Positions 1 to 64,000 of a DNA stretch of 64,000 bases are shown piece by piece. Where the stretch lies: NCBI RefSeq assembly GCF_001592735.1, contig NZ_LUKE01000001.1, forward strand, positions 186,001 to 250,000. Reading direction: 5' to 3'. The notes under the pieces were generated by a model. That model saw only the letters and a list, made by a program, of their open reading frames with translations. It did not search any database and was not told the DNA's origin. Within the stretch, counting starts at the first letter, position 1, and each line of letters begins with the position of its first letter. Made by a program: the position numbers and the translations under genes. This DNA is from Bdellovibrio bacteriovorus (GTDB lineage Bacteria > Bdellovibrionota > Bdellovibrionia > Bdellovibrionales > Bdellovibrionaceae).

Positions 1-653
1 TCAGTTGAAACATCAGAAGCTTTCATCATCATTTCCGCACGCGCAAATACCGGACGTGGGCCACCACCATCTGAAGTGGTGTGAGAGATTTTAGAAACGT
101 TGCGGATTTTAACTCCCGCTGCTTTGGCGATCTCTTCTGCTTTGCCTTTAGAAGATCTCACCGCATCACCCAGCGCCGCCGCGATCGCTTGGTCGCGTTT
201 ATCTGAATCCCAGTTGATGGATTGAACGTTCACGCCCGAATTGTTGCCTTTTTTCTCGTCGATCAAAGAATCAAGGAAGTTGCCGGCGTCTTCCACTTTG
301 CGGATCACAACCGTCAAACTTTGCGTGACTTGATAACCCGTCAACTGATTGCGCTGAGCTTTTTGGTCGTATTCATAAGTTGGTGACAAAGAGTAGCCAG
401 TGGTTTGGATGTCTTCTTTTTTGATTTTGAATTCATCAAAACTTTTCTTAACTTGTTTGTAAGATTGAGCGGCCAAGCTTTGTGCTTGTTTAGCCGTGTT
501 CGCTTTGCTCCATACAGAGATTTCTAACTGGACCATGTTCGGATCCAGACTTCTTTCTGCCACGCCATTGACAATAATCAAACGATCTTCAGCCTGGGCC
601 GAAAATCCAGCAAAAGTGAATGTCAATAGAGCTGCAATTAAAAACTGTTTCAT
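1..653 (-). CDS. SIMPL (DUF541) domain secreted protein, 3' end outside window
   Basis: The N-terminal 217 residues are visible; the gene runs off the left edge. It starts with a signal peptide (MKQFLIAALLTFTFAGFSAQA) and continues into a SIMPL/DUF541 domain: a VNGVAERSLDP-type opening, a central TTGYSLSPTYEYDQ stretch and a later KAEEIAKAAGVKIRNV segment, all typical of the family. Family members are periplasmic or outer-membrane proteins of poorly defined function, sometimes linked to oxidative stress resistance. It is transcribed divergently from the OmpA-like lipoprotein gene at 786, with about 130 bp between the starts. The family call is firm; a specific role is not supported. Confidence 0.85.
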   Translation of the reverse strand, partial: MKQFLIAALLTFTFAGFSAQAEDRLIIVNGVAERSLDPNMVQLEISVWSKANTAKQAQSLAAQSYKQVKKSFDEFKIKKEDIQTTGYSLSPTYEYDQKAQRNQLTGYQVTQSLTVVIRKVEDAGNFLDSLIDEKKGNNSGVNVQSINWDSDKRDQAIAAALGDAVRSSKGKAEEIAKAAGVKIRNVSKISHTTSDGGGPRPVFARAEMMMKASDVST

Positions 654-785
654 AAAACGCCCTTTCCTTACATAGAGTCCACGGATGATAAACGAGACTG
701 TCCAGAGGTGCAACATGTCTAAACAATGCTCTTGATCATGAAAATTTTTACGACTTTAATAATGATTCCAACAGGAGAAAACTTA

Positions 786-1439
786 ATGAAAAAGATGATT
801 TTAATCGCCACGGCGGCAGCTTTAATGTCTGCAGGCTGCCAAACGACGAAAGACAACCCAAATACAGCTAAAGGCGCTGGTATCGGTGCAGCAATTGGCG
901 CCGTGGCCGGAGCCGTCATTGGTCACCAAACAGGTCGCCGCAACGAAGGTGCATTACTTGGTGCAGCGATCGGTGGTGGTGTCGGGGCTATGGCCGGCAA
1001 TCGCCTAGATAAACAGCAAAAAGAGCTAGAAAAAATCGCCGAAACAAAAAGAACCGAACAAGGTTTGATCACCAAACTAAAAAGCGACATCTTGTTTGAT
1101 ACTGGTAAAGCGGATTTAAAACCTGCCGCAGTGACCAATATCAACCAGCTTGCAGCCATCATGAAAAAGTACCCAGAAAACGTTTTAACCATCAAAGGTT
1201 ATACAGATGACACTGGTGCTTCGGTCGTGAACAACCCATTGTCACAACAACGCGCTGAAGCAGTTCGTCGTCAGTTGGTTTCTGCGGGAGTTCCTGCTGC
1301 AACAGCTACGGCTATTGGCATGGGTTCTGCTGACCCCATTGATCCGGCTAAAACCAAAGAAGCTCGCGCTAAAAATCGTCGTGTAGAAATTGAAATCACG
1401 GTGGATGAATCTAAGATTCCTAAGCAAGCGACAAAATAG
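786..1439 (+). CDS. OmpA-family lipoprotein with glycine zipper
   Basis: A 217-residue lipoprotein. The start at 786 is chosen because AGGAGA lies just upstream and a signal peptide ending in a lipobox (MSAGC) follows. Residues about 30-80 form a glycine-zipper region (GAGIGAAIGAVAGAVIG and a second GAAIGGGVGAMAG block). The C-terminal 110 residues are an OmpA-like peptidoglycan-binding domain with LFDTGKADLKP, GYTDDTG and a closing NRRVEIEI motif. Such proteins tether the outer membrane to peptidoglycan; the zipper may insert into or oligomerise at the membrane. A longer in-frame start at 726 has no better ribosome site. The gene converges directly with the HD hydrolase at 1440. Confidence 0.92.
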   Translation: MKKMILIATAAALMSAGCQTTKDNPNTAKGAGIGAAIGAVAGAVIGHQTGRRNEGALLGAAIGGGVGAMAGNRLDKQQKELEKIAETKRTEQGLITKLKSDILFDTGKADLKPAAVTNINQLAAIMKKYPENVLTIKGYTDDTGASVVNNPLSQQRAEAVRRQLVSAGVPAATATAIGMGSADPIDPAKTKEARAKNRRVEIEITVDESKIPKQATK

Positions 1440-2012
1440 TTATTTCAGTAAACCGTGGGCGAGCTCTAAAAATCTCGCCTCGGTCACCTCCGGTGGCCAA
1501 GGAATAATCGGGAAATCAAAAGGCTCATCCTCCGCAATATTCCAAGACTTTAAATCCTTCGTGATCAAATCCCGCACTTCGGTCGCTAATAATCTTTTAT
1601 CAATTTGTTTTACAACCTTCGGCAGTGGTGATTCTAAACCAAACTTCTGCGCGATGGCCCAATGAATGCGCGATTCAATGATTTCAAATTCAGGTAAAAG
1701 CGCTTTCACTGGCGAAACCAAGTCCCCGACATAAGCTTCCGTCGCATCGTGAAAAAGCATATGCCGAGCAATATCTTTAGTTGGCGCCACTTCTGCTCCC
1801 AGGCAAGAGTGCTGGCCAACGCTGTAAAAAAATCTTGTATGCCCATTAAAGCGGGCCTGACGGGCCAAAGCGCAGGCGATGTCCTGTAAAAGGACAGCCT
1901 CGGGATCGGGTTTAAGGATGTTAAAGCGCTTCCCCGAAAGCGTAATAACCCAAGATTTTTCAATGACTTCCGGTCGATTCAGTTTTTCGCTTAAAGCAGG
2001 CATTTGTGACAT
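1440..2012 (-). CDS. HD-domain phosphohydrolase, YfbR-like
   Basis: A 190-residue cytoplasmic protein with an HD-superfamily metal site: a first His in SVGQHS, the His-Asp pair in LFHDATEAYVGD, and a later Asp in KQIDKRLLATE. This order and the short length match YfbR-like 5'-deoxynucleotidases and related phage-type HD hydrolases that dephosphorylate nucleoside monophosphates. The exact substrate cannot be read from the sequence. Its stop abuts the stop of the OmpA-like lipoprotein gene, with no visible terminator between the two. Confidence 0.85.
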   Translation of the reverse strand: MSQMPALSEKLNRPEVIEKSWVITLSGKRFNILKPDPEAVLLQDIACALARQARFNGHTRFFYSVGQHSCLGAEVAPTKDIARHMLFHDATEAYVGDLVSPVKALLPEFEIIESRIHWAIAQKFGLESPLPKVVKQIDKRLLATEVRDLITKDLKSWNIAEDEPFDFPIIPWPPEVTEARFLELAHGLLK

Positions 2013-2116
2013 ACCCCAAGGGCTTACCAGGTTTTGCGTAAGTCCTTCAATCTCAAAATTTTTTCATGTAGCAGACTTCCCTTGAGCTTTCCCCGGTTTC
2101 CCCCTATTTAGACGCC

Positions 2117-3724
2117 ATGCAAAGACGTGACTTCCTAAAAAGCTCCCTTTCCGCGGCCGCTATTTCCTCTTTAGGTTTGCCCAAGATGGCTAAGGCCTCT
2201 GCCTGGGCTTCAGAAAATTTGGCGGATGATTTACCAATCGCTCAGATCGACACCCCCTCAAGTATTGATTTTAACGGAGACATGCCGACTCGCCCGCACA
2301 ATATCTTGTGGGACGTGAACGGCTACTTTGCAAAAAAAGGCGGCGTTCCACCGGTCAGTGAACACCTTGATGTGGTCGTTGTTGGTGGAGGTGTGGCGGG
2401 TTTAACGGCGGCTTATCATCTTCGTCATAAAAAAGTGGCGCTGATTGAACAAGACATGCGCTTTGGTGGAAATGCTAAAGGTGAAGTTTATAAAGACGCG
2501 GTTTATTCCATTGGCTCGGCTTATCTTTGTGAGCCTGAAGCTGATTCAGATTTAGGAAAACTTTTAACAGAATTAGATATCTGGAAAAAAGGTCGCACCG
2601 AATCTGGTGAAGAGACTTCCGTGTTTTTTGGAAACGCGTTCCGCAAACCTTTTTGGGAAGGTGCGAGTGATCCCGAAGCGGCGGCGGACTTTAAAAAATT
2701 CCACGCCAAGATGGTAGAAATTTATAACGAAGCTGATTTTGATCACGAAACTTCAGAGTGGGCCAAAGCCAATGATCGCCTCACGATGGAAGAATGGATT
2801 CAAAAAGAATTCGGCACCTTACATCCGCACATCATGGAGTATTTGCAGCTTTATGCCTGGAGCTCTTTCGGGGCTTCTTTAGATGAATTATCGGCATTGC
2901 AATACTTGGGATTTATTTCGGCTGAAACCGGATCGCTTTTAGTTTTCCCAGGCGGAAACTCTTACGTTCTTCATAAAATGGTGCAAAAAATCCGTGCGGA
3001 ATCTAAAACGGCCTCTTTGCGTTCGGGCTGCTTAGTCATGCGCGTAAAAAACGAGGGTGACGGCGTCAGCGTCGTTTATGAAAATGCCCTGGGAGAACTC
3101 ATCCATGTGCGAGCAAAGCATGCTATTCTAGCGTGCCCCAAATACGTAGCTAACTATTTGGTTCCCGAAGCCGGCATGGAAAGATTCAATATGGTTCGCC
3201 GCCTGCCATACCGTGCGTATTTGGTGGCTAATTTATTTATTAATAAACCATTCAAAGCCCCGAGCTATGAGCTTTACTGCCTGCGTGGAGAAATGCCGCC
3301 GGCACCAAACCCGTCTCGGCCACCCAAACGGAGTTTTACTGACATTTGCTTCGGAACTTGGGCACAGCACGACAAAACCACTCACGGAGTTTTCACTCTG
3401 TACCACGGAATTGCTTATGATGGCGCCCGACAAAACCTGTTCATCCCTTCAGCGCATGAGAAATACAAAAACCAATACCTGACGGACATTGAGCCTGTTC
3501 TGCGTACATTGGGACTAAATACTCAAGATATTCACGGCATTAGAATGACTCGTTGGGGACACGCTCTACCGGTGGCTCGTGCCGGAATGTTGGTCGACGG
3601 AACCGCGGCTGCGGCAAGTGCGAGTGTGGGAAATATCCATTACGCCAACCAAGATAACACGATGAATCCTAGCTTTGAGTCGGCTTTCCAAGCCGCCTTA
3701 ACGGCCATTCGCCGTGTCGAATAA
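2117..3724 (+). CDS. Tat-exported FAD-dependent amine oxidase-like oxidoreductase
   Basis: A 535-residue flavoprotein. The N-terminus MQRRDFLKSS is a twin-arginine signal, so export of the folded FAD enzyme to the periplasm is likely. Residues about 85-115 form a Rossmann dinucleotide-binding motif (VVVVGGGVAGLTAAYHL) followed by an acidic strand end (ALIEQD), as in amine oxidase, protoporphyrinogen oxidase and carotenoid desaturase families. A C-terminal flavin segment is visible near IHYANQDNTMNPSFESA. The substrate cannot be inferred. It stands alone, followed by a DUF2007 protein gene after 40 bp. Confidence 0.85.
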   Translation: MQRRDFLKSSLSAAAISSLGLPKMAKASAWASENLADDLPIAQIDTPSSIDFNGDMPTRPHNILWDVNGYFAKKGGVPPVSEHLDVVVVGGGVAGLTAAYHLRHKKVALIEQDMRFGGNAKGEVYKDAVYSIGSAYLCEPEADSDLGKLLTELDIWKKGRTESGEETSVFFGNAFRKPFWEGASDPEAAADFKKFHAKMVEIYNEADFDHETSEWAKANDRLTMEEWIQKEFGTLHPHIMEYLQLYAWSSFGASLDELSALQYLGFISAETGSLLVFPGGNSYVLHKMVQKIRAESKTASLRSGCLVMRVKNEGDGVSVVYENALGELIHVRAKHAILACPKYVANYLVPEAGMERFNMVRRLPYRAYLVANLFINKPFKAPSYELYCLRGEMPPAPNPSRPPKRSFTDICFGTWAQHDKTTHGVFTLYHGIAYDGARQNLFIPSAHEKYKNQYLTDIEPVLRTLGLNTQDIHGIRMTRWGHALPVARAGMLVDGTAAAASASVGNIHYANQDNTMNPSFESAFQAALTAIRRVE

Positions 3725-3764
3725 ATTTGTACCCAGAGGCTTGGCATCGACATAGAATTGCTTC

Positions 3765-4259
3765 ATGAGCGATAACAAGGCCCATGTGTTCCTGATGGAA
3801 TGTGCGGACTTCTCTGAAGCCCGCGTTGCAAAATCTTTCTTAGAGTCCCAAGGATTTCATCCGCATGTGCGCGATGAACAGCTTCGCAGTGTCGCCCCCC
3901 ATTTAGGAGATGCCTTAGGAAAGTTGATTTTAGAAATTCCAGAGCATGAGTTTTTAAGTGCCTCCCAAGCTTTAGAAAAAATCGAAGCCCCTGAGGTGGC
4001 TTCCCCGATCACGGATTCTGAAGAAACTCAAAATCTTGCTAAAAAAAGTCTGTGGAATTCTATTCTGGGACTGATCATCGTGCCGGTGCTTTGCAATGTC
4101 TATTCGATGGTCTTGGGTTGGCGAGTTCTCGCACGGGAAATGCCGCTGTCAAAAAAAAGCAAGCAACGTTTAGTTTTGGCAATGTTTATCAATGCCGCCG
4201 CTTTTTACTTTTGGCTGACAATCGGTTTTAAAACAGTGCGAAGTGCGTTCACATTATGA
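3765..4259 (+). CDS. DUF2007-like domain membrane protein
   Basis: A 164-residue protein. The first 75 residues (ECADFSEARVAKSFLESQGF, then a DE..R...PHLGDALGKLILEIPE pattern) look like the DUF2007 'putative prokaryotic signal-transducing' domain, a small alpha/beta fold. After a linker there are two hydrophobic segments (about 95-120 and 135-160), so the C-terminus should sit in the inner membrane. No catalytic residues are evident. It ends just before the solute-binding protein gene at 4324. Confidence 0.7.
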   Translation: MSDNKAHVFLMECADFSEARVAKSFLESQGFHPHVRDEQLRSVAPHLGDALGKLILEIPEHEFLSASQALEKIEAPEVASPITDSEETQNLAKKSLWNSILGLIIVPVLCNVYSMVLGWRVLAREMPLSKKSKQRLVLAMFINAAAFYFWLTIGFKTVRSAFTL

Positions 4260-4323
4260 AGCGCATGTTTTATTGCACGAGACAATTCATCAAGTTTTTC
4301 TTAACTCTCAGATTTTATACTCT

Positions 4324-5238
4324 ATGCGTATGCTTCGAAGTTTGATTCTTTCTTCTTTGATGTTCTGTGCGTCTTCGGGGTTTGCGATGACCATCGTGGG
4401 CTTTGATGGTGAACCTTTTTATTTTAAAAACGGATCTGAGGGTATTGCGGGCGCCTGTCATGAGATCATGCAAAAACTGTGTGATAAAGAAAAGCTTCAT
4501 TGCAAATTTAAAATCGCCTCTTTACCCCAGGTTTTGGAGATGATGAAAACGGGCAAAGCCGACGCGACTTGCCCCCTTTCCGAAACTCAAGATCGCACTG
4601 AATACATAGGTTTCAGTAACAAAGTTTTTAAAACTCGTTTTGCATTTTTTGGACTGCCCGATGTGGCGACCAAAGTCATTCAGCTAAAAGATCTTTCGGG
4701 GCTTTCCGTCGGCGTAAACACGCCCTCCCGAGTCTCTGAAAGTCTTGAAGAAATACGTCAGAACTCACCTGTGAAATTTGAAATCATCAAGGAAAGTTCC
4801 AATATTTCGACGTTGATGCGAGCAGAAAAAATCTCGACCGTTTTGGCCTACATTAATCATGAAATTGCCATGCGCTGGATTGAAAAGTCACACAGCCCCT
4901 TAGTCGAAGCACCGCTGAAGGGCGAAATTCTTTCTTACAACATCGGTTTTTCTAAAAAGACTTTGTCGAATGAAAAAATCGCTCGTTATGTGACGTCCAT
5001 CCAAGAAATAACCGACGATAAAGAAACCCAAGACTCCGTGGCAAAATTAGGTTTAACTTTATGGTCTGAAGCCACCAGCCTAAAAACTGAAGCTGACGTA
5101 AAATCCGCTACGCCTGCACCCACCGCCAGCATCGTTCCGGCCTCGACACAAGGCTTAACCCCGTCCGTGACCCCGTCGCCTCTTGCGACCGCAGTTCCTG
5201 GTGCTAAAGAAAAATCTGAGAAAGAAGATTCGGAATAA
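4324..5238 (+). CDS. Extracellular solute-binding protein family 3-like
   Basis: A 304-residue secreted protein. ATG at 4324 is chosen because it gives a clean signal peptide (MRMLRSLILSSLMFCASSGFA); an in-frame ATG 81 bp upstream would add an unlikely hydrophilic extension. The mature part resembles the periplasmic binding protein fold of amino-acid ABC receptors: VGFDGEPFYFKN at the start, a KTGKADATCPLSETQDRTEYIGFS motif region and a LSGLSVGVNTPS hinge segment. The last 45 residues are a Pro/Thr/Ala-rich low-complexity tail. No permease or ATPase is adjacent, so ligand and partner are unknown. A strong terminator follows. Confidence 0.8.
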   Translation: MRMLRSLILSSLMFCASSGFAMTIVGFDGEPFYFKNGSEGIAGACHEIMQKLCDKEKLHCKFKIASLPQVLEMMKTGKADATCPLSETQDRTEYIGFSNKVFKTRFAFFGLPDVATKVIQLKDLSGLSVGVNTPSRVSESLEEIRQNSPVKFEIIKESSNISTLMRAEKISTVLAYINHEIAMRWIEKSHSPLVEAPLKGEILSYNIGFSKKTLSNEKIARYVTSIQEITDDKETQDSVAKLGLTLWSEATSLKTEADVKSATPAPTASIVPASTQGLTPSVTPSPLATAVPGAKEKSEKEDSE

Positions 5239-5240
5239 AA

Positions 5241-5266
5241 AAGCCCCTCGAATCTCGAAGGGCTTT
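5241..5266. terminator. Intrinsic terminator, probably bidirectional
   Basis: AAGCCCCTCGA and TCGAAGGGCTT form an 11-bp stem with one mismatch, a 3-4 nt loop and a run of T on the + strand. A run of A precedes the stem, so it can also work on the minus strand. It lies between the convergent solute-binding protein and aconitase genes. Confidence 0.9.
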
Positions 5267-5297
5267 TTTGGCTTGCTTGTTTAAATCGTCCGCGATC

Positions 5298-7559
5298 TTA
5301 AAGACCGCGGATTAAGTTCAACGCACTTCCCGCGCGGAACCATTTTAATTGTTCAGCGTTATAGGTGTGCTTCAGTTCAATATTTTCGGTTGTTCCGTCT
5401 TTGTGCTTAAGAACCATGGTCACCGGTTTTCCAGGTGCTAGGTCCTTAAGGTTGATCAAGCTGACCAAATCAGTCTCTTGGACTTTGTCGTAATCTTTTG
5501 GATTAGCGAAAGTTAAAGCCAAGACACCTTGTTTTTTCAAATTGGTTTCATGGATACGCGCAAATGATTTTGTGATCACCGCCGTACCACCTAAGAACCT
5601 TGGCGACATCGCCGCATGTTCACGTGAAGAACCTTCCCCGTAGTTTTCATCGCCAATGATAACCCAGCCCTTACCTTGTTTTTGGTAATTGCGCGCCACT
5701 TGTGGGAACTCGATGTGCTCTTCACCGGTGAGCAAGTTTTTACCTTTACCAATTTCCGCAGTGAACGCGTTATCCGCACCCAACAACATGTTGTTAGAGA
5801 TGTTGTCTAAGTGACCGCGATAATTTAACCACTTACCCCCCGGAGAGATATGATCCGTTGTACATTTGCCTTTGGCTTTGGCTAAAACCAGGTTGTCCAC
5901 AAAATCTTTTCCATCCCATTTTGTAAACGGAGCTAGTAATTGCAAACGCTCAGACGTGGGGCTGACCGCCACTTGCGCTTGAGCCCCCGCAGGTTTTTGA
6001 TAACCTTCGGTGTCAGGGATAAAACCTTGCGCTGGCAATTCAGGCGCCACCGGTGCTTGAAGTTTGATTTTGCCTTTAGGTCCTTGAAGCTCATCGGTCG
6101 CTGGATTGAAATCCAAGCGTCCGGCTAAGCCCAACGCCATCACGATTTCTGGGGATCCGATGAAAGCCAACGTCTCAGGGTTCGCATCATTACGTGCACG
6201 GAAGTTGCGGTTGAATGACGTCACGATAGTATTTTTAGTACCCGTTTTGACGTCATCACGGCGCCATTGACCGATACAAGGTCCGCAAGCATTTGCCAAG
6301 ACTGTCGCGCCCACTTCGTTGAACGTCGCCATTTGACCGTCGCGTTCAATTGTTTTTTGGATCTGTGTGGAACCCGGCGACACTAGGAACGGTTGATTCA
6401 TTTTAACACCGATATCCATAGCTTGTTTGGCGACGAAGGCCGCTCTGCCAATGTCTTCGTAAGAAGAGTTCGTGCAAGAACCAATCAACGCGGAAGAAAT
6501 CTCGATCGTGTAACCTTTTTCTGCAGATTCTTTTTTAAGGGCCGAAATAGGACGCGCGATGTCTGGAGAGTGAGGACCCACTAAGTGGGGTTCTAACGCT
6601 GACAAATCGATTTCGTAAACCTCGTCAAAGTATTTACCTGGATTCGCCATCACATCAGCATCGGCGGACAAAAGATCTTTGTGCCCATCAGCCACTTGTG
6701 AAAGCTCAGTACGGCCTGTTGATTTTAAATAGGCCGCCATACGATCATCATAAGGAAACACAGAGCAAGTAGCCCCAAGTTCTGCCCCCATGTTCGTGAT
6801 CGTGGCTTTACCCGTACAAGAAATGGAAGACGTTCCTTCACCAAAGTACTCAACAATTTTATCTGTTCCACCTTTAACGGTGAGCATTCCGCAAAGTTTT
6901 AAGATCACGTCTTTTGCTGACGCCCAACCTTGCAATTTACCTTTTAAGTGAACACCAATAAGTTTTGGATTTTTAACTTCCCAAGGAAGTCCGACCATCA
7001 CGTCCGAAGCGTCAGATCCCCCGACACCGACGGCACACATCCCCAAACCACCGGCATTCGGTGTGTGAGAGTCTGTTCCGATCATCAAGCCACCGGGGAA
7101 CGCGTAGTTTTCTAAGATCACTTGGTGAATGATACCCGCACCTGGTCTCCAGAACCCGATGTTGTAACGAGACGATGTTGTCGCCAAAAACTCAAAAACT
7201 TCTTTGTTCGACATGTTTGAAGCGTTCATGTCCGCTTCTTTACCTTTGTAAGCTTGGATCAAGTGATCGCAGTGGACTGTTGAAGGAACGGCGGCTTCAT
7301 CTTTTCCCGCAAGCATGAATTGCAACAAAGCCATTTGCGCCGTCGCATCTTGCATCGCCACACGGTCCGGTCTTAACAATAAGAAACTTTCACCGCGAAC
7401 AAGCTCTTGATTTTGAGGGTCATCCAAGTGACCAAAAAGAATTTTTTCTGCAAGAGTCAAAGGACGGTTCAAACGGTTGCGGATCACCGTCAAACGTTCT
7501 GCGGTTTTCTTGTAAACGTTTTGCACCATCTCGGGAGTGGTTTCGATTTTAGAAGCCAT
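5298..7559 (-). CDS. acn: Aconitate hydratase (mitochondrial-type)
   Basis: A 753-residue enzyme that isomerises citrate to isocitrate via cis-aconitate in the TCA cycle, in the cytoplasm. The three [4Fe-4S] cysteines are visible in [14 protein letters not shown] and [10 protein letters not shown]. Substrate-site motifs HCDHLI and [13 protein letters not shown] are present, as is the C-terminal swivel domain ([15 protein letters not shown] and [15 protein letters not shown]). The length and N-terminal sequence fit the shorter mitochondrial-type aconitase rather than the roughly 890-residue AcnA or AcnB. It is monocistronic here, with 97 bp to the divergent sirtuin gene. Confidence 0.97.
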
Positions 7560-7656
7560 GAGTATTGCCTTTCTGTAAAGAACGGCCCATCCTAATGAAA
7601 ATCAGTTGAAAACTCAAACAGTTGCACCCCTTTGTGCGAAGCGATAAAGTGCCTCT

Positions 7657-8367
7657 ATGAACCGCGAAATTTTTAAAAATATTGTGATCTTAACCGGTGC
7701 TGGAATCAGCGCTGAAAGCGGCATTCGCACCTTTCGGGATCAAGACGGATTGTGGGAGGAGCATCGCATTGAAGACGTCGCGACTCCAGAAGCATTTCAA
7801 CGCGACCCCGCCTTGGTTCAACGCTTTTACAATCTGCGCCGTGCACAGCTTAAAGATGAAAATGTGCTACCAAATAAGGCACACGAAGCCTTGGCCCGCT
7901 TAGAATCAGAATGGGAAGGAAACTTTCTTTTGGTCACGCAGAATGTCGACAACTTGCATCGTCGTGCGGGATCTAAAAACTTACTGCACATGCATGGAAG
8001 GTTGGATCGCGTGTTCTGTCAAAATTGTGACGAACACTGGGATCACAGCGAAAATTTGGCGGTGGACGAGGCTTGCATCGCCTGCGGTCGTCGCGGCAAC
8101 GTGCGCCCCGATATCGTGTGGTTTGGCGAGATGCCCTATCACATGGATGAAATTTACGAGGCTTTAGATAAAGCCGATTATTTTATTTCTATTGGCACTA
8201 GCGGCCTGGTGTACCCGGCCGCGGGCTTTGTCCAAATCGCATGGAAAGCGCGAAAGATTGAATTTAATATGAAAGAAACCGGGATCTCCCCGGCCTTTCA
8301 CGAACACCGCATGGGTCCGGCCACTGTCGAAGTGGACCAATGGGTGAATGAGATTTTAACTGACTAG
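7657..8367 (+). CDS. NAD-dependent protein deacylase (sirtuin, CobB/SIRT5-like)
   Basis: A 236-residue cytoplasmic sirtuin that removes acyl groups from lysines using NAD. Motifs: GAGISAESGIRTFRD (NAD binding), TQNVDNLHRRAG, catalytic His113 in LLHMHG, and a zinc site formed by CQNC and CIAC. Tyr58 and Arg61 form the YxxR pair that in SIRT5-type (class III) sirtuins recognises succinyl and malonyl groups, so desuccinylase activity is plausible as well as deacetylation. No operon partner is evident; the next gene is convergent. Confidence 0.95.
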   Translation: MNREIFKNIVILTGAGISAESGIRTFRDQDGLWEEHRIEDVATPEAFQRDPALVQRFYNLRRAQLKDENVLPNKAHEALARLESEWEGNFLLVTQNVDNLHRRAGSKNLLHMHGRLDRVFCQNCDEHWDHSENLAVDEACIACGRRGNVRPDIVWFGEMPYHMDEIYEALDKADYFISIGTSGLVYPAAGFVQIAWKARKIEFNMKETGISPAFHEHRMGPATVEVDQWVNEILTD

Positions 8368-8372
8368 GCAGA

Positions 8373-8711
8373 TTAATAAGTCGAGTAGCACTTCTTAGAT
8401 GTCACAACAAGATCGGCATTGCGAACCATGAAGTGGCAAGAGTCTTCGTTGCGGTGAAGGTACACGCGCACGTGCGGCTCAACTTCGCCTTTTTTATTTA
8501 CGACTTGAGTGTCTTCCGCCTGGATGTCCCAGATTCTTTCTAAAGTGCACATCTCATCAACGCTCCATTTTGCGTTTTTCGCTACAACCTGGATGGCTTG
8601 CATATAGCGAGGGATGCCAAAATATTTTTCGCATTTATTTCCCGCAGGAACATTTTGAGCAAAAGCGGCTGAAGAAGCCAAAACAAGAGCCAAAGAAAGA
8701 ATAATACGCAT
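8373..8711 (-). CDS. Small secreted cysteine-containing protein, unknown
   Basis: A 112-residue protein with a clear signal peptide (MRIILSLALVLASSAAFA, cleavage before QN). The mature protein of about 94 residues has four cysteines (KCEKYF, EMCTLER, DSCHF, KKCYSTY) that could form two disulfides in the periplasm. No family was recognised. It converges with the sirtuin gene with only 5 bp between the stops. Confidence 0.75.
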   Translation of the reverse strand: MRIILSLALVLASSAAFAQNVPAGNKCEKYFGIPRYMQAIQVVAKNAKWSVDEMCTLERIWDIQAEDTQVVNKKGEVEPHVRVYLHRNEDSCHFMVRNADLVVTSKKCYSTY

Positions 8712-8917
8712 TGGAACACTCCTTAAATTTGGCCGACAACCTAAAAAAACAGTGCCGGGATGTCAACGCGGGCGGCCCGGGCACCCTTATCGCAAACGGA
8801 ATGATAATAGCGTGCCCGCCATGGCCCGGCACCCTGTCTAAATCAAAGGCAGATCCAACAGGTCAAAACGCTTATATTGGCCCAGCCCCTGGCATTAGGT
8901 TCGCAAGCTTTCGACTC

Positions 8918-9766
8918 ATGCAGATTTTTAAGTACACCTTAATGTTCGTTCTTTCTTGGGTGGCGCTGGCAGAAGCGCGGGTGCCGTATGCTCCCCTGAA
9001 AGCCCCGGGGCGCGTTTCTTTCAAGGAAAACATCGTTTACCAAGGCACCGAGGCGACCGAAAGCAGTCCTGCCTGGAAAAGCATCGTGCAAATCCAATTT
9101 GCCGATAAAGAAGGTAATGCCACTGCCTGCACCGGGGGCATTTTAAGTGCGAACGCCATCCTGACCGCGGCTCATTGCATTCGTGATACGAATTTAGAAT
9201 ACATTGTCGTTAACTTGTTCCGCGGCGCTAAAATAGTAAGCCAAAAATTTTATACCAAAGGAAATTTCCTAGGCACTCGCAATCCTTCCTATGAACTTTC
9301 AGCTTACGATACGATTCACGACACCGCGGTGATTGTTTTAAAAGAAAAACTTTTTGAAGCGTCTTCCGAATATAAACCCTTAGCCATTTTGAATTCGACC
9401 ACTCGCGCGAAGATTCGTCTTGCCGACACTGTCTATGTGGCGGGCACCGGATTAACGGAGTTAGAGCTTAAAGTCTTAAGCGAAGGCAAGCTTATTCATA
9501 CCACCGGCTACCTGACTTCATTTGAATCCGAAGATGCCATCGAAGTCGAAGTCACAAAACCTTCCGGTCTTTGCGCCGGGGATTCGGGCTCTCCGATTGT
9601 GATGAAGATTGACAACGAATATATCATTGCGGCCATTTCTTCGGCGGTGACACCCAACTTAAGCGATCTTTGCGGGACGACCCTGCATGGCACCTTTATG
9701 AGTGCCAGCGAGTCTGAATGGATTCTATCGGCGATCGCCCAGGGTCTGGTTAAATTAAAAAACTAA
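8918..9766 (+). CDS. Secreted trypsin-like serine protease (S1 family)
   Basis: A 282-residue protease. The start at 8918 gives a signal peptide (MQIFKYTLMFVLSWVALAEA); the open frame extends 69 codons further upstream, but that part is not protein-like. The catalytic triad is visible: His86 in TAAHC, Asp135 in HDTAVIVL, Ser223 in CAGDSGSP. Cysteine pairs around His86 and Ser223 fit chymotrypsin-fold disulfides. The predator secretes many proteases; whether this one acts in the periplasm, outside the cell or on prey cannot be told. It converges with batD. Confidence 0.92.
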   Translation: MQIFKYTLMFVLSWVALAEARVPYAPLKAPGRVSFKENIVYQGTEATESSPAWKSIVQIQFADKEGNATACTGGILSANAILTAAHCIRDTNLEYIVVNLFRGAKIVSQKFYTKGNFLGTRNPSYELSAYDTIHDTAVIVLKEKLFEASSEYKPLAILNSTTRAKIRLADTVYVAGTGLTELELKVLSEGKLIHTTGYLTSFESEDAIEVEVTKPSGLCAGDSGSPIVMKIDNEYIIAAISSAVTPNLSDLCGTTLHGTFMSASESEWILSAIAQGLVKLKN

Positions 9767-9789
9767 GCCGGCCTACTCGGCGTAACGCT

Positions 9790-11841
9790 TTACTTCGTTT
9801 CAATAGCGTTAATAACGGAACTTAAAACTTTTTTAGCTCTTTCAATATTCTTTTTCATCGTGCTGGGGTCTTTCAAAGAACCTAGCATTTCATCCGGCGC
9901 AAAGCTCATGGTTTGGAAGATCTCAAAGCTGCTAGCGATTTCCGCGCCATGGTCACGGCGCACACTGGGTGGCACCTGTTCTAAAAGATTTTGAATTTCA
10001 ACGGCGGCACCACCGGTCCCCGACACCACACCCAGAACGGTGTAATAGATGTTTGTCATCTCCACTCCCACTTTGCGGTAATCGTCTTTCTTTAAGGCCG
10101 CATCAACGACTTTATAACGTTTTTGGACTTGTTCTTTTAATGTGCGACGACGACGTCCCCATCCAAATTCACGTTGCATGCGGGCTAATAACGCCACGAG
10201 AGCACCGCCGTAAATCACGGCCCAAAGCCACGGACGATACAACACGCCGGCTTGAGCTGCGGGTTCCCACGTCGTGATAATTTGGGGCAATTCTTTTTTT
10301 GCCGGAGTCGTCGGAGGTGTTTTCACGTCCCCCAGGCGCTGTGAAGATCCCACCGGGGCATTCGGGTTGTTCACGACTTTTAAAGAAATCGCTTCCGTCG
10401 TTTTGGTGTAATATTTTTTTGCGACGGGATCAAACATGCCAATCGTCATCGCGGGGATCGTAATATCGCCTTCTTGGCGCGGAATCAAAAGAACTTCGAA
10501 TTCCTTATAGCTGCGCCCGTTTTTAAAAAATTTTGATTCTGACTTAGAATCGTACTGTTCAATACCTGTTGGCAAATTCATCGCGGGTAAATCAATGACC
10601 TTGGCGTTCCCCGCACCTTCAAAGCGTAAAATCAAACTGAAAGGCTGATTCACCGGGACTTGTTGGTTGTCAACTTTCGCGTGCACCTCAAACTGACCAA
10701 CAGCACCGGTAAATTCTGGCGGACGTCCTTCCACCGGCAACGGATTTACTTTGATCGGCACGCGCGCGGAACTTTTGGTGTATTCATAAGGGCGTCCGTA
10801 AAATCCGCCCATGCCTTGATTTAAGATACGCACACGGGATTTGATTTTATACTCATCAATCACCGCCGTGCCCGGCTTGATCGGAAATAACGCGTGGGAC
10901 GCGAGTAAAGCCTTTTTCCAAGGAACGCCGTTAACGATTTCTTCCGTGAACTGAATTGAAGGAACTTCCTCGATGATCTCTTTCCAGAAGCCTTTAAGGC
11001 TTGGGAATTTTAAGCGATCTAAAGTCTCCATTTGACCACGAGTATAAATATACCAGTTGGCCGTCACTTGTTCGCCTTCAAACACCTCAGTTTTGTCGAT
11101 CTCTAAAGAAATAAAGAAAGCCTCATTGGGATTTGTCGGCAAACTGCGAAAAGCCGCATCCGGAATCCCGACATTGGCTTGCGGCAGTCCTGGCATTTGC
11201 CCCATCTGCCCCATGTGCTGCTGCAGTAAACGCTGACGTTGACGCAAAAGCTGATTAAAGATTTCATCTTCGGCACTGAAAGGGTCTTCGTCATCAAATT
11301 GCGAAGGACGACCCGGTTGCGGACGCGAGTGTTGACCGGTCCCTTGTGCGCCTACTTTTATCACGATGGGCTGCGTGCGAAAGACTTTACCATCGATAAC
11401 CACTTCAAAAGAGGAAATGCTCAAGGTTCCCGCACGACGCGGACTGAGCTGATAATAAAACTCTTTACGACGTTGAGTTTCAAACTGCATCCCTTGAGAG
11501 GTTTGCACCAGCTTTTGCGCCACCGCCGTTGAAGACGTCGCCCCCATCAACTCAAAACCGTCTAAATCTGGAACACGAGGCTCTTGAATATCGACGTTTT
11601 CATTAGAAACCACGGACACCGTCAAAGCGAAAGTATCCCCCAAGCCCACATCATCACGATCCACAGTGGCATTAACGGTAGTATTCGCGAGCCCGACCGA
11701 TGACAACAGAGTCACCAAAAACAGCGCATTTAAAGCGCAAAATGCAAGGCACGAGGAGGAAGGCGTACTAAAAGTACGTCGACGACGAAGAAACGCAGTC
11801 AGTTTGCGTTTTAAATGTGCTGTCTTACCAATCTTTTTCAC
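9790..11841 (-). CDS. batD: BatD (oxygen-tolerance) membrane protein
   Basis: A 683-residue BatD-family protein: signal peptide, long beta-sandwich ectodomain (VNATVDRDDVGLGDTFALTV opens the first repeat), a transmembrane segment near residue 550 (YRPWLWAVIYGGALVALLA) and a cytoplasmic C-terminal helical part. BatD works with the VWA proteins BatA and BatB in a membrane complex associated with stress resistance; its biochemical role is unresolved. It is the last gene of the moxR-bat operon and overlaps batC by 17 bp. The first 45 codons contain a 103-bp palindromic repeat read in frame, so the signal-peptide region has an Arg-rich stretch and a hydrophobic stretch contributed by the repeat. 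Confidence 0.92.
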   Translation of the reverse strand: MKKIGKTAHLKRKLTAFLRRRRTFSTPSSSCLAFCALNALFLVTLLSSVGLANTTVNATVDRDDVGLGDTFALTVSVVSNENVDIQEPRVPDLDGFELMGATSSTAVAQKLVQTSQGMQFETQRRKEFYYQLSPRRAGTLSISSFEVVIDGKVFRTQPIVIKVGAQGTGQHSRPQPGRPSQFDDEDPFSAEDEIFNQLLRQRQRLLQQHMGQMGQMPGLPQANVGIPDAAFRSLPTNPNEAFFISLEIDKTEVFEGEQVTANWYIYTRGQMETLDRLKFPSLKGFWKEIIEEVPSIQFTEEIVNGVPWKKALLASHALFPIKPGTAVIDEYKIKSRVRILNQGMGGFYGRPYEYTKSSARVPIKVNPLPVEGRPPEFTGAVGQFEVHAKVDNQQVPVNQPFSLILRFEGAGNAKVIDLPAMNLPTGIEQYDSKSESKFFKNGRSYKEFEVLLIPRQEGDITIPAMTIGMFDPVAKKYYTKTTEAISLKVVNNPNAPVGSSQRLGDVKTPPTTPAKKELPQIITTWEPAAQAGVLYRPWLWAVIYGGALVALLARMQREFGWGRRRRTLKEQVQKRYKVVDAALKKDDYRKVGVEMTNIYYTVLGVVSGTGGAAVEIQNLLEQVPPSVRRDHGAEIASSFEIFQTMSFAPDEMLGSLKDPSTMKKNIERAKKVLSSVINAIETK
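11721..11823. repeat. 103-bp imperfect palindromic repeat inside batD 5' end
   Basis: Outer arms 11721-11740 and 11804-11823 are inverted copies matching at 18 of 20 positions. The centre carries a second inverted pair, GTAC/GTAC, around 11771. The organisation as a single long palindrome that can form one hairpin fits a REP/MITE-like dispersed element. It is fully translated as part of batD. No second complete copy was noticed in the window. Confidence 0.75.
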
Positions 11842-12601
11842 GGGGGGATTCCTTTATGTCTTGGCGATTGTATTCAGCACGGATTTTTTCTTCCTGCTGT
11901 TTTAATTCGCCTAAGATCTTCTTTACATCACTCTCTGACAGCTCTTTGCCTTGGAAAGGGCGAGGTTTGTATTTCGGAGACTGCTGAGGTTGTTTTGGCT
12001 TATCGTCTTTTTTATCTTTATCTTCTTTGTCTGAATCTTTTTGATCCTTTTGGTCTTTTTGGTCCTTCGGATCTTTTTGTTCTTTTTGATCTTTGCCTTG
12101 ACCGCCACCTTGTTGGTCTTGGTTTTCGTCTTTGCTATCGCCTTCACCCTGGCCTTGTTGAGCCATGGTTAAAAGTTCGATATTGGTTTTTACTTCCGTT
12201 GAACTTGGAATGATCTCTAAGGCTTTCTGATAAAGGGCTAAAGCCTCATCCACCCGTTTTGCTTTTCCTAAAAGTTGAGCTTGATTAAAGCGCGCCATAA
12301 AAACCAAAGAAAGATTTTCTTCTTTCAGCGCTAAATTTTCAGCTTCTTTATAAGACTTTAAAGCTTGTTCGGCTTGTTGTTGCCCCTCCAGGGAAAGGCC
12401 TAAATTTAAATGCAAATCCCCGATGAAAGGGTCAAAGCTTAATGCTTGGATGTATTTATCCATCGCCGCGGGGAAGGCTTGCTTTTCAAGAGCTTTATTT
12501 CCCTCGCGGTTGAGCTCGAGTGTTCGTAAGTCCGGGCGCCCCGGCCCGCAGCCGACTAAAACAAACAGTCCTAAAAGTGAAATTTTACGCAGTCTCATCA
12601 T
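11825..12601 (-). CDS. batC: BatC-like TPR lipoprotein
   Basis: A 258-residue protein with a lipobox (LFVLVGCG), then TPR repeats from about residue 30 to 145 (NREGNKALEKQAFPAAMDKY, and a GDLHLNLGLSLEGQ block). A charged Lys/Asp/Gln linker follows with repeated KDQ units (about 155-215), then a short conserved C-terminus (PFQGKELSESDVKKILGEL). TPRs suggest it scaffolds the Bat complex on the outer face of a membrane. It overlaps batB at its start and batD at its end. The low-complexity linker is unusually rich in DQKD repeats. Confidence 0.85.
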   Translation of the reverse strand: MMRLRKISLLGLFVLVGCGPGRPDLRTLELNREGNKALEKQAFPAAMDKYIQALSFDPFIGDLHLNLGLSLEGQQQAEQALKSYKEAENLALKEENLSLVFMARFNQAQLLGKAKRVDEALALYQKALEIIPSSTEVKTNIELLTMAQQGQGEGDSKDENQDQQGGGQGKDQKEQKDPKDQKDQKDQKDSDKEDKDKKDDKPKQPQQSPKYKPRPFQGKELSESDVKKILGELKQQEEKIRAEYNRQDIKESPREKDW

Positions 12602-13662
12602 GCGGGTGGCACCTCATAGCGACCTTTCCAGAAAAGGAAGCCTCGACGTCTTTCACCTAAGAAAAGTTCTAATAAAGCCAAAATAATCCCGAACATCAAA
12701 AGACTTTGAAATCTTTCTTCGTATTGCGTGGCCATGGTCGAATCAAACTGTGTTCTTTCTAATTTAGAAATATCTTCGACCAACAACTTCGTCTGCTCGC
12801 CACCAAAAGTAGCAAAATAGAAACTACCACGGCCCGCTTCGGCCAAGGCTCTTAAAGCATCCCCCTTAACCGTTGTCAGAATGGTTTGTCCTTGGCGATC
12901 TTTTTTATATCCTTTTAAAAACCCCATGCCGTCACGAACAGGGATGGCGCCCCCTTTTTCCGTGCCGTAAGCTAAAGAAAAAATTCGAATCCCATCATCC
13001 GTCATTTTTTTTGCGGCCTCTAAAGCCCCCGGTTCATGGTCTTCGCCATCAGAGGCAAATAAAATCACGCGGGTGACTTTAACCACGTCATCAGTAGCAG
13101 CTCCCCCGCGTTCAAAAGCATCTTTAGCGACTTGCAGAGCTTGCGTGAAGTTTGTCCCTTGGGTGGAAACGGAACCAGGCTCTAAAGATTCCAGATACAT
13201 TTTGATCGCGCCAGGATCATTGGTTAACGGAGAAAGTAAAGCGGCTGATCCGGCAAAGGCCATAACACCCACTTTATTTCCCGGCATTAAATCCACCAAG
13301 CGACTGAGCTCCGCCTTGGCTTGGGCTAAGCGTGATGGTTTTACGTCTTCGGCCATCATACTTTCTGACACGTCGACGGCAAAGATGATTTCCACGCCTT
13401 CGCTTTTGACTTGCTGTTGGCTTTCACCCATTTGAGGGCGTGCCAGGGCGATCACAAAAAATAAAACCGTTAAAACTTGTAAGAAAGTTTTAAGTCGGCG
13501 TTTCTTGCTTGAAACCGAGCTTGAAAGAAATGGATACAAGCGACTGCCAATGGCCGTTTCCATTTTTTTGCGCGCGCGACGTTCGAAAAAATAACCCATC
13601 ACGAGGATCGCCGGGATCAGCCACAGATATTGAAAGGCAGCGATGTTTTCAAAGCGAAACAT
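12598..13662 (-). CDS. batB: BatB von Willebrand factor A membrane protein
   Basis: A 354-residue inner-membrane protein: two hydrophobic segments in the first 80 residues, a VWA domain with an intact metal-ion-dependent adhesion site (DVSESM, then the later FAGSAA and ASDGEDHE motifs), and a C-terminal transmembrane helix near residue 320. VWA domains bind protein partners through the chelated metal. It is a paralogue of the adjacent batA, and the two share one base at their junction. Established Bat operons carry both copies. Confidence 0.92.
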   Translation of the reverse strand: MFRFENIAAFQYLWLIPAILVMGYFFERRARKKMETAIGSRLYPFLSSSVSSKKRRLKTFLQVLTVLFFVIALARPQMGESQQQVKSEGVEIIFAVDVSESMMAEDVKPSRLAQAKAELSRLVDLMPGNKVGVMAFAGSAALLSPLTNDPGAIKMYLESLEPGSVSTQGTNFTQALQVAKDAFERGGAATDDVVKVTRVILFASDGEDHEPGALEAAKKMTDDGIRIFSLAYGTEKGGAIPVRDGMGFLKGYKKDRQGQTILTTVKGDALRALAEAGRGSFYFATFGGEQTKLLVEDISKLERTQFDSTMATQYEERFQSLLMFGIILALLELFLGERRRGFLFWKGRYEVPPA

Positions 13663-14672
13663 TACGGCACCCTCCTTAACCAGGAACGGCCCAAGAAAAG
13701 ACCGGCAAAATAAAGTACTAACGCCATGACTAAATAAGGCGGATATTCTTCCGTGTAATTGGTAAATTTATTCACATCAATTTTTGTTTTTTCTAAATTG
13801 TCGATGTCGTTAAATACTTTTTTAAGCGCATCCCCATTTTCCGCGCGATAATATTTACCACCGGTTTCTTTCGCCATTCTTTGCAGCAAGTCTTCGTTCA
13901 CGGTGCTTTCAAAGGGTTGGTAAGTCTTTACCTTCTGACCAAAAATATCGCGCGTGTAAACCGGAATGCGTGTCGGACCATCTTTACCGATACCAATCGA
14001 ATAAACTTTGATGCCATAACCTTTGGCGATTTCTAGGCCTGTTTCGGGATCAATGGTTCCAGAGTTATTTTCCCCGTCCGTCATAAAGATCATGACCCGG
14101 CTTTTTGCTTGGGAATCTTTTAATCGTCCGGCAGCATTAGCCATCGCAACACCCAAAGCGGTGCCATCTTTAATTTTAGCACTGGAAGCACTGGTGATTT
14201 CATCTACGCGCTGTAAGATGACTTGATAATCCAGTGTCGGTGGAACCATGGTGAATGACTCCCCGGCAAAAACCACCAGGCCGATGCGATCTGAAGAACG
14301 TGCGCTGATAAACTTTTTAATCGTTTCTTTGGCGGCTTCCAGACGATTTAGCGGTTTCATGTCTTCAATCAACATACTGTCCGAAACGTCTAAGCAGATA
14401 ACGATATCAATCCCTTCCACATTTTTTCGAACCTTGGTGTTCATCGTTTGCGGGCGCGCTAAAGCCATAATGGCTAAAACAAGGGCCAAGGCTTTCAGGA
14501 ATATAGGCAAATGCATTAAACGTGTGCGCAATGTGGGTGTTACGCCTTTAAGAAGTTCCACCGAACCAAACTGCAGGGTGGGCACTTTCTTTTTTCGTTG
14601 CCAAAAGATCCACATCAAGACCAATGCCAGCGGAATCAAAAATAAAAAGGCCCAGGAAGAATGGTAGGTCAT
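13662..14672 (-). CDS. batA: BatA von Willebrand factor A membrane protein
   Basis: A 336-residue paralogue of BatB: N-terminal membrane segments (SSWAFLFLIPLALVLMWIFW), a VWA domain with MIDAS DVSDSM, TDGENNSG and a TALGVAM Thr motif, and a C-terminal membrane helix. It should form a membrane complex with BatB. The coding region overlaps its upstream neighbour at 14669 by 4 bp (ATGA type), implying translational coupling. Confidence 0.92.
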   Translation of the reverse strand: MTYHSSWAFLFLIPLALVLMWIFWQRKKKVPTLQFGSVELLKGVTPTLRTRLMHLPIFLKALALVLAIMALARPQTMNTKVRKNVEGIDIVICLDVSDSMLIEDMKPLNRLEAAKETIKKFISARSSDRIGLVVFAGESFTMVPPTLDYQVILQRVDEITSASSAKIKDGTALGVAMANAAGRLKDSQAKSRVMIFMTDGENNSGTIDPETGLEIAKGYGIKVYSIGIGKDGPTRIPVYTRDIFGQKVKTYQPFESTVNEDLLQRMAKETGGKYYRAENGDALKKVFNDIDNLEKTKIDVNKFTNYTEEYPPYLVMALVLYFAGLFLGRSWLRRVP

Positions 14673-15559
14673 TTAAAGGCCTCCATTTTTTCCACCAAAG
14701 TGCGGGTGCGCGCGGTGAGGTTTAAAATATCCGTTTCGGATAACTTCGTTTTGTCTTTCGCCCCGTGAGAATATTCGCGGTACAGTTTTTTAATGTCCGC
14801 GCCAAATTCTGCAAATAAGCGGGAATGGTATTTTTTAAGATCACGCAAAACGAAACGCTCGCCCCACTCAAAGGCCGGAACGCGGTACTGACGAGTTAAA
14901 AATAATAAAAAAGAGCGGTGTAAAGACTCAAAAGCGGCTTGCACGTCTTCCGCTGTTGCGGGCACGCCAAAATAAACCGGGTTTTTTCGCTGCAAGCGTC
15001 GTAAGTCTTGATGAAATTGCGAAAGCGGCGTCATGGCCGAGTCATGTTCGCGCAAGCGCTCTAACATCGAACGACGCTGAACCACGCGGTAAATGCGCCC
15101 TAAGATCATTAAAAGCACTAAACCAATAACTCCCGCTAAGATCGCCCAGTACAACATCGGCACCGGAAGTTTTGCCGGACCTATGGCGCCGTAAGGTTCT
15201 TGTTTGGCTTGTTGTTCGCCAGGCTGCTGGGGCGGCAAAACGCTTTCAATTTTATAAGCAATTTCACCCAAGGAGATAGTTTGAGAGCCATCGGTGATTT
15301 TTAAATCAGGAATTTTAAAATCGCCCGCACGATAACCGGTCACTTTAATATCGGCGGTGGTGGGGTTGCGGAATTCAAAACCTAAAAGGTGAATATTGTA
15401 TTTAAATTCGGGCGGAATGATCAGTTGCACTTTATCGGTTTGTAAATCGCGCGAAAATTCCCCTTCACAGGCTAAAATAAACTCGCGGCCCACCGTGAGC
15501 GTATTTTCTTGCAGCCCTTGGACTGCGGGGATTTCCATTTTACATTGAACCGCTGCCAT
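14669..15559 (-). CDS. Bat-operon membrane protein, DUF4381-like
   Basis: A 296-residue protein between the DUF58 gene and batA. The first 130 residues look like a beta-rich domain related to the BatD ectodomain repeats (KVQLIIPPEFKYNIHLLG). One transmembrane segment follows near residues 135-160 (MLYWAILAGVIGLVLLMILG), then a helical cytoplasmic part. This position and layout match the poorly characterised DUF4381-type component of many moxR-bat operons. No clear signal peptide is present, so topology is uncertain. It overlaps both neighbours. Confidence 0.75.
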   Translation of the reverse strand: MAAVQCKMEIPAVQGLQENTLTVGREFILACEGEFSRDLQTDKVQLIIPPEFKYNIHLLGFEFRNPTTADIKVTGYRAGDFKIPDLKITDGSQTISLGEIAYKIESVLPPQQPGEQQAKQEPYGAIGPAKLPVPMLYWAILAGVIGLVLLMILGRIYRVVQRRSMLERLREHDSAMTPLSQFHQDLRRLQRKNPVYFGVPATAEDVQAAFESLHRSFLLFLTRQYRVPAFEWGERFVLRDLKKYHSRLFAEFGADIKKLYREYSHGAKDKTKLSETDILNLTARTRTLVEKMEAFK

Positions 15560-16428
15560 TATTTTCTCTTCTTAAAAAAAGCCACCAAAGGATTGACATA
15601 GTCTTCGCTGGATTTCACATCCACACGTTCAACTTGGGAAAGTCTTAATAATTTATCTCTTTGGTCTTTACGCTTTAAAACTTCATCTTCGTATCGTTTT
15701 CTAAAATCAGCGGAGGACGTATCCACGGTGACGATCTCTCCGGTTTCCGCATCTTGCACTTCAATCACGCCCATATCAGGCAAGGAATATTCTGCGGCGT
15801 CATTCACCACACAAGCGACCACGTCATGCTTGCGCCCCAAAAGGCGCAAACTTTGATCAAAGCTGTGATCCATAAAATCGCTAAATACAAAAACGGTCGC
15901 GCGTTTTTTTAAAACCCCCTGCAGGTAACTAAAACCTTGGGAAAGTTTGGTGCGATGACTTTTGGGTTTATAATAAAATAAATCCCGCAACAGACGATTC
16001 ACGTGACCGCGGCCTTTTTTCGGGGGAACAAAATGTTCCACTTGATCGCTGAACAATAACAAGCCTACTTGGTCATTATTTTTCACCGCCGAAAACGCCA
16101 ATAACGCCGCCATATGAGTCATAACCTCACCCTTAAAGTAAGGCCCGGTGCCAAAGTCACTGGAGCCACTGACGTCCACCGCGAGGATCAAGGTCAGCTC
16201 GCGCTCTTCTTCGAAAGTTTTGATATAAGGTTTTCCGGTGCGCGCGGTCAGCGGCCAAGAAATACTGCGGATGTCATCCCCCGGCACGTATTCGCGGAAA
16301 TCAGCAAAAGTCATCCCCTGGCCCTTAAAGGCGGTGTGGTATTCACCCGCAAAGAGATTATTCACCAGGCGTCGGGTGCTAATCTCTAAAAGTTTTACTT
16401 TTTTTAAGACCTCAGGAGGCAAACTCAC
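15559..16428 (-). CDS. DUF58 / VWA-like protein
   Basis: A 289-residue DUF58 protein with the hallmark GMTFADFREYVPGDDIRSI region near residue 40 and a VWA-like metal-site motif DVSGSS. DUF58 proteins are co-encoded with MoxR ATPases and thought to be adaptors or substrates in assembling VWA complexes. It overlaps the moxR stop and the next gene by one base each, so the seven genes are almost certainly one transcript. Confidence 0.92.
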   Translation of the reverse strand: MSLPPEVLKKVKLLEISTRRLVNNLFAGEYHTAFKGQGMTFADFREYVPGDDIRSISWPLTARTGKPYIKTFEEERELTLILAVDVSGSSDFGTGPYFKGEVMTHMAALLAFSAVKNNDQVGLLLFSDQVEHFVPPKKGRGHVNRLLRDLFYYKPKSHRTKLSQGFSYLQGVLKKRATVFVFSDFMDHSFDQSLRLLGRKHDVVACVVNDAAEYSLPDMGVIEVQDAETGEIVTVDTSSADFRKRYEDEVLKRKDQRDKLLRLSQVERVDVKSSEDYVNPLVAFFKKRK

Positions 16429-17420
16429 TAGGGAACCTCGACTTGGGTTAGAACTTCTTTGATGATGTCATCAGTTTTGATATTTTCAGCTTCCGCTTCA
16501 TAAGTCAGAATCAAACGATGACGAAGCACGTGGTAAGCAATCGCTTTCACGTCTTCGGCGGTCACATAACCACGACCGCGCAAGAATGCGTGGGCTTTCG
16601 CGGCACGGAACAAACTGATGGTCGCGCGCGGTGATCCGCCCACGTTAATCAAATTAGCTAAGCGACTCAGACCGTATTCCGCGGGCTTGCGTGAAGCCAT
16701 GATGATTTCCACGATGTAGTTTTTAATTTTATTATCCACATAGATTTGATCGGCACGAGCCGAAGCGCGCAGCAAATCTTCTTGCGAAATCACGGGTTGA
16801 ATTTGTGGTTTTTCGTTTGAACCCATGCGGTTTAAGATCTCTAGCTCTTCACCCTTTCCTGGGTAAGACACGTTGATCTTAAACATAAAGCGGTCCATTT
16901 GAGCTTCCGGAAGAGGATAAGTTCCTTCTTGCTCTAGCGGATTTTGAGTTGCAAGTACCAAGAAGGGATTCGCCAATTTATGAGATTCATCACCAATGGT
17001 GACTTGTTTTTCGGCCATGGCTTCTAAAAGAGCCGATTGTACTTTTGCCGGCGCACGATTGATCTCATCGGCCAGAACGATATTTGTAAAGATCGGTCCC
17101 TTGCGCGGAGCAAACTCTCCTGATTTCGGATTAAAGATCATCGTACCGATCAAATCTGTCGGCAGAAGATCGGGCGTGAACTGGATGCGTTGAAAATCAA
17201 GCGAGATCGATTTTGAAACCGACGCGATCGTTAAGGTCTTTGCTAAACCCGGAACACCTTCCACCAGGATGTGTCCGCCTGTCAGCAAACCCATCATGAT
17301 GCCTTCCACCATTTCTTTTTGTCCGACGACAACTTTATTGATTTCGGTCATCATCTTGTCGATGAATTGCGACTCTTGTTTAATGGCGGCGTTTAGGGCC
17401 ATGATATCGACTTCGCTCAC
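16428..17420 (-). CDS. moxR: MoxR-family AAA+ ATPase
   Basis: A 330-residue cytoplasmic ATPase: Walker A GVPGLAKT, Walker B LADEINRAPAKVQ, sensor 1 ATQNPLEQEGTYPLPEAQ and a C-terminal lid domain. MoxR ATPases act as chaperones for VWA-domain proteins, here BatA and BatB. It is the first gene of the seven-gene operon, preceded by AGGAGGAT immediately before the start and about 130 bp from the divergent gene at 17550, so the operon promoter should lie there. Confidence 0.95.
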   Translation of the reverse strand: MSEVDIMALNAAIKQESQFIDKMMTEINKVVVGQKEMVEGIMMGLLTGGHILVEGVPGLAKTLTIASVSKSISLDFQRIQFTPDLLPTDLIGTMIFNPKSGEFAPRKGPIFTNIVLADEINRAPAKVQSALLEAMAEKQVTIGDESHKLANPFLVLATQNPLEQEGTYPLPEAQMDRFMFKINVSYPGKGEELEILNRMGSNEKPQIQPVISQEDLLRASARADQIYVDNKIKNYIVEIIMASRKPAEYGLSRLANLINVGGSPRATISLFRAAKAHAFLRGRGYVTAEDVKAIAYHVLRHRLILTYEAEAENIKTDDIIKEVLTQVEVP

Positions 17421-17549
17421 AGTACATCCTCCTCAAGGCAGATCCCCTCCTATTTCACTGTTTTCCTAGGGAACTCGCAAGCTTAGACTTTCTTAAGCGC
17501 TGCTTCCTCTACCCTTGCCAAGGGCCCAAGAAAGTGGGACATTTTTAGC

Positions 17550-18362
17550 ATGCTTAACAACAATACCAAGGTCTGGATTTTCATTCTTTCAAGCTCCTTT
17601 GCCCTGCTAATTTTAGGTTATCAGTTGGGCGAAAGACTGGGGCTTTTCGTTGGCTTCCTTCTAGCACTTGCATTAAATTTCTTCGTTTTCTTTTATGGAG
17701 AAAGCCGCGTGCTTGCAAAATTAGATGCTCGTCGCGTGAAGGGACAAGATTCTTGGGGCTTGCTTGAAAAAGTTCAGCGTCTTTCAGAAAAATTAAACAT
17801 GCCCACTCCCGCCGTTTACGTGACCCCGCATGCGGCCGTGAATGCGTTTTGCGTGGGACATTCTTGGAAGCGCGGATCGTTGGGATTCACGGCCGGGCTT
17901 TTAAAGTCTTTAAATAATGAAGAGCTTGAAGCCGTCGTCGCCCATCAACTTTGTCATATCCGACGACTTGATACTTTTGCCTTTAGTGTCAGCAGCACGA
18001 TTGGAAATTCCGTTGTCGGTATGGGTCAGTTTTTTGATTCTTTCATGCCGTACAAATTAAAACTTTTTATGCCGATGCTTTCACCGGTGGGGTGGGTGAT
18101 TATTAAAACCGTGGTGGGTGAAAAGTCTTTTTTTGAAAATGATTTGATGGCCGCGGATCTTTTAGAAAGCCGCTTGCTACTGGGTGAGGTTTTATGGCGC
18201 ATGGAAGGTTTAGCCCAAACCATGCCTTTAGAAATCCCCGCCTGCACCAGTCATTTATTTATGGTGAATCCCGAAGGATTCCAGCAAAAGAATTTATTTT
18301 TAAAATCTCATCCCTCTATTGAAAATCGCATTCAAAAGTTGATGGGTTATTATCCGATCTAA
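17550..18362 (+). CDS. HtpX/M48-like membrane protein with altered HExxH (HQLCH)
   Basis: A 270-residue protein with two N-terminal transmembrane segments, then an M48 (HtpX-like) region: NMPTPAVYV, NAFCVG, and the zinc-site position reading His132-Gln133-Leu-Cys-His136 instead of HExxH. The codon is CAA, so the catalytic Glu is replaced by Gln. The third-ligand region (ENDLMAADLLESRLL) retains a Glu. Family members degrade misfolded membrane proteins; this one may be a pseudoprotease or regulatory paralogue, or may bind zinc without cleaving. The gene lies 24 bp upstream of the DUF1844 gene, suggesting cotranscription with it and the DegP-like gene. Confidence 0.85.
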   Translation: MLNNNTKVWIFILSSSFALLILGYQLGERLGLFVGFLLALALNFFVFFYGESRVLAKLDARRVKGQDSWGLLEKVQRLSEKLNMPTPAVYVTPHAAVNAFCVGHSWKRGSLGFTAGLLKSLNNEELEAVVAHQLCHIRRLDTFAFSVSSTIGNSVVGMGQFFDSFMPYKLKLFMPMLSPVGWVIIKTVVGEKSFFENDLMAADLLESRLLLGEVLWRMEGLAQTMPLEIPACTSHLFMVNPEGFQQKNLFLKSHPSIENRIQKLMGYYPI

Positions 18363-18385
18363 GACGGACGAAGTAGGAGAATTTT

Positions 18386-18634
18386 ATGCAAGAAAAAATG
18401 GAAGCCTCGTTTTCTGTTTTAATTATGTCCATCGCGTCTAGTGCCATTATGGCAATGGGTCTGGCGCCCGATCCTCAGTCCGGGAAAGTTTCTAAAGATA
18501 AGGAACTTGCCAGATTCAATATCGACCTCTTAGTAGTCTTGCAGGACAAGACCAAAGGAAACTTGTCTAGCGATGAAGGCAAATTTTTGGAAAACTTAAT
18601 TAGCGATTTACAAATGAAGTTCGTTTCTGTTTAA
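18386..18634 (+). CDS. DUF1844 family small protein
   Basis: An 82-residue protein. The pattern (SFSVLIMSIASSAIMAMGLAP near the start, then a KDKELARFNIDLLVVLQDKT block and NLSSDEGKFLENLISDLQMK) matches DUF1844, a small helical family of unknown function widespread in Deltaproteobacteria and Bdellovibrionota. GGAGAA precedes the start. It sits between the HtpX-like and DegP-like genes in the same direction, with gaps of about 25 bp. Confidence 0.88.
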   Translation: MQEKMEASFSVLIMSIASSAIMAMGLAPDPQSGKVSKDKELARFNIDLLVVLQDKTKGNLSSDEGKFLENLISDLQMKFVSV

Positions 18635-18658
18635 GGCCTATTAAGGAGATTCAAGTTT

Positions 18659-20095
18659 ATGAAAAAGATGTTGTGCTTAACGATGTCATTGGTGCTTGCG
18701 GCACCTTTTTCTTTTGGACAGACAAAACCGTTACCTCAAGATCCCCCAAAGATGAATCTGTCAGCCCCGTTGCCGGCAAATTTATTTGTTGAACTGGCAA
18801 AGGCCATCAACCCGGCGGTGGTGAATATTTCCACTTCGGCTATTCCGAAAAATGTGCGCGGGATGCGGGATCCGATGTTGGATATGCTGGAACAACTGTA
18901 TGGCTTGCGCATGGGACCTCAAGGTCAACAAATGCCACAACAACAACAGCGTCCTCAGCAAGTGGGTCTAGGCACGGGCTTCATCATTCGTGAAGATGGC
19001 TTGATTATCACCAACAACCACGTGATCGCGGGGGCTGACCAAATCAACGTGCAATTAAGCGAAGATTCCAAAGACGCTTATGAAGCAACACTTGTCGGTA
19101 GCGACGAGCGCACGGACATTGCGCTTATTAAAATTACACCGAAAAGCAAACTGCCGGTGGCCGTACTTGGGTCATCAGCAAGCCTTGAGGTCGGCGACTG
19201 GGTGGCGGCTTTCGGTAATCCCTTTGGTCACGGTCACTCGATGAGTAAGGGAATTATTTCCTCTAAAAGTCGCAACATCACCGAGATTAATAAAATTCCT
19301 TTGTTACAAACTGATGCTTCGATCAATCCCGGAAACTCCGGCGGTCCGTTAGTTAACACCAAAGGACAAGTGATCGGTGTCAACTCGGCCATTGATGCGC
19401 GTGCGCAAGGTATCGGCTTTGCGATTCCGATTGATGAAGTGAAAGCCATTTTACCTATCCTGGAATCTAAGGGTCGTATTGCTCGTGGTTATATCGGTGC
19501 GGTTCTTGGGGATCTTGATCCGGAAGCGGCGGAATACCTGGGGATGGGCGATGTGAAGGGCGCTGTGATTACAAACATGGATCCTAAAGGCCCGGCTTAC
19601 AAAGGCGGCGCAAAGGTTTACGATATCGTGACGGAATTTAACGGTAAAACCATTCGTAATTCGTTAGACCTGATGGATGCGGTGGCCGATGCACCGATTG
19701 GCAAACCGGCTAAGGCCGTTGTTCTGCGCAATAATAAATCAGTCTCAATGAATTGGACTATCGCTGAACGCACCGAGGATAAAAAGATCGCTCCGGTGGC
19801 TAAGAAAACTTACTCCGGACAAAAAGCTCCGTTTGATTTAGGATTCACGATTGTTGATCCTAACGCCGATTTGCGCAAAGACTGGGGCTTTCCCGATGAT
19901 ATGAATCAGCCCGTGGTCATTGAAACGGCTCGCGGTGGCTTTGCAAGCAAAGCGGGCCTACGCGTCGGAGATGTTATCTTAGATGTGAACAAACGCCCGG
20001 TTGAAAACAGCAAAGATGTTTTGAAACATCTTAAAAAATCCGGCAACACTTTGCGTATTGCGCGCAACACCCGAATCCAAATCATCAATCTTTAA
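18659..20095 (+). CDS. DegP/HtrA-like periplasmic serine protease
   Basis: A 478-residue S1C protease-chaperone: signal peptide (MKKMLCLTMSLVLAAPFSFG), protease domain with catalytic His121 (NNHVI), Asp153 (TDIALIK) and Ser227 (GNSGGPL), then two PDZ domains (about 285-375 and 385-475; the second contains GGFASKAGLRVGDVILDVN). A Gln-rich segment follows residue 85, in the position of the LA loop. It should handle misfolded periplasmic proteins. It is last in an HtpX-like / DUF1844 / DegP gene group, suggesting an envelope-quality-control unit. Confidence 0.95.
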   Translation: MKKMLCLTMSLVLAAPFSFGQTKPLPQDPPKMNLSAPLPANLFVELAKAINPAVVNISTSAIPKNVRGMRDPMLDMLEQLYGLRMGPQGQQMPQQQQRPQQVGLGTGFIIREDGLIITNNHVIAGADQINVQLSEDSKDAYEATLVGSDERTDIALIKITPKSKLPVAVLGSSASLEVGDWVAAFGNPFGHGHSMSKGIISSKSRNITEINKIPLLQTDASINPGNSGGPLVNTKGQVIGVNSAIDARAQGIGFAIPIDEVKAILPILESKGRIARGYIGAVLGDLDPEAAEYLGMGDVKGAVITNMDPKGPAYKGGAKVYDIVTEFNGKTIRNSLDLMDAVADAPIGKPAKAVVLRNNKSVSMNWTIAERTEDKKIAPVAKKTYSGQKAPFDLGFTIVDPNADLRKDWGFPDDMNQPVVIETARGGFASKAGLRVGDVILDVNKRPVENSKDVLKHLKKSGNTLRIARNTRIQIINL

Positions 20096-20186
20096 GATTT
20101 CATTTCTTAAAAACCTATTCTGACGGCTCCCCGCTTTTGATGCGGGGGCGCTAGCTGACGCGCCACCTACTGCTATATAAATAAGC

Positions 20187-20213
20187 ACCGTCTTAAAAAG
20201 AGGCGGTTTTTTG
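20187..20213 (+). terminator. Intrinsic terminator after the DegP-like gene
   Basis: ACCGTCT pairs with AGGCGGT (one G-T wobble) across a TAAAAAG loop, followed by a T run. About 60 bp upstream, CCCCGC/GCGGGG (20129-20147) forms another strong hairpin; the 90 nt after the gene is therefore highly structured and may be a 3' UTR or small RNA. Confidence 0.8.
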
Positions 20214-20281
20214 GGGTTTTCGGTCAGTGTCTCGAAAAAACCAGACCTAGGTCTTTAGTTTTTGTCCTGTTCGCCGAGAAG

Positions 20282-20310
20282 TTGTTAGGACCATAGTATG
20301 GCTCCATAGT
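20282..20310 (+). promoter_or_regulatory. Candidate sigma-70-type promoter of spoVG
   Basis: TTGTTA (20282-20287) and CATAGT (20305-20310) are each 4/6 matches to -35 and -10 boxes, separated by exactly 17 bp, 35 bp upstream of the spoVG start. The spacer contains a small palindrome, CCATA-G-TATGG. Weak boxes, so this is tentative. Confidence 0.35.
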
Positions 20311-20344
20311 TCGCAGCAAGAATGGCAACTAAGAAAGGGCAAAG

Positions 20345-20671
20345 ATGAAAGTCACCGAGGTCAAAGTTTTTCCGGTCAATGAAGATCGCCTGAAAGCCTA
20401 TGTTTCAATCACATTAGATAATTGCTTTGTGGTTCGAGACTTAAAGGTTATCCAAGGTACCAGCGGCCTTTTCGTCGCCATGCCTAGCAAAAAACGCAAA
20501 GACGGACAGTTCCGAGATATCGCGCATCCTCTCAACCAAGAGACGCGCGCGATGATTGAAGACCTGGTTTTTGAGGCTTACGAAAACGAATTAAAATCCA
20601 TGGGTGCAACCCTGGTAAATCTGAAACGCCAAAAGGCGCCTAACAGCGACCATGGCGGAGATGATTACTAA
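20345..20671 (+). CDS. spoVG: SpoVG-like RNA/DNA-binding regulator
   Basis: A 108-residue cytoplasmic protein with the SpoVG core: [20 protein letters not shown], a VRDLKVIQG strand, [21 protein letters not shown] and a C-terminal helix. SpoVG proteins bind RNA and DNA site-specifically and act as post-transcriptional or transcriptional regulators in Firmicutes and spirochaetes. GAAAGGG precedes the ATG. The extended C-terminus ([15 protein letters not shown]) is charged. Immediately after the stop lies a structured RNA candidate. Confidence 0.95.
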
Positions 20672-20673
20672 CA

Positions 20674-20820
20674 GGTTCAGACGACTTCCCTCGTGGAAGT
20701 GGAGCTCCCTGCTCACTCGCCAAGTATTTCCTTTGAATGTGGAGAGGAAGTACCAAAAGCGCGGCTTGAACCCCGTGGAATGTTTGCCCGTGATTACTTC
20801 GGTAATGACGGGCTTTTTTT
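20674..20820 (+). ncRNA. Candidate structured RNA: four-way junction plus terminator
   Basis: GGTTCAG (20674-20680) pairs with TTGAACC (20766-20772) to close a junction holding three hairpins: ACTTCC/GGAAGT (20684-20700), GAGC/GCTC (20702-20714), and GTATTTCC/GGAAGTAC (20724-20753). A UUCG-loop terminator follows 13 nt later. It matches no RNA family I recognise and lacks tRNA consensus arms. It could be a small RNA cotranscribed with spoVG, or a riboswitch/attenuator for the TIGR02147 gene whose ATG lies 20 nt beyond the terminator. Confidence 0.5.
20786..20820 (+). terminator. Strong intrinsic terminator with UUCG tetraloop
   Basis: GCCCGTGATTAC, TTCG loop, GTAATGACGGGC, then seven T. The arms pair along almost their full length. 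It lies between the spoVG stop and the TIGR02147 start, so it either ends spoVG/RNA transcription or attenuates the downstream gene. Confidence 0.92.
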
Positions 20821-20840
20821 ATCGTCCTATGATGTTTTAT

Positions 20841-21653
20841 ATGAACATCTTCATGTACGACGACATCCGAGTTTACTTGCAAGAAAAAATTGCGAAACTT
20901 CCCAATCGCGGTCGCGGCGAGGTCGGCAAAATCGCCAAGCACATCGGTGTTCATTCTACCTACATGAGCTTAGTGATGAATGGCTCTAGACACTTATCCC
21001 AAGAACAAGCTTTTGATTTAGCTGATTATTTACAGCTGACTGAAATGGAAACGGACTATTTCTGTTTGCTGGTGCAATGGGATCGCGCGGGAACTCAAAA
21101 CTTAAAAAAACATCTTAAACAAAAGCTTTCCAAACTTCGCGAGGATTCTTTAAATCTTTCAAAACGCCTGAAGCATGACAAAAAATTGAGCGACCAAGAA
21201 AAGGCCGTCTTTTATTCAAGCTGGATTTATTCCGCCGTCCGGCTTTTTGCTTCGACCAATGACAAAGGCGTTTCGCTAGAAGCCCTACAAGAAAATTTCG
21301 ACATCCCTCGAAAAAAACTGATCGAGGTTTTAGAATTTCTGGTCTCTAGCGGTTTACTGATTTTAGAAAAAAATCTTTATCGCCTGGGCACGCAGCAAAC
21401 TTTCTTAGAAAAAGGCTCGCCCTTTTTATCTAAACATCATGCCAACTGGCGCATCAAAGCTTTGCAGCAAAGTGAGAATATTAGCGAGGACGAGTTGATG
21501 TTCACGTCCCCGTTTTCAATTTCCGAAAAAGATTTTTTGCTTTTACGTGAAGAACTTGCCGAATGGCTTAAGAAGTTTTCCGGCATCGTGCGGGACTCCC
21601 CGGCAGAAGAAGTCGCATGTTTGAATATCGACTTCTTCCGGGTACAGAAATAG
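20841..21653 (+). CDS. TIGR02147 family HTH regulator
   Basis: A 270-residue protein of the TIGR02147 family, abundant in Bdellovibrio and Fibrobacter. The start at 20841 gives the typical opening (MNIFMYDDIRVYLQEKI), then an N-terminal helix-turn-helix (GRGEVGKIAKHIGVHSTYMS, then a recognition region with NGSRHLSQEQAFDLADYLQL). A longer helical C-terminal domain follows (EKAVFYSSWIYSAVRLF). Targets are not known for the family. The reading frame extends upstream through the terminator, but that part is not credible coding sequence. Confidence 0.88.
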   Translation: MNIFMYDDIRVYLQEKIAKLPNRGRGEVGKIAKHIGVHSTYMSLVMNGSRHLSQEQAFDLADYLQLTEMETDYFCLLVQWDRAGTQNLKKHLKQKLSKLREDSLNLSKRLKHDKKLSDQEKAVFYSSWIYSAVRLFASTNDKGVSLEALQENFDIPRKKLIEVLEFLVSSGLLILEKNLYRLGTQQTFLEKGSPFLSKHHANWRIKALQQSENISEDELMFTSPFSISEKDFLLLREELAEWLKKFSGIVRDSPAEEVACLNIDFFRVQK

Positions 21654-21654
21654 T

Positions 21655-22620
21655 TTATCGAGTTCGGCGTCCTAAAGCTTTATCCCAGCATGCGCGGGTC
21701 TTAAGGTCGTTTTTTCTAACAATCTCTATTCTTCGCTCGAAATCTTCCTCTTCTTGAGGCAAAGCCCACTTAGCATTGTTGACGGCGTCTTCGAGTTTTT
21801 TGTCGTCTTGACCCGCTCTGGGGTTAGCACAGAATTTCTTGGTTCTTTGCGCTAAAGCGGCTTCGTATTTAGCAAACAACGCATTCACGTGACGAATATC
21901 AGAGCTTGTACGGAATGATCCAAAGCCCGCGCGCTTCACAGCGGTTTGCAATTCGCTTTCCGTGATATCAGGATTGCGGATAGCGCGACTGACTTCGCGA
22001 ACGCCCTCATCATTGATGCGATCTGGATGATAGTTTTCTTCGTTCACATCGTGGGGATCACTGGTCCGGTGAATCATTTGATACACCAACAGTTCATGAA
22101 TCACTAAAGCTGGGAAAGATTTTTGGTTGGCTTTAATAAACTCTTTATCAATGCGCACCGCAAGTTTGGACTGGCAAGCGCGCACCACACGGTTTACGGA
22201 AAGTGTTGTTTGATTTAAGCAGGCCCCGGTTTGCGCCATTTCTTTTGGCTCCAAATACCAGGTCGTACCTTTGATTCCTTTGCGCAACATTTTAGCGAAT
22301 GATGGCATTTTAGCTTCAAGCGGTTTTAAGTAAATATCCGCCGCCGCCGAAAGTTCTGCGACCGAGATTTTTTCACTGCCCTTATTTTCATAATCATCAA
22401 AAAGCTCATCCCCGACGAAGTTGCCTCCGCCCGCATCCGAGCCCCCTTGGCGCTGTAAAAGTCTTTCGCGGATTTCCGCCTTATCTTGTCCCCAGGCTTG
22501 GGCGCGTTCTTGAAGTTCACGCAACTGGGCCTTTTCCTCTGTCGAGAGATCATTCGCGTGCGCAAAAAGCGGCGCTGTCAGGCTTGAAAGTAAGGCCAAA
22601 CTCAAAATAAAAGACTTCAT
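21655..22620 (-). CDS. Secreted protein of unknown function
   Basis: A 321-residue protein with a signal peptide (MKSFILSLALLSSLTAPLFA, cleavage near HAND). The start at 22620 is chosen for that signal. The mature protein contains a GGSDAGGGNFVGDELFDDYE segment and a central FPALVIHELLVYQMIHRTSD stretch, a pattern seen in several Bdellovibrio secreted proteins. The HELLVYQ motif resembles part of a metal-binding helix but lacks the second His of HExxH. No function can be named. It converges with the TIGR02147 gene, one base apart. Confidence 0.75.
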   Translation of the reverse strand: MKSFILSLALLSSLTAPLFAHANDLSTEEKAQLRELQERAQAWGQDKAEIRERLLQRQGGSDAGGGNFVGDELFDDYENKGSEKISVAELSAAADIYLKPLEAKMPSFAKMLRKGIKGTTWYLEPKEMAQTGACLNQTTLSVNRVVRACQSKLAVRIDKEFIKANQKSFPALVIHELLVYQMIHRTSDPHDVNEENYHPDRINDEGVREVSRAIRNPDITESELQTAVKRAGFGSFRTSSDIRHVNALFAKYEAALAQRTKKFCANPRAGQDDKKLEDAVNNAKWALPQEEEDFERRIEIVRKNDLKTRACWDKALGRRTR

Positions 22621-22965
22621 AGAGTGAACTCCTGATTCGGAGTGAGTAGAGCAATTTGAATACCATTTCATTTTCTATCTCCAGGTTCATAGGTCGAATG
22701 CAGCAGGAGGATAGACGCATTGAGTTAATTAATCCGCATAATTTTAGTAAAAAAGTCTCAATATTCGTTACTTTTTGTCATTTTTTGGTGATTTATGTCG
22801 TAATTTTAGGCACTTAAGATGTAGATAGAATATCTTCACCAGCCCCATTTCGATTTTTTTTCGAAAACCGCTGTCAGCGGCACTCAAAGCAGCTAACGCA
22901 CAAAATCTCTTCTTGCCAATGAGGCCGAAAATCCGTAATTTAGCTTTTCGATAAGTCATTATCAC
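22621..22965. other. Intergenic AT-rich stretch
   Basis: About 345 bp between the start of the secreted-protein gene and tRNA-Gln. It has AT-rich runs and a possible ribosome-binding GGAGTTCACTC-like leader of the minus-strand gene. No convincing gene, promoter or repeat was seen; a reading frame antisense to the tRNA is not credible. Confidence 0.5.
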
Positions 22966-23041
22966 TGGGGTATCGTCAAGTTGGTAAGACAACAGATTTT
23001 GATTCTGTCATTCGCAGGTTCGAGTCCTGCTACCCCATCCA
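22966..23041 (+). tRNA. tRNA-Gln (anticodon TTG)
   Basis: Cloverleaf by eye: acceptor TGGGGTA/TACCCCA, D arm GTC..GAC, anticodon stem ACAGA/TCTGT with loop TTTTGAT giving anticodon TTG at 22999-23001, T arm GCAGG-TTCGAGT-CCTGC, discriminator T and encoded CCA (23039-23041). The U-starting acceptor is usual for tRNA-Gln. Confidence 0.96.
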
Positions 23042-23044
23042 TTT

Positions 23045-23066
23045 AAACCACCGCAAGGTGGTTTTT
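23045..23066 (+). terminator. Intrinsic terminator of tRNA-Gln
   Basis: AAACCACC, GCAA loop, GGTGGTTT and a short T run directly downstream of the tRNA CCA end. Confidence 0.88.
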
Positions 23067-23145
23067 GTGTTTGTGGGGTATGACAGTTCACCACCGATGC
23101 GGTTCTGCGGAGTGGCATTCCACCATTAACTGGGAACAACCCAAC

Positions 23146-24015
23146 CTATTCAATTTCATTCAAGCCGTACATAGAAAACCAGCTTTGAAATTCAGAAAAG
23201 AAAAGACTGCTCTCCTCCACTTGGGGGTTATGGCTACTGTTTTCGAACACTCTAAAAGTGAGCTGCTTAAACATTCCTTTGAGAGAATTCCAAGTCCAGT
23301 GAGGTGCCACCTGATAGTCCATTTTTCCCAATACCATTAAAACAGGCTTATCCAAATCTTTAATCAGTTCTTCCACCCTTATATCTCGGAAAACTTCACC
23401 ATATAGATAATCTAAAGCTGGCATAAAAGCCTCAACACCTTCCCACAGATGGGAAATGTCTTTATCGAAATCCACCCAACTCTTAGCTCGCATAGCTTTG
23501 CAAAATAATACAAACTGGTTTGGCATTTTAACGCGCATCTCATTTTCCAATTTTGCCATATCCATTTCAAAACTCCGTTTCCGTCCAGGTGCAGCTGTCT
23601 CTTTCCATAACTCCTCCGCATCAGACATGTGAATGCCGTGACTTGGGCCCATAGCAACAATACACACAGATGAAACCCAATTCTGAAACTTGTGAGCATA
23701 GCTTAGTGCCATATATCCATGGGCAGAATGACCCATTATACAGATTTTTCCGAGGTTATTTGCTAGCCTAAAATTTTCTATATCCTGCAGGATGACTTTC
23801 AATCGGTAGTCGTCGGCAGAGATTTCGCCAGTCACAGAACCAAACCCACGATGATCCAGATAGATCATTCTGTAAGATTCTTCAAACTTTTCATTGAAGG
23901 AGCGGCTATAAAAAAGGGCGCTTCCTATCACTAAACACACAGGTTTTCCGGCATTTTGATTATCTATAAAAGACAGGTCAAAAGCACCGGCCTTAAATTT
24001 TTTTAACGAATTCAT
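23146..24015 (-). CDS. Alpha/beta hydrolase
   Basis: A 289-residue cytoplasmic alpha/beta hydrolase. The nucleophile elbow is GHSAHG, a probable acid Asp lies in LGKMDYQVAP and the His in NSSHNPQ near the C-terminus. The N-terminal strand VCLVIGSALFYSRSF and DHRGFGSVTGE supply the oxyanion region. The start at 24015 is chosen because the reading frame upstream runs through the operator repeats. It is divergent from a MarR regulator that probably controls it. Base use is more AT-rich than in neighbouring core genes, suggesting acquisition. Confidence 0.88.
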   Translation of the reverse strand: MNSLKKFKAGAFDLSFIDNQNAGKPVCLVIGSALFYSRSFNEKFEESYRMIYLDHRGFGSVTGEISADDYRLKVILQDIENFRLANNLGKICIMGHSAHGYMALSYAHKFQNWVSSVCIVAMGPSHGIHMSDAEELWKETAAPGRKRSFEMDMAKLENEMRVKMPNQFVLFCKAMRAKSWVDFDKDISHLWEGVEAFMPALDYLYGEVFRDIRVEELIKDLDKPVLMVLGKMDYQVAPHWTWNSLKGMFKQLTFRVFENSSHNPQVEESSLFFSEFQSWFSMYGLNEIE

Positions 24016-24028
24016 TGCAAGCTCCACT

Positions 24029-24066
24029 AGTTGTATGATACAACTATTTAGTTGCATCACGCAACT
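24029..24066. promoter_or_regulatory. Tandem palindromic operators between hydrolase and MarR genes
   Basis: AGTTGTAT-G-ATACAACT (24029-24045) is a perfect 17-bp inverted repeat; AGTTGCAT-C-ACGCAACT (24050-24066) is a second copy with one mismatch. The sites start 21 bp apart, two helical turns, so two dimers could bind the same DNA face. They sit between divergent starts, as expected for MarR autoregulation. Confidence 0.8.
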
Positions 24067-24099
24067 ATTTTTGATATAACTCTTTTTAAAAGAGGTTCC

Positions 24100-24561
24100 A
24101 TGCCTAAAAAGATTTTAGATTCCCTTATCGGTATCCAAATGAGCCGAACCATGCTGAGCATGAAGCGATATTTAATTGCCGAGTTTGAAGCTTCACAATC
24201 TCCATTGTCTTTTGAAGACTGGATGAATCTTTTACCTTTAGTAGAAAATGGATCAATGTCCCACAGAGATCTAGCCCATGTCCTTGGCAAAGATAAGACC
24301 ACAATATCTCGATTGGTATCGCAATGGATTGAGAAGGGCTACGTAAAGACCGAGCATGATACGGAAGATCAAAGAATTAAACACCTAACCTTGTCTAAAG
24401 AAGGAAAGAAGCTCCACAACTCTCTTAACTCTGTCGTTCAAAAAGCTGACAGGGGCTTTCTCAAAGGTCTAGAGCAAAGCGAGTTCGATCTGTTCAAAAA
24501 GGTTTTAACGAAAATCCAGGGATCTCTGGAAACCAAAAAAATACCTAGCGCCACTCATTAA
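24100..24561 (+). CDS. MarR family transcriptional regulator
   Basis: A 153-residue winged-helix regulator. The start at 24100 follows AGAGG. The MarR core is visible: SFEDWMNLLPLVENGSMSHRDL, then the recognition helix GKDKTTISRLVSQW and the wing DTEDQRIKHLTLS with the usual D.R...L.LT pattern. MarR proteins usually repress a divergent gene and release DNA on binding a small phenolic or lipophilic ligand; the divergent hydrolase is the likely target and may act on that ligand. Confidence 0.92.
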   Translation: MPKKILDSLIGIQMSRTMLSMKRYLIAEFEASQSPLSFEDWMNLLPLVENGSMSHRDLAHVLGKDKTTISRLVSQWIEKGYVKTEHDTEDQRIKHLTLSKEGKKLHNSLNSVVQKADRGFLKGLEQSEFDLFKKVLTKIQGSLETKKIPSATH

Positions 24562-24645
24562 GGACTCCCCAACAGTTGATTTGAACAATACTTTTACTTT
24601 CTTAAACTCCTTTTCACCCTTACTAAAATCTGGAACTATTAGCTT

Positions 24646-25083
24646 ATGTCTATCCTATCAATTCGCCATAACACCTATGAAGATGCAGATGCACTTTATT
24701 CAATATGGCATCATTCCGTAAATGCTACTCACTCTTTTCTTACCCACGGGCAAATTGAAGAAATCGGCAGAGAAGTTAAAGATTACGTTCTCCATGCGCA
24801 TTTGCTATTAGCTATAGATGAAGAGAAGAACATTTTGGGGTTTATGGGAATGACAGGCAATAAAATAGATTCTCTATTCATCTCCCCTACCCACTTTCGG
24901 AAAGGTGCTGGAGCTTTCCTTGTCTCCCATGCAAAGTCTCAATTTAAAGAACTCTATGTAGACGTTAACGAACAAAATCCCCAGGCGATTGCCTTTTATA
25001 AAAAAATGGGATTTGCGGTTATTGACCGTTCTGAAAAAGATGATCAAGGGAGGCCTTTTCCCATCTTAAAAATGAAGCTATGA
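24646..25083 (+). CDS. GNAT family N-acetyltransferase
   Basis: A 145-residue GNAT protein: MSILSIRHNTYEDADALYSI start, a central strand ILGFMGMTGNKIDSLFISP, an acetyl-CoA loop region FRKGAGAFLVSHAK (a shortened R/Q-x-x-G-x-G/A) and a C-terminal NPQAIAFYKKMGFAVIDRS. It resembles YjaB/PhnO-like small-molecule acetyltransferases; the substrate is unknown. Codon use is AT-rich like the two genes before it. Confidence 0.9.
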   Translation: MSILSIRHNTYEDADALYSIWHHSVNATHSFLTHGQIEEIGREVKDYVLHAHLLLAIDEEKNILGFMGMTGNKIDSLFISPTHFRKGAGAFLVSHAKSQFKELYVDVNEQNPQAIAFYKKMGFAVIDRSEKDDQGRPFPILKMKL

Positions 25084-25115
25084 GGCGGGAAAGCTCAGTG
25101 AAATAATTACCCCTG

Positions 25116-25382
25116 TTAACGACCGCCCACCCGCCGCCTCGAAAAATTCGATACGTACCGTAAGCGGGCAGGCCCCATGCTCGTCATGATGATCGGACGT
25201 AGTCGGCGCACGCCTGCCTCGACGACGACATTGATAAAGGTTAGAAAATCTGGTGCTTCGATTTCACGAAGCCTCTCCGCAACAGTATAGACAATCAAAA
25301 TCGAGTTCTTCGTAGCAACGCCAAGCAAGAGCAAGAATCCGATCAGAGAATATAGGTCGAGACCTTGCCCCAAGTTAATGGC
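25116..25382 (-). pseudogene. Fragment of an RND multidrug-efflux permease
   Basis: About 90 codons encode AINLGQGLDLYSLIGFLLLL, then VATKNSILIVYTVAERLRE and RRLRPIIMTSMG, the transmembrane block near TM10-11 of AcrB/HAE1-type pumps. There is no start and the reading diverges after MTSMG. The rest of the roughly 1000-residue permease is missing, so this is a decayed remnant. Confidence 0.75.
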
Positions 25383-25619
25383 GCTTGGTCAGCAATCCCG
25401 GAGCATCTTCGACTTGTAGCTGTGAGTAACATGGCCATTCCGATTTATATGGTCTAGCAACAAGAAACTTGCTCTTCTCATCTCAGACCTTTTCTTAGCC
25501 TTGTCGTCGAACGGCAGAATGTCCTAACCCATAGATCTGAATGCCTTGTTCTTACGAACGAGCTGATTAACCAAGGCAAGCAGGGTCAATTCCGATCCAG
25601 TAGATTCCCCTCACCATCC
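25383..25619. other. Degenerate non-coding stretch after RND fragment
   Basis: About 240 bp with short frames interrupted by stops on both strands. No recognisable protein, terminator or repeat was found; it is probably further decayed sequence of the same acquired segment. Confidence 0.4.
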
Positions 25620-25651
25620 TTGACACCTCCCAATTAATTATACACTGTATA
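25620..25651 (+). promoter_or_regulatory. Probable promoter with TetR operator
   Basis: TTGACA at 25620-25625 is a perfect -35 hexamer. Downstream, TATACA-C-TGTATA (25639-25651) is a perfect 13-bp palindrome flanked by AATTAAT/ATTAATT, overlapping where the -10 element should be. It precedes the reductase-tetR gene pair by 16 bp and is a natural autorepression site. Confidence 0.6.
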
Positions 25652-25667
25652 TTAATTAGGGGGTTCC

Positions 25668-26204
25668 ATGATCACCGGACACGTATTCATCGCGACAAGT
25701 CTTGACGGTTTTATCGCGCGGGAAAATGGCGACATTGAATGGCTCCTAACTCGGGATGATCCGAATGAGGACCATGGTTATAATGACTTTATTAAAGACA
25801 TCGACGGAATTGTCATGGGCCGCGGAACGTTTGAAAAAGCGCTGACTTTTGATAAGTGGTACTACAATGTTCCCGTGGTCGTTCTATCGACAACACTTAC
25901 CGACAATGACGTCCCCCAACCTCTCAAAGACAAAGTTCAAGTTTTAAGACATTCTCCCAAAGACATAATGTCGCACTTAGAAAAAAAAGGATGGAAACGT
26001 GTCTATGTGGATGGGGGGCAAACTATTCAATCCTTTCTTAAAGAGAATTTGATTGCAGATCTAGTGATCACCACCGCACCTGTGCTTATTGGCGAAGGAA
26101 AGCCGCTTTTTAGTTCTTTGGCTAAAGACGTCTCGCTGAAACATCTTCATACCAAAGCCTTTCCATCAGGCCTGGTTCAATCAAAATACCAAGTGATCCC
26201 ATGA
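25668..26204 (+). CDS. Dihydrofolate reductase-like (RibD C-terminal) family protein
   Basis: A 178-residue protein of the RibD-C / YyaP group: MITGHVFIATSLDGFIAREN opening, GRGTFEKALTF, VVVLSTTL, and a conserved YVDGGQTIQSFL with a late ITTAPVLIGEGKPLF. These proteins bind NADPH in a DHFR fold; substrates are usually unknown. It overlaps the TetR gene by 4 bp (ATGA), so the regulator is translated with it and probably represses the pair. Confidence 0.92.
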   Translation: MITGHVFIATSLDGFIARENGDIEWLLTRDDPNEDHGYNDFIKDIDGIVMGRGTFEKALTFDKWYYNVPVVVLSTTLTDNDVPQPLKDKVQVLRHSPKDIMSHLEKKGWKRVYVDGGQTIQSFLKENLIADLVITTAPVLIGEGKPLFSSLAKDVSLKHLHTKAFPSGLVQSKYQVIP

Positions 26205-26770
26205 CAACAAAAAGAGGGCGCCCTAAAACAGATCACGGCATCAGCCTGGATGTGATCCTGGCGATGGCGCTAGAAATGCTAGAGCACACCGGGCCCCAAG
26301 GATTTTCAATGCGGGCCCTGGCCACCCGCCTTAAAATCACCCCGATGGCGATCTATCATTACTTCTCCAGCCGAGACGCCCTTATGAGGGAGTTGTCCGA
26401 CGCCGTTTATAGCGAGGTTGTTAGGGATTTTGAATCTGCTCAAGGTGATGCAAAAGCGAAAATAAAACACCTGCTGACAAGCTATTACAAAATAGGACTT
26501 AAACATCCAAATCTGACCATCACCGTCTTTTTAACACCCGAGGCTTTTTCGGCTGAGGCAAAACGCATCACGGGGTTTTTACGCGAACTCTTAGAGGCCA
26601 CACAACTTTCCCCCAAAAGAAAACAGATGTGGTTAGACATCCTAATTGATTTCACTCATGGCAGCTTTATCGCGACGGCCCTGGCGGGCCGGTCTAACGT
26701 GGCTTTTGCGAATAAACAGAGCCTCGCCTATGTCCGTCAGCTTGAGGAACTGCTGGATCAAATTTTTTAG
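26201..26770 (+). CDS. TetR family transcriptional regulator
   Basis: A 189-residue repressor: an N-terminal helix-turn-helix with RGRPKTDHG, FSMRALATRLKITPMAIYHY and FSSRDALMRELSD, followed by an all-helical ligand domain. It is translationally coupled to the reductase-like gene and likely binds the palindrome at 25639-25651. The reductase may process the inducer, a common TetR arrangement. Confidence 0.93.
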   Translation: MTTKRGRPKTDHGISLDVILAMALEMLEHTGPQGFSMRALATRLKITPMAIYHYFSSRDALMRELSDAVYSEVVRDFESAQGDAKAKIKHLLTSYYKIGLKHPNLTITVFLTPEAFSAEAKRITGFLRELLEATQLSPKRKQMWLDILIDFTHGSFIATALAGRSNVAFANKQSLAYVRQLEELLDQIF

Positions 26771-26800
26771 CTCCAAGGGGCTCCCGGGCAGCTCCCTATG

Positions 26801-26815
26801 TTCACAAAATGTTAA
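26801..26815. promoter_or_regulatory. TTCACA-N3-TGTtAA palindrome upstream of secreted/TIGR02147 operon
   Basis: TTCACA-AAA-TGTTAA, preceded by G. Its centre is 89 bp upstream of the ATG at 26897. It belongs to a set of similar palindromes in this window (31604-31618, 31627-31641, 37008-37022, 40811-40825). Confidence 0.55.
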
Positions 26816-26896
26816 TAATTTTTTTAAAGATTAAGAATTGGATATGCTTTTCTGAGGTGGGGCATGATATGCAGCTCCTCTGAGAGAGGCGCAAAG

Positions 26897-27814
26897 ATGA
26901 ACCGAACACTAAGAAATCTGGGACAGCGGGTGTTAGTACTTTTAATGGGGCTCATAGCCTTTCCCGGAATTGTCCTCGCTCAAAATGCGCCCACCCCCCA
27001 ACAGCCCTACATTACGTTTATCATTGCCGAACACTATCAGAACTCAGCCCTCCATCTTCTTAAAAGAGCGCAAAAAGCCGGAGTTTCTTACCTGGGCACT
27101 GAAAACCCGGTATCCCTAGATACGTTGATCCAGCGTGCTTCAGAAATAAAATACGTCGCCTTAGAAAATTTCGTAAAGCCCGAAGGCGCCTACCGCCACA
27201 CCGCTTTTTATTCTCCTTCCACAAAGACCGTCTTCATCAACCTTTATTCGCCGGTCGACACGGATCTTATTTCCGTATTAGCCCTTCATGAAATCTTGGG
27301 CGCACTGGGATACAATGATTCAGACTATGACATCAGCCTGGGATTGTTTCTGTATACCAATGCTTCACTCAAAGCCCCTGGCAAGGTTTCATCGGACCAA
27401 TCAAAATACATAACTCTTTCAGAAATCAATCGCGCCTTTGATCGTCAAGCCTTTGTCATTCCCGGCCCGGATTCGTTTTTAAACTATGGCGGAGTCAACT
27501 TCGTCGGTGGTGCCGGGGACATTCGCAGCCTTCGCTATAAACATGATATTTTAGTTCTTCTGTGGAGCTTGGATTTCGACGAAACGATAAAGCGCCTTTA
27601 TTCAAAAGCCTTTTTCCAAATGAGTTTCGAGTTTGGCAGCTCAAATTCAGAGATCCAATTTGTAAAGAAGCGACAACCCCTTCGATCGTTAGGTGATGTT
27701 TTGGTCATCGTCCCTGAAGATCGCAATTTACTGCCTGCAATTCCCACTGCAGATCTGCTCACTATCGCCTCTTTCGTGAATGATCATTTAGGACTTATCC
27801 ATGACGCCAAATAG
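26897..27814 (+). CDS. Secreted protein of unknown function, coupled to TIGR02147 regulator
   Basis: A 305-residue protein with a signal peptide (MNRTLRNLGQRVLVLLMGLI through VLAQ). The start at 26897 follows a GAGAGG site. The mature protein has no domain I recognise; visible landmarks are VALHEILGALGYNDSD-like text near residue 135 (a single HE, not HExxH) and a C-terminal block with DVLVIVPEDRNLLP. It overlaps the next gene, a TIGR02147 regulator, by 14 bp, so both are expressed together. Confidence 0.8.
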   Translation: MNRTLRNLGQRVLVLLMGLIAFPGIVLAQNAPTPQQPYITFIIAEHYQNSALHLLKRAQKAGVSYLGTENPVSLDTLIQRASEIKYVALENFVKPEGAYRHTAFYSPSTKTVFINLYSPVDTDLISVLALHEILGALGYNDSDYDISLGLFLYTNASLKAPGKVSSDQSKYITLSEINRAFDRQAFVIPGPDSFLNYGGVNFVGGAGDIRSLRYKHDILVLLWSLDFDETIKRLYSKAFFQMSFEFGSSNSEIQFVKKRQPLRSLGDVLVIVPEDRNLLPAIPTADLLTIASFVNDHLGLIHDAK

Positions 27815-28625
27815 TAATGACATGATTTCTGGAATTTTGCGTGAGGCCTTTGCTCGCAGAAAAAAAGAAAACAAATTCTTTTCTTTCCGTTTGATCGCCA
27901 AAAAAATGGATACCAGCGTTTCCTTGATTTCACAGATCATGAACGGAAAGCGCTCGCTGACCCTTGAAATGATCGAAGATTTTTCGAACGTTCTTGATTT
28001 AGACAATGATCAGTACGACGAACTGGTAAAGCTTATCATGAACAAAAAAAAGGTGCGTGCTTCCACGGGCCCCCTGCACCTTCCTGACGTGAAGGCACCC
28101 CTGACAATCTCAACACCCGTTGATTGGAATGCCCAACCCAAACAAAACTTTTGGGTTTTGCAAGACTGGCATTATCTTGCGATCTTAGATGCCACGTACC
28201 TGGCCGACTGCGATGGCACACCGGCGTATTTTGCAAAAAAATTAAACCTTGACCTGGATGTCGCCACTGAAGCCATCGAAGAAATGCTTCAGGATGGATT
28301 GCTTGAATGGAAGGACGGCAAGCTTATTAAGTCGGCCAATTATAATTCTTTTCAATCCAAAGCCAACCGTGCCGATATTTTGAGTTATCACAAAAGTGCT
28401 CTTAAAAAATCTCTAGAGATTTTAGAAACGCAATCAGACGAAGGCCAGGCTGAACACCGCCTCGTCAACTCGATGACCTTGACCGTCCCCGAAGACAAAG
28501 TCACCTGGGCTAAACAGCAGATTTCGCAGTTTCTAAAAGCGATTGCGGTAGAGCTTTCTCAAGGCCCTGAAGAGCACGTTTACCAATTGTCAGTGCAATT
28601 CGTTCCTTTGTCGGTGCGGGAATAA
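27801..28625 (+). CDS. TIGR02147 family HTH regulator
   Basis: A 274-residue protein. An N-terminal HTH is visible (FSFRLIAKKMDTSVSLISQI, then MNGKRSLTLEMIEDFSNVLD), followed by the family's C-terminal helical region with WHYLAILDATYLADCDGTPA and LSYHKSALKKSLEIL. It probably binds DNA as a dimer. It overlaps the secreted-protein gene and lies next to the fibre-gene region, whose promoters carry a shared palindrome, so it is a candidate regulator of that region. This link is inference. Confidence 0.85.
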   Translation: MTPNSNDMISGILREAFARRKKENKFFSFRLIAKKMDTSVSLISQIMNGKRSLTLEMIEDFSNVLDLDNDQYDELVKLIMNKKKVRASTGPLHLPDVKAPLTISTPVDWNAQPKQNFWVLQDWHYLAILDATYLADCDGTPAYFAKKLNLDLDVATEAIEEMLQDGLLEWKDGKLIKSANYNSFQSKANRADILSYHKSALKKSLEILETQSDEGQAEHRLVNSMTLTVPEDKVTWAKQQISQFLKAIAVELSQGPEEHVYQLSVQFVPLSVRE

Positions 28626-28637
28626 GCGGACCGACCT

Positions 28638-29351
28638 TTACTGGCAGCGATAATAAAAGTTACTAAAATAGACACATATAGCGCCCTCAGGGTAACAGGT
28701 ACCACCGCTCGGAGCAGCGGAGGGACAACCGGGGGCAGAGCTGGGACGACCTGAAATTTGCGTCCATCTTAACTGGCGCGCGCAAGAGTTACTCACCACC
28801 GATCGGGTTCCATTGTTACAACGATAAGAGCAAGATCCGGAATAACCACTGGCACAAGTCCCTGAAGCGCCGTTGTGAGCAGAGGCTGAATAGTTACAAT
28901 TACTCGTGGCACCCGCCGCACACCCCGAAGAACAACTGCCATTGGCATAAGTCCCAGAAAGCGTTCCCGTATTGCACGTCCTTGTTTGACTGACCGTCGA
29001 ACATGCCGCCCCCACGGGCGCCGTGGACGAATACGCTGTCACTGAACCACCATGCGCTAAAGTTCCACCCCAAGGCAGATTACAACTTGCAGGTGAACAA
29101 GAGTTGTCAGAGGCCATCCAGGTTTTACGGAAACACGAATAACTGCAGGCCCCCGTATAACCACTCACACAAGTTCCGCTGGTGGCTCCACTTCGAGATT
29201 GAGATAAACTGCAATTGCTGATGGTGGTGCTGTTGCAAGAAGCGGGATTTTTAAAAAAACTACTTCCCATTGCGGATACTTGAGCCAGCGCGGACGGAGA
29301 TGTCAGTAGCGCCACCAAGAAGACTCCCACCAAACTTCTTAAAGCGCTCAC
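28638..29351 (-). CDS. Secreted cysteine-rich fibre-partner protein (tip A)
   Basis: A 237-residue secreted protein with 20 cysteines. I chose GTG at 29351 because it overlaps the fibre stop as GTGA, mirroring the ATGA overlap of the paralogue at 32410; a TTG at 29366 is an alternative. After the signal peptide (ending ALAQ) come a C-x-SGYTG-x-CSY-x-C repeat, a CNLPWGGTLAHGGSVTAYSS block ending in a TRTC...GTLSG segment, a second SGYSGSCSYRC repeat, and a C-terminus ending YYRCQ. The first 16 cysteines align with those of the paralogue; the last about 45 residues differ. Its placement suggests it binds, caps or matures the fibre. Confidence 0.85.
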   Translation of the reverse strand: MSALRSLVGVFLVALLTSPSALAQVSAMGSSFFKNPASCNSTTISNCSLSQSRSGATSGTCVSGYTGACSYSCFRKTWMASDNSCSPASCNLPWGGTLAHGGSVTAYSSTAPVGAACSTVSQTRTCNTGTLSGTYANGSCSSGCAAGATSNCNYSASAHNGASGTCASGYSGSCSYRCNNGTRSVVSNSCARQLRWTQISGRPSSAPGCPSAAPSGGTCYPEGAICVYFSNFYYRCQ

Positions 29352-31531
29352 AATCCCGGACTCCAAGAAACATACACGTCAGAACCCAGTACTAAAAAGT
29401 TATACAACGTGTGTTTTGCAGAGGTTGTCGCGCCATGATCTATCGGCATATGCACCGTCAGTGCCCCCGTCCCAAGACCACTGTAAGCCGTAAAAGAACA
29501 TGTGGCGACCGAAGTGCCCTTAACCGCAAAAGTGTAAGCTCCTCCGTCTTTCATATTATTAAGCACAAACGACTGACAGTTCAAAGCCGTGTGTTGCAGA
29601 TTTCCGCTAGAGAAATTAACATTCACCGACGTGTTATTGACCGAGCCTGCATTGGTGATATCGCCGTTGACTTGCAATCTGCTCACAGGCGTCGTTGTTC
29701 CGATCCCGACATGACCGCCATTGGGATTCACCAGCACATAGCCACGAGTTGAATTGCTGGTGGAATTAATTGTCAGCGTCTCACTGGCCGCCGTTCCGCC
29801 ATAAATAGTCTGTCCACCCGTGCGCCCCGCCTGCAGGACGTACTGATTAAAAATATCACCGGAAATCGCTTGGAAACCAGGGACGCCAGACCCATTTGTT
29901 GTTAATATCGCATTATTTGCGCTCGCTAAACCTGTCAGGGCCCCGGCGCTGTCAGAGGCAACGACTCTTATACCTGCCGCGCTTAAAGAAGACAGCGTCA
30001 TGCCCGCAAATGTCGGGGTGGCCGCCGTATGAATGTTTTGCGGAGTCGAAAGCGTGATAGACCCGGCGGCGTGAGACACGATCACTTGCTGAGTTGTGCC
30101 GTTAAGGGTTTTATACTCGTAACCTGAAGCCCCGTTGTTCATTCCTAAGAGTTGATGGCTTGTTCCAAGGCCGCTTAAACCTGCCAGCGAAATCGAAGGA
30201 GTATCACCCCCAGAAGAACTGAGCGGCGAAGTTGCAGAGACCGAACTAACTCCGCCACCGCTTCCGCTGGGTAAGCTTGCGGGAACCCAACTGCTGGTGC
30301 CGGCGTCGTATCTTAAGACATCTCCCGCGTTGGGGGTCGTCGTCGCTACGTTCACATTGCGAATTTTGGTCACCGTGGTACTAGATTGTGTTCCGGTGAC
30401 GTCACCGCTTAAAGAACCGGAAAACCCCGCGGCCGTACCGGAAATATTTCCACTGACCTGAGAGGCGGGAATCGCGATATTTGTACAAGTAAATCCACCC
30501 ACTGGAGAAACAAAGGTCATTGTTTGCGCGGCGGTGCAAGAAGTCGGAAATTGGGCATAGTCCGGTTTGCCCGCCAAATTTGTACTAAGATCCGAAATAT
30601 CCGAAACGGAGATCGCTCCATTGACCCAGCTTCCGGCGCTATATTTAAGAATGTGACCATTTGCCAGGGAAGAAAAAGAAAGAGGTGTATTTTTAATTTT
30701 ATCAACACTGATATTGGCAGCCGTGCCACTGACGTCTCCACCAAAGCTCGTCGAAGCACCCAGTTTATTATTAAACGTAGTCCAATCCGTCGAGGTTAAA
30801 TATCCATGTTGAGAGTTCGATGCCGCTTGGATCGTGATATGTGGTGTGGATTGTCCATTGCTTACCGCTAAAGGAGAAGCCACGGTCACATCGGTCACCG
30901 TCCCCCCCGCACTTCCACTGACTCCGGCGCAACCAAAGGATTTAGTCGTGGCATTCCAAGTTAAAAAACTTCCCGAGTCACAAGAGGCATTGCCGTTGAC
31001 GGAATCTTTTAATACGAAAGCATTGACTCCATGGTCTCCTAATTTTTGCGCCGCCAATGAAAAAGCCGCGTAAGGCACGGTGCGAATCACGTTATCCGGA
31101 GAAATCGCCTTCCAACTATGGCCATCATTAAACTGAACTCTTAAAAGTCGGGAATCCGTGTTGACCGCAGAATAAGTGCCTCCGCTGCTTACACACGTGT
31201 ATCCTGAACAACTGCCACAGCTAAAAACCGAATTATTATTAAACGAATCTAAGATAGAGAAACTTCCCCCCGTGGGCCAAGAAACATTTCCCGTACCAAT
31301 GGGGACATCAAAGACGCCCTTCGAGTTCGTCATGTCTATGCCCGTTACGTATTCTTGATAGATCACACATTGTCCACTGGGATCCGTGATTTTAAATAAA
31401 AAACTTATATTTTGATGTTCTAAAGGAGTTCCATCCGCGCGAACGATACGCCCTTGGTATGTTAGGGTGACCGGAGCAGAATGACTTGGTTGAAAAAAAA
31501 GAAGGATCAAAAAAACGATAAATACGGGCAT
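29348..31531 (-). CDS. Phage-tail-like fibre protein (mosaic adhesive trimer type), fibre 1
   Basis: A 727-residue secreted protein. Order: signal peptide (ending SHSA); conserved N-terminal module of about 190 residues (VTLTYQGRIVRADGTPLEH, GVFDVPIGTGNVSWP, LRVQFNDGHSWKAISP, FLTWNATTKSFGCAGVSG); repeated shaft units (FGGDVSGTAANISVDKIKN, SGSLSGDVTGTQSSTTVTKI); a GHVGIGTTTPVSRLQVNG fibre motif; and a distinct C-terminal tip rich in aromatics and Ser/Thr. The layout fits the chimeric trimeric fibres of Bdellovibrio that recognise prey surfaces. It is translationally coupled to a cysteine-rich partner gene. Confidence 0.88.
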   Translation of the reverse strand: MPVFIVFLILLFFQPSHSAPVTLTYQGRIVRADGTPLEHQNISFLFKITDPSGQCVIYQEYVTGIDMTNSKGVFDVPIGTGNVSWPTGGSFSILDSFNNNSVFSCGSCSGYTCVSSGGTYSAVNTDSRLLRVQFNDGHSWKAISPDNVIRTVPYAAFSLAAQKLGDHGVNAFVLKDSVNGNASCDSGSFLTWNATTKSFGCAGVSGSAGGTVTDVTVASPLAVSNGQSTPHITIQAASNSQHGYLTSTDWTTFNNKLGASTSFGGDVSGTAANISVDKIKNTPLSFSSLANGHILKYSAGSWVNGAISVSDISDLSTNLAGKPDYAQFPTSCTAAQTMTFVSPVGGFTCTNIAIPASQVSGNISGTAAGFSGSLSGDVTGTQSSTTVTKIRNVNVATTTPNAGDVLRYDAGTSSWVPASLPSGSGGGVSSVSATSPLSSSGGDTPSISLAGLSGLGTSHQLLGMNNGASGYEYKTLNGTTQQVIVSHAAGSITLSTPQNIHTAATPTFAGMTLSSLSAAGIRVVASDSAGALTGLASANNAILTTNGSGVPGFQAISGDIFNQYVLQAGRTGGQTIYGGTAASETLTINSTSNSTRGYVLVNPNGGHVGIGTTTPVSRLQVNGDITNAGSVNNTSVNVNFSSGNLQHTALNCQSFVLNNMKDGGAYTFAVKGTSVATCSFTAYSGLGTGALTVHMPIDHGATTSAKHTLYNFLVLGSDVYVSWSPGL

Positions 31532-31603
31532 CCAACACGCTCCTTGCCATAGGAGTCTTATCGGTGTTTACGAGGTCTTCTTAAAAACAAAGAAAACTTT
31601 ATG

Positions 31604-31641
31604 TTCACGGTTTGTGAATCTTTTCGTTCACATTTTGTGAA
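31604..31641. promoter_or_regulatory. Two tandem TTCAC...GTGAA palindromes upstream of fibre 1
   Basis: TTCAC-GGTTT-GTGAA (31604-31618) and TTCACA-TTT-TGTGAA (31627-31641), both perfect inverted repeats, with centres 23 bp apart. The nearer centre is 80 bp from the fibre-1 ATG, the same distance as the single site before fibre 2. Confidence 0.72.
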
Positions 31642-31660
31642 AAATTTAAATACTCCGTCG

Positions 31661-32410
31661 TTATTGGCAACGGAAGTTGTAAATGCAAGGCCCCCCACCA
31701 CAGTTTCCGTAAAGGATATAACAAGTCTTCCCAATGGGGGAACACGTCCCCGAGGGAGCAACATTGTTCGTACACTGCGCGCCCGAAGAGCCGCCGTTGA
31801 CCCAAGTCCCCGTAGGCACCGCACAAGAGTTGCTTACGACCGATCGTGTTCCGTTGTTACACCGATAAGAACATGAGCCTGTGTAACCGCTGACGCACGA
31901 TCCAGAGGCTCCATTGTGAGCCGCAGCAGTATAGCTACAATTACTCGTTGTACCAGCAGCACAACCCGACGAACATGTGGAGTTTGTATAGCTTCCAGAA
32001 AGTGTTCCCGTACTACACGTCCGTGTCTGGCTGACCGTAGAACACGCCGCCCCCACCGGAGCCGTTGAGGAATATGCCGTCACGGAACTGCCATTGGCTA
32101 AAGTTCCACCCCAAGGAAGAGTGCAACTTGCAGGTGCACAAGAATTTGCAGAAGCCGTCCAAGTTTTACGAAAACAAGAGTAACTGCAGGTGCCCGTGTA
32201 ACCGCTCACACAACTTCCACTGCTAGAACCACTTGGCGTTGTGACCAAATTGCAATTGCTGATGGTGGTACTGATGCAAGAAACGGGATTTTTAAAAAAC
32301 CCACCTCCCGTCGCCGAAACTTGGGCCTGCGCGAAGTTGGACGCGAGCAGCGCCCCTAAAAAAGCTCCCATGAAATTTTGCGATATCCGTATTACAAGCC
32401 TGTTCATCAT
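31661..32410 (-). CDS. Secreted cysteine-rich fibre-partner protein (tip B)
   Basis: A 249-residue paralogue of the protein at 28638, with 22 cysteines. The scaffold is closely similar: C-x-SGYTGTCSYSC, CTLPWGGTLANGSSVTAYSS, TRTCSTGTLSGSYT, HNGASGSCVSGYTGSCSYRC and NNGTRSVVSNSC. The C-terminus is different (GTWVNGGSSGAQCTNN then a Gly/Cys-rich segment), although both end in an RCQ tripeptide. It overlaps fibre 2 by 4 bp (ATGA). Sixteen conserved cysteines imply a disulfide-locked extracellular fold. No known enzyme motif is seen. Confidence 0.87.
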   Translation of the reverse strand: MMNRLVIRISQNFMGAFLGALLASNFAQAQVSATGGGFFKNPVSCISTTISNCNLVTTPSGSSSGSCVSGYTGTCSYSCFRKTWTASANSCAPASCTLPWGGTLANGSSVTAYSSTAPVGAACSTVSQTRTCSTGTLSGSYTNSTCSSGCAAGTTSNCSYTAAAHNGASGSCVSGYTGSCSYRCNNGTRSVVSNSCAVPTGTWVNGGSSGAQCTNNVAPSGTCSPIGKTCYILYGNCGGGPCIYNFRCQ

Positions 32411-35400
32411 CTGTAACCAGTTATAAAAGCATGGCAGGTGGCATTGGTAGATCCTAAACTTGCATTAAAAGCGATATAAACTTTGTTATCACTGGTCTTC
32501 GGAAGCCAAAATGAACTTGAGTTCCATGACCAGCTAGTTTGTCCCGCATAAGAATAGGCATACAAATAATTATCATAAATAGCTGCACCTTCTTTGGTGT
32601 AGATCCTGATATCAGCACCCGCGTTGACAGCAGCATTTCCCGTGCGGCATCTCATGTAGATTAAAACTTCTCTGGCGGTAGTGGCCGCAACTGGAATATC
32701 AAAAGCCTGTTCACTTGTGGTCGTAACACTGACCGTTCCCAAAGAGGTTAGACCCAAACTTGTCCACGTGGGCCCGGTGCTTGAAGCCGTCGTTTGCACA
32801 CTTCCATCAGGAAACTTAATTCCATTTCCGGATCCCGCAACTTTGATATTACCGGTGACTTCCAACTTCTCGGTGGGGCCGGTAGTGCCAATACCGACAT
32901 TGCCGTTTGTGTAAGAAGTATTCTGACCATTCACTGACCATGGGTTGGCGTTGCCAGAAAAGGCGCCGCCCGTGGCGGATTGAAAAGAAATTCCGTCTAA
33001 CGCACTCCACGTGGAAGAGGAGCTATAAGCAAGTACGCACCCATCCGACGTGACATCTATACGGCCCTGAGTATTCGCGTTGATGATTTGATCAAAGAGT
33101 TCTCGATTTGCCGGGCGGTAACCTACTGGGAGAGTAAAGATACAAGCACTTAAGGTCCCGGACTTAACCAACCCGCGAATGTGGACTCTTCCAAAAGGAT
33201 CTTTATAGTATCCTACCGGGTTAAATGCGTTTTCATAATTCACCCAACCATTCTGCAACGTCGGAGTCTGCCAAGATTCCAAAGTGAATCCGCCGCTAGC
33301 ACCCACTTCATTCCACGAAGAGCCCGTGTAGACATGCGTGGTTCCGGTGGTCGTATTAAACACCATCATGCCTGCCGTTGGCGAACTGATCGCATTCATC
33401 TGGGTGGTGGTCATTGAAGGTAAACCGAGGCCCTTACTTGTCGAAGAAAAATCAATCTTATCCAATGTCACCGAATTATTTTGCAGCTGAGTGGTCCCAA
33501 CACTATTGGCTCCGCCGACGCCACCGATGTCTCCCCAGGTACTTCCGTTAAACACATTCATGGAATTAGATGTGGTGTTATAAATAAGTAATCCTGTCGC
33601 CGGAGACGTGATCGCGTTTTTCTGAGCGTCCGTCATGCGTGGTGGGAGAAAACCTTTGGCCGTGGAACTCAAATCTAAAAGAGCACTCGCTGTAGGTGTC
33701 GAAGTTCCTATACCGACGTTTCCGGCGTTGTCGATGATCATTCGCTCCGCGCCAGCAGTGTCGAAGCGGATTCGATCTTCATCAGGGCTTTTTTCCAACA
33801 TGATTTTTGTATCGTGGTCTGCATCTTCTGCGAATGCTCGGATATTATTACCAAAAAATCTACCTTTACCTTCCGAAATAAAATCAGAGATATTTTTCGA
33901 AAGGCATTCGACATAGTCTCCCGCATTTAAGTGGCTGTTCCAGGTTTTATCCGAATTGAAAATGAGATAACGGTTGTTGACCTCGTCTCCTGGAATTTCA
34001 TAATAAAGTCTATTATCACTGTTGGAGTAATTACCAGCGAAATGAAAAATTCGAGGCTGCTTGGGAGCCGTGTCTACATTCTGCACGCAAACGATCGCAT
34101 CGGGCCACCCTGGGTACAGTGCGGAGGTGGTCGCTCCACCAAGGTCAGTTATATCATTAATGATAGTTCCATCGGGAAGTTTGAACCCGCCGGAAGTGGA
34201 TTCGATAACTCCGGAAACAGTTAACTTTGAAGTCGGCGACGTAGTACCTATCCCTACATTTCCGCTAGTCCGATAAACATTCCCACTAGACTCTGTCCAA
34301 AGGGCATTGGTCACTGAACTCGGCAAGCGAGCGGCATCTAATGTTCCGGAGGTAATTTTCTCTGCCGCCAGATTTCCAATGGCCTGACAGGTAAAGGAGT
34401 CGGTCAAAGAAGACCAGGCGACAGTTTGATCAGCGCCGCAAGCCCCGATATTAAACGCAGAGGTGCCCGAAGAATTTTTGATATCGCTGAAAAGGATGTC
34501 TTGACCTGACCAAGAAGTTCCGTTTGATTTTAAAAATTTTCCAGAAGCCCCTGAAGCTGCCGGTAACGCGGCCACCGTATTCGTGGTCACTGCGGTGATA
34601 CGGCCTTTTGTATCGACGGTGATACTTGGGATGCTCGTGGAACTGCCGTAGGTGCCAGCCGTTAATCCCGAAACCGTCGCCAGCTTGTCTTGAGTGACTG
34701 CTCCATCATTGATTTGCGCAGTATCAATCATTCCACCACCGCCCGAGGGCCAAGTGTTGATACAAGTTGAACCCAAACAAAACTCATCGGCTTTTACTTT
34801 TCCCGAGACGTCCAGCTTTACTGTAGCCGAAGATTTCCCAACCCCGACATTTCCATTCGCGGAAATATTAATTCCTTCATTGTCTCCATCACTGGAAATC
34901 CAATTGGATCCAGTCACCAGATTTTGGGCTAACGTGTGATTTCCTAAATTGTCCGCTCCCGCAGAGCTAGCACCGGCGGCCGTTAATGGGTAAGCGATAA
35001 ATTCAGATGACGTAGTATTGCCCGAGCTTATGTCATAGTTGATCTCGACGTAATCAGAGGTTCCATTCAGATCGAGAACAGTCACAACTTCAACGTAAGC
35101 ATTGCTAGAAGAAGTGGAACGCGTGAAGTTGTAATCTCCCAGGACGCCATTTTTTGCAACTCGGGCAAAAAGGTGACCTCCCACCGCCATGCCCTGCCCG
35201 TCATGGCGTGCAATGATGAGATATTTCCCCGCACTCACAGGTTGGAAGCGGCCCGTTGACAGATTGAACTCATTTAATGAGTCAAAAGGTTTAGTATTGA
35301 AGCTACGCACACCCGATCCGGACTGCGATAGAGAGCTCTTTGCTCTGACAATATTGTTCGCGGTCGAATAAGACCAATTACTTCCGTCAAAAAATTCTAA

Positions 35401-36936
35401 GCGTTTGGTGTCGGTGTTATAAATATGCAAACCCGACGCCGGAGAAGCAATGGCATTTCTTTGCGCCGTCGTCATTCGCGGCATCAAAACGCCCTTCGAA
35501 GTTGAAGAGACATCCAAAGCCGCAGAAGTATTCGGAGATGCTGTGCCTATACCCACATTTCCCGTGGCTTGGTAAATCAACGAGTTCGCTAAGGTGTTAG
35601 CACCGCTATAATACGGCACGTACCCGGCTGTTCCTGAACCTGACAAAGTCCCGCTCGGAAGATCACCAGAACTCAAACTCGCTGGCGCCCATTGAGAGCC
35701 ATTGTATTTTAAAACTTGATTATTCGTGGGCACGGTTGCTGACACGACAACCCCTTGCAATTTACCCACGACGGTTGCTGACTGGGTGCCCGCTACATCG
35801 CCACTTAAAGAGCCGCTAAAACCCGAAGCCGTGCCCGAAATATTTCCAGACACTTGAGAACCCGCAATCGCAATGTTCGTGCAAGTAAAACCACCCACAG
35901 GCGAAATAAACGTCAACGTCTGTGCCGCCGTGCATGTGGTCGGAAATTGAGAGTAATCAGGCTTACCAGCCATCACTCCACTGAGCCCCGAAATATCCGC
36001 GATCGCAAGCGTGTCATTAACCCAGTTGCCACCGCTGTACTTTAAAATATCTCCCGAAGACAGACCCGAGGTCATGACCGAAACATTTTTAATCTTATTA
36101 ACGCTGATATTCGAAGCCGTCCCGCTGACATCTCCCGCAAAAACAGTCGCTGGGCCTAACTTCGCATTGAAGGCCGTCCAGTCTCCTGAAGACAAATAAC
36201 CACCCTGCGTGGCGGAGGCCGCTTGAATAGTCAGATGCGGAGTCGAAGACTCCGTCCCCGCCGCCACCGAAAGCGGAGACGCTGCAGTCACTTCCGTCAC
36301 CGTGCCACCGCTAGCGCCAGAAACACCCGAACAACCAAATGTTTTGGTCGTGGCATTCCAAGTGAGAAACTGACCGCCACCACCGCAAGAGGTGTTGCTG
36401 TTGATTTCGCTTTTTAAGACAAAAGAATTTGCATCATGGGATCCCAGTTTTTGTGCTGAGAGTGAGTACCCCGCGAAAGGCACGGAGCGGATCATGGTGT
36501 TAGGAGAAATAGTCCTCCAGCCATTGCCATCATGAAATTGAACTTTTAACACACGGCCATCATCCGTCAAAGGACCGTAAGAACTTGAAGCCGCCGTACA
36601 TGTGTATCCCGAACAAAGACCGCAAGAAAAATTCGCAGAGTTATTAAAGGCATCTAAAACACTAAAGCTCCCCGACGTCGGCCAAGACACCGTGCCAGAG
36701 CCAATCGGAACATCAAAAACCCCTTTAGAGCCGATCATGTTATAACCGGTAACCTGTTCTTGATAAATTACGCAGGAGCCAGAGGGATTGGTGATTTGGA
36801 AAATAAAAGCGACGTTGTTATATTCGAGTGCGGTGCTATCACTTCTTAGGATGCGGCCTTGATAAGTTAACACGGCGGGGCTTGCTTGCACCCATTGACC
36901 CAAAAATGCCACAATCAAAATAATCCAAATACGCAT
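32407..36936 (-). CDS. Phage-tail-like fibre protein (mosaic adhesive trimer type), fibre 2
   Basis: A 1509-residue secreted fibre. ATG at 36936 gives the signal MRIWIILIVAFLGQWVQA; a TTG one codon earlier is possible. Order: the shared N-terminal module; SGTAS/SLSGD shaft repeats; GNVGIGT-type repeats; three copies of an SSTxKG(x)xP(R/S)MTxxQ block alternating with a C1q-like beta domain near residues 545-660 (RFQPVSAGKYLIIARHDGQG); a phage-tip-like domain around 1290 (LQNGWVNYENAFNPVGYYKD); and a final C-terminal tip ending CHAFITGYR. It appears assembled from swapped modules. It is coupled to the cysteine-rich partner at 31661. Confidence 0.88.
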   Translation of the reverse strand: MRIWIILIVAFLGQWVQASPAVLTYQGRILRSDSTALEYNNVAFIFQITNPSGSCVIYQEQVTGYNMIGSKGVFDVPIGSGTVSWPTSGSFSVLDAFNNSANFSCGLCSGYTCTAASSSYGPLTDDGRVLKVQFHDGNGWRTISPNTMIRSVPFAGYSLSAQKLGSHDANSFVLKSEINSNTSCGGGGQFLTWNATTKTFGCSGVSGASGGTVTEVTAASPLSVAAGTESSTPHLTIQAASATQGGYLSSGDWTAFNAKLGPATVFAGDVSGTASNISVNKIKNVSVMTSGLSSGDILKYSGGNWVNDTLAIADISGLSGVMAGKPDYSQFPTTCTAAQTLTFISPVGGFTCTNIAIAGSQVSGNISGTASGFSGSLSGDVAGTQSATVVGKLQGVVVSATVPTNNQVLKYNGSQWAPASLSSGDLPSGTLSGSGTAGYVPYYSGANTLANSLIYQATGNVGIGTASPNTSAALDVSSTSKGVLMPRMTTAQRNAIASPASGLHIYNTDTKRLEFFDGSNWSYSTANNIVRAKSSLSQSGSGVRSFNTKPFDSLNEFNLSTGRFQPVSAGKYLIIARHDGQGMAVGGHLFARVAKNGVLGDYNFTRSTSSSNAYVEVVTVLDLNGTSDYVEINYDISSGNTTSSEFIAYPLTAAGASSAGADNLGNHTLAQNLVTGSNWISSDGDNEGINISANGNVGVGKSSATVKLDVSGKVKADEFCLGSTCINTWPSGGGGMIDTAQINDGAVTQDKLATVSGLTAGTYGSSTSIPSITVDTKGRITAVTTNTVAALPAASGASGKFLKSNGTSWSGQDILFSDIKNSSGTSAFNIGACGADQTVAWSSLTDSFTCQAIGNLAAEKITSGTLDAARLPSSVTNALWTESSGNVYRTSGNVGIGTTSPTSKLTVSGVIESTSGGFKLPDGTIINDITDLGGATTSALYPGWPDAIVCVQNVDTAPKQPRIFHFAGNYSNSDNRLYYEIPGDEVNNRYLIFNSDKTWNSHLNAGDYVECLSKNISDFISEGKGRFFGNNIRAFAEDADHDTKIMLEKSPDEDRIRFDTAGAERMIIDNAGNVGIGTSTPTASALLDLSSTAKGFLPPRMTDAQKNAITSPATGLLIYNTTSNSMNVFNGSTWGDIGGVGGANSVGTTQLQNNSVTLDKIDFSSTSKGLGLPSMTTTQMNAISSPTAGMMVFNTTTGTTHVYTGSSWNEVGASGGFTLESWQTPTLQNGWVNYENAFNPVGYYKDPFGRVHIRGLVKSGTLSACIFTLPVGYRPANRELFDQIINANTQGRIDVTSDGCVLAYSSSSTWSALDGISFQSATGGAFSGNANPWSVNGQNTSYTNGNVGIGTTGPTEKLEVTGNIKVAGSGNGIKFPDGSVQTTASSTGPTWTSLGLTSLGTVSVTTTSEQAFDIPVAATTAREVLIYMRCRTGNAAVNAGADIRIYTKEGAAIYDNYLYAYSYAGQTSWSWNSSSFWLPKTSDNKVYIAFNASLGSTNATCHAFITGYR

Positions 36937-36958
36937 CAAAACGCTCCGTGTATATGTA

Positions 36959-36981
36959 ACCTATCGACAGATGCGATAGGT
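36959..36981 (-). other. Hairpin in fibre-2 leader
   Basis: ACCTATCG, loop ACAGATG, CGATAGGT: a perfect 8-bp stem, 23 bp upstream of the fibre-2 start and between it and the operator palindrome. It is not present in the other two fibre leaders. It may be an mRNA 5' stabiliser or a DNA-binding site. Confidence 0.5.
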
Positions 36982-37007
36982 CTCTGAATATCACTCTTAA
37001 TTTACTG

Positions 37008-37022
37008 TTCACAAAATGTGAC
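37008..37022. promoter_or_regulatory. TTCACA-AAA-TGTGAc palindrome upstream of fibre 2
   Basis: An inverted repeat with one outer mismatch; its centre is 79 bp upstream of the fibre-2 ATG. It is a member of the shared operator set. Confidence 0.65.
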
Positions 37023-37029
37023 AAGGTTC

Positions 37030-40000
37030 TTATTTACAAATCGAAGCCTTCGGATCTTTAGAGCACAAATACGCTTTGAGTCTTTCATTTTCAGCCTTCA
37101 CCGCAGCCAGTTCGCGATGAATATTTTTGCTGTCGTCAAACCAGCGATGGTAAAATTCTTTAATGGCATTGACGACCGCCCAGTGGATCGGATCCACGTT
37201 CAGCTCCAGATATCCGTCTTCGCGTTTATTCACAGCTTCAGGTATCACCTTTTGAACTTCTTGAGCGATAAATCCGGTCTTCACAAAATCCGAAGGCAAC
37301 CCCAACGCATTGTCTTTTTTGTAGTTATATAAAACCGTGTGCAGCTGCAATACTTCATCCAAGCCTCGGGGGTAATCCCCATGGATGTCTTTTAATCTTA
37401 AATCCGAAGCATTTGTCCAAGCCGTGCCTGTACTAAGACCTGCCGTGCCCACAACGTGAAGTTTGTAAGAAGGTGATGTCGTGCCAATTCCAACATTTCC
37501 AAAGCTGGGCTGTAAAACCAAAGGAGAAGTCCCAACACCGCTGGCCCACCCGGCAATCCACGAGTAAGCCCCAGTGTCATTTCCTCCCAGGTGAACGCCA
37601 TGCACATTGTCTTTGAATGAAGCTCCATCGATTGCTGCAGAGCCATTGCCACTCGCTCCGACAACATGAAGCCTTGTACTGGGATTTGTTACACCAATCC
37701 CTACGTGCCCCGTTGTCGTATCCACAGTAAGGTGATCGGTGATGGTCGCGCCCGAAGTATTTGGAGGAGCCGAGCTCAAGTTTATTTTATTCTGAGTCAT
37801 TCTAAGTGCCGTGCCACGCACCGTCGCATGGGTTGAGTTCCACTTAGTTCCATCCCAAGAGAGGTCCATAGCAAAATAGGGATATCCACTTGTTCCTAAG
37901 CCTTGGTAACCAAAAGATCCCGTCCTGATAATCGGAAATCCGCTGGAATCAAAAATGTGCAGATTCGTCGAGGGACTTGATGTTCCAATACCGACTTTTC
38001 CTGCCGAATAGAAAACATCAGATCCATTCGTGGTCCACTGCCCGGTAGAGCCACTTCCGCAACGATATTGAATACTGGTCGTCGCTGAGGAACCGTAATA
38101 CATATTATTGTTATAGTTATCGTCAGCGCTATAAGTCAGAGCTTTATTCGAAGAGTTCACTATTCTCCAACTGGCCGTCGTGGCTCCAGAGACCGTGTTC
38201 GTGATGGCTCCGAGAGAGTTTGCATGGACCCAACTGGCGCGAATGCCATTAAGTACGTACTCACATTGAGGATTAAAATCCGCCGTATCAGATAATGAAA
38301 GAGTGTTCCACGTCCCGCCAGCGCCGGAAGTAACAGCGGTGGTTTGTATCGATCCATCAGGAAACTTAAATCCGCCTGACGTGGACTCAATGACTCCAAC
38401 CACAGTTAACGGTGAAGCAGGATTAGTTGTACCTATGCCCACATTCCCCGTATTCCGGTACACATTCCCACTGGCTTGCGTCCAAAGAGCACTGGTCACA
38501 GAACTTGGTAAGCGAGCGGCATCCAAAGTTCCGGTAGTGATTTTATCTGCATCTAAGTTTCCGATCAGCTGGCAGCTGAATGAGTCCGTCAGAGAAGACC
38601 AAGCCACCGTTTGATTGGCTCCACAAGCCCCGATATTAAACGCTGAAGCGCCCGAAGAATTTTTAATATCACTGAAGCGAATATCTTGCCCCGACCACGA
38701 AGTGCCATCGGATTTTAAAAATTTACCAGATGCCGCAGAGGCTGCGGGCAAGGCGGCCACCGTGTTCGTTGTTACGGCTGTCACCCGACCTTTGTTATCC
38801 ACAGTAATACTAGGAATTGTCGTCGCATTGCCATAAGTGCCGGCCGTTAAGCCTGAGACGGTGGCAAGTTTATTTGAAGTGACTGCGCCATCCTGAATAT
38901 GAACTGTTGCCACGCTGTCATTGCCAAGAGATCCTGAGGCCGCCAAAGGTCCCCAGCTAGTGCCATTAAAGATATTCATCGCGTTGGTGGTGGTATTATA
39001 AACTATCAAGCCCGCAGCAGGAGACACAATCACATCACGCTGAGCTTGATTCATGCGAGGCACAAGCAGACCCTTATTAAAAGAAACTAAATCTAAGATG
39101 GCCGAAGGCGATGGCGTGGATGTTCCGATACCCACTTGACCATCATTTTTGATGCGCAAAATTTCCGAGCCCGTGCTCGCGAAATCTCCGTTATAATCCA
39201 CGGCGGTTCTAAAAGTGATATCCGCTGTTTCCGAGGCGAAGACCATCGCATTGTCGTCCACGGTGAATCCGCCGGTGTTGGAGCCTGTTTTTTCTAAAAT
39301 CACATGAGGGTTGTCATACGAGCGAATCACCAATGAAGCATTGGGATTTGAGACGTTGCTATGGGCTCCCCCGATAGAGACGCTGCCTCGCACATCTAAA
39401 AGACCTTCCGGGCTGGTGGTCCCAATACCCACTTGCCCCGCAGACTGAGACACCACCGAATCAGCCAACACATTAGCGGCGCTGTAATAGGGCAAACGGC
39501 CCGTAGTTCCTGATCCCGATAAGGTTCCGCTAGGAAGATCGCTCGATCCCAAAGTCGCCGGAGCCCACTGAGAGCCGTTGTATTTTAGAACCTGATTATT
39601 TGTGGGCGCTGTCGCTGATACCGCGACTCCTTGCAATTTGCCAACGACCGTCGCGGCTTGCGTGCCTGTCACATCTCCGCTTAAAGAGCCTGTGAATCCC
39701 GACGCCGTTCCAGAAATATTTCCTGATACTTGAGAGCCTGGAATTAATCCAGAAATATCCGCGGCCGAAAGACTGCCGTTCACCCAATTGCCACCGCTGT
39801 ATTTTAAAACATCGCCCGCAGAAACTCCTGAAATCGAAAGAGCCACGTTCTTCAATTTATCTACGCTTATCGCCGAAGCAGTTCCAGAAACATCCCCGGA
39901 AAACACCGTCGATGTTCCAATTTTATTATTAAACGTTGTCCAATCCGCGGCAGAAAGATATCCCGGCTGTGAACTCGAAGCAGGTTGAATTCTGATATTT

Positions 40001-40695
40001 GGTGTCGAGGATTCCGTTCCCACATCCACGATCAACGGCGAGGCCGCCGTCACTTGCATCACCGTCCCCCCACTTGAACCAGAAACCGCCGCGCATCCGA
40101 AGGTTTTAGTTGTGGCATTCCAGGTAAGGAATTGTCCCCCACTGCAAGAGGTATTGTTATTAACATCGTTTTTAAGAACAAATGAGTTGGCATCATGAGA
40201 ACCCAGTTTTTGCGACGCCAATGCATACCCGGCAAAAGGAACCGAGCGAATTGCGGTGTTCGGAGAAACACTTCGCCAGCCGTTGCCATCATGAAACTGA
40301 ACTTTTAAAACACGTCCATCCTCTGCCACGGGATTGTAAGACCCGGATCCCGCAACACAGTTATAACCTGAACACGCACCACAGGAAAAATTTGAAGCGT
40401 TATTAAAAGCATCCAGAACACCAAACCCACCCACCGCGGGCCAAGATATAGTTCCAGATCCGATCGGCACATCAAAGACCCCTTTTGTGCCCGCCATATT
40501 CACGCCGGTAACTTGCTCTTGATAAATCACGCACAGACCCGATGGATTCGTAATTTGGAAAATGAAAGCGACGTTAGAATGCTCAAGAGGTGTGCCATCA
40601 GATTTTAGAATACGGCCTTGATACGTGAGAGCCGAAGGACTTGAATAAGCCCACTGTGCCAGAAATGCTGATATCAAAACGATATATATATGCAT
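37030..40695 (-). CDS. Phage-tail-like fibre protein with peptidase S74 intramolecular chaperone, fibre 3
   Basis: A 1221-residue secreted fibre. ATG at 40695 gives signal MHIYIVLISAFLAQWAYS. Order: shared N-terminal module; shaft repeats; several GxVGIGTxxP repeats; an SFNKGLLVPRMNQAQRDVI block; and a long region nearly duplicated from fibre 2. The C-terminus is a peptidase S74 auto-processing chaperone: SDLRLK with Ser1097 and Lys1102 as the likely dyad, then FVKTGFIAQEVQKVIPEAV, and a coiled coil (ELAAVKAENERLKAYL). Cleavage before Ser1097 would release about 125 residues after trimer folding. No cysteine-rich partner follows. Phage endosialidase-type tail spikes mature this way. Confidence 0.9.
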   Translation of the reverse strand: MHIYIVLISAFLAQWAYSSPSALTYQGRILKSDGTPLEHSNVAFIFQITNPSGLCVIYQEQVTGVNMAGTKGVFDVPIGSGTISWPAVGGFGVLDAFNNASNFSCGACSGYNCVAGSGSYNPVAEDGRVLKVQFHDGNGWRSVSPNTAIRSVPFAGYALASQKLGSHDANSFVLKNDVNNNTSCSGGQFLTWNATTKTFGCAAVSGSSGGTVMQVTAASPLIVDVGTESSTPNIRIQPASSSQPGYLSAADWTTFNNKIGTSTVFSGDVSGTASAISVDKLKNVALSISGVSAGDVLKYSGGNWVNGSLSAADISGLIPGSQVSGNISGTASGFTGSLSGDVTGTQAATVVGKLQGVAVSATAPTNNQVLKYNGSQWAPATLGSSDLPSGTLSGSGTTGRLPYYSAANVLADSVVSQSAGQVGIGTTSPEGLLDVRGSVSIGGAHSNVSNPNASLVIRSYDNPHVILEKTGSNTGGFTVDDNAMVFASETADITFRTAVDYNGDFASTGSEILRIKNDGQVGIGTSTPSPSAILDLVSFNKGLLVPRMNQAQRDVIVSPAAGLIVYNTTTNAMNIFNGTSWGPLAASGSLGNDSVATVHIQDGAVTSNKLATVSGLTAGTYGNATTIPSITVDNKGRVTAVTTNTVAALPAASAASGKFLKSDGTSWSGQDIRFSDIKNSSGASAFNIGACGANQTVAWSSLTDSFSCQLIGNLDADKITTGTLDAARLPSSVTSALWTQASGNVYRNTGNVGIGTTNPASPLTVVGVIESTSGGFKFPDGSIQTTAVTSGAGGTWNTLSLSDTADFNPQCEYVLNGIRASWVHANSLGAITNTVSGATTASWRIVNSSNKALTYSADDNYNNNMYYGSSATTSIQYRCGSGSTGQWTTNGSDVFYSAGKVGIGTSSPSTNLHIFDSSGFPIIRTGSFGYQGLGTSGYPYFAMDLSWDGTKWNSTHATVRGTALRMTQNKINLSSAPPNTSGATITDHLTVDTTTGHVGIGVTNPSTRLHVVGASGNGSAAIDGASFKDNVHGVHLGGNDTGAYSWIAGWASGVGTSPLVLQPSFGNVGIGTTSPSYKLHVVGTAGLSTGTAWTNASDLRLKDIHGDYPRGLDEVLQLHTVLYNYKKDNALGLPSDFVKTGFIAQEVQKVIPEAVNKREDGYLELNVDPIHWAVVNAIKEFYHRWFDDSKNIHRELAAVKAENERLKAYLCSKDPKASICK

Positions 40696-40810
40696 CCAAA
40701 ACGCCCCGTGTATATGAACTTTTCGGCGCGAGATGTGAGAAACTAAAACGGAACATGCTATCAAACGCTCTGCTGGTAGCTAAAAGCGCTAGAGAGAAAT
40801 TTTGCAGACG

Positions 40811-40825
40811 TTCACAATGTGTGGA
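40811..40825. promoter_or_regulatory. TTCACA-ATG-TGTGgA palindrome between fibre 3 and TIGR02147 gene
   Basis: One mismatch in the inverted repeat. Its centre lies 85 bp upstream of the TIGR02147 ATG at 40903 and 123 bp from the fibre-3 start on the other strand. It could serve either gene or both. Confidence 0.55.
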
Positions 40826-40902
40826 CGTATTATTTTGAGCACTTGCAATTATTCTAGACCCACACAAGCGCTGAACTCTAACATACAAAAAAAGGATGTT
40901 AG

Positions 40903-41706
40903 ATGCCGCACGCACAAGAAAAACTGAACAAACCATTTTTTAAGGATTTCAATTCGGCGGCCGATTTTTTATTCGCAAAATACTTATTCTATCGGCAACA
41001 AGGACATTTTAGCCTTAGAAGACGCTGTATTGACGTCGGAAAATATACGCAAGCCTATGTGTCGCAAATCTTAAATAAGAAAAGAAATATTTCAGAAAAC
41101 AACTTACCGGCCCTGGCCGAAATATTTTTACTTTCCTCTGAAGAAGAAAAACAAATTTTAAAAAGCCTGAATCCCACGCAAGACGAGGCGTCTTCATTCA
41201 CCACCGAAGGAGCCCATCGTCGTATCGGTCGCCTTATCAAACATTGGTACTATCCATATATTTGGAGTGCTGCCAACTTAAAGAACTTCACTGATGATCC
41301 TCAAGTGATACAAAAAATGCTCTTAGGTTTGGTGCCGGCGCACAACATCGAAAAAGCCATTACGTATTTCCTATCCGAAGGCCTTTGGCGCAAAACCATG
41401 GGCGGCAAGGTGGTTCCGGATACTCATCAGCTTATTGACGAGAAAACTCCGGCCTACATTTCGGAACAGCTCCACAAAAAAGCTTTAGAAATAGTCGCTC
41501 AGAAAATCGAAACGCGCCAGACTCCCTTGCCTTATCTAAGTACAACCTTGTTGGCCGTTGATAGCCAAAAGCTTCAACTGATCCAAGAAAGATTAAACTC
41601 GCTGGAGCAAGAGTTGCGTCGCCTCAATGATCAGCCCTCCCCTGAAGCAAATAAACTTATCCAAGTCACTCTTCATATGGTCACCGTGGGGGAGACCGTT
41701 GAATAA
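40903..41706 (+). CDS. TIGR02147 family HTH regulator
   Basis: A 267-residue TIGR02147 protein: an N-terminal segment DFNSAADFLFAKYLFYRQQG, an HTH region (RCIDVGKYTQAYVSQILNKK) with NISENNLPALAEIFLL, and the C-terminal domain (RLIKHWYYPYIWSAANLKNF, DTHQLIDEKTPAYISEQLHK). An AAAAGGATG-rich leader precedes the start. It is divergent from fibre 3 with 207 bp between, so autoregulation and control of the fibres are plausible; the target is not demonstrated. Confidence 0.87.
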   Translation: MPHAQEKLNKPFFKDFNSAADFLFAKYLFYRQQGHFSLRRRCIDVGKYTQAYVSQILNKKRNISENNLPALAEIFLLSSEEEKQILKSLNPTQDEASSFTTEGAHRRIGRLIKHWYYPYIWSAANLKNFTDDPQVIQKMLLGLVPAHNIEKAITYFLSEGLWRKTMGGKVVPDTHQLIDEKTPAYISEQLHKKALEIVAQKIETRQTPLPYLSTTLLAVDSQKLQLIQERLNSLEQELRRLNDQPSPEANKLIQVTLHMVTVGETVE

Positions 41707-41755
41707 CACAAGATGATCAAAATGAACTGAACCTACCACCGCATCGGTTCTGCAG

Positions 41756-41792
41756 CGCCAAATAAAAACACAAATGCACTGTGGCGTTTTTT
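41756..41792 (+). terminator. Possible terminator of TIGR02147 gene
   Basis: CGCCA (41756-41760) can pair with TGGCG (41782-41786), followed by TTTTTTC. The 21-nt loop holds CACA/TGTG that could pair instead. This is a weaker structure than the other terminators in the window. Confidence 0.45.
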
Positions 41793-41890
41793 CTTAAGGC
41801 AAACAAAAGTCCCTATTTTCCATATTCCCGTGGGTCAAAAATCCACGAAATTTTGAATAAATTCATTCATCTCTAATTATTTCGATCTGA

Positions 41891-42068
41891 GGCTGTGCCA
41901 CCAAATTGCAATAGTGTCTGTCGTAACGAACTTCCTTGCGCTTCTGGAAGTCAAACACCCCGACCTCGACGTCTGTGGGTTCTTCAGAAGAGTCGCGGCG
42001 TCAGTGCCTTTTAATCCTTACATTCACTTCCCCCGGTCTAGGTTATCGCAAGTAACCTAGACCTCCCC
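41891..42068 (+). ncRNA. Candidate structured RNA region
   Basis: Between the TIGR02147 gene and the PqiA-like gene, the roughly 400-bp gap contains an ACTTCC/GGAAGT hairpin (41930-41951), possible closing pairs AGGC/GCCT with flanking complementarity, and a perfect 11-bp hairpin GGTCTAGGTTA/TAACCTAGACC (42035-42063), then a T8 tract near 42087. No protein-coding frame is credible. The strand is uncertain and no RNA family was recognised. A 6S-like RNA is one possibility but not established. Confidence 0.3.
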
Positions 42069-42113
42069 TCCCTTTCTCACCTATTTTTTTTGAGAACAAG
42101 CTGAAAAATGGGA

Positions 42114-43373
42114 CTAGATTGAAGTGGTATTTTTCTTTTCAAGGATGCTAGAGAAGAACAACGCTAAAACCGCGTAAGTCATAAAAAGGTAAAAACCGGC
42201 TTGCAGAGAAGTTCCGTTGGTCGTTAAGAACACGATCTCGTTGTCCGCCGAATGCATTTTTCCGAATTGCGAAGCAATCACACCATTAAAGCCGATATAA
42301 GCCATAAAGATCGCGATGATCATCACATCCGTCATCGACCACTTACCGCTTTTATGAACAAAGAAATGCACCACTTTATTTTTTTGCATTCCCGCGATGT
42401 TATAAAAATAAAGCATTGAGGCAATTAATTTGGATACGGGGAAAACTATACTGAACATCACCATCAAAATACCGACGATCTGCATCTGGATGTCCGAGTC
42501 CGTGATCATGAGCCAAAAGACATCGACCACACTCTTAGTTTGAAAATAAAGAACTTGGTTTAAAAACTTTACCGGGTGATCTAAAAGCACAAAGCTCATT
42601 TCAGAAATCTTGGCTTCCAGATCAATCATCGGCGTGGTGACACCACAAACGAGCAAAATTAAAAGGCTTAAGGCTAGTACAATATACTGAGCACTGGTTA
42701 AAGCCGCCTTACTAAACCCTGCCACCACGAATAACAAACAGCAAATCGCGATCAACACCCAGCTTAAATGAAAGATGCGCTTTTGAGTGGCCGCGATCTG
42801 CTGATCTAAGATGTCTTTAGCCGCTTGCATTTCGGTCACACCCAGCTTTTGCATGATGGTTTCAATGGGAGTGAGGTCTTGTTCTTCATAAGTTCGTTCG
42901 AAGTAATTTTCCACTTTATCAGCGACCAAGTTGCGCAAAGTCTTTTTAGTGCTGGGTTTTTGCATAATAGCGAAAATCTCTTCGGCGTATTGGGGTACGC
43001 CCGCCTTGATATCTTCTATATCGACAAAGGCGTTGATAAAGGCCTGCTTCATGCGCCCCTTGAAGGTCTCTTTATTTTTTTTCTTCATTCGCTGATCAAC
43101 CGTATCGATCAGTTTGAGAAGTTGTTTTTCAATCAAGGGCTTCAGCGCGGCTTTGTTTTCTTTAGGGTCAAAGTCTTTAACTTCGGCATTGATAATGTCT
43201 GAAAGCTGGCGCTTCCATTCATTGATACTGAAAAGTCCATACTTGACGTTATTAATTTCGGCATAGTCGGTTTTACGTTTTTGATTATCAATGGAATCCT
43301 TGATGATCAAAAAACCCATAGCGGCCGAAACAGCCAGCAGGACGCAGAAGACAACAGATTTCGCATACTTCAT
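42114..43373 (-). CDS. PqiA-like multi-pass membrane protein
   Basis: A 419-residue inner-membrane protein: an N-terminal transmembrane helix, a roughly 170-residue soluble helical domain rich in Lys and Glu (residues 30-200), then about six transmembrane segments. The C-terminal half resembles paraquat-inducible protein A (SGKWSMTDVMIIAIFMAYIG, FSIVFPVSKLIASMLYFYN). PqiA is part of an MCE-associated lipid-transport system, but no MCE or PqiB/PqiC gene is adjacent. The inserted soluble domain is unusual for PqiA. Confidence 0.75.
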   Translation of the reverse strand: MKYAKSVVFCVLLAVSAAMGFLIIKDSIDNQKRKTDYAEINNVKYGLFSINEWKRQLSDIINAEVKDFDPKENKAALKPLIEKQLLKLIDTVDQRMKKKNKETFKGRMKQAFINAFVDIEDIKAGVPQYAEEIFAIMQKPSTKKTLRNLVADKVENYFERTYEEQDLTPIETIMQKLGVTEMQAAKDILDQQIAATQKRIFHLSWVLIAICCLLFVVAGFSKAALTSAQYIVLALSLLILLVCGVTTPMIDLEAKISEMSFVLLDHPVKFLNQVLYFQTKSVVDVFWLMITDSDIQMQIVGILMVMFSIVFPVSKLIASMLYFYNIAGMQKNKVVHFFVHKSGKWSMTDVMIIAIFMAYIGFNGVIASQFGKMHSADNEIVFLTTNGTSLQAGFYLFMTYAVLALFFSSILEKKNTTSI

Positions 43374-43400
43374 AAACTCCCCACTGGCTTAAGACTGTGT

Positions 43401-43829
43401 TTACAATTTAATTTCAGCTTCTTCTTTACCATTCCAAAGATGAATGCGTGAAGCGTGAACTTTTATCATCACCAAGCCTGGAGTTTCAACACCTTGTTCA
43501 AACCAATAGTCCAAATCCTTGGTCCAATGAGCTTTGAATAGCGATTTATCTTTGATGATTTCACCTTTTCCCGCTACGTGGATGAAGGCGCCTGGCTTGC
43601 CTAAAAGGCTTTTACCTTCAGCGAAGGTCAATCCCACTTTAGGATTGGCCTGGATGTCGGAAACCGCGGTGGTGGACTCTAATGAAAAGAAATAGGAATC
43701 GCCTTGATAATCCACTTGGCGATTGTTGCTCATGGGGCGGCCGGCAAGTTCTCCACTTTTAGAGCTTTCAGTGACCAACATGCAAAAATCCAGATCTTTC
43801 AGTTTTTCAGAAACGTGCTTTAATTCCAT
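43401..43829 (-). CDS. Pyridoxamine 5'-phosphate oxidase-fold protein (general stress type)
   Basis: A 142-residue split-beta-barrel flavin-binding protein: CMLVTESSKSGELAGRPMS at the start, VDYQGDSYFFS, PKVGLTFAEGKSLL and a C-terminal Trp-rich VHASRIHLWNGKEEA. This matches the general stress protein 26 group, which binds FMN or F420-like cofactors. The gene lies 27 bp downstream of no coupled gene; it precedes the PqiA-like gene in the same direction by 28 bp and may be cotranscribed with it. Confidence 0.9.
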   Translation of the reverse strand: MELKHVSEKLKDLDFCMLVTESSKSGELAGRPMSNNRQVDYQGDSYFFSLESTTAVSDIQANPKVGLTFAEGKSLLGKPGAFIHVAGKGEIIKDKSLFKAHWTKDLDYWFEQGVETPGLVMIKVHASRIHLWNGKEEAEIKL

Positions 43830-43890
43830 TTTAAGTTCCCATCGTTAAGTTTGTTGTTAAGAAAGTCATTCGCACCCCTGCGCAAAACGC

Positions 43891-43924
43891 AAAAAGGGAT
43901 CATCGTTAGATAGATCCCTTTTTT
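43891..43924. terminator. Bidirectional intrinsic terminator
   Basis: AAAAAGGGATC and GATCCCTTTTT form an 11-bp stem with an 11-nt loop. On the minus strand it ends the carH-like/TPR transcript that finishes at 44023. Confidence 0.85.
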
Positions 43925-44022
43925 AGGCGCTATGAATGATCGCGCTGGATCATTTATGCTTTATAACTTAACAAATGACATTAAGACTTTTGACATCACG
44001 TCAAGCGTCAATTGCGGCGTTG

Positions 44023-44526
44023 CTATTTTACCCGGGAAAGCCACTCTGCATTTTCTTTAAAATCAGGCGCCCCTTCGGTGGCTTCCTTCAAATACGCGAT
44101 GGCCTTTTTATTACTTCCCCCCACAATTGCCGGCATCTTAAGGTACATGATTCCCAGGGTGCGTGCGGGAGCATAATGATAATATTCGGGGTATTCCTTG
44201 TGAGCATGAAACAAGAGAGACTTAATATTAGAGAGTTCTGAAATTATACAGCCAGGGATTATTCGCCCCTTGTCTGCAAGTTCGCACTGAAAGGTCAAAA
44301 AGACCGCGCGCCAGTAATGACGGTAGGAAAAATCAGGATTTTCATCAAGCAAGGCTAAAATCGATTCAACGGATTTCTTTTTTTCCTCGAAGTCCCCATT
44401 TTTGTCGTTAAAGGCCTGACTGGCCTTAACAAAAATATCTACCGGAAGGGGAGCTGAATATTTCGCACCAAAAGACCTTTCAAAAGAGATAAAAAAGAAA
44501 AGTATCAGGAAGATCATCTTAGGCAT
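44023..44526 (-). CDS. Secreted TPR-like protein
   Basis: A 167-residue protein with a signal peptide (MPKMIFLILFFFISFERSFG). The mature sequence is helical, with an ARTLGIMYLKMPAIVGGSNK motif and a C-terminal AIAYLKEATEGAPDF unit typical of the TatT / TRAP-associated TPR proteins. It overlaps the MerR/B12 regulator by 13 bp, so it is expressed with it. No direct link to carotenoid synthesis is visible. Confidence 0.7.
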   Translation of the reverse strand: MPKMIFLILFFFISFERSFGAKYSAPLPVDIFVKASQAFNDKNGDFEEKKKSVESILALLDENPDFSYRHYWRAVFLTFQCELADKGRIIPGCIISELSNIKSLLFHAHKEYPEYYHYAPARTLGIMYLKMPAIVGGSNKKAIAYLKEATEGAPDFKENAEWLSRVK

Positions 44527-45428
44527 ATATGACCCTCATACTCTTCCAGGCTCTTAAAAATATAAAAGGATCGTTCCATTTTTAGCGAGAGCCCTTGCCC
44601 GCCAGGACCTCCCACCCACAATGCGATAGAGGCAGGAATATGACGATCCACAAAGTTCAAATATTTAAGAATACTTTCCCGATAAAACTCTTGAGAACCA
44701 AAACTTGTCCCAATAATAACGTGCGTGGGACGCAGGCGCACGCACGCCTCGCTCAGCTCTTTTTTAGGAACATGACTTCCCAAGTAAACGCACTCATGCC
44801 CATGAACGTCGGCGATCACCTTGGCAATAAGCAAGCCCAAATCATGATGATCCCCTTCGATCGTCGCAAAGATCATCTTGAACTTATTTTTTTTGCGCGA
44901 AGGTTTAACGGACAAAGAGTAAAGGCTTTCTTTAATCAAAGACGTCAGTAAATGTTCCTGGATGATATCAATGCCATTGTTCAATGACAGAAGAGACATG
45001 TGCTGCGCCACCGGAACGATAAATGTATGGACAAAATCCGCGGCAGAAAGACGCTTTCGCTCTTCATTAAAAACAGATTTTAAAGATTCCCAGTCCGTCT
45101 TCGCCAGGCTTTGAAATACTTTTTGTAACGCCCCCGTCTTTTTATTCATAGCAACCTGAGGTGATTTTAAGCCGTGAGTCTTCACCTCAAGCTCTTGGAG
45201 TTCGCTTAAATTAAGCGAAGACAGCTGACTAATTTTAAAACCTTGTCTGGTGAGCTGCATGATTTTAGAGATTTTCATCACATCCGCATCTGTGTACATG
45301 CGGCGCCCTGTCTTTGTGCGCTTAGGACGCACGACTTTGTAACGCAACTCCCAAGACCGCAACAGGAATTCTGTTGCCCCCGTGAGATCTACCATCTCTG
45401 ATATAGTGTATAGCGTTTGTCGCGTCAT
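44514..45428 (-). CDS. MerR-type regulator with B12-binding domain (CarH/LitR family)
   Basis: A 304-residue regulator. ATG at 45428 is preferred to a GTG three codons upstream. Domains: an N-terminal MerR winged helix (LYTISEMVDLTG, LRSWELRYKVVRPKRTKTGRR), a helical bundle, and a Rossmann-type cobalamin-binding domain with the DxHxxG motif intact (Asp193, His195, Gly198). CarH proteins use adenosylcobalamin to sense light and repress carotenoid genes. The helical bundle keeps Glu158-His159 of the W-x9-EH motif, but the Trp position is Ser148. It is divergent from the crt operon with strong palindromes between, so it should be its repressor; light sensing is uncertain. Confidence 0.9.
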   Translation of the reverse strand: MTRQTLYTISEMVDLTGATEFLLRSWELRYKVVRPKRTKTGRRMYTDADVMKISKIMQLTRQGFKISQLSSLNLSELQELEVKTHGLKSPQVAMNKKTGALQKVFQSLAKTDWESLKSVFNEERKRLSAADFVHTFIVPVAQHMSLLSLNNGIDIIQEHLLTSLIKESLYSLSVKPSRKKNKFKMIFATIEGDHHDLGLLIAKVIADVHGHECVYLGSHVPKKELSEACVRLRPTHVIIGTSFGSQEFYRESILKYLNFVDRHIPASIALWVGGPGGQGLSLKMERSFYIFKSLEEYEGHICLR

Positions 45429-45475
45429 CAGCTTCACTTTCTGTCTATTAATATATCCATATTATGCATCATTAC

Positions 45476-45515
45476 GTTTGTATAGATTTTTCTATACAAA
45501 CTCGTTTTTATACAA
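45476..45515. promoter_or_regulatory. Operator cluster between carH-like gene and crt operon
   Basis: GTTTGTATAGA and TCTATACAAAC (45476-45486 and 45491-45501) form a perfect 11+4+11 inverted repeat. A third TATACAA half-site lies at 45509-45515, 16 bp from the second. The site is 28-68 bp upstream of crtE and probably overlaps its promoter. Confidence 0.82.
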
Positions 45516-45543
45516 TAACTCTCTGGATACTGGAGGAATAGCC

Positions 45544-46581
45544 ATGCTTAACGAAGCCCCCTCAGCGGACAGCTGGAACCAGATAAGTTTTGAGTCTTAT
45601 GCCTCTGTGGTGAGCGAGCTCATGGATGCGACTATCGAGGCCAATACTCTCGGGAGCTTTCGAAAAATAGTGCAAAGTCACTTCACCGCTCCGGGCAAGA
45701 TGATCCGGCCCTATTTGGCATATCGCTTAGGGCATATCTTACAAACCCCTTATAATCATTCCACCGCGTGGGCGACGACTTGTGAGCTTTTGCATAATGC
45801 CACCTTGATTCATGACGATGTGCAAGACCGCGACGTTCAAAGACGCGGGAAACCCACGTTATGGACCCAGTTCGGGGATGCTCAAGCAATTAATGCCGGC
45901 GACTTTCTGATGATGTCGTCTTTTCAACCAGTACTTTTAAGTTCTGCGTCCGCCGAAATCAAAAACAAACTGATGATGCTCTTTTCAAGAATGACCTGCA
46001 AAATCGTCGGCGGGCAAAGTCTCGAACTAGAATTAAACACCCTCAAGTTCCCGGAAGTGATTTACCAACACTACCTTCATTGCATCGGCCTTAAGACGGC
46101 GGCTCTTTTTTCGGATTTGGCAGTGGGTCTTAACATGCTCTCACCTCACTCCCCTTACGCGCACGAAGATATCGATCAGCTTTTTAGCAAGATAGGGATT
46201 TTGTTCCAAATGCAGGATGATATTATAGATCTTTACGGTGATAAACAGCGTGACGGTCGTGGGTGTGATATCAAAGAAGGCAAGACCAGTTTTTTGGTGG
46301 CCACCCATATTCAAAAAAATCCTGAAGACTTCGGTATTCTTAAAAGTATTTTGGAAAAGCCGCGAGCCCTAACTACCGACGAAGATATCTTTTGGGTGGA
46401 AGAACTCTTTGCCAATAAAGGTACATTACGCACTTGCCAGATCAGGGTGTCTGAACTGAAAAAAGAAATTCTAAGTTTCGATATCGTGCGCCACTCAAGC
46501 GGAATGCAAAATTTGATCGCTGAAATGTTAAACATGATCTTTTCAGGCAAAGTCGCCGTAAACCCTGATGCCGGCCGCTAA
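45544..46581 (+). CDS. crtE: Geranylgeranyl/polyprenyl diphosphate synthase
   Basis: A 345-residue class I prenyltransferase that elongates allylic diphosphates with IPP, supplying C20 precursor to the carotenoid pathway. The two Asp-rich motifs are DDVQD at residue 91 and DDIID at 225. The start at 45544 follows GGAGGAATA; an upstream extension lacks sequence character. It is the first gene of the crt operon. Its chain-length specificity, C20 or longer, is inferred from context. Confidence 0.93.
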   Translation: MLNEAPSADSWNQISFESYASVVSELMDATIEANTLGSFRKIVQSHFTAPGKMIRPYLAYRLGHILQTPYNHSTAWATTCELLHNATLIHDDVQDRDVQRRGKPTLWTQFGDAQAINAGDFLMMSSFQPVLLSSASAEIKNKLMMLFSRMTCKIVGGQSLELELNTLKFPEVIYQHYLHCIGLKTAALFSDLAVGLNMLSPHSPYAHEDIDQLFSKIGILFQMQDDIIDLYGDKQRDGRGCDIKEGKTSFLVATHIQKNPEDFGILKSILEKPRALTTDEDIFWVEELFANKGTLRTCQIRVSELKKEILSFDIVRHSSGMQNLIAEMLNMIFSGKVAVNPDAGR

Positions 46582-47323
46582 CCATTTTGAAAAAATAGAA
46601 TCCTATCTGCCTTTAAATTTTTCTGCCCCGCAGGATTTTTTGATCGCCTTTGCCGTGGTCCTGGCTTTTCTGATCGTCCGGTACTTTCTCGCGGTCTTTC
46701 CGTTTTATTTTTTCTTTTGGATGAGGAATTCTCCTCCAACTCCTTTTTCAAAGGCCCAAGTTAAAATGGAAATCAAATATTCCATTTTTTCCAGCGTGCT
46801 TTTTGCCTTAGCCGGCGTGTTCATGGCCTTTTTATGGCAAAAAGGATTCACGCGGATTTATTTAAACTTTGATCGGTACGGGTACGCATATTTGCTTGGA
46901 AGCATTATTATTGTTGCCGTCATTCATGAATTCTATTTTTACTGGACGCATCGATGGATGCATCAGCCTGCCGTGTTCAAACGGGTTCATTTGGTGCATC
47001 ACCTCTCGCGCGACACAAGCCCGTGGGCTTCATTTTCATTTCATCCTTTAGAAGCCGTCATCTTGGCCGCGTTCTTACCTTTGATCGTGATTTTGTTACC
47101 ACTCCACCCCGTCGTGATCATCGCTTATATGGTATTTATGACGATCAGTGCGATCTCGAATCACCTGGGTGTTGAAATGTTAAAAAATCGCTGGGTTTTA
47201 CAGCATTTTATTTCGGGCACCCACCATTCAGCCCACCACAAAAGAATGAACGCGAATTACGGACTTTATTTTTGTTTTATGGACCGACTGTTTCGCACTG
47301 AACATGTGACGAGGGAAAAATGA
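46568..47323 (+). CDS. Fatty-acid hydroxylase / sterol desaturase superfamily protein
   Basis: A 251-residue di-iron membrane enzyme with four or five transmembrane helices. Histidine boxes: HEFYFYWTHRWMH, HLVHHLS and HHSAHH. Family members hydroxylate or desaturate lipids, sterols and carotenoids. Its place inside the crt operon, overlapping crtE by 14 bp and crtI by 4 bp, implies it modifies a carotenoid or a carotenoid-linked lipid. It is not the CrtZ-type hydroxylase, which is present separately at 50413. Confidence 0.85.
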   Translation: MPAANHFEKIESYLPLNFSAPQDFLIAFAVVLAFLIVRYFLAVFPFYFFFWMRNSPPTPFSKAQVKMEIKYSIFSSVLFALAGVFMAFLWQKGFTRIYLNFDRYGYAYLLGSIIIVAVIHEFYFYWTHRWMHQPAVFKRVHLVHHLSRDTSPWASFSFHPLEAVILAAFLPLIVILLPLHPVVIIAYMVFMTISAISNHLGVEMLKNRWVLQHFISGTHHSAHHKRMNANYGLYFCFMDRLFRTEHVTREK

Positions 47324-48804
47324 AAAAAGCCATTGTTATGGGATCCGGCTTTGGAGGATTGGCCTCTGCCGTTCGCTTGTTAAAAAAAGGTTACGACGTG
47401 ACGATCCTTGAAGCTCGCGATCAATTAGGAGGCCGCGCTTCGGTTTTTAAAAAAGACGGATACACTTTTGATGCGGGTCCCACCGTTATTACGGCGCCAT
47501 ACTTAATTAACGAGCTTTTTGAAATGCTGGGCGAAAACCCGAAAGAATTCTTTGAACTTTTACCTATTGATCCCTTTTACCGGATTATCTTTAACGACCG
47601 TTCGGTCTTTGATTATGTCGGCGATGAGGATCGTCTGATTGAAAATATCCGCGCTTTAAACCCCCAAGATGTGGATGGGTATAGAAAACTTGCCAAGCAT
47701 GCTGAAGAAATTTTTGATGTGGGTTACACCCAACTGGCCGACCACCCCTTTGATACTTTAGGCAGCATGGCGCGGGTGATCCCTGAGATGATCCGTCTGC
47801 AAAATCATAAAAGCGTTTATGCCTTGGTTTCAAAATACATCAAAGACGAAAGACTGCGCCAAGCATTTAGTTTTGAACCCCTATTAGTCGGCGGAAATCC
47901 CACCAAGATCACCTCCATTTATTTGCTGATTCATTGGTTAGAACGAAAATGGGGCGTGCACTTTATTAAAGGCGGTACTAATGAACTGGTCCGTGCCTTT
48001 GAAAAACTGTTGATTAAGCATGGAGCCAAAATTCTTAAAAACAAACCCGTTCAGCGCATTGATGTTAAGAACGGTCAAGTCCAGGGAGTCATCACCACGG
48101 ATGAAACTTATTATCCTTGTGAGGTCTTAGTTTCAAACGCCGATCCGGTGCGGGTCTATAGGGATATGATTGATCCAGCAGAGAGAAGTGCCAATGCCAA
48201 CTGGAAGTTAAAGTTGAAGTCCCAGTCGATGAGTTTATTTGTGGCTTATTTCGGAACTAAAAAACAGTTTCCCGATATTAAGCACCATACGATTTTAATG
48301 GGTCCTCGGTATCAAGGACTTTTAGATGATATCTTTTCAAAAAAAGTTCTACCCCAAGATTTTAGCCTTTATCTGCATGCGCCGACGCGCACAGATGCCA
48401 GCATGGCTCCGACGGGTAAAGAATGCTTTTACGTGCTAGCTCCGGTTCCGAATAACCAAAGCGGTATCAACTGGAAGCATGAACAAAATCAATTCAAAGA
48501 CCGTGTGTATAACTGGCTAGATAAAAACTATCTTCCCGGAATGATCGAAAATCTAGACGTGGATTTGCATATCACACCGGACTATTTTGAAAAAGAGCTG
48601 CGCAGTGAACACGGTGCGGCCTTTGGAATTGAGCCTTCATTAAGTCAATCCGCTTATTTCCGCTTTCATAACCGCTCTAAAGACGTCGCAGGTCTTTATT
48701 TTGTGGGCGCAAACACTCACCCCGGCGCGGGAGTTCCGGGCGTTTTAAGCTCGGCTAAAGTGATTGAAAAAGTCGTTCCTGCTGCGGGGTTGGTGATGGC
48801 ATGA
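47320..48804 (+). CDS. crtI: Phytoene desaturase CrtI
   Basis: A 494-residue FAD enzyme that introduces double bonds into phytoene to make lycopene (neurosporene as an intermediate). Motifs: the N-terminal dinucleotide fold VMGSGFGGLASAVRLLKKG and GGRASVFKKDGYTFDAGPT, and the C-terminal FVGANTHPGAGVPGVLSSA signature of bacterial-type CrtI. It overlaps the hydroxylase gene (ATGA) and crtB by 4 bp. Confidence 0.97.
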   Translation: MKKAIVMGSGFGGLASAVRLLKKGYDVTILEARDQLGGRASVFKKDGYTFDAGPTVITAPYLINELFEMLGENPKEFFELLPIDPFYRIIFNDRSVFDYVGDEDRLIENIRALNPQDVDGYRKLAKHAEEIFDVGYTQLADHPFDTLGSMARVIPEMIRLQNHKSVYALVSKYIKDERLRQAFSFEPLLVGGNPTKITSIYLLIHWLERKWGVHFIKGGTNELVRAFEKLLIKHGAKILKNKPVQRIDVKNGQVQGVITTDETYYPCEVLVSNADPVRVYRDMIDPAERSANANWKLKLKSQSMSLFVAYFGTKKQFPDIKHHTILMGPRYQGLLDDIFSKKVLPQDFSLYLHAPTRTDASMAPTGKECFYVLAPVPNNQSGINWKHEQNQFKDRVYNWLDKNYLPGMIENLDVDLHITPDYFEKELRSEHGAAFGIEPSLSQSAYFRFHNRSKDVAGLYFVGANTHPGAGVPGVLSSAKVIEKVVPAAGLVMA

Positions 48805-49682
48805 TGGAAACATCTCATTCTGCCGTCGCGGTCTTAGCCCAAAATGGTAAAAGCTTTTATTTTGCCGGCGTATTTTTACCCGCCGACCGACTCAAAGTTA
48901 TTTCGGAGCTTTATAGCTTTTGCCGATATGTCGATGATTGCGCCGATGAACTTTCGCACGATCAGGCAAAGACCGCGGTGGCCCATATCAAAGAAGTGAT
49001 TTTAAATTCTGATTTATCAGATCCTTTGCAAGATCAGGTGCGGCTTTTAGAAAAAAACGGCGTCGCGCGCACGCTGCTCTTGGACTTAGTAAGAGGTGCT
49101 GAATGGGATATCCACGAAGAACCCATCCACACCGCCGATGATCTGGATAAATATTGCTATCACGTCGCGGGCGTCGTCGGCTTGATGATGAATCCCCTGA
49201 TGAAAGTGACTGATCCTGCAGCCGCTTCTTATGCGGTGAGCTTAGGAAAGGCCATGCAGCTAACAAATATCTGCCGCGATATTCTGGAAGATGCCCAGAA
49301 TGCCCGAATATATTTACCCGCCACAGAAATAAGGTCTTTAGGCCTGGGATTAACCGCCCTTGCCACCCCGGGGGCCGCCCCGACAGAGCTTAAGACAGTT
49401 CTAAAAAAATATTTAAAACTTGCCGATGCATCCTATGAATTGGGCCAGCAAGGTCTTCCCTATATTCCGCTGCGTTGCCGTTTTGTGATTCTCATTGCGA
49501 GCGAAGTTTATCGTCATATCGGAAAGAAAATAATTAAAAATGATTTTGAAGTTTTAAAGGGGAGAATCTATTTGACGGTTTTTGAGAAAATAGTCGTTCT
49601 TTTTAAAACATCACCCAAAATGCTAAAGCCCGCATTTTGGTTAAAGCCCCTCCGCCCCAACAAGCAAGTGGTGATTTCATGA
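48801..49682 (+). CDS. crtB: Phytoene synthase CrtB
   Basis: A 293-residue enzyme condensing two GGPP molecules to phytoene. The two Asp-rich metal-binding motifs are visible: YVDDCADE and RDILEDAQNARIYLP. The start is ATG ATG overlapping crtI as ATGA; either could be used. It precedes lycopene cyclase with a 4-bp overlap. Confidence 0.96.
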   Translation: MMETSHSAVAVLAQNGKSFYFAGVFLPADRLKVISELYSFCRYVDDCADELSHDQAKTAVAHIKEVILNSDLSDPLQDQVRLLEKNGVARTLLLDLVRGAEWDIHEEPIHTADDLDKYCYHVAGVVGLMMNPLMKVTDPAAASYAVSLGKAMQLTNICRDILEDAQNARIYLPATEIRSLGLGLTALATPGAAPTELKTVLKKYLKLADASYELGQQGLPYIPLRCRFVILIASEVYRHIGKKIIKNDFEVLKGRIYLTVFEKIVVLFKTSPKMLKPAFWLKPLRPNKQVVIS

Positions 49683-50416
49683 CATACGCTCAATTCTTAC
49701 TTATTTTTATCGTGCCATTGACCGTGCTGGGGATGGTTTACTTTTACCGGTCCTCTTATCCGCAAAAGAAAACTCTTAAAGAAGCTATTTATCTGTTGAT
49801 ATTTTTAGCGGTGACTTACACCACTCCTTGGGACAATTACCTGGTGATGACCGGCGTTTGGAATTATGAAGATCATAATATCTTATTTCGCATCGGTTAT
49901 GTGCCATTTGAAGAATATTGCTTTTTTATTCTGCAGACGATCATGACTTCTTGTTGGGTTTTGTGGATCCTTAAGCACACCCAGATTCGCAAAGCCTCTG
50001 CTGCCGGACTTTCAAAACACCTGGGCACGTTATTGCTCTTAGGACTTTTAGCGGCCAGTATCATGATGCTGCAAAGTGAAAAGACGCGGTATTTGGGGTT
50101 GATCTTAGTTTGGGTGACGCCGGTGTTTTTATTGCAGTGGGTATCGGGGGGAGAGCATCTGCTGGCGAATTTAAAAACTTATGCCCTTTGTCTTTTCCCT
50201 CCGACTTTTTATCTTTGGATCGTGGATAATTATGCCATTTACCGCAATATCTGGGCTATTTCTGAGACTCAAACTATCGGCCTTAAGGTTTCTTATTTAC
50301 CTTTTGAAGAGGCGGTCTTTTTTCTGGCTACAAATATCATGTTGTGCCAAGGTCTTTTACTGTATTTACTTTTAAAAGATGATTTCTTGCTTAAACTTAA
50401 AAAGAGACACACATGA
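49679..50416 (+). CDS. Lycopene cyclase, fused CrtYc-CrtYd type
   Basis: A 245-residue multi-pass membrane protein with two copies of the lycopene cyclase domain: first IGYVPFEEYCFFILQTIMTS, second VSYLPFEEAVFFLATNIM. Both contain the PFEE acidic pair. Seven hydrophobic segments are apparent. The family converts lycopene ends to beta-ionone rings, here as a single fused chain like archaeal and Bacteroidetes enzymes rather than separate CrtYc and CrtYd. ATG at 49679 overlaps the crtB stop. Confidence 0.93.
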   Translation: MTYAQFLLIFIVPLTVLGMVYFYRSSYPQKKTLKEAIYLLIFLAVTYTTPWDNYLVMTGVWNYEDHNILFRIGYVPFEEYCFFILQTIMTSCWVLWILKHTQIRKASAAGLSKHLGTLLLLGLLAASIMMLQSEKTRYLGLILVWVTPVFLLQWVSGGEHLLANLKTYALCLFPPTFYLWIVDNYAIYRNIWAISETQTIGLKVSYLPFEEAVFFLATNIMLCQGLLLYLLLKDDFLLKLKKRHT

Positions 50417-50889
50417 TTTCGTCAACCACTTACGCCCTTATCGTTATTGCCACGTTTGCTGTCATGGAGTTTAACGCCTGGTTTTTACACAAATACGTTA
50501 TGCACGGTTTTTTGTGGAACTTGCACTATGATCACCACAACCCAGATCCGACACGTTCTTACCAATACAATGACTTTTTCGCTTTAGTGTTTGCGGTACC
50601 CAGCTTTCTTTTTATCCTGTTTGATAGCATCTATGATCTGCCCGTTTTAGGAGCGATTGGATTTGGGATTATGGCCTATGGGGCCGCGTACTTTTTTGTG
50701 CACGAGATTATCATTCATCGTCGCTGGAAATTTATGACACCTAAATCCAATTGGTACACCCGAGGTTTGAACTCGGCCCATAAAATTCATCACTCCAAAG
50801 GACATAAAGAAGGCTGTGAAAATTTCGGCATGCTCATCGTTCCTTTAAAATATTTCAACAAAAGAGCTTCGCTCAGCAAAACCAACTAG
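50413..50889 (+). CDS. crtZ: Beta-carotene 3-hydroxylase CrtZ
   Basis: A 158-residue di-iron membrane hydroxylase that adds 3-OH groups to beta-ionone rings, giving zeaxanthin. His motifs: HKYVMHG, HYDHHNPDP, HEIIIHRRW and HKIHHSKGH. It overlaps the cyclase by 4 bp and is the last gene of the crt cluster; no ketolase (CrtW) is seen in the window. Confidence 0.95.
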   Translation: MISSTTYALIVIATFAVMEFNAWFLHKYVMHGFLWNLHYDHHNPDPTRSYQYNDFFALVFAVPSFLFILFDSIYDLPVLGAIGFGIMAYGAAYFFVHEIIIHRRWKFMTPKSNWYTRGLNSAHKIHHSKGHKEGCENFGMLIVPLKYFNKRASLSKTN

Positions 50890-51027
50890 ATCTCAGATTT
50901 CTTTGAACAATGATATCGCGCTGAAACCCGTTCTAGGACTAGATTTCACCGCGCTTGAACAGGATCTTCACCTAATTCATGCATATTTTGTAAAGCTTTA
51001 GGGATGCAATCTGACAAGGAGAAATCA

Positions 51028-52632
51028 TTGAGCCGATCCTTATGCACCACCGGAAGTCTAGCTTTTCTTATGACTTTGACCGCTTGCGGAACATTGCCCG
51101 CTAACTCTAAGAAGAACCTCGCGGTGTCAAATCAAGCACGAAATATCTTTGCCCCCTCAATGACAGAAGACTTCAGCGATCGCATGCGGGCGGACTCGTT
51201 ATTTATTGAAGCTGACATATACAGCCGCGAAGGAAAATCCGCACGTGCCATTGAACTTTTTGAAAAAGTGGTCACCTTGGATCCAGCCCCTTACGTGCGC
51301 CTGCGTTTAGCGGCAGAATACTATAAAGTAAATAAAAATTCCGCGGCAATCGCTCATGCCGAAAAAGCCATCAAGCAAAACCCGCAAGATGTGGATGCGT
51401 ACATTCTTTTAGGCGGTTTGTATTCTGCAGATAAAAAAGACGACTTGGCGATAGCTCAATATAACCAAGCTTTGCACCTGGATCCAGAAAACGCAGAGGC
51501 GACACTTTCTTTAGGCTCTCTTTACACCCAACTTAAAGCCTATAAAAAAGCAGCGAAGCTATTCACCTCGCTTTTAAAAAACCCTGAATACAAAACCCCG
51601 CACCTTGCGCACTATAACTTAGGGCTGATGTATGCCCATCAAGGCGGCGCTAAGAATCAATCAGCAGCCATCCATGAATTTAAAAAGGCCTTAGAGTTGA
51701 GATCATGGCACACGGACTCTTTGACTTCACTTGCTAACATCTATTTAGAACAAGGGAATCAAGAGTTGGCACTTGAGATGTATGAGCGCCTGGAAGAAAA
51801 CTCAGACCTTTCTATCGAATCGCAAATGAAGATGGTGCTTATTTTAATCGAACAAAAACGATTTAATCTAGCCGCTACAAAACTGAAAGACATTGTGACT
51901 GAAAACCCCTCAGCCGATGGCGCTCGTTACTATTTAGCCGCGGTTCAAGAGCAAACCGGGGAACTGGATGAAGCCATTAAGAACTACATGAAAGTTTCTG
52001 CAAAAAGTGAGAACTTCAGCCAAGCTGTCGTGCATGCTGCTTATTTATTAAAAAGCATGGGTAAAATTAAACAGGCCCTGGTGATCACCGAAAAAGGCCT
52101 TAAAGCCAACGCCGATAAGCCGCAAGTTTATACCATGCACGCCTCCCTTTTAGGGGCTAAAGCGGATTATTTGGGGGCGGCAAAGATTCTTGAACAAGGT
52201 TTGACGAAGCATTCTCAAAATAGTGAGCTGCTGTTCCAATACGCCCTGGCCATGGATCGCTTAGGCAAAAAAAATGAGATGATGGCCCAAATGAAAAAGG
52301 TTTTAGAACTAGAACCAGATCACGTGCAAAGCATGAGCTATCTTGCGTATTCAATGGCGGAACTGAATCTGCAATTGCCCGAAGCAGAAAAGCTCGCTCG
52401 CCGGGCGGTGGAACTTCAACCTCAAGATGCTTATGTCTTAGACACATTAGGTTGGGTTTTATTTAAGCAAAATAAAGTAGCGAGTGCGATTGAAGTCCTA
52501 GAACAAGCCCATCAAGCGCAGCCGAACGCAAAAATTATTGCCGAGCACTTGGCACAAGCTTATGCCAAACAGGATTTGGCGGAAAAATCCGCAGCGATGT
52601 ATAAGATCGCCGCGGAGTTAAAACAGAATTAG
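51028..52632 (+). CDS. TPR-repeat lipoprotein, TTG start
   Basis: A 534-residue lipoprotein with an array of TPR repeats from residue about 50 to the end (units such as YILLGGLYSADKKDDLAIAQ and AYVLDTLGWVLFKQNKVASA). TTG at 51028 is chosen because AAGGAG ends 6-7 bp before it and it gives a proper signal with lipobox LTAC; an ATG 24 bp earlier has no ribosome site and would add charged residues before the hydrophobic core. It probably scaffolds an envelope complex. It follows the crt operon but has a separate 140-bp leader. Confidence 0.88.
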   Translation: MSRSLCTTGSLAFLMTLTACGTLPANSKKNLAVSNQARNIFAPSMTEDFSDRMRADSLFIEADIYSREGKSARAIELFEKVVTLDPAPYVRLRLAAEYYKVNKNSAAIAHAEKAIKQNPQDVDAYILLGGLYSADKKDDLAIAQYNQALHLDPENAEATLSLGSLYTQLKAYKKAAKLFTSLLKNPEYKTPHLAHYNLGLMYAHQGGAKNQSAAIHEFKKALELRSWHTDSLTSLANIYLEQGNQELALEMYERLEENSDLSIESQMKMVLILIEQKRFNLAATKLKDIVTENPSADGARYYLAAVQEQTGELDEAIKNYMKVSAKSENFSQAVVHAAYLLKSMGKIKQALVITEKGLKANADKPQVYTMHASLLGAKADYLGAAKILEQGLTKHSQNSELLFQYALAMDRLGKKNEMMAQMKKVLELEPDHVQSMSYLAYSMAELNLQLPEAEKLARRAVELQPQDAYVLDTLGWVLFKQNKVASAIEVLEQAHQAQPNAKIIAEHLAQAYAKQDLAEKSAAMYKIAAELKQN

Positions 52633-53019
52633 TTATTTTGTTTTAGGTTCGTCATATCCCATCATCCAACAAACGCCGTATTTGTCGGTGACCGAGCCAA
52701 AGTAGGAGCCCCAGAAAGTATTATCAGGCTTCATCTGGTCTTGGCCGCCTTCGCCAAGACTGGTGAAAAGCTCGTCGACTTCTTGACGGCTTTCGCAGTC
52801 GATATAAATTTGCGAATTGTTTCCTAAGCGATAGTCCTTGGAATCCCAATCTGAAGCCATGATCAAAAAAGAACCTTTTTGGACACTGGCATGCATAACT
52901 CTGTTTTCATCTTTTTCTGACGGAATAATCTTAGCCTCGGTCTTAAAACACTGAGCATAATGTTTGATGGCCTCTTTGCAGCTTCCATCAAACATCAAAT
53001 AAGGGGATGCGGTTTTCAT
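52633..53019 (-). CDS. VOC-family (PhnB/glyoxalase-like) protein
   Basis: A 128-residue protein starting at 53019, where AAGGACG precedes the ATG. The fold is read from YLMFDGSCKEAIKHYAQCF, VMHASVQKGSFLIMASDWDS, and the C-terminal WGSYFGSVTDKYGVCWMMGY, a pattern of PhnB-like 3-demethylubiquinone methyltransferase-like VOC proteins. The substrate is unknown. It abuts the TPR lipoprotein in convergent orientation and lies 23 bp after the oxidoreductase gene. Confidence 0.9.
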   Translation of the reverse strand: MKTASPYLMFDGSCKEAIKHYAQCFKTEAKIIPSEKDENRVMHASVQKGSFLIMASDWDSKDYRLGNNSQIYIDCESRQEVDELFTSLGEGGQDQMKPDNTFWGSYFGSVTDKYGVCWMMGYDEPKTK

Positions 53020-53042
53020 AACACGTCCTTTCCGCGTTTTAG

Positions 53043-54047
53043 TCATTCACTGACTTGGATGACTATTTTACCCCGGGCCCGGCCCGATTCGGAATACTCA
53101 ATCGCTTCTTGGCAATCTTTTAATGAAAACACGCGATCCACGGTGGGCTTGATCTTTCCTTGCATGATAAGGTTGCTAATCTGCATGAGCTGCTCGCCGT
53201 TAGATTTCATAAAAATAAATCGATAATGGGCCTGCGCCGCTTTTGCCTTCAAATTGGCCTTGAGACCCACCACTCCCAATATCAGGGTTTTAATAAAACC
53301 GAGCTGCAATTCTTGACCCGTGCGGTGATCTGGCGAGCCAGAGAGAGACACAATGAAACCGCCCGGCTTAATCACCGAGAAATCCTTCTCTAGCGAGTCA
53401 CCGCCCAGCGTATCAAAAATCATATCAAGATCTTGAACCACCTCGGTGAAATTTTGTTTTTTATAATCGATCACGTGATCCGCCCCTAAGGATTTCACGA
53501 AGTCGACGTTTTTGGTGCTAGTAGTGGTCCACACCTCAGCCCCTATGTGCTTCGCCAATTGAATGGCAAAGGTCCCAATCCCGCCAGAGCCTGCCTGAAT
53601 TAAAACCTTCTGCCCTGGTTTTAAATGTGCAACACCATACATGGCCTGCCAGCTGGTCAATCCCACCAGCGGGATGCTGGCCGCTTCATGAAAACCAATA
53701 TTCGCGGGCATCAAGGCGACATCAGATTCATCGATGGCGATAAACTCCGCAAAAGTTCCAATGCGCTCCGTGCGAGGCCTAGAAAAAACCCGATCACCTA
53801 TTTTAAACTTTTTAACCTGCGAGCCGATCTGGATCACTTCACCCGAACAATCATGACCTAATATTAATGGAAACTTTTCTTGTCGAATAAAGCGAACTTT
53901 TCCATCGCGCACTTTGAAATCAATCGGATTCACACTGGCTGATTTAATTTTTACTAAAACGTCCTGAGGTCCCACCGTCGGCATTGGAAAATCGCCGATT
54001 TTTAGTTTTTCTTCATGTCCATACTTTTCGATATAAGCAGCAATCAT
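53043..54047 (-). CDS. NADP-dependent quinone oxidoreductase (zinc-free MDR family)
   Basis: A 334-residue medium-chain dehydrogenase/reductase: N-terminal GroES-like part (PMPTVGPQDVLVKIKSASVN, LGHDCSGEVIQIG), then a nucleotide-binding motif (GQKVLIQAGSGGIGTFAIQL) and a DHVIDYKKQNF segment. Catalytic-zinc cysteines are absent, as in quinone oxidoreductases and enoyl reductases. It probably uses NADPH; the substrate is not clear. It may be cotranscribed with the VOC gene. Confidence 0.92.
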   Translation of the reverse strand: MIAAYIEKYGHEEKLKIGDFPMPTVGPQDVLVKIKSASVNPIDFKVRDGKVRFIRQEKFPLILGHDCSGEVIQIGSQVKKFKIGDRVFSRPRTERIGTFAEFIAIDESDVALMPANIGFHEAASIPLVGLTSWQAMYGVAHLKPGQKVLIQAGSGGIGTFAIQLAKHIGAEVWTTTSTKNVDFVKSLGADHVIDYKKQNFTEVVQDLDMIFDTLGGDSLEKDFSVIKPGGFIVSLSGSPDHRTGQELQLGFIKTLILGVVGLKANLKAKAAQAHYRFIFMKSNGEQLMQISNLIMQGKIKPTVDRVFSLKDCQEAIEYSESGRARGKIVIQVSE

Positions 54048-54224
54048 GCCTTATTATGCGCTTAGCATTTTGATTTAGTCACCGGCATTTCCAAGTGCTT
54101 AGTAACAATCAAAAGGGCTTAATTTGGCAGGCTGACTGTTCGCTGGACAGTCGACCCCACTTGAGACCCATTTTATTTGATCTAAAGCGGCCTAGGCCGG
54201 CACAGAGACTGCAATATATAGCGT

Positions 54225-55223
54225 ATGAAGCTAACGCGCACTATCTGCTTAAAAATCATAGTATTTTTCCAGTTTCTAAGTCTCGTAGCGTTTGCCGAGG
54301 CGCCGGTGTGTGCGGCCGTCTTTGACTCTGAAATATTTGGTCGCACTGTCTGGATTCAAAACCCAAGATCTGCCCCGAAGCTTTTCCCCTCAACTCCGCA
54401 CCTTCAATTTTCTGATTTCAACGTGAAAGTTGTCGGTGACCTTAGCTCGGGTAAAACTCCCCTGGTGCTGATTCATGGTGCGAACTCTTCGATGGAAACT
54501 TTTCTTCCCCAAGCTCAAAATTTTTATAAAGATCGCGCCGTGGTCCTTTATGACATGCGCGGATCAGGAAATACAAAAGAGCCCGGTGCTGGATATGACC
54601 TTAATGTCATGGCCGATGATTTACTAGTCGTGCTTGATGGATTAAAAATTCAAAAAGCCGTTTTACATGGCCACTCTGCGGGCGGCTCTACCGCCTTGTT
54701 ATTTGCCGCCCTTCATCCTTCCCGAGTCAAAGCACTCAGCCTTGAAGACGTCTCGGGTTTGCCTTATAAAGCACGACATGACCTAAACATGTATGACACA
54801 AGCTCGACCATTCAGTTCTTGCGTTCGATGAAGAGTTCTTACAGTTCGATAGAAAATCTTGTCGCCGATGCCTCGCTCATTTTAAAAGGCCGCCCTGCCC
54901 AGACCACCGATCATCTTTTAAAGAAAAGTCGAAGGGGGACTACATTTAGCCCTCACAAGGCCGCCAGCATTGAAGAGTTGATGCTGGATGTGGGAACTCG
55001 CGATCTTTCTGAGGCTTACACTCAATATAACGGTCCTATTTTAATCATGAAAGCGGAATACACTTCGAGATATTTAAGCGAAGAACACATCAAACGAATT
55101 CAGATTCTGAGGCCAAACGCAGAAATGGTCGTGATGACCCAATCAGGTCATTCCATTCATAACGACAATCCTGTTTTGTGGGAACGAGCATTGAAAGAAT
55201 TCGTCGAACGTGTTGCACCTTAG
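54225..55223 (+). CDS. Secreted alpha/beta hydrolase
   Basis: A 332-residue protein with a signal peptide (MKLTRTICLKIIVFFQFLSL to AEA). Hydrolase motifs: LVLIHGANSSMETF (oxyanion loop), YDMRGSGNTKEPG, nucleophile elbow GHSAGGS, and late His in MTQSGHSIHNDNP. It acts outside the cytoplasm on an unknown ester or amide. A second secreted hydrolase with little sequence similarity follows after 136 bp. Confidence 0.88.
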   Translation: MKLTRTICLKIIVFFQFLSLVAFAEAPVCAAVFDSEIFGRTVWIQNPRSAPKLFPSTPHLQFSDFNVKVVGDLSSGKTPLVLIHGANSSMETFLPQAQNFYKDRAVVLYDMRGSGNTKEPGAGYDLNVMADDLLVVLDGLKIQKAVLHGHSAGGSTALLFAALHPSRVKALSLEDVSGLPYKARHDLNMYDTSSTIQFLRSMKSSYSSIENLVADASLILKGRPAQTTDHLLKKSRRGTTFSPHKAASIEELMLDVGTRDLSEAYTQYNGPILIMKAEYTSRYLSEEHIKRIQILRPNAEMVVMTQSGHSIHNDNPVLWERALKEFVERVAP

Positions 55224-55359
55224 ATATCGACAGGTCCCATACTTTCCAAGTATGAGATTTCTCAATTCGCATCATAAACATTACATTATTTAATGTTGCC
55301 CTCTACTTTTTATTGTTTGTTTCCGTAAAGGAGTACGCTCTTAATATTTGGAGGCAAGC

Positions 55360-56379
55360 ATGAAGTATTGGTTCGTCTATTTAGCTCTTATCGTTTTCTC
55401 TTTGGACAGCGTTGCAGATCAAACGCTTTTCGTAAACGCGCAGCTGCGCTCAACGGCATCAGCGCAAATCAAAGTACAAATCTTAGAAAATCCCTCACCC
55501 GTGGGCAATGGAAAGAATGTCTTGGTGGTTCATGGCTTAGCCCACACGGGCAATGCGGTGAAGCCCCTGGCGCAAGCAATCTTTGCGGATGCTTCTTTAA
55601 AAAACAAAGTGGCTAATGTTATTGTTTTTGACCTTCCCGGCCATGGAGGCAGCTCGTTACCCCAAGGACTTTTATTTGGCCAGATGTCACTTGATGACTA
55701 TGCCAATACTTTTTTGTCGCTGCTGGGGGAACTGCATGATCTCAACATCAATGTTGATGCCGTGGTCGGACACAGCATGGGGGCGGTCATCGTGCAATTG
55801 GCTCAAACCAAACTTTTAGCTTTGGGCGCTGATCTTAAAAATGATTTTGGTGTCAATAACGTGGTCCTTTTGGCATCGACCATGCCTCGACAACTTCCAT
55901 GGGTGCTTGCAGATTCAGGACTCACGACTCTTTTAGCAATCCCAAATATTCGCCTGAGCCCTGAGCTTGGCACTTATGTGGACGTGCCGACTTTGCTTTG
56001 GCAGAACTTATGGTTCACCAATCGCCTTTATTTAATATATGCCCCGGGAACACCTTCGATCTCTAGCATTCATAACTTAGGTTATATTTCTAAAGAAGCC
56101 TTACAAGCCGCCGGCGAAGTCATTGGCCTTGTAGGATTTCATCGGGCGTCCATTCAGCAAGGGGCTTTTGCTTCGGCCAGCGGTCCAGATTTACGCCTAG
56201 TGGCGTTTAGCGAAGACCGAAACATCTCTGTCGGCGAAGAGCGAAACCTTTATCGATACTTAAGCAACGATCCCACCGATCACAAATTCACGGTGGTCAC
56301 CCGTTGGGACGCGGTTCATGATATGTTGATTTCAGCGCCGAAAGCTTTGATTTCTGCCGGCGCTTTTGCGGACTTTTAG
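55360..56379 (+). CDS. Secreted alpha/beta hydrolase
   Basis: A 339-residue protein. ATG at 55360 follows GGAGGCAAGC and gives the signal MKYWFVYLALIVFSLDSVAD. Motifs: VLVVHGLAHTGNAV, VFDLPGHGGSSLP, nucleophile elbow GHSMGAV, and C-terminal His in WDAVHDMLI. The lipase-like fold is clear; substrate unknown. The stop overlaps the convergent small gene at 56376. Confidence 0.88.
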   Translation: MKYWFVYLALIVFSLDSVADQTLFVNAQLRSTASAQIKVQILENPSPVGNGKNVLVVHGLAHTGNAVKPLAQAIFADASLKNKVANVIVFDLPGHGGSSLPQGLLFGQMSLDDYANTFLSLLGELHDLNINVDAVVGHSMGAVIVQLAQTKLLALGADLKNDFGVNNVVLLASTMPRQLPWVLADSGLTTLLAIPNIRLSPELGTYVDVPTLLWQNLWFTNRLYLIYAPGTPSISSIHNLGYISKEALQAAGEVIGLVGFHRASIQQGAFASASGPDLRLVAFSEDRNISVGEERNLYRYLSNDPTDHKFTVVTRWDAVHDMLISAPKALISAGAFADF

Positions 56380-56750
56380 CGCACCGGCGCGTAAGGATCC
56401 CAAATATAGGTGATGTCCTCTTCACCGAGTTTTAGTTGCATGTGGATCTTGCCGTCTTTTAAAACCACCGGGGTTTCACTGACGGCACCCATCTGCATAT
56501 CGGGATCTTTATCGCAGAAGTCGGCGTTACCCTCATGCACGGCCGTGATTGTTTGATGAAGCGTTTGGCCATCATAGGTATAGGTGGCCGTGCGTTCACA
56601 AAAACCCGGTTGATTCTTGCGATAATAATGCAAAACACTTTCGCTTTCAGAAAATTTAAACGTCATCATCAAATCCGGATTCGGGCGAGGTGCAGGAGTG
56701 TCGTGATAAATAATCGAAGTAAAAAGCCAAAGACCAATTAAAGAATTCAT
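56376..56750 (-). CDS. Small conserved-looking protein with signal-like N-terminus
   Basis: A 124-residue protein. The first 15 residues (MNSLIGLWLFTSIIYH) are hydrophobic and could be a signal, then a beta-rich domain with MMTFKFSESESVLHYYRKNQ and two Cys (FCERTATY, DFCDKDPD). The sequence recalls small lipocalin/DUF-type periplasmic proteins, but no family is assigned. It overlaps the thermolysin-like lipoprotein by 4 bp, so the two are coexpressed. Confidence 0.7.
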   Translation of the reverse strand: MNSLIGLWLFTSIIYHDTPAPRPNPDLMMTFKFSESESVLHYYRKNQPGFCERTATYTYDGQTLHQTITAVHEGNADFCDKDPDMQMGAVSETPVVLKDGKIHMQLKLGEEDITYIWDPYAPVR

Positions 56751-58099
56751 TGTGGCACCTCTCGGGTTTTTAAGATTTTTTGGATACTGTTCAATTCCTC
56801 AGGGGTGAGGTATTCAGTAAGAGCCGATCGCAACTCTTTTGCAAAGTCGGAAAACTGACTCAAAGGACTCATTCTTGAGAGCGTCTTTAAAGAAACTTTA
56901 AGAATTTTATCTTCTGGTAAAGCTTGACCCAGCTCCCATAAAAGACCGCTGACGATAAGACTGTCATTGTAAAGCCCCCCGGTCTTATCACGCCATTTTT
57001 TTGAATTTTCCAAAGTTCTTTTAAACTCTCCTTGCAGATAAGCATTTTCACCCAAGCGGGGGCGAGCCAAAAGATGAGCGGTGAAAAAATCCGCAAAGGC
57101 CTCATTCAGTGAACCGCCTTCACCTTCCGTGGGCAAATGCCCCACGAGGTCTATTAAGGCGTGAAAAATTTCATGCGAGACGATCGAAGGATCTTGAGGA
57201 ATTTTACTGTAAACAACATCGTCCCCCTCTCCTAAACGCACCTTACCTTGATAGTAAAAAGCGGCGTTGGTTTTTTCGGGGTACCCCACGTGCAGTTGAA
57301 CTTCTAAGGGCCGTTGCAAAGAAATACCCAGCTTATCCTGACACCAGTCAAGAACACGTTGCACGTAATAATAAACTTGCAACTGATCAAATCGTGCGTC
57401 GCTGGTGGGAAACTTTAATATTTCGTCAGATTCCGCAAAGTCCATCGGGTTTTGCGTGAAAATTGAAAATCGCTTGTTTGAAAGCGGGGGCGAAAAACTC
57501 AAGTCCCGCATGGACAGCTCTTTAAGTTCACTCAGCTTCGGCCCCTCGGGGTAAAGCACCGCGGGTCGTTCAAACCACCCGATTCCCAGTGGTTTTTTTT
57601 GGAGTATTTTAAAATCCTCACTGAAACGATACTCATAAGGACGGCCAGAATCCGGGAATCTTGTTACGACCCAAACAAGCTCTGGCTTTTGAGTGATCAA
57701 CGGTTTTAAAGACTCAAGATCTTCCGAACTTAAATAAGGATGTCTTTTTTTTAATTTTTTCCGGGCCTCGGCGACATCATTAAATTCTGCAAACGGCAAC
57801 GACTTCAACGCTAGGGGATTTGATAAATAGGCCGCCTGCACTGATAAGAGCTGCCCCTGTTGATGATTGATTTTTTTTACAAAACTTCCTTCAACAGCGA
57901 TGTCTTTGAAAGTCTGATAAGTGTATTCTTGAGTTTCGTTGAGCACCTGCAAAGTGCTCGGCAGCGGAGCTTCAATGGCGTTCATGAATTTTAGCTCGCG
58001 GATGTCATCACCCGCGTGCCATTGAACTTCTTTGAATTCTGATTTCGGCGAGCAGGCGACTAAAAAAGCCACCACCCCGCAGATTCCAAATATTTTCAT
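56747..58099 (-). CDS. Lipoprotein with thermolysin-like metalloprotease core
   Basis: A 450-residue lipoprotein: signal MKIFGICGVVAFLVAC with lipobox FLVAC. ATG at 58099 is preferred to a GTG 15 bp upstream because AAAAGGG lies in front. A gluzincin zinc site is present: His309-Glu310-x-x-His313 (HEIFH), and Glu333 in SLNEAFADFF, the same 20-residue spacing as in thermolysin (M4). The rest of the chain (about residues 1-280) is not recognised. It likely cleaves peptides at the cell surface or periplasm. Confidence 0.82.
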   Translation of the reverse strand: MKIFGICGVVAFLVACSPKSEFKEVQWHAGDDIRELKFMNAIEAPLPSTLQVLNETQEYTYQTFKDIAVEGSFVKKINHQQGQLLSVQAAYLSNPLALKSLPFAEFNDVAEARKKLKKRHPYLSSEDLESLKPLITQKPELVWVVTRFPDSGRPYEYRFSEDFKILQKKPLGIGWFERPAVLYPEGPKLSELKELSMRDLSFSPPLSNKRFSIFTQNPMDFAESDEILKFPTSDARFDQLQVYYYVQRVLDWCQDKLGISLQRPLEVQLHVGYPEKTNAAFYYQGKVRLGEGDDVVYSKIPQDPSIVSHEIFHALIDLVGHLPTEGEGGSLNEAFADFFTAHLLARPRLGENAYLQGEFKRTLENSKKWRDKTGGLYNDSLIVSGLLWELGQALPEDKILKVSLKTLSRMSPLSQFSDFAKELRSALTEYLTPEELNSIQKILKTREVPQ

Positions 58100-58148
58100 A
58101 GAAACCCTTTTCACTTAAGCTTCCAGAAACTCACTAAGCACTATGATG

Positions 58149-58556
58149 TTACTCAATTTTCAAAGTTTTTTCGATGTAAGTGCCGTCGCCATTCAAGAAA
58201 CGCAAAGTGTGCTCACCAGAAGCAAATTTACCCAAACGCACTTCACTTTGGAATGGAACTAAGACCATGATACACATTCCTTGACTCACTTGAGCAATGG
58301 ATTTGACCTCATGATGAAAGGCATCGGTGTGCGAAACTTCGGCACGTCCCCATTTATAGCAACCGCTTGGAAAAATCCCATTTACGATCACAAAAGCATC
58401 AGAGTTTGAGTCAAAACCGCCCGGCACGTAAACAGAGTTCACGCCAATTTGCATTTCTTTTGCTGGGGGTTGTTGAGCCGGTGGCTGACCTTGATTGGCT
58501 AAAGCCGGAGCAGATAGACACAAGGATGCAAGTACCGCAACGATGATGGTTTTCAT
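58149..58556 (-). CDS. Secreted protein of unknown function
   Basis: A 135-residue protein with a signal peptide (MKTIIVAVLASLCLSAPALA). The mature N-terminus is Gln/Pro-rich (NQGQPPAQQPPAKEMQIGVN), followed by a beta-rich domain with two Cys (SGCYKWG, GMCIMVLVPF). No family was recognised. GGAGAT precedes the start. Confidence 0.75.
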   Translation of the reverse strand: MKTIIVAVLASLCLSAPALANQGQPPAQQPPAKEMQIGVNSVYVPGGFDSNSDAFVIVNGIFPSGCYKWGRAEVSHTDAFHHEVKSIAQVSQGMCIMVLVPFQSEVRLGKFASGEHTLRFLNGDGTYIEKTLKIE

Positions 58557-58759
58557 AAAGATCTCCTTATCTCAATGATGATTAACAAATTTTTTTACGA
58601 CGTCGGCGACTTCGTATTTTGAAAAAGAACAGAAAGCAAAGCAGGTGCCATCACGAGGCACCAGTAGATTTGATTTAATTGATCTGGTCGGGTCGAAAAT
58701 CCCGATGATGAAAACTTTTGAGGCACAACGGTATAGGCAACTCGGCGCGGCAGTTTTTT

Positions 58760-59113
58760 CTACGTGTATAAGTAGGCCAAAAAAATAAGAACGAACTGCA
58801 ATGGCAGACGCGCAATAATAATCAGGTTAGGAATTTTACGAAACACGGTGTTTCGTTCCTGATACATATAAATGTGGACTGAAAAAAATATGATCAGCAT
58901 AAAGATGAGACTCCACGCCGCAAAGGATCGGGCTGGAGGCCACAATAACAAGGCTCCGAAAACGATTTCGGCCAAACCGCTAAGATAAATCATGCGTTTG
59001 GGCCCGGGGATGTAAGGGGGCATCATCGGCATATAAAAACCCGGAGCGCGGAAGTGGTTCAGCCCCGCTAAGATATAAAATGCCGACATCATATAAAGCA
59101 GAATCATTCCCAC
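58760..59113 (-). CDS. DoxX-like small membrane protein
   Basis: A 117-residue protein with four transmembrane helices: MILLYMMSAFYILAGLNHFR, MIYLSGLAEIVFGALLLWP, SFAAWSLIFMLIIFFSVHIY, and a C-terminal helix. The NHFR...G motif and length fit the DoxX/DUF417-like group of unknown function. GTG at 59113 has a good GAGGTGA site; an ATG six bases further in is also possible. Confidence 0.82.
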   Translation of the reverse strand: MGMILLYMMSAFYILAGLNHFRAPGFYMPMMPPYIPGPKRMIYLSGLAEIVFGALLLWPPARSFAAWSLIFMLIIFFSVHIYMYQERNTVFRKIPNLIIIARLPLQFVLIFLAYLYT

Positions 59114-59165
59114 TAAAGCTCACCTCTTTTTTAAAGGTGACGGCCATTTCTTATTCCGTCAAGGC

Positions 59166-59639
59166 ATGGTATACGATTCTTGGATGAAGAAATTTAAAGA
59201 AGTCGTTCTTAACCAGCTTACCCAAGGTGTCAGCCCGCACAGTCTGGCCCTGAGCTGCGCTTTGGCTGTGGCCCTAGCCACCTTCCCCGCGTTTGGCGTG
59301 ACGACCATCATTATCTTCTTCACCGCTTTGTATTTGAACTTAAATCAGCCCATCATGCAGGCCTTAAATTACGCCATGACTCCCGTGCATCTCTTGATGC
59401 TGCCGATCTTTTTAAGAATTGGTGAATGGATTTTAGGGGAACCGCCGGTCCCGATTAATCCCGTAAAGATCGTCAGTGATTTTAACGGGGATTGGGGTTT
59501 GTTTTTCTCTCAATACGGTATGGCCGCCCTGCATGCGATGTTAGCATGGGCCTTGATAGCCCCTATCGCCGGGATTATCATTTTCTATTCGTTAAGACCG
59601 CTCTTTGAAAGGATTCAAAGAAGATACCGCTTACGTTAA
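59166..59639 (+). CDS. DUF2062 membrane protein
   Basis: A 157-residue protein with three hydrophobic segments and the DUF2062 signature: QGVSPHSLALSCALAVALAT, FPAFGVTTIIIFFTALYLNL and NYAMTPVHLLMLPIFLRIGE. The function is unknown. ATG at 59166 or the internal one at 59184 are both usable. Its stop overlaps the ribosome site of the DUF1295 gene, so coupling is likely. Confidence 0.85.
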   Translation: MVYDSWMKKFKEVVLNQLTQGVSPHSLALSCALAVALATFPAFGVTTIIIFFTALYLNLNQPIMQALNYAMTPVHLLMLPIFLRIGEWILGEPPVPINPVKIVSDFNGDWGLFFSQYGMAALHAMLAWALIAPIAGIIIFYSLRPLFERIQRRYRLR

Positions 59640-59649
59640 GGAGTTTTTT

Positions 59650-60435
59650 GTGGGGGCTTACATCGGGGCTATTTTAGCCGTCGCCATTTTAATGCATGCC
59701 ACTTTTCTGATCGCTTGGCGTATACGCCGCAATGACTTAGCCGACATCGTCTGGGGACCCGGCTTTATGGTCGTCGCCTTGGGCGCAATGCTGGGCCAAT
59801 ATCAAGCCACCGGCGAACTTGCCCTTCATTTTCGCGAAGCCGTGCTTCTAGGATGCGTGAGCCTGTGGGCTGTGCGCTTATTTTATCACATCGGATTTCG
59901 GGCTTTAAAAAAGTCTGAAGACATTCGCTATCACAATTGGCGCATCGCCTGGGGCAAGACCTGGGTGTGGCGATCTTACTTACAAGTTTTTGTTTTGCAG
60001 GGAATTATCATGCTGATCATTTCACTACCCATTATCTGGGTCGTTCGCCACGCCCCTTCGCCGGCTGACTTTAGCGTGTTCTTAGGGGCCGCGATTTGGG
60101 TGTTTGGATTTCTTTTTGAAAGTGTCGGCGATGCTCAGCTTAAAAAATTTAAAGCCGATAAAAGCAATAAAGGCAAAATCATGGATCGCGGTTTATGGAG
60201 CTGGACACGTCACCCTAACTATTTTGGCGAGGTCACTCAGTGGTGGGGGATTTTTGTGATGGTGGCTTTGTTGCCTGCGGGATGGATCACCGTCATCTCT
60301 CCCCTTGCCATCACCTATTTGATCCTTAAAGTTTCAGGCGTCCCGATGTTAGAAGAGCTTATGAAAGATCGCCCCGGGTTTTCGGAATACGCCCGCAAAA
60401 CATCCAAGTTTTTTCCCTTACCACCAAAGCCTTAA
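59650..60435 (+). CDS. DUF1295 (steroid 5-alpha reductase C-terminal-like) membrane protein
   Basis: A 261-residue multi-pass membrane protein. GTG at 59650 is chosen because AAGGAG lies 7 bp upstream and the reading frame before it overlaps the DUF2062 gene. The C-terminal signature is clear: GDAQLKKFKADK, DRGLWSWTRHPNYFGEVTQW and GVPMLEELMKDRPGFSEYAR. Members may be lipid reductases or methyltransferases. A terminator follows. Confidence 0.9.
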   Translation: MGAYIGAILAVAILMHATFLIAWRIRRNDLADIVWGPGFMVVALGAMLGQYQATGELALHFREAVLLGCVSLWAVRLFYHIGFRALKKSEDIRYHNWRIAWGKTWVWRSYLQVFVLQGIIMLIISLPIIWVVRHAPSPADFSVFLGAAIWVFGFLFESVGDAQLKKFKADKSNKGKIMDRGLWSWTRHPNYFGEVTQWWGIFVMVALLPAGWITVISPLAITYLILKVSGVPMLEELMKDRPGFSEYARKTSKFFPLPPKP

Positions 60436-60440
60436 ATAAA

Positions 60441-60463
60441 AAAACCGCCTTTCGGCGGTTTTT
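60441..60463. terminator. Intrinsic terminator
   Basis: AAAACCGCC, TTTC loop, GGCGGTTTTT. Flanked by A and T runs, it works for both convergent genes (DUF1295 and the Gly/Lys-rich protein at 60484). Confidence 0.92.
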
Positions 60464-60483
60464 CGTTTCTTCGCACTTCTATA

Positions 60484-60930
60484 CTAAGAAGGCTTCGCAG
60501 CGCCTTTGCCACCTTTTTTAGCGGCAAGTTCTTCAGGCGACATCCCCCAAGGAGATCCGCCTTTTTTATCACCTTTACCACCGCCCTGACGGCCTCCTTT
60601 ACCTGCAGGTTTTGCATTTTTATCAAATGCTGGTTTTGGTGCAGAAAGGAATTCTGGGATGTAGTGGTGTTCTTCGACTTTTACAGATTTAGCTGGGATG
60701 TTTTCACCTTCAGCCAAAGTTGCTACGAAAACGCGTTTCAAGTTTGCAGAGTTGTCGTTCGCGACATTTAATGCATTCACGAAATATTTTAATTTATCAC
60801 CTTCAAGTTTGAAAGTTTCCCCTAAGCTGGCTTCGATTTCTTCGGGAGTTTTGCCCGCTGTTGTAAGAGCCGTTTTGGCCGCCAGTGCTTTCATCAATGT
60901 GTAGCTTGGAAATTCTGTTACTAATTTCAT
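60484..60930 (-). CDS. Basic Gly/Lys-rich protein of unknown function
   Basis: A 148-residue cytoplasmic protein. The first 95 residues are a folded-looking alpha/beta region (SYTLMKALAAKTALTTAGKT, KYFVNALNVANDNSANLKRV), and the last 40 are a low-complexity GKGG/KGDKKGG tail. The tail resembles RNA-binding tails and suggests nucleic-acid or ribosome association, but this is only suggestive. No family recognised. Confidence 0.72.
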   Translation of the reverse strand: MKLVTEFPSYTLMKALAAKTALTTAGKTPEEIEASLGETFKLEGDKLKYFVNALNVANDNSANLKRVFVATLAEGENIPAKSVKVEEHHYIPEFLSAPKPAFDKNAKPAGKGGRQGGGKGDKKGGSPWGMSPEELAAKKGGKGAAKPS

Positions 60931-61112
60931 AGTGATAATCCTTATTTGGGGTTTGAAAACCCATATTTGATGGATACGCCTTAAGTGGTCAAGAACTCCG
61001 ATGTTTTATTCTTAGTTAGACGCGTCAAACGGCCAAATATTGCAAGAACACCTTGATCAAAGCCTGTGGAAAATAAAAACTTATACTAGTTTACTTTATC
61101 TTGGAGCGGCCT

Positions 61113-61865
61113 ATGAAACTTATCTGGATTCTGCTTTTTATACTCCCTTTGCAAGTATTTGCCGAAGGTCCCCCCTCAGGCAGATTTGAATTTATCGCTT
61201 TTAAAGATTCCCTGGTGGCTTTTGAGCTGCGGGAAATGAAGTATATCGGTGATGAGGGCAAGGTCACTTTGTATCAGCTGGATGCTAAGACTTGGAACCT
61301 GTCTGTTATTGATCAAAAGACCTATGATAAAAACTTCGGTTCAGCCAAAAAACACATGGCGATTTCGATGGACCATGTCTTCGGCTCACCTGAAAAGACG
61401 ATAACACTCACTTCAGGAGATGTCCTAAAGATTAAATACGAGAACTGCAAAACCATTGAATGGTCTACGACCTGTAAAAAGCAGATCTTAACTTTTAATA
61501 AAGAGACATTCACGCTCACTCCGCCCTGCAAACAAGATGAGTGCAATATTTTGGTGGCGGCCAAATGGGGTCAACAATTATGGCTGGGACAAGCCGTCCT
61601 TGGCGAGCTTCAGTGGTACGGGAAAGGCTTTCGAGTCGAGGACCTAAATACCAAAAAATCTGTTTTTAACTCAGATAAAATCATGAAAGACCGAACGCTG
61701 ATCCATATTCTGGCGTTAAACCCCAAAGAAGACCAAATGTGGGCCTTTAGCGATCAGGGCATCTACGTCTTTGATAAATCATTTAAAGAAATCCACCACT
61801 GCCCCCTGGTCACCCCGATGGATGCCTCGGGCAGCTTTAAGTTCCGTTGTGGAGATAAGAACTAA
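61113..61865 (+). CDS. Secreted protein of unknown function
   Basis: A 250-residue protein. The start at 61113 follows GGAGCGGCCT and gives the signal MKLIWILLFILPLQVFA. The mature part has repeated short strands with Cys pairs (ENCKTIEWSTTCKKQ, PPCKQDECN), reading like a beta-propeller-type fold (ALNPKEDQMWAFSDQGIYVF near the end). No enzyme motif found. It overlaps the convergent VTC gene by 4 bp. Confidence 0.75.
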   Translation: MKLIWILLFILPLQVFAEGPPSGRFEFIAFKDSLVAFELREMKYIGDEGKVTLYQLDAKTWNLSVIDQKTYDKNFGSAKKHMAISMDHVFGSPEKTITLTSGDVLKIKYENCKTIEWSTTCKKQILTFNKETFTLTPPCKQDECNILVAAKWGQQLWLGQAVLGELQWYGKGFRVEDLNTKKSVFNSDKIMKDRTLIHILALNPKEDQMWAFSDQGIYVFDKSFKEIHHCPLVTPMDASGSFKFRCGDKN

Positions 61866-62665
61866 TAAGGTCCAAAATGAGGGATGCGGCCTAAAACAAA
61901 TTCCCCAGCATGATCGATGGAAAAGCATTCTTTCATGCTGCCTTCAAATTTTGAAAAACCGCCGCGCACCAAGTTAAAACGGCGGATCAAGTCCACAATC
62001 CATACCGGAATTTTGCGCTCGCATTTAAGTTCTAAGACAACGTTCATCCCCGGTTGCCCAAAAGCACCGGGATGGTCATAATTCAACATCGGTGCCGCTG
62101 CCGGGTTGACATTGTATTCAGTTTCTTCGCGATAGCGCATAAAACGATCAAAAGTCACCCGAGCATAATCATCGATATTTGAAATATAGGCCTTGCGGCG
62201 ATACTGAGTTAAGATCGTGGGGTTTGCTCCATAAGTGCGGGTCAAACCTAAAAAATACTGCAAGTGCGTGTCTTCCTCGGGATCAAAGCTTTGAGGCTTC
62301 GAAGGATCTGTGATGATCTCACCCCAGTTTTCAATGGGAACTTTGCCTCGGCGCTTTTTACTGAAGTCGCCGATTTTCTCTTTGGTTTCAAAATAATAAG
62401 GTGCTTTCGGCTGATCGCCATAAGAGCGCACGCGCAGACTGTACCTTCCCGTTTGGTTGTCTTTGTGTCTTAAGAAATAAAAGCTGGGCGTTTCAAAATA
62501 AAGACTGTTTATCGTGTAGAAACCATCGTGAGAAATCTGGGAATAGTAATCTAAATCACAAAAACTTTCGACATAACGAGAAATCGGTTCCACCATGGAA
62601 AAGGGAATCAAGTATTTGAGCTCATAGCGCTCTAAAACTAAAGGTGAAACCGGTTTTACGGACAT
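61862..62665 (-). CDS. VTC-domain protein
   Basis: A 267-residue VTC (vacuolar transporter chaperone-type) domain: ERYELKYLIPFSMVEPISRY, NSLYFETPSFYFLRHKD, RYSLRVRSYGD, YYFETKEKIG and LELKCERKIPVWI with the basic tunnel residues R and K on strands. In VTC4 this tunnel makes polyphosphate from ATP; bacterial members are often near CotH or DUF4956 genes, but here it lies next to a TolC-like gene. Polyphosphate synthesis is plausible and not demonstrated. Confidence 0.9.
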   Translation of the reverse strand: MSVKPVSPLVLERYELKYLIPFSMVEPISRYVESFCDLDYYSQISHDGFYTINSLYFETPSFYFLRHKDNQTGRYSLRVRSYGDQPKAPYYFETKEKIGDFSKKRRGKVPIENWGEIITDPSKPQSFDPEEDTHLQYFLGLTRTYGANPTILTQYRRKAYISNIDDYARVTFDRFMRYREETEYNVNPAAAPMLNYDHPGAFGQPGMNVVLELKCERKIPVWIVDLIRRFNLVRGGFSKFEGSMKECFSIDHAGEFVLGRIPHFGPY

Positions 62666-63885
62666 TACAAAATCCTTTTTTGGGATTTCGAAAAATGATT
62701 CACTTCGGGCTGATTTACCAAGGTCGCGGATTCATGCAAGTACACGATATACAAAGCCCGAATGCGGTACTCTAAGTCTAAAAGCTGTTCGCGGCTTTCA
62801 TACCAACCACGCTGCAGTTCTAAGGCTAACATGGGATCGGTGGCCGCAATGGACTTACTCGCTTTGCGCATTTGCTCTGGACTCATTGCCGATAAGGAGT
62901 TTTGTAAAGTCTCATGCACCTTTAACAATGTCTTAAGCTCAATCACGGAATTTTTAAATTCCCTTTCAGAGACCTTCACGGTTTCAATCAAGCTGGCCTT
63001 GTCACGAAGATCACGGGCTTCTTTGCTGACGCGACTTAAATTGGGTGCCGAGGCAAAGGGCAAGTTAAACGCAAATTCAAAACCATAGATGGTTTCTTTT
63101 TGGACGTCAGATATGGACACTTCCAAATGATCAAACCACTTTTCATCACGGGCTCGTTCGTAATTCATTCCCGCGCGTGAAGCGATTAAATCCATTTCGG
63201 CGGTCTGAGCAGAAAGAGTTTTTGAAGTGTCAGTGTCCGCGGCCGCGTCGAGCTTTTGTTTTAAGTCTTGAATACTTGCAAAATCACTGAGATCAAAACT
63301 TTCAATATTACCTAAAGAAAGATCTTTGAGTTCGGCTTGCAGTTTTTGATAATCCCGTTCGCTGTCGGCGATCTTGATATTGATTTTATCAAGGTCCGCT
63401 TTGTTTTTTAGGTAAGATTTTAATTCGGCCCGATCTTTTTGCGCACTGTAAGACAACGCCCGCGACGCTTTCTTACCGACCTCCGCAAAACGATCTGATA
63501 TTTCTTTTTTTTCTTTAAACAACGCAATCCGCGCTAAAAGATCATAGCGGCTTGATAAAAGCTGTGACAACATCGCGGCTTGTGCGGCTTTTTCATTTTT
63601 CTCTAAAGAGCTTTGGAATTCTTGGGTGGTGCGATGCTCAGTGTATCCTTTAGGATAAAACCGCAACGCGTATTTCACGTCGTCTTGTTCAAGCTGACCA
63701 CGGTCAATGCGCAAATCCGCTTTTTCGAGCGGATTTATACTTTTGGCATCGCTGACAATTTTTACGGACTCTTGATGTAGCTTTAAGCGCGGGTCTTTCC
63801 ATACCGGACGTAAAGCGTCCTCGGGCGCTGCCGCCAAAACAAAGCTTGGCAGAAGGCTTAAAACAAAAAAACCTTGGCGGATCAT
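62665..63885 (-). CDS. TolC-like outer-membrane protein
   Basis: A 406-residue protein with a signal peptide (MIRQGFFVLSLLPSFVLA), then long amphipathic helices with heptad patterns (residues 100-210 and 230-390), as in TolC/OMF family members. The hallmark beta-barrel segments are less evident, so it may be a divergent OMF or a periplasmic coiled-coil protein. It shares one base with the VTC gene start region and overlaps the next upstream gene by 4 bp (ATGA). Confidence 0.7.
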   Translation of the reverse strand: MIRQGFFVLSLLPSFVLAAAPEDALRPVWKDPRLKLHQESVKIVSDAKSINPLEKADLRIDRGQLEQDDVKYALRFYPKGYTEHRTTQEFQSSLEKNEKAAQAAMLSQLLSSRYDLLARIALFKEKKEISDRFAEVGKKASRALSYSAQKDRAELKSYLKNKADLDKINIKIADSERDYQKLQAELKDLSLGNIESFDLSDFASIQDLKQKLDAAADTDTSKTLSAQTAEMDLIASRAGMNYERARDEKWFDHLEVSISDVQKETIYGFEFAFNLPFASAPNLSRVSKEARDLRDKASLIETVKVSEREFKNSVIELKTLLKVHETLQNSLSAMSPEQMRKASKSIAATDPMLALELQRGWYESREQLLDLEYRIRALYIVYLHESATLVNQPEVNHFSKSQKRIL

Positions 63886-64000
63886 TTGACCTCTACCTTA
63901 GCAAAAAGAGCCGTGTCATTTTTTTCATCAAACGTCACCATCAATGATCGTTGGTGAGTATTAAAGGCCAAGCCTTCAGGCTTAACACCTTTAAAGAATT
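63882..64000 (-). CDS. Partial gene, probable extracytoplasmic beta-propeller-like protein (C-terminus only)
   Basis: The last 38 codons of a gene continuing beyond the right edge: GVKPEGLAFNTHQRSLMVTF, DEKNDTALFAKVEVK then TGA overlapping the TolC-like start as ATGA. The PEGLAF motif is common at strand turns of beta-propeller proteins. The overlap indicates it is upstream in the same operon as the TolC-like and VTC genes. Confidence 0.6.
   Translation of the reverse strand, partial: FFKGVKPEGLAFNTHQRSLMVTFDEKNDTALFAKVEVK

Follow-up and report, generated by a model that had tools for sequence, protein, structure and literature searches.

A fibre-tip domain with tightly coupled secreted partners suggests a two-gene adhesin in Bdellovibrio and its relatives

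Some fibres of Bdellovibrio and related bacteria end in an undescribed domain of about 100 residues, here named T1, and their genes are followed unusually often by an overlapping or abutting gene for a separately secreted protein, the partner. We consider it rather probable that T1 is a docking socket, the N-terminus of the partner a plug and the partner body an exchangeable receptor-binding head, with fib1 and cys1 of the window (the whole stretch of 64,000 nucleotides analysed) as one example of a two-gene adhesin that is widespread. T1 domains make up a consistent family, always at the very C-terminal end of the fibre, and occur in 74 of 369 Bdellovibrionota genomes, in 35 genera; about 145 instances of T1 are counted in all. 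It was recognised in a survey of mosaic adhesive trimers (MATs) in seven Bdellovibrio genomes, in which secreted genes abutting the non-S74 fibres were frequent and several of these fibres had the tip of fib1. For the recognition of many prey by predatory bacteria, MAT fibres are the foremost candidates. If the docking proposal is true, a head swapped as a gene would explain how the repertoire grows without rebuilding of the fibre, and the combination of a T1 tip with a GF[WF]K partner would provide a testable rule to find heads in any genome.

The region 28638-40695 of the window holds five minus-strand genes whose order of transcription, checked in the sequence, is fib3, fib2, cys2, fib1, cys1 (table 1); the start of fib2 is preceded by fib3, 90 bp upstream. 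The NCBIfam model NF053851 (Bdello_MAT_N) matches all three fibres, behind a signal peptide, above its cut-off (E-values 4e-59 to 3e-62), and each has either S74 or a distinct non-S74 tip, as is typical of MATs: S74 in fib3, the Bd2133 tip in fib2 and T1 in fib1. This bears out the sequence-only reading, which had described three fibres with a common N-terminal module and differing tips and had placed them among the Bdellovibrio MATs. Its further observation, that two of the fibre genes overlap by 4 bp with genes for secreted proteins of 20 and 22 cysteines, was confirmed exactly, with GTGA at 29348-29351 (fib1/cys1) and ATGA at 32407-32410 (fib2/cys2). The overlap, homology and purifying selection of cys1 and cys2 are far beyond chance. 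According to the main text of the MAT paper, the HD100 MATs are trimeric and displayed at the predator surface (PMC10769870), and the window fibres share with them the N-terminal MAT domain and exchangeable non-S74 tips, the tip of fib2 being that of Bd2133. In contrast, the tips in that main text are described within the fibre chain, with no separately encoded partner (PMC10769870), whereas two of the window fibres have a coupled gene for one. The coupled partners, which had been put forward as an undescribed component of the system, are thus absent from that source; in the open-access papers and the MAT main text covered by our novelty check, the only tips are those built into the fibre.

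Table 1. Features of the fibre-partner cluster, with positions in the window.
Feature	Position	Strand	Description	Evidence
fib3	37030..40695	-	S74-type MAT fibre, ATG start, self-chaperoned	NF053851, E 3e-62; PF13884 Peptidase_S74, E 1e-10
fib2	32407..36936	-	MAT fibre, 1509 aa, non-S74	NF053851, E 5e-62
fib2 tip	32410..32784	-	Bd2133-type beta-sandwich, residues 1385-1509	PDB 8ond/8ok3 match, E 9e-62
cys2	31661..32410	-	Secreted Cys-rich partner, 249 aa, 22 Cys	ATGA overlap with fib2
cys2 N-terminal motif	32285..32323	-	Candidate plug motif, mature N-terminus QVSATGGGFFKNP	PWM score 9.7
cys2 C-terminal tail	31664..31819	-	Putative variable Cys head, residues 198-249	39% aa identity to cys1 tail
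fib1	29348..31531	-	MAT fibre, 727 aa, non-S74	NF053851, E 4e-59
fib1 tip	29351..29650	-	T1 domain, last ~100 residues, candidate docking socket	T1 family; AlphaFold pLDDT >90
cys1	28638..29351	-	Secreted Cys-rich partner, 237 aa, 20 Cys, GTG start	GTGA overlap with fib1
cys1 N-terminal motif	29244..29282	-	Candidate plug motif, mature N-terminus QVSAMGSSFFKNP	PWM score 4.2
cys1 C-terminal tail	28641..28781	-	Putative variable Cys head, residues 191-237	Divergence of the cys1 and cys2 tails

The coupling was counted by one automatic rule for all classes of gene, with signal peptides called by a simple hydrophobicity heuristic. Enough downstream DNA was available for 59 T1 fibres, and behind 40 of them a gene with a signal peptide lies at -40 to +25 bp. 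The corresponding counts are 7/87 for S74 MATs (P = 2e-14), 13/57 for the remaining MATs (P = 1e-6) and 32/251 for secreted genes of other kinds (P = 9e-17), where the statistics treat as independent loci that phylogenetically are not. The loci fetched after the idea had been formed behave alike (31 of 46 coupled, mostly overlapping or at most 5 bp apart). The automatic rule probably admits L222 and L240, which look like membrane proteins, as false positives and probably misses the partner-like L201, L210 and L216. About a third of T1 fibres are without a tightly coupled secreted gene; at L100 the partner lies on the opposite strand, tail to tail with the fibre, and nonetheless has the motif described below.

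The bodies of the T1 partners are diverse. BLAST sorts them into 27 clusters, of which a few are probably spurious, and Pfam assigns them to unrelated folds, namely LamG_3, RCC1, NHL, kelch, DUF5122/Rax2 propeller and TSP1, and further to Gly-rich, ALK/LTK Gly-rich, FGE-sulfatase (a C-type-lectin-like fold) and DUF285. At L075, for instance, the apparent partner is an NHL propeller encoded at 6117-8195. What they tend to carry in common is a G-F-[WF]-K-type motif directly after the predicted signal peptide (e.g., FRSNVGFWQ, QMFNMGAFWKRK, QFAGGSFFKRR, QMIPHGAWKRR), found also in both window proteins as QVSAMGSSFFKNP (cys1) and QVSATGGGFFKNP (cys2). The EM log-likelihood of the motif is 198.9, against 95.3 +/- 4.6 (maximum 105.5) in 60 control draws, and its cluster-level leave-one-out AUC versus 270 control secreted proteins is 0.84 (P = 3.5e-9). 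With a PWM trained on the other partners cys2 scores 9.7, a value that none of the 270 controls reaches; the score of cys1, 4.2, is equalled or exceeded by 6% of controls. The width of 6, with more starts, was chosen after a run at width 7, which gave a cluster-level AUC of 0.80 (P = 1e-7) and a cys1 score of -0.3, the latter apparently through phase instability. Thus, the family-level result is independent of the choice of width, whereas the score of cys1 itself depends on it. The GF[WF]K core is absent from some partners, e.g., certain LamG ones (L227, L233).

T1 is also found outside Bdellovibrionota, on fibres of Flavobacterium branchiophilum and of MAGs labelled Cyclobacteriaceae, Spirosoma and Algoriphagus; in every case a secreted gene comes next and either abuts or overlaps the fibre gene. 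The shaft, shown for the Algoriphagus fibre, is collagen (PF01391). In the Bacteroidota survey T1 is rare (1/299 and 2/291 genomes; one further case is also coupled), and so a horizontal spread is possible. The three Bacteroidota partners scanned all have a FISUMP match below the curated cut-off; nothing linking FISUMP to tail fibres was found in the open-access literature.

Coupling that follows the T1 tip (40/59, versus 7/87 and 13/57) and not MATs generally, and that is kept on other shafts in another phylum, makes it unlikely, in our judgement, that the partner is a secreted adhesin in its own right, linked to the fibre by co-expression only, with a motif that serves as a sorting or surface-retention signal read by some factor other than the tip. 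Such an adhesin would agree with the position of the motif directly after the signal peptide, where sorting signals can lie, with the presence of the motif in cys2 next to a fibre without T1, and with coupling, which co-transcription alone would lead one to expect. Under the docking proposal, the conserved T1 socket would form the distal end of the fibre trimer, and the partner, translated right after the fibre from the overlapping or abutting gene and then exported separately, would dock on T1 through its short mature N-terminal motif of x-x-G-F-[WF]-K type. The remainder of the partner would be an exchangeable receptor-binding head, in cys1 a scaffold rich in disulfides that ends in a variable C-terminal tip and elsewhere a LamG, beta-propeller, Gly-rich, TSP1 or FGE/C-type-lectin-like domain. 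From the conservation of T1, the coupling, the diversity of partners, their common motif and the division of cys1 and cys2 into constant scaffold and variable tail, all shown at the sequence level, we infer that the motif binds T1 and that the partner remains attached to the fibre and makes contact with the prey. The broader idea, that T1 and the motif are an interface mounting interchangeable heads on varied shafts, whether MAT, collagen-like or of other kinds, in Bdellovibrionota and here and there in Bacteroidota, so that predators could change their target range by exchange of one downstream gene, seems to us evenly balanced between right and wrong.

The phage T4 protein gp38 is released after assembly, and the gene order of fibre then chaperone is classic. 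A partner acting likewise, as a tip chaperone or maturation factor not retained on the fibre, would suit this order as well as the rarity of coupling at S74 fibres, which have their own chaperone (7/87). However, more than 20 unrelated folds would be needless for one conserved tip, many partners have lectin or propeller folds and are exported on their own, and the cys tails diverge over a constrained scaffold, all of which renders a chaperone quite improbable. Of the roles conceived by the sequence-only reading, capping and presenting the tip fit these data; cleaving it, or chaperoning it, is disfavoured because the partner folds vary so widely on one conserved tip. Ordinary operon crowding without function, which could appeal to the commonness of overlap among bacterial genes and to the 13-14% of other genes in the loci that have a coupled secreted neighbour, deserves next to no credence, being already contradicted by the fivefold enrichment at T1 fibres (P = 1e-15 to 1e-17 versus other genes), its replication in the newly fetched loci and the common motif besides.

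The docking arrangement proposed here resembles T2-type phage fibres, in which gp38 sits at the tip of gp37 and contacts it by its N-terminus (PMC12892980). As in the gp37-gp38 pair of T2/S16 (PMC12892980), a fibre gene is followed by a gene for a separate head (GTGA and ATGA in the window; 40/59 T1 loci), and the gp38 N-terminus that contacts the fibre tip would have its parallel in the N-terminal motif common to the partners. Furthermore, some partners are Gly-rich, and two match Gly-rich families. The systems differ in that the bacterial fibre and its partner would each leave the cell by Sec/Tat and be displayed at the surface, and in that gp38 is one polyglycine-sandwich family, whereas the heads here belong to many unrelated folds. 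In the search for gp38 homology or a polyglycine-II sandwich, cys1 and cys2 gave no PHROG family and cys2 no match to a phage record. Since no homology to gp37-gp38 was found and both parts have export signals, we do not file the pair as a member of that family; if the proposal is true, bacteria would have in it an equivalent of the gp37-gp38 tip of phages.

The two Cys-rich partners of the window are homologous (67% identity over 241 aa, E 8e-93). Their scaffold is 81% identical (dN 0.10, dS 1.06, dN/dS about 0.1) and consists of two related modules, identical at 23 of 47 positions in cys2, flanking a different one; the last ~50 residues, a Cys-containing tail, are only 39% identical. This constant scaffold with a variable tail is a pattern like the conserved base and variable tip of the MAT fibres themselves. 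The sequence-only reading had centred on the Cys-rich proteins, and here it is too narrow: the coupled secreted partner does recur, with a T1 tip, a varying fold and a mature N-terminal motif, and the Cys-rich scaffold does not. No full-length relative outside the source genome was found in 23 congeneric or 369 Bdellovibrionota genomes, or with narrow peptide patterns in scans of GTDB and viral contigs, and one Cys module of ~50 aa recurs, often in tandem, in unrelated Cys-rich secreted proteins that mostly lie away from fibres. The scaffold was thus rejected as the conserved unit, and a tally of its adjacency to fibre genes, taken literally, is uninformative because no full-length form was found beyond this genome. 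Searches against curated models (TSP1, EGF, sushi, etc.) gave no Pfam, NCBIfam or PHROG family for cys1 or cys2, and the PDB no convincing match for cys2, whose predicted structure (pLDDT 48.6) is too poor for fold assignment. One copy of the Cys module is present in a 908-aa PKD-like lipoprotein (L003, 100-2826) with a Hint/intein-like stretch at its end, and similar frames of ~910-950 aa occur in many congeners.

The pair fib2/cys2 is a complication, since fib2 lacks T1 and has a Bd2133-type tip instead, though the adjoining cys2 has the clearer motif. This tip is present in only 3/369 genomes, and no coupled partner was found at Bd2133 itself or at its homologue in genome G105, so that it was rejected as a general docking tip. 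In the crystal structure of Bd2133, as given in the main text of the MAT paper, a foreign N-terminal peptide occupies the apical trimer pocket (PMC10769870), and hence tips of this type might be able to take up a peptide too. Most likely, cys2 belongs to the same system as fib1/cys1, fib2 having undergone a tip swap. Its docking site may be the T1 of fib1 or the apical pocket of the Bd2133-type tip. Two accounts are equally possible: cys2 was stranded by a tip swap and now serves the T1 of fib1, or the Bd2133-type tip accepts its peptide.

The T1 tip of fib1 has no sequence match in Pfam, NCBIfam, PHROG or PDB. Its AlphaFold model has a pLDDT >90 across the domain, and VIA-align places the phage fibre/tailspike connector domains T4 gp9 and CBA120 TSP4 among its top neighbours with Z of 5.7-6.3, middling values that unrelated folds can reach; there is no sequence similarity, and the likeness is suggestive only. 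Foldseek gave no PDB match to the model at E<=0.001 and, among BFVD viral predictions, many phage tail-fibre and collagen-repeat proteins (E about 1e-6 to 1e-4), which we read only as a common fibre-tip-like fold. A phage origin of T1 or of the cys proteins by sequence was rejected for want of any match.

Coupled secreted genes are also seen at other kinds of fibre. At L089, L097, L150 and L160, short non-S74 MATs (626 aa in genome G001, as stated for Bd2872) precede a conserved signal-bearing protein of 145 aa that has pentapeptide-like repeats, and this pairing, judged from sequence, would make a second fibre-partner class without T1. By eye, some S74 MATs (L117, L187, L131, L166 and L188) are coupled as well, to a fibrinogen-like protein (YCDMTTDGGGWT) in two genomes and to LVIVD-type propellers in three loci. 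At L070 (4182 and 9364) and L170, other non-S74 tips, one of them common to both loci, have coupled partners resembling propellers, and a different motif, FMGMTAMRLGKK / FNGRSMSVIGKR, is common to the mature N-termini of these proteins, which suggests a second tip-plug pairing. At L139 a MAT seemingly occupies two overlapping frames of 516 and then 723 aa, the second ending in S74, possibly by a frameshift. In the window cluster itself, a 193-aa stretch (fib2 733-925, fib3 614-806) is 81% identical within otherwise diverged shafts, which suggests recent recombination between the neighbouring fibres. Regulators of the XRE/DUF4423 type lie on the plus strand on each side of the cluster, at 27801-28625 and 40903-41706, and by eye similar ones stand beside the MAT loci L058, L061 and L067.
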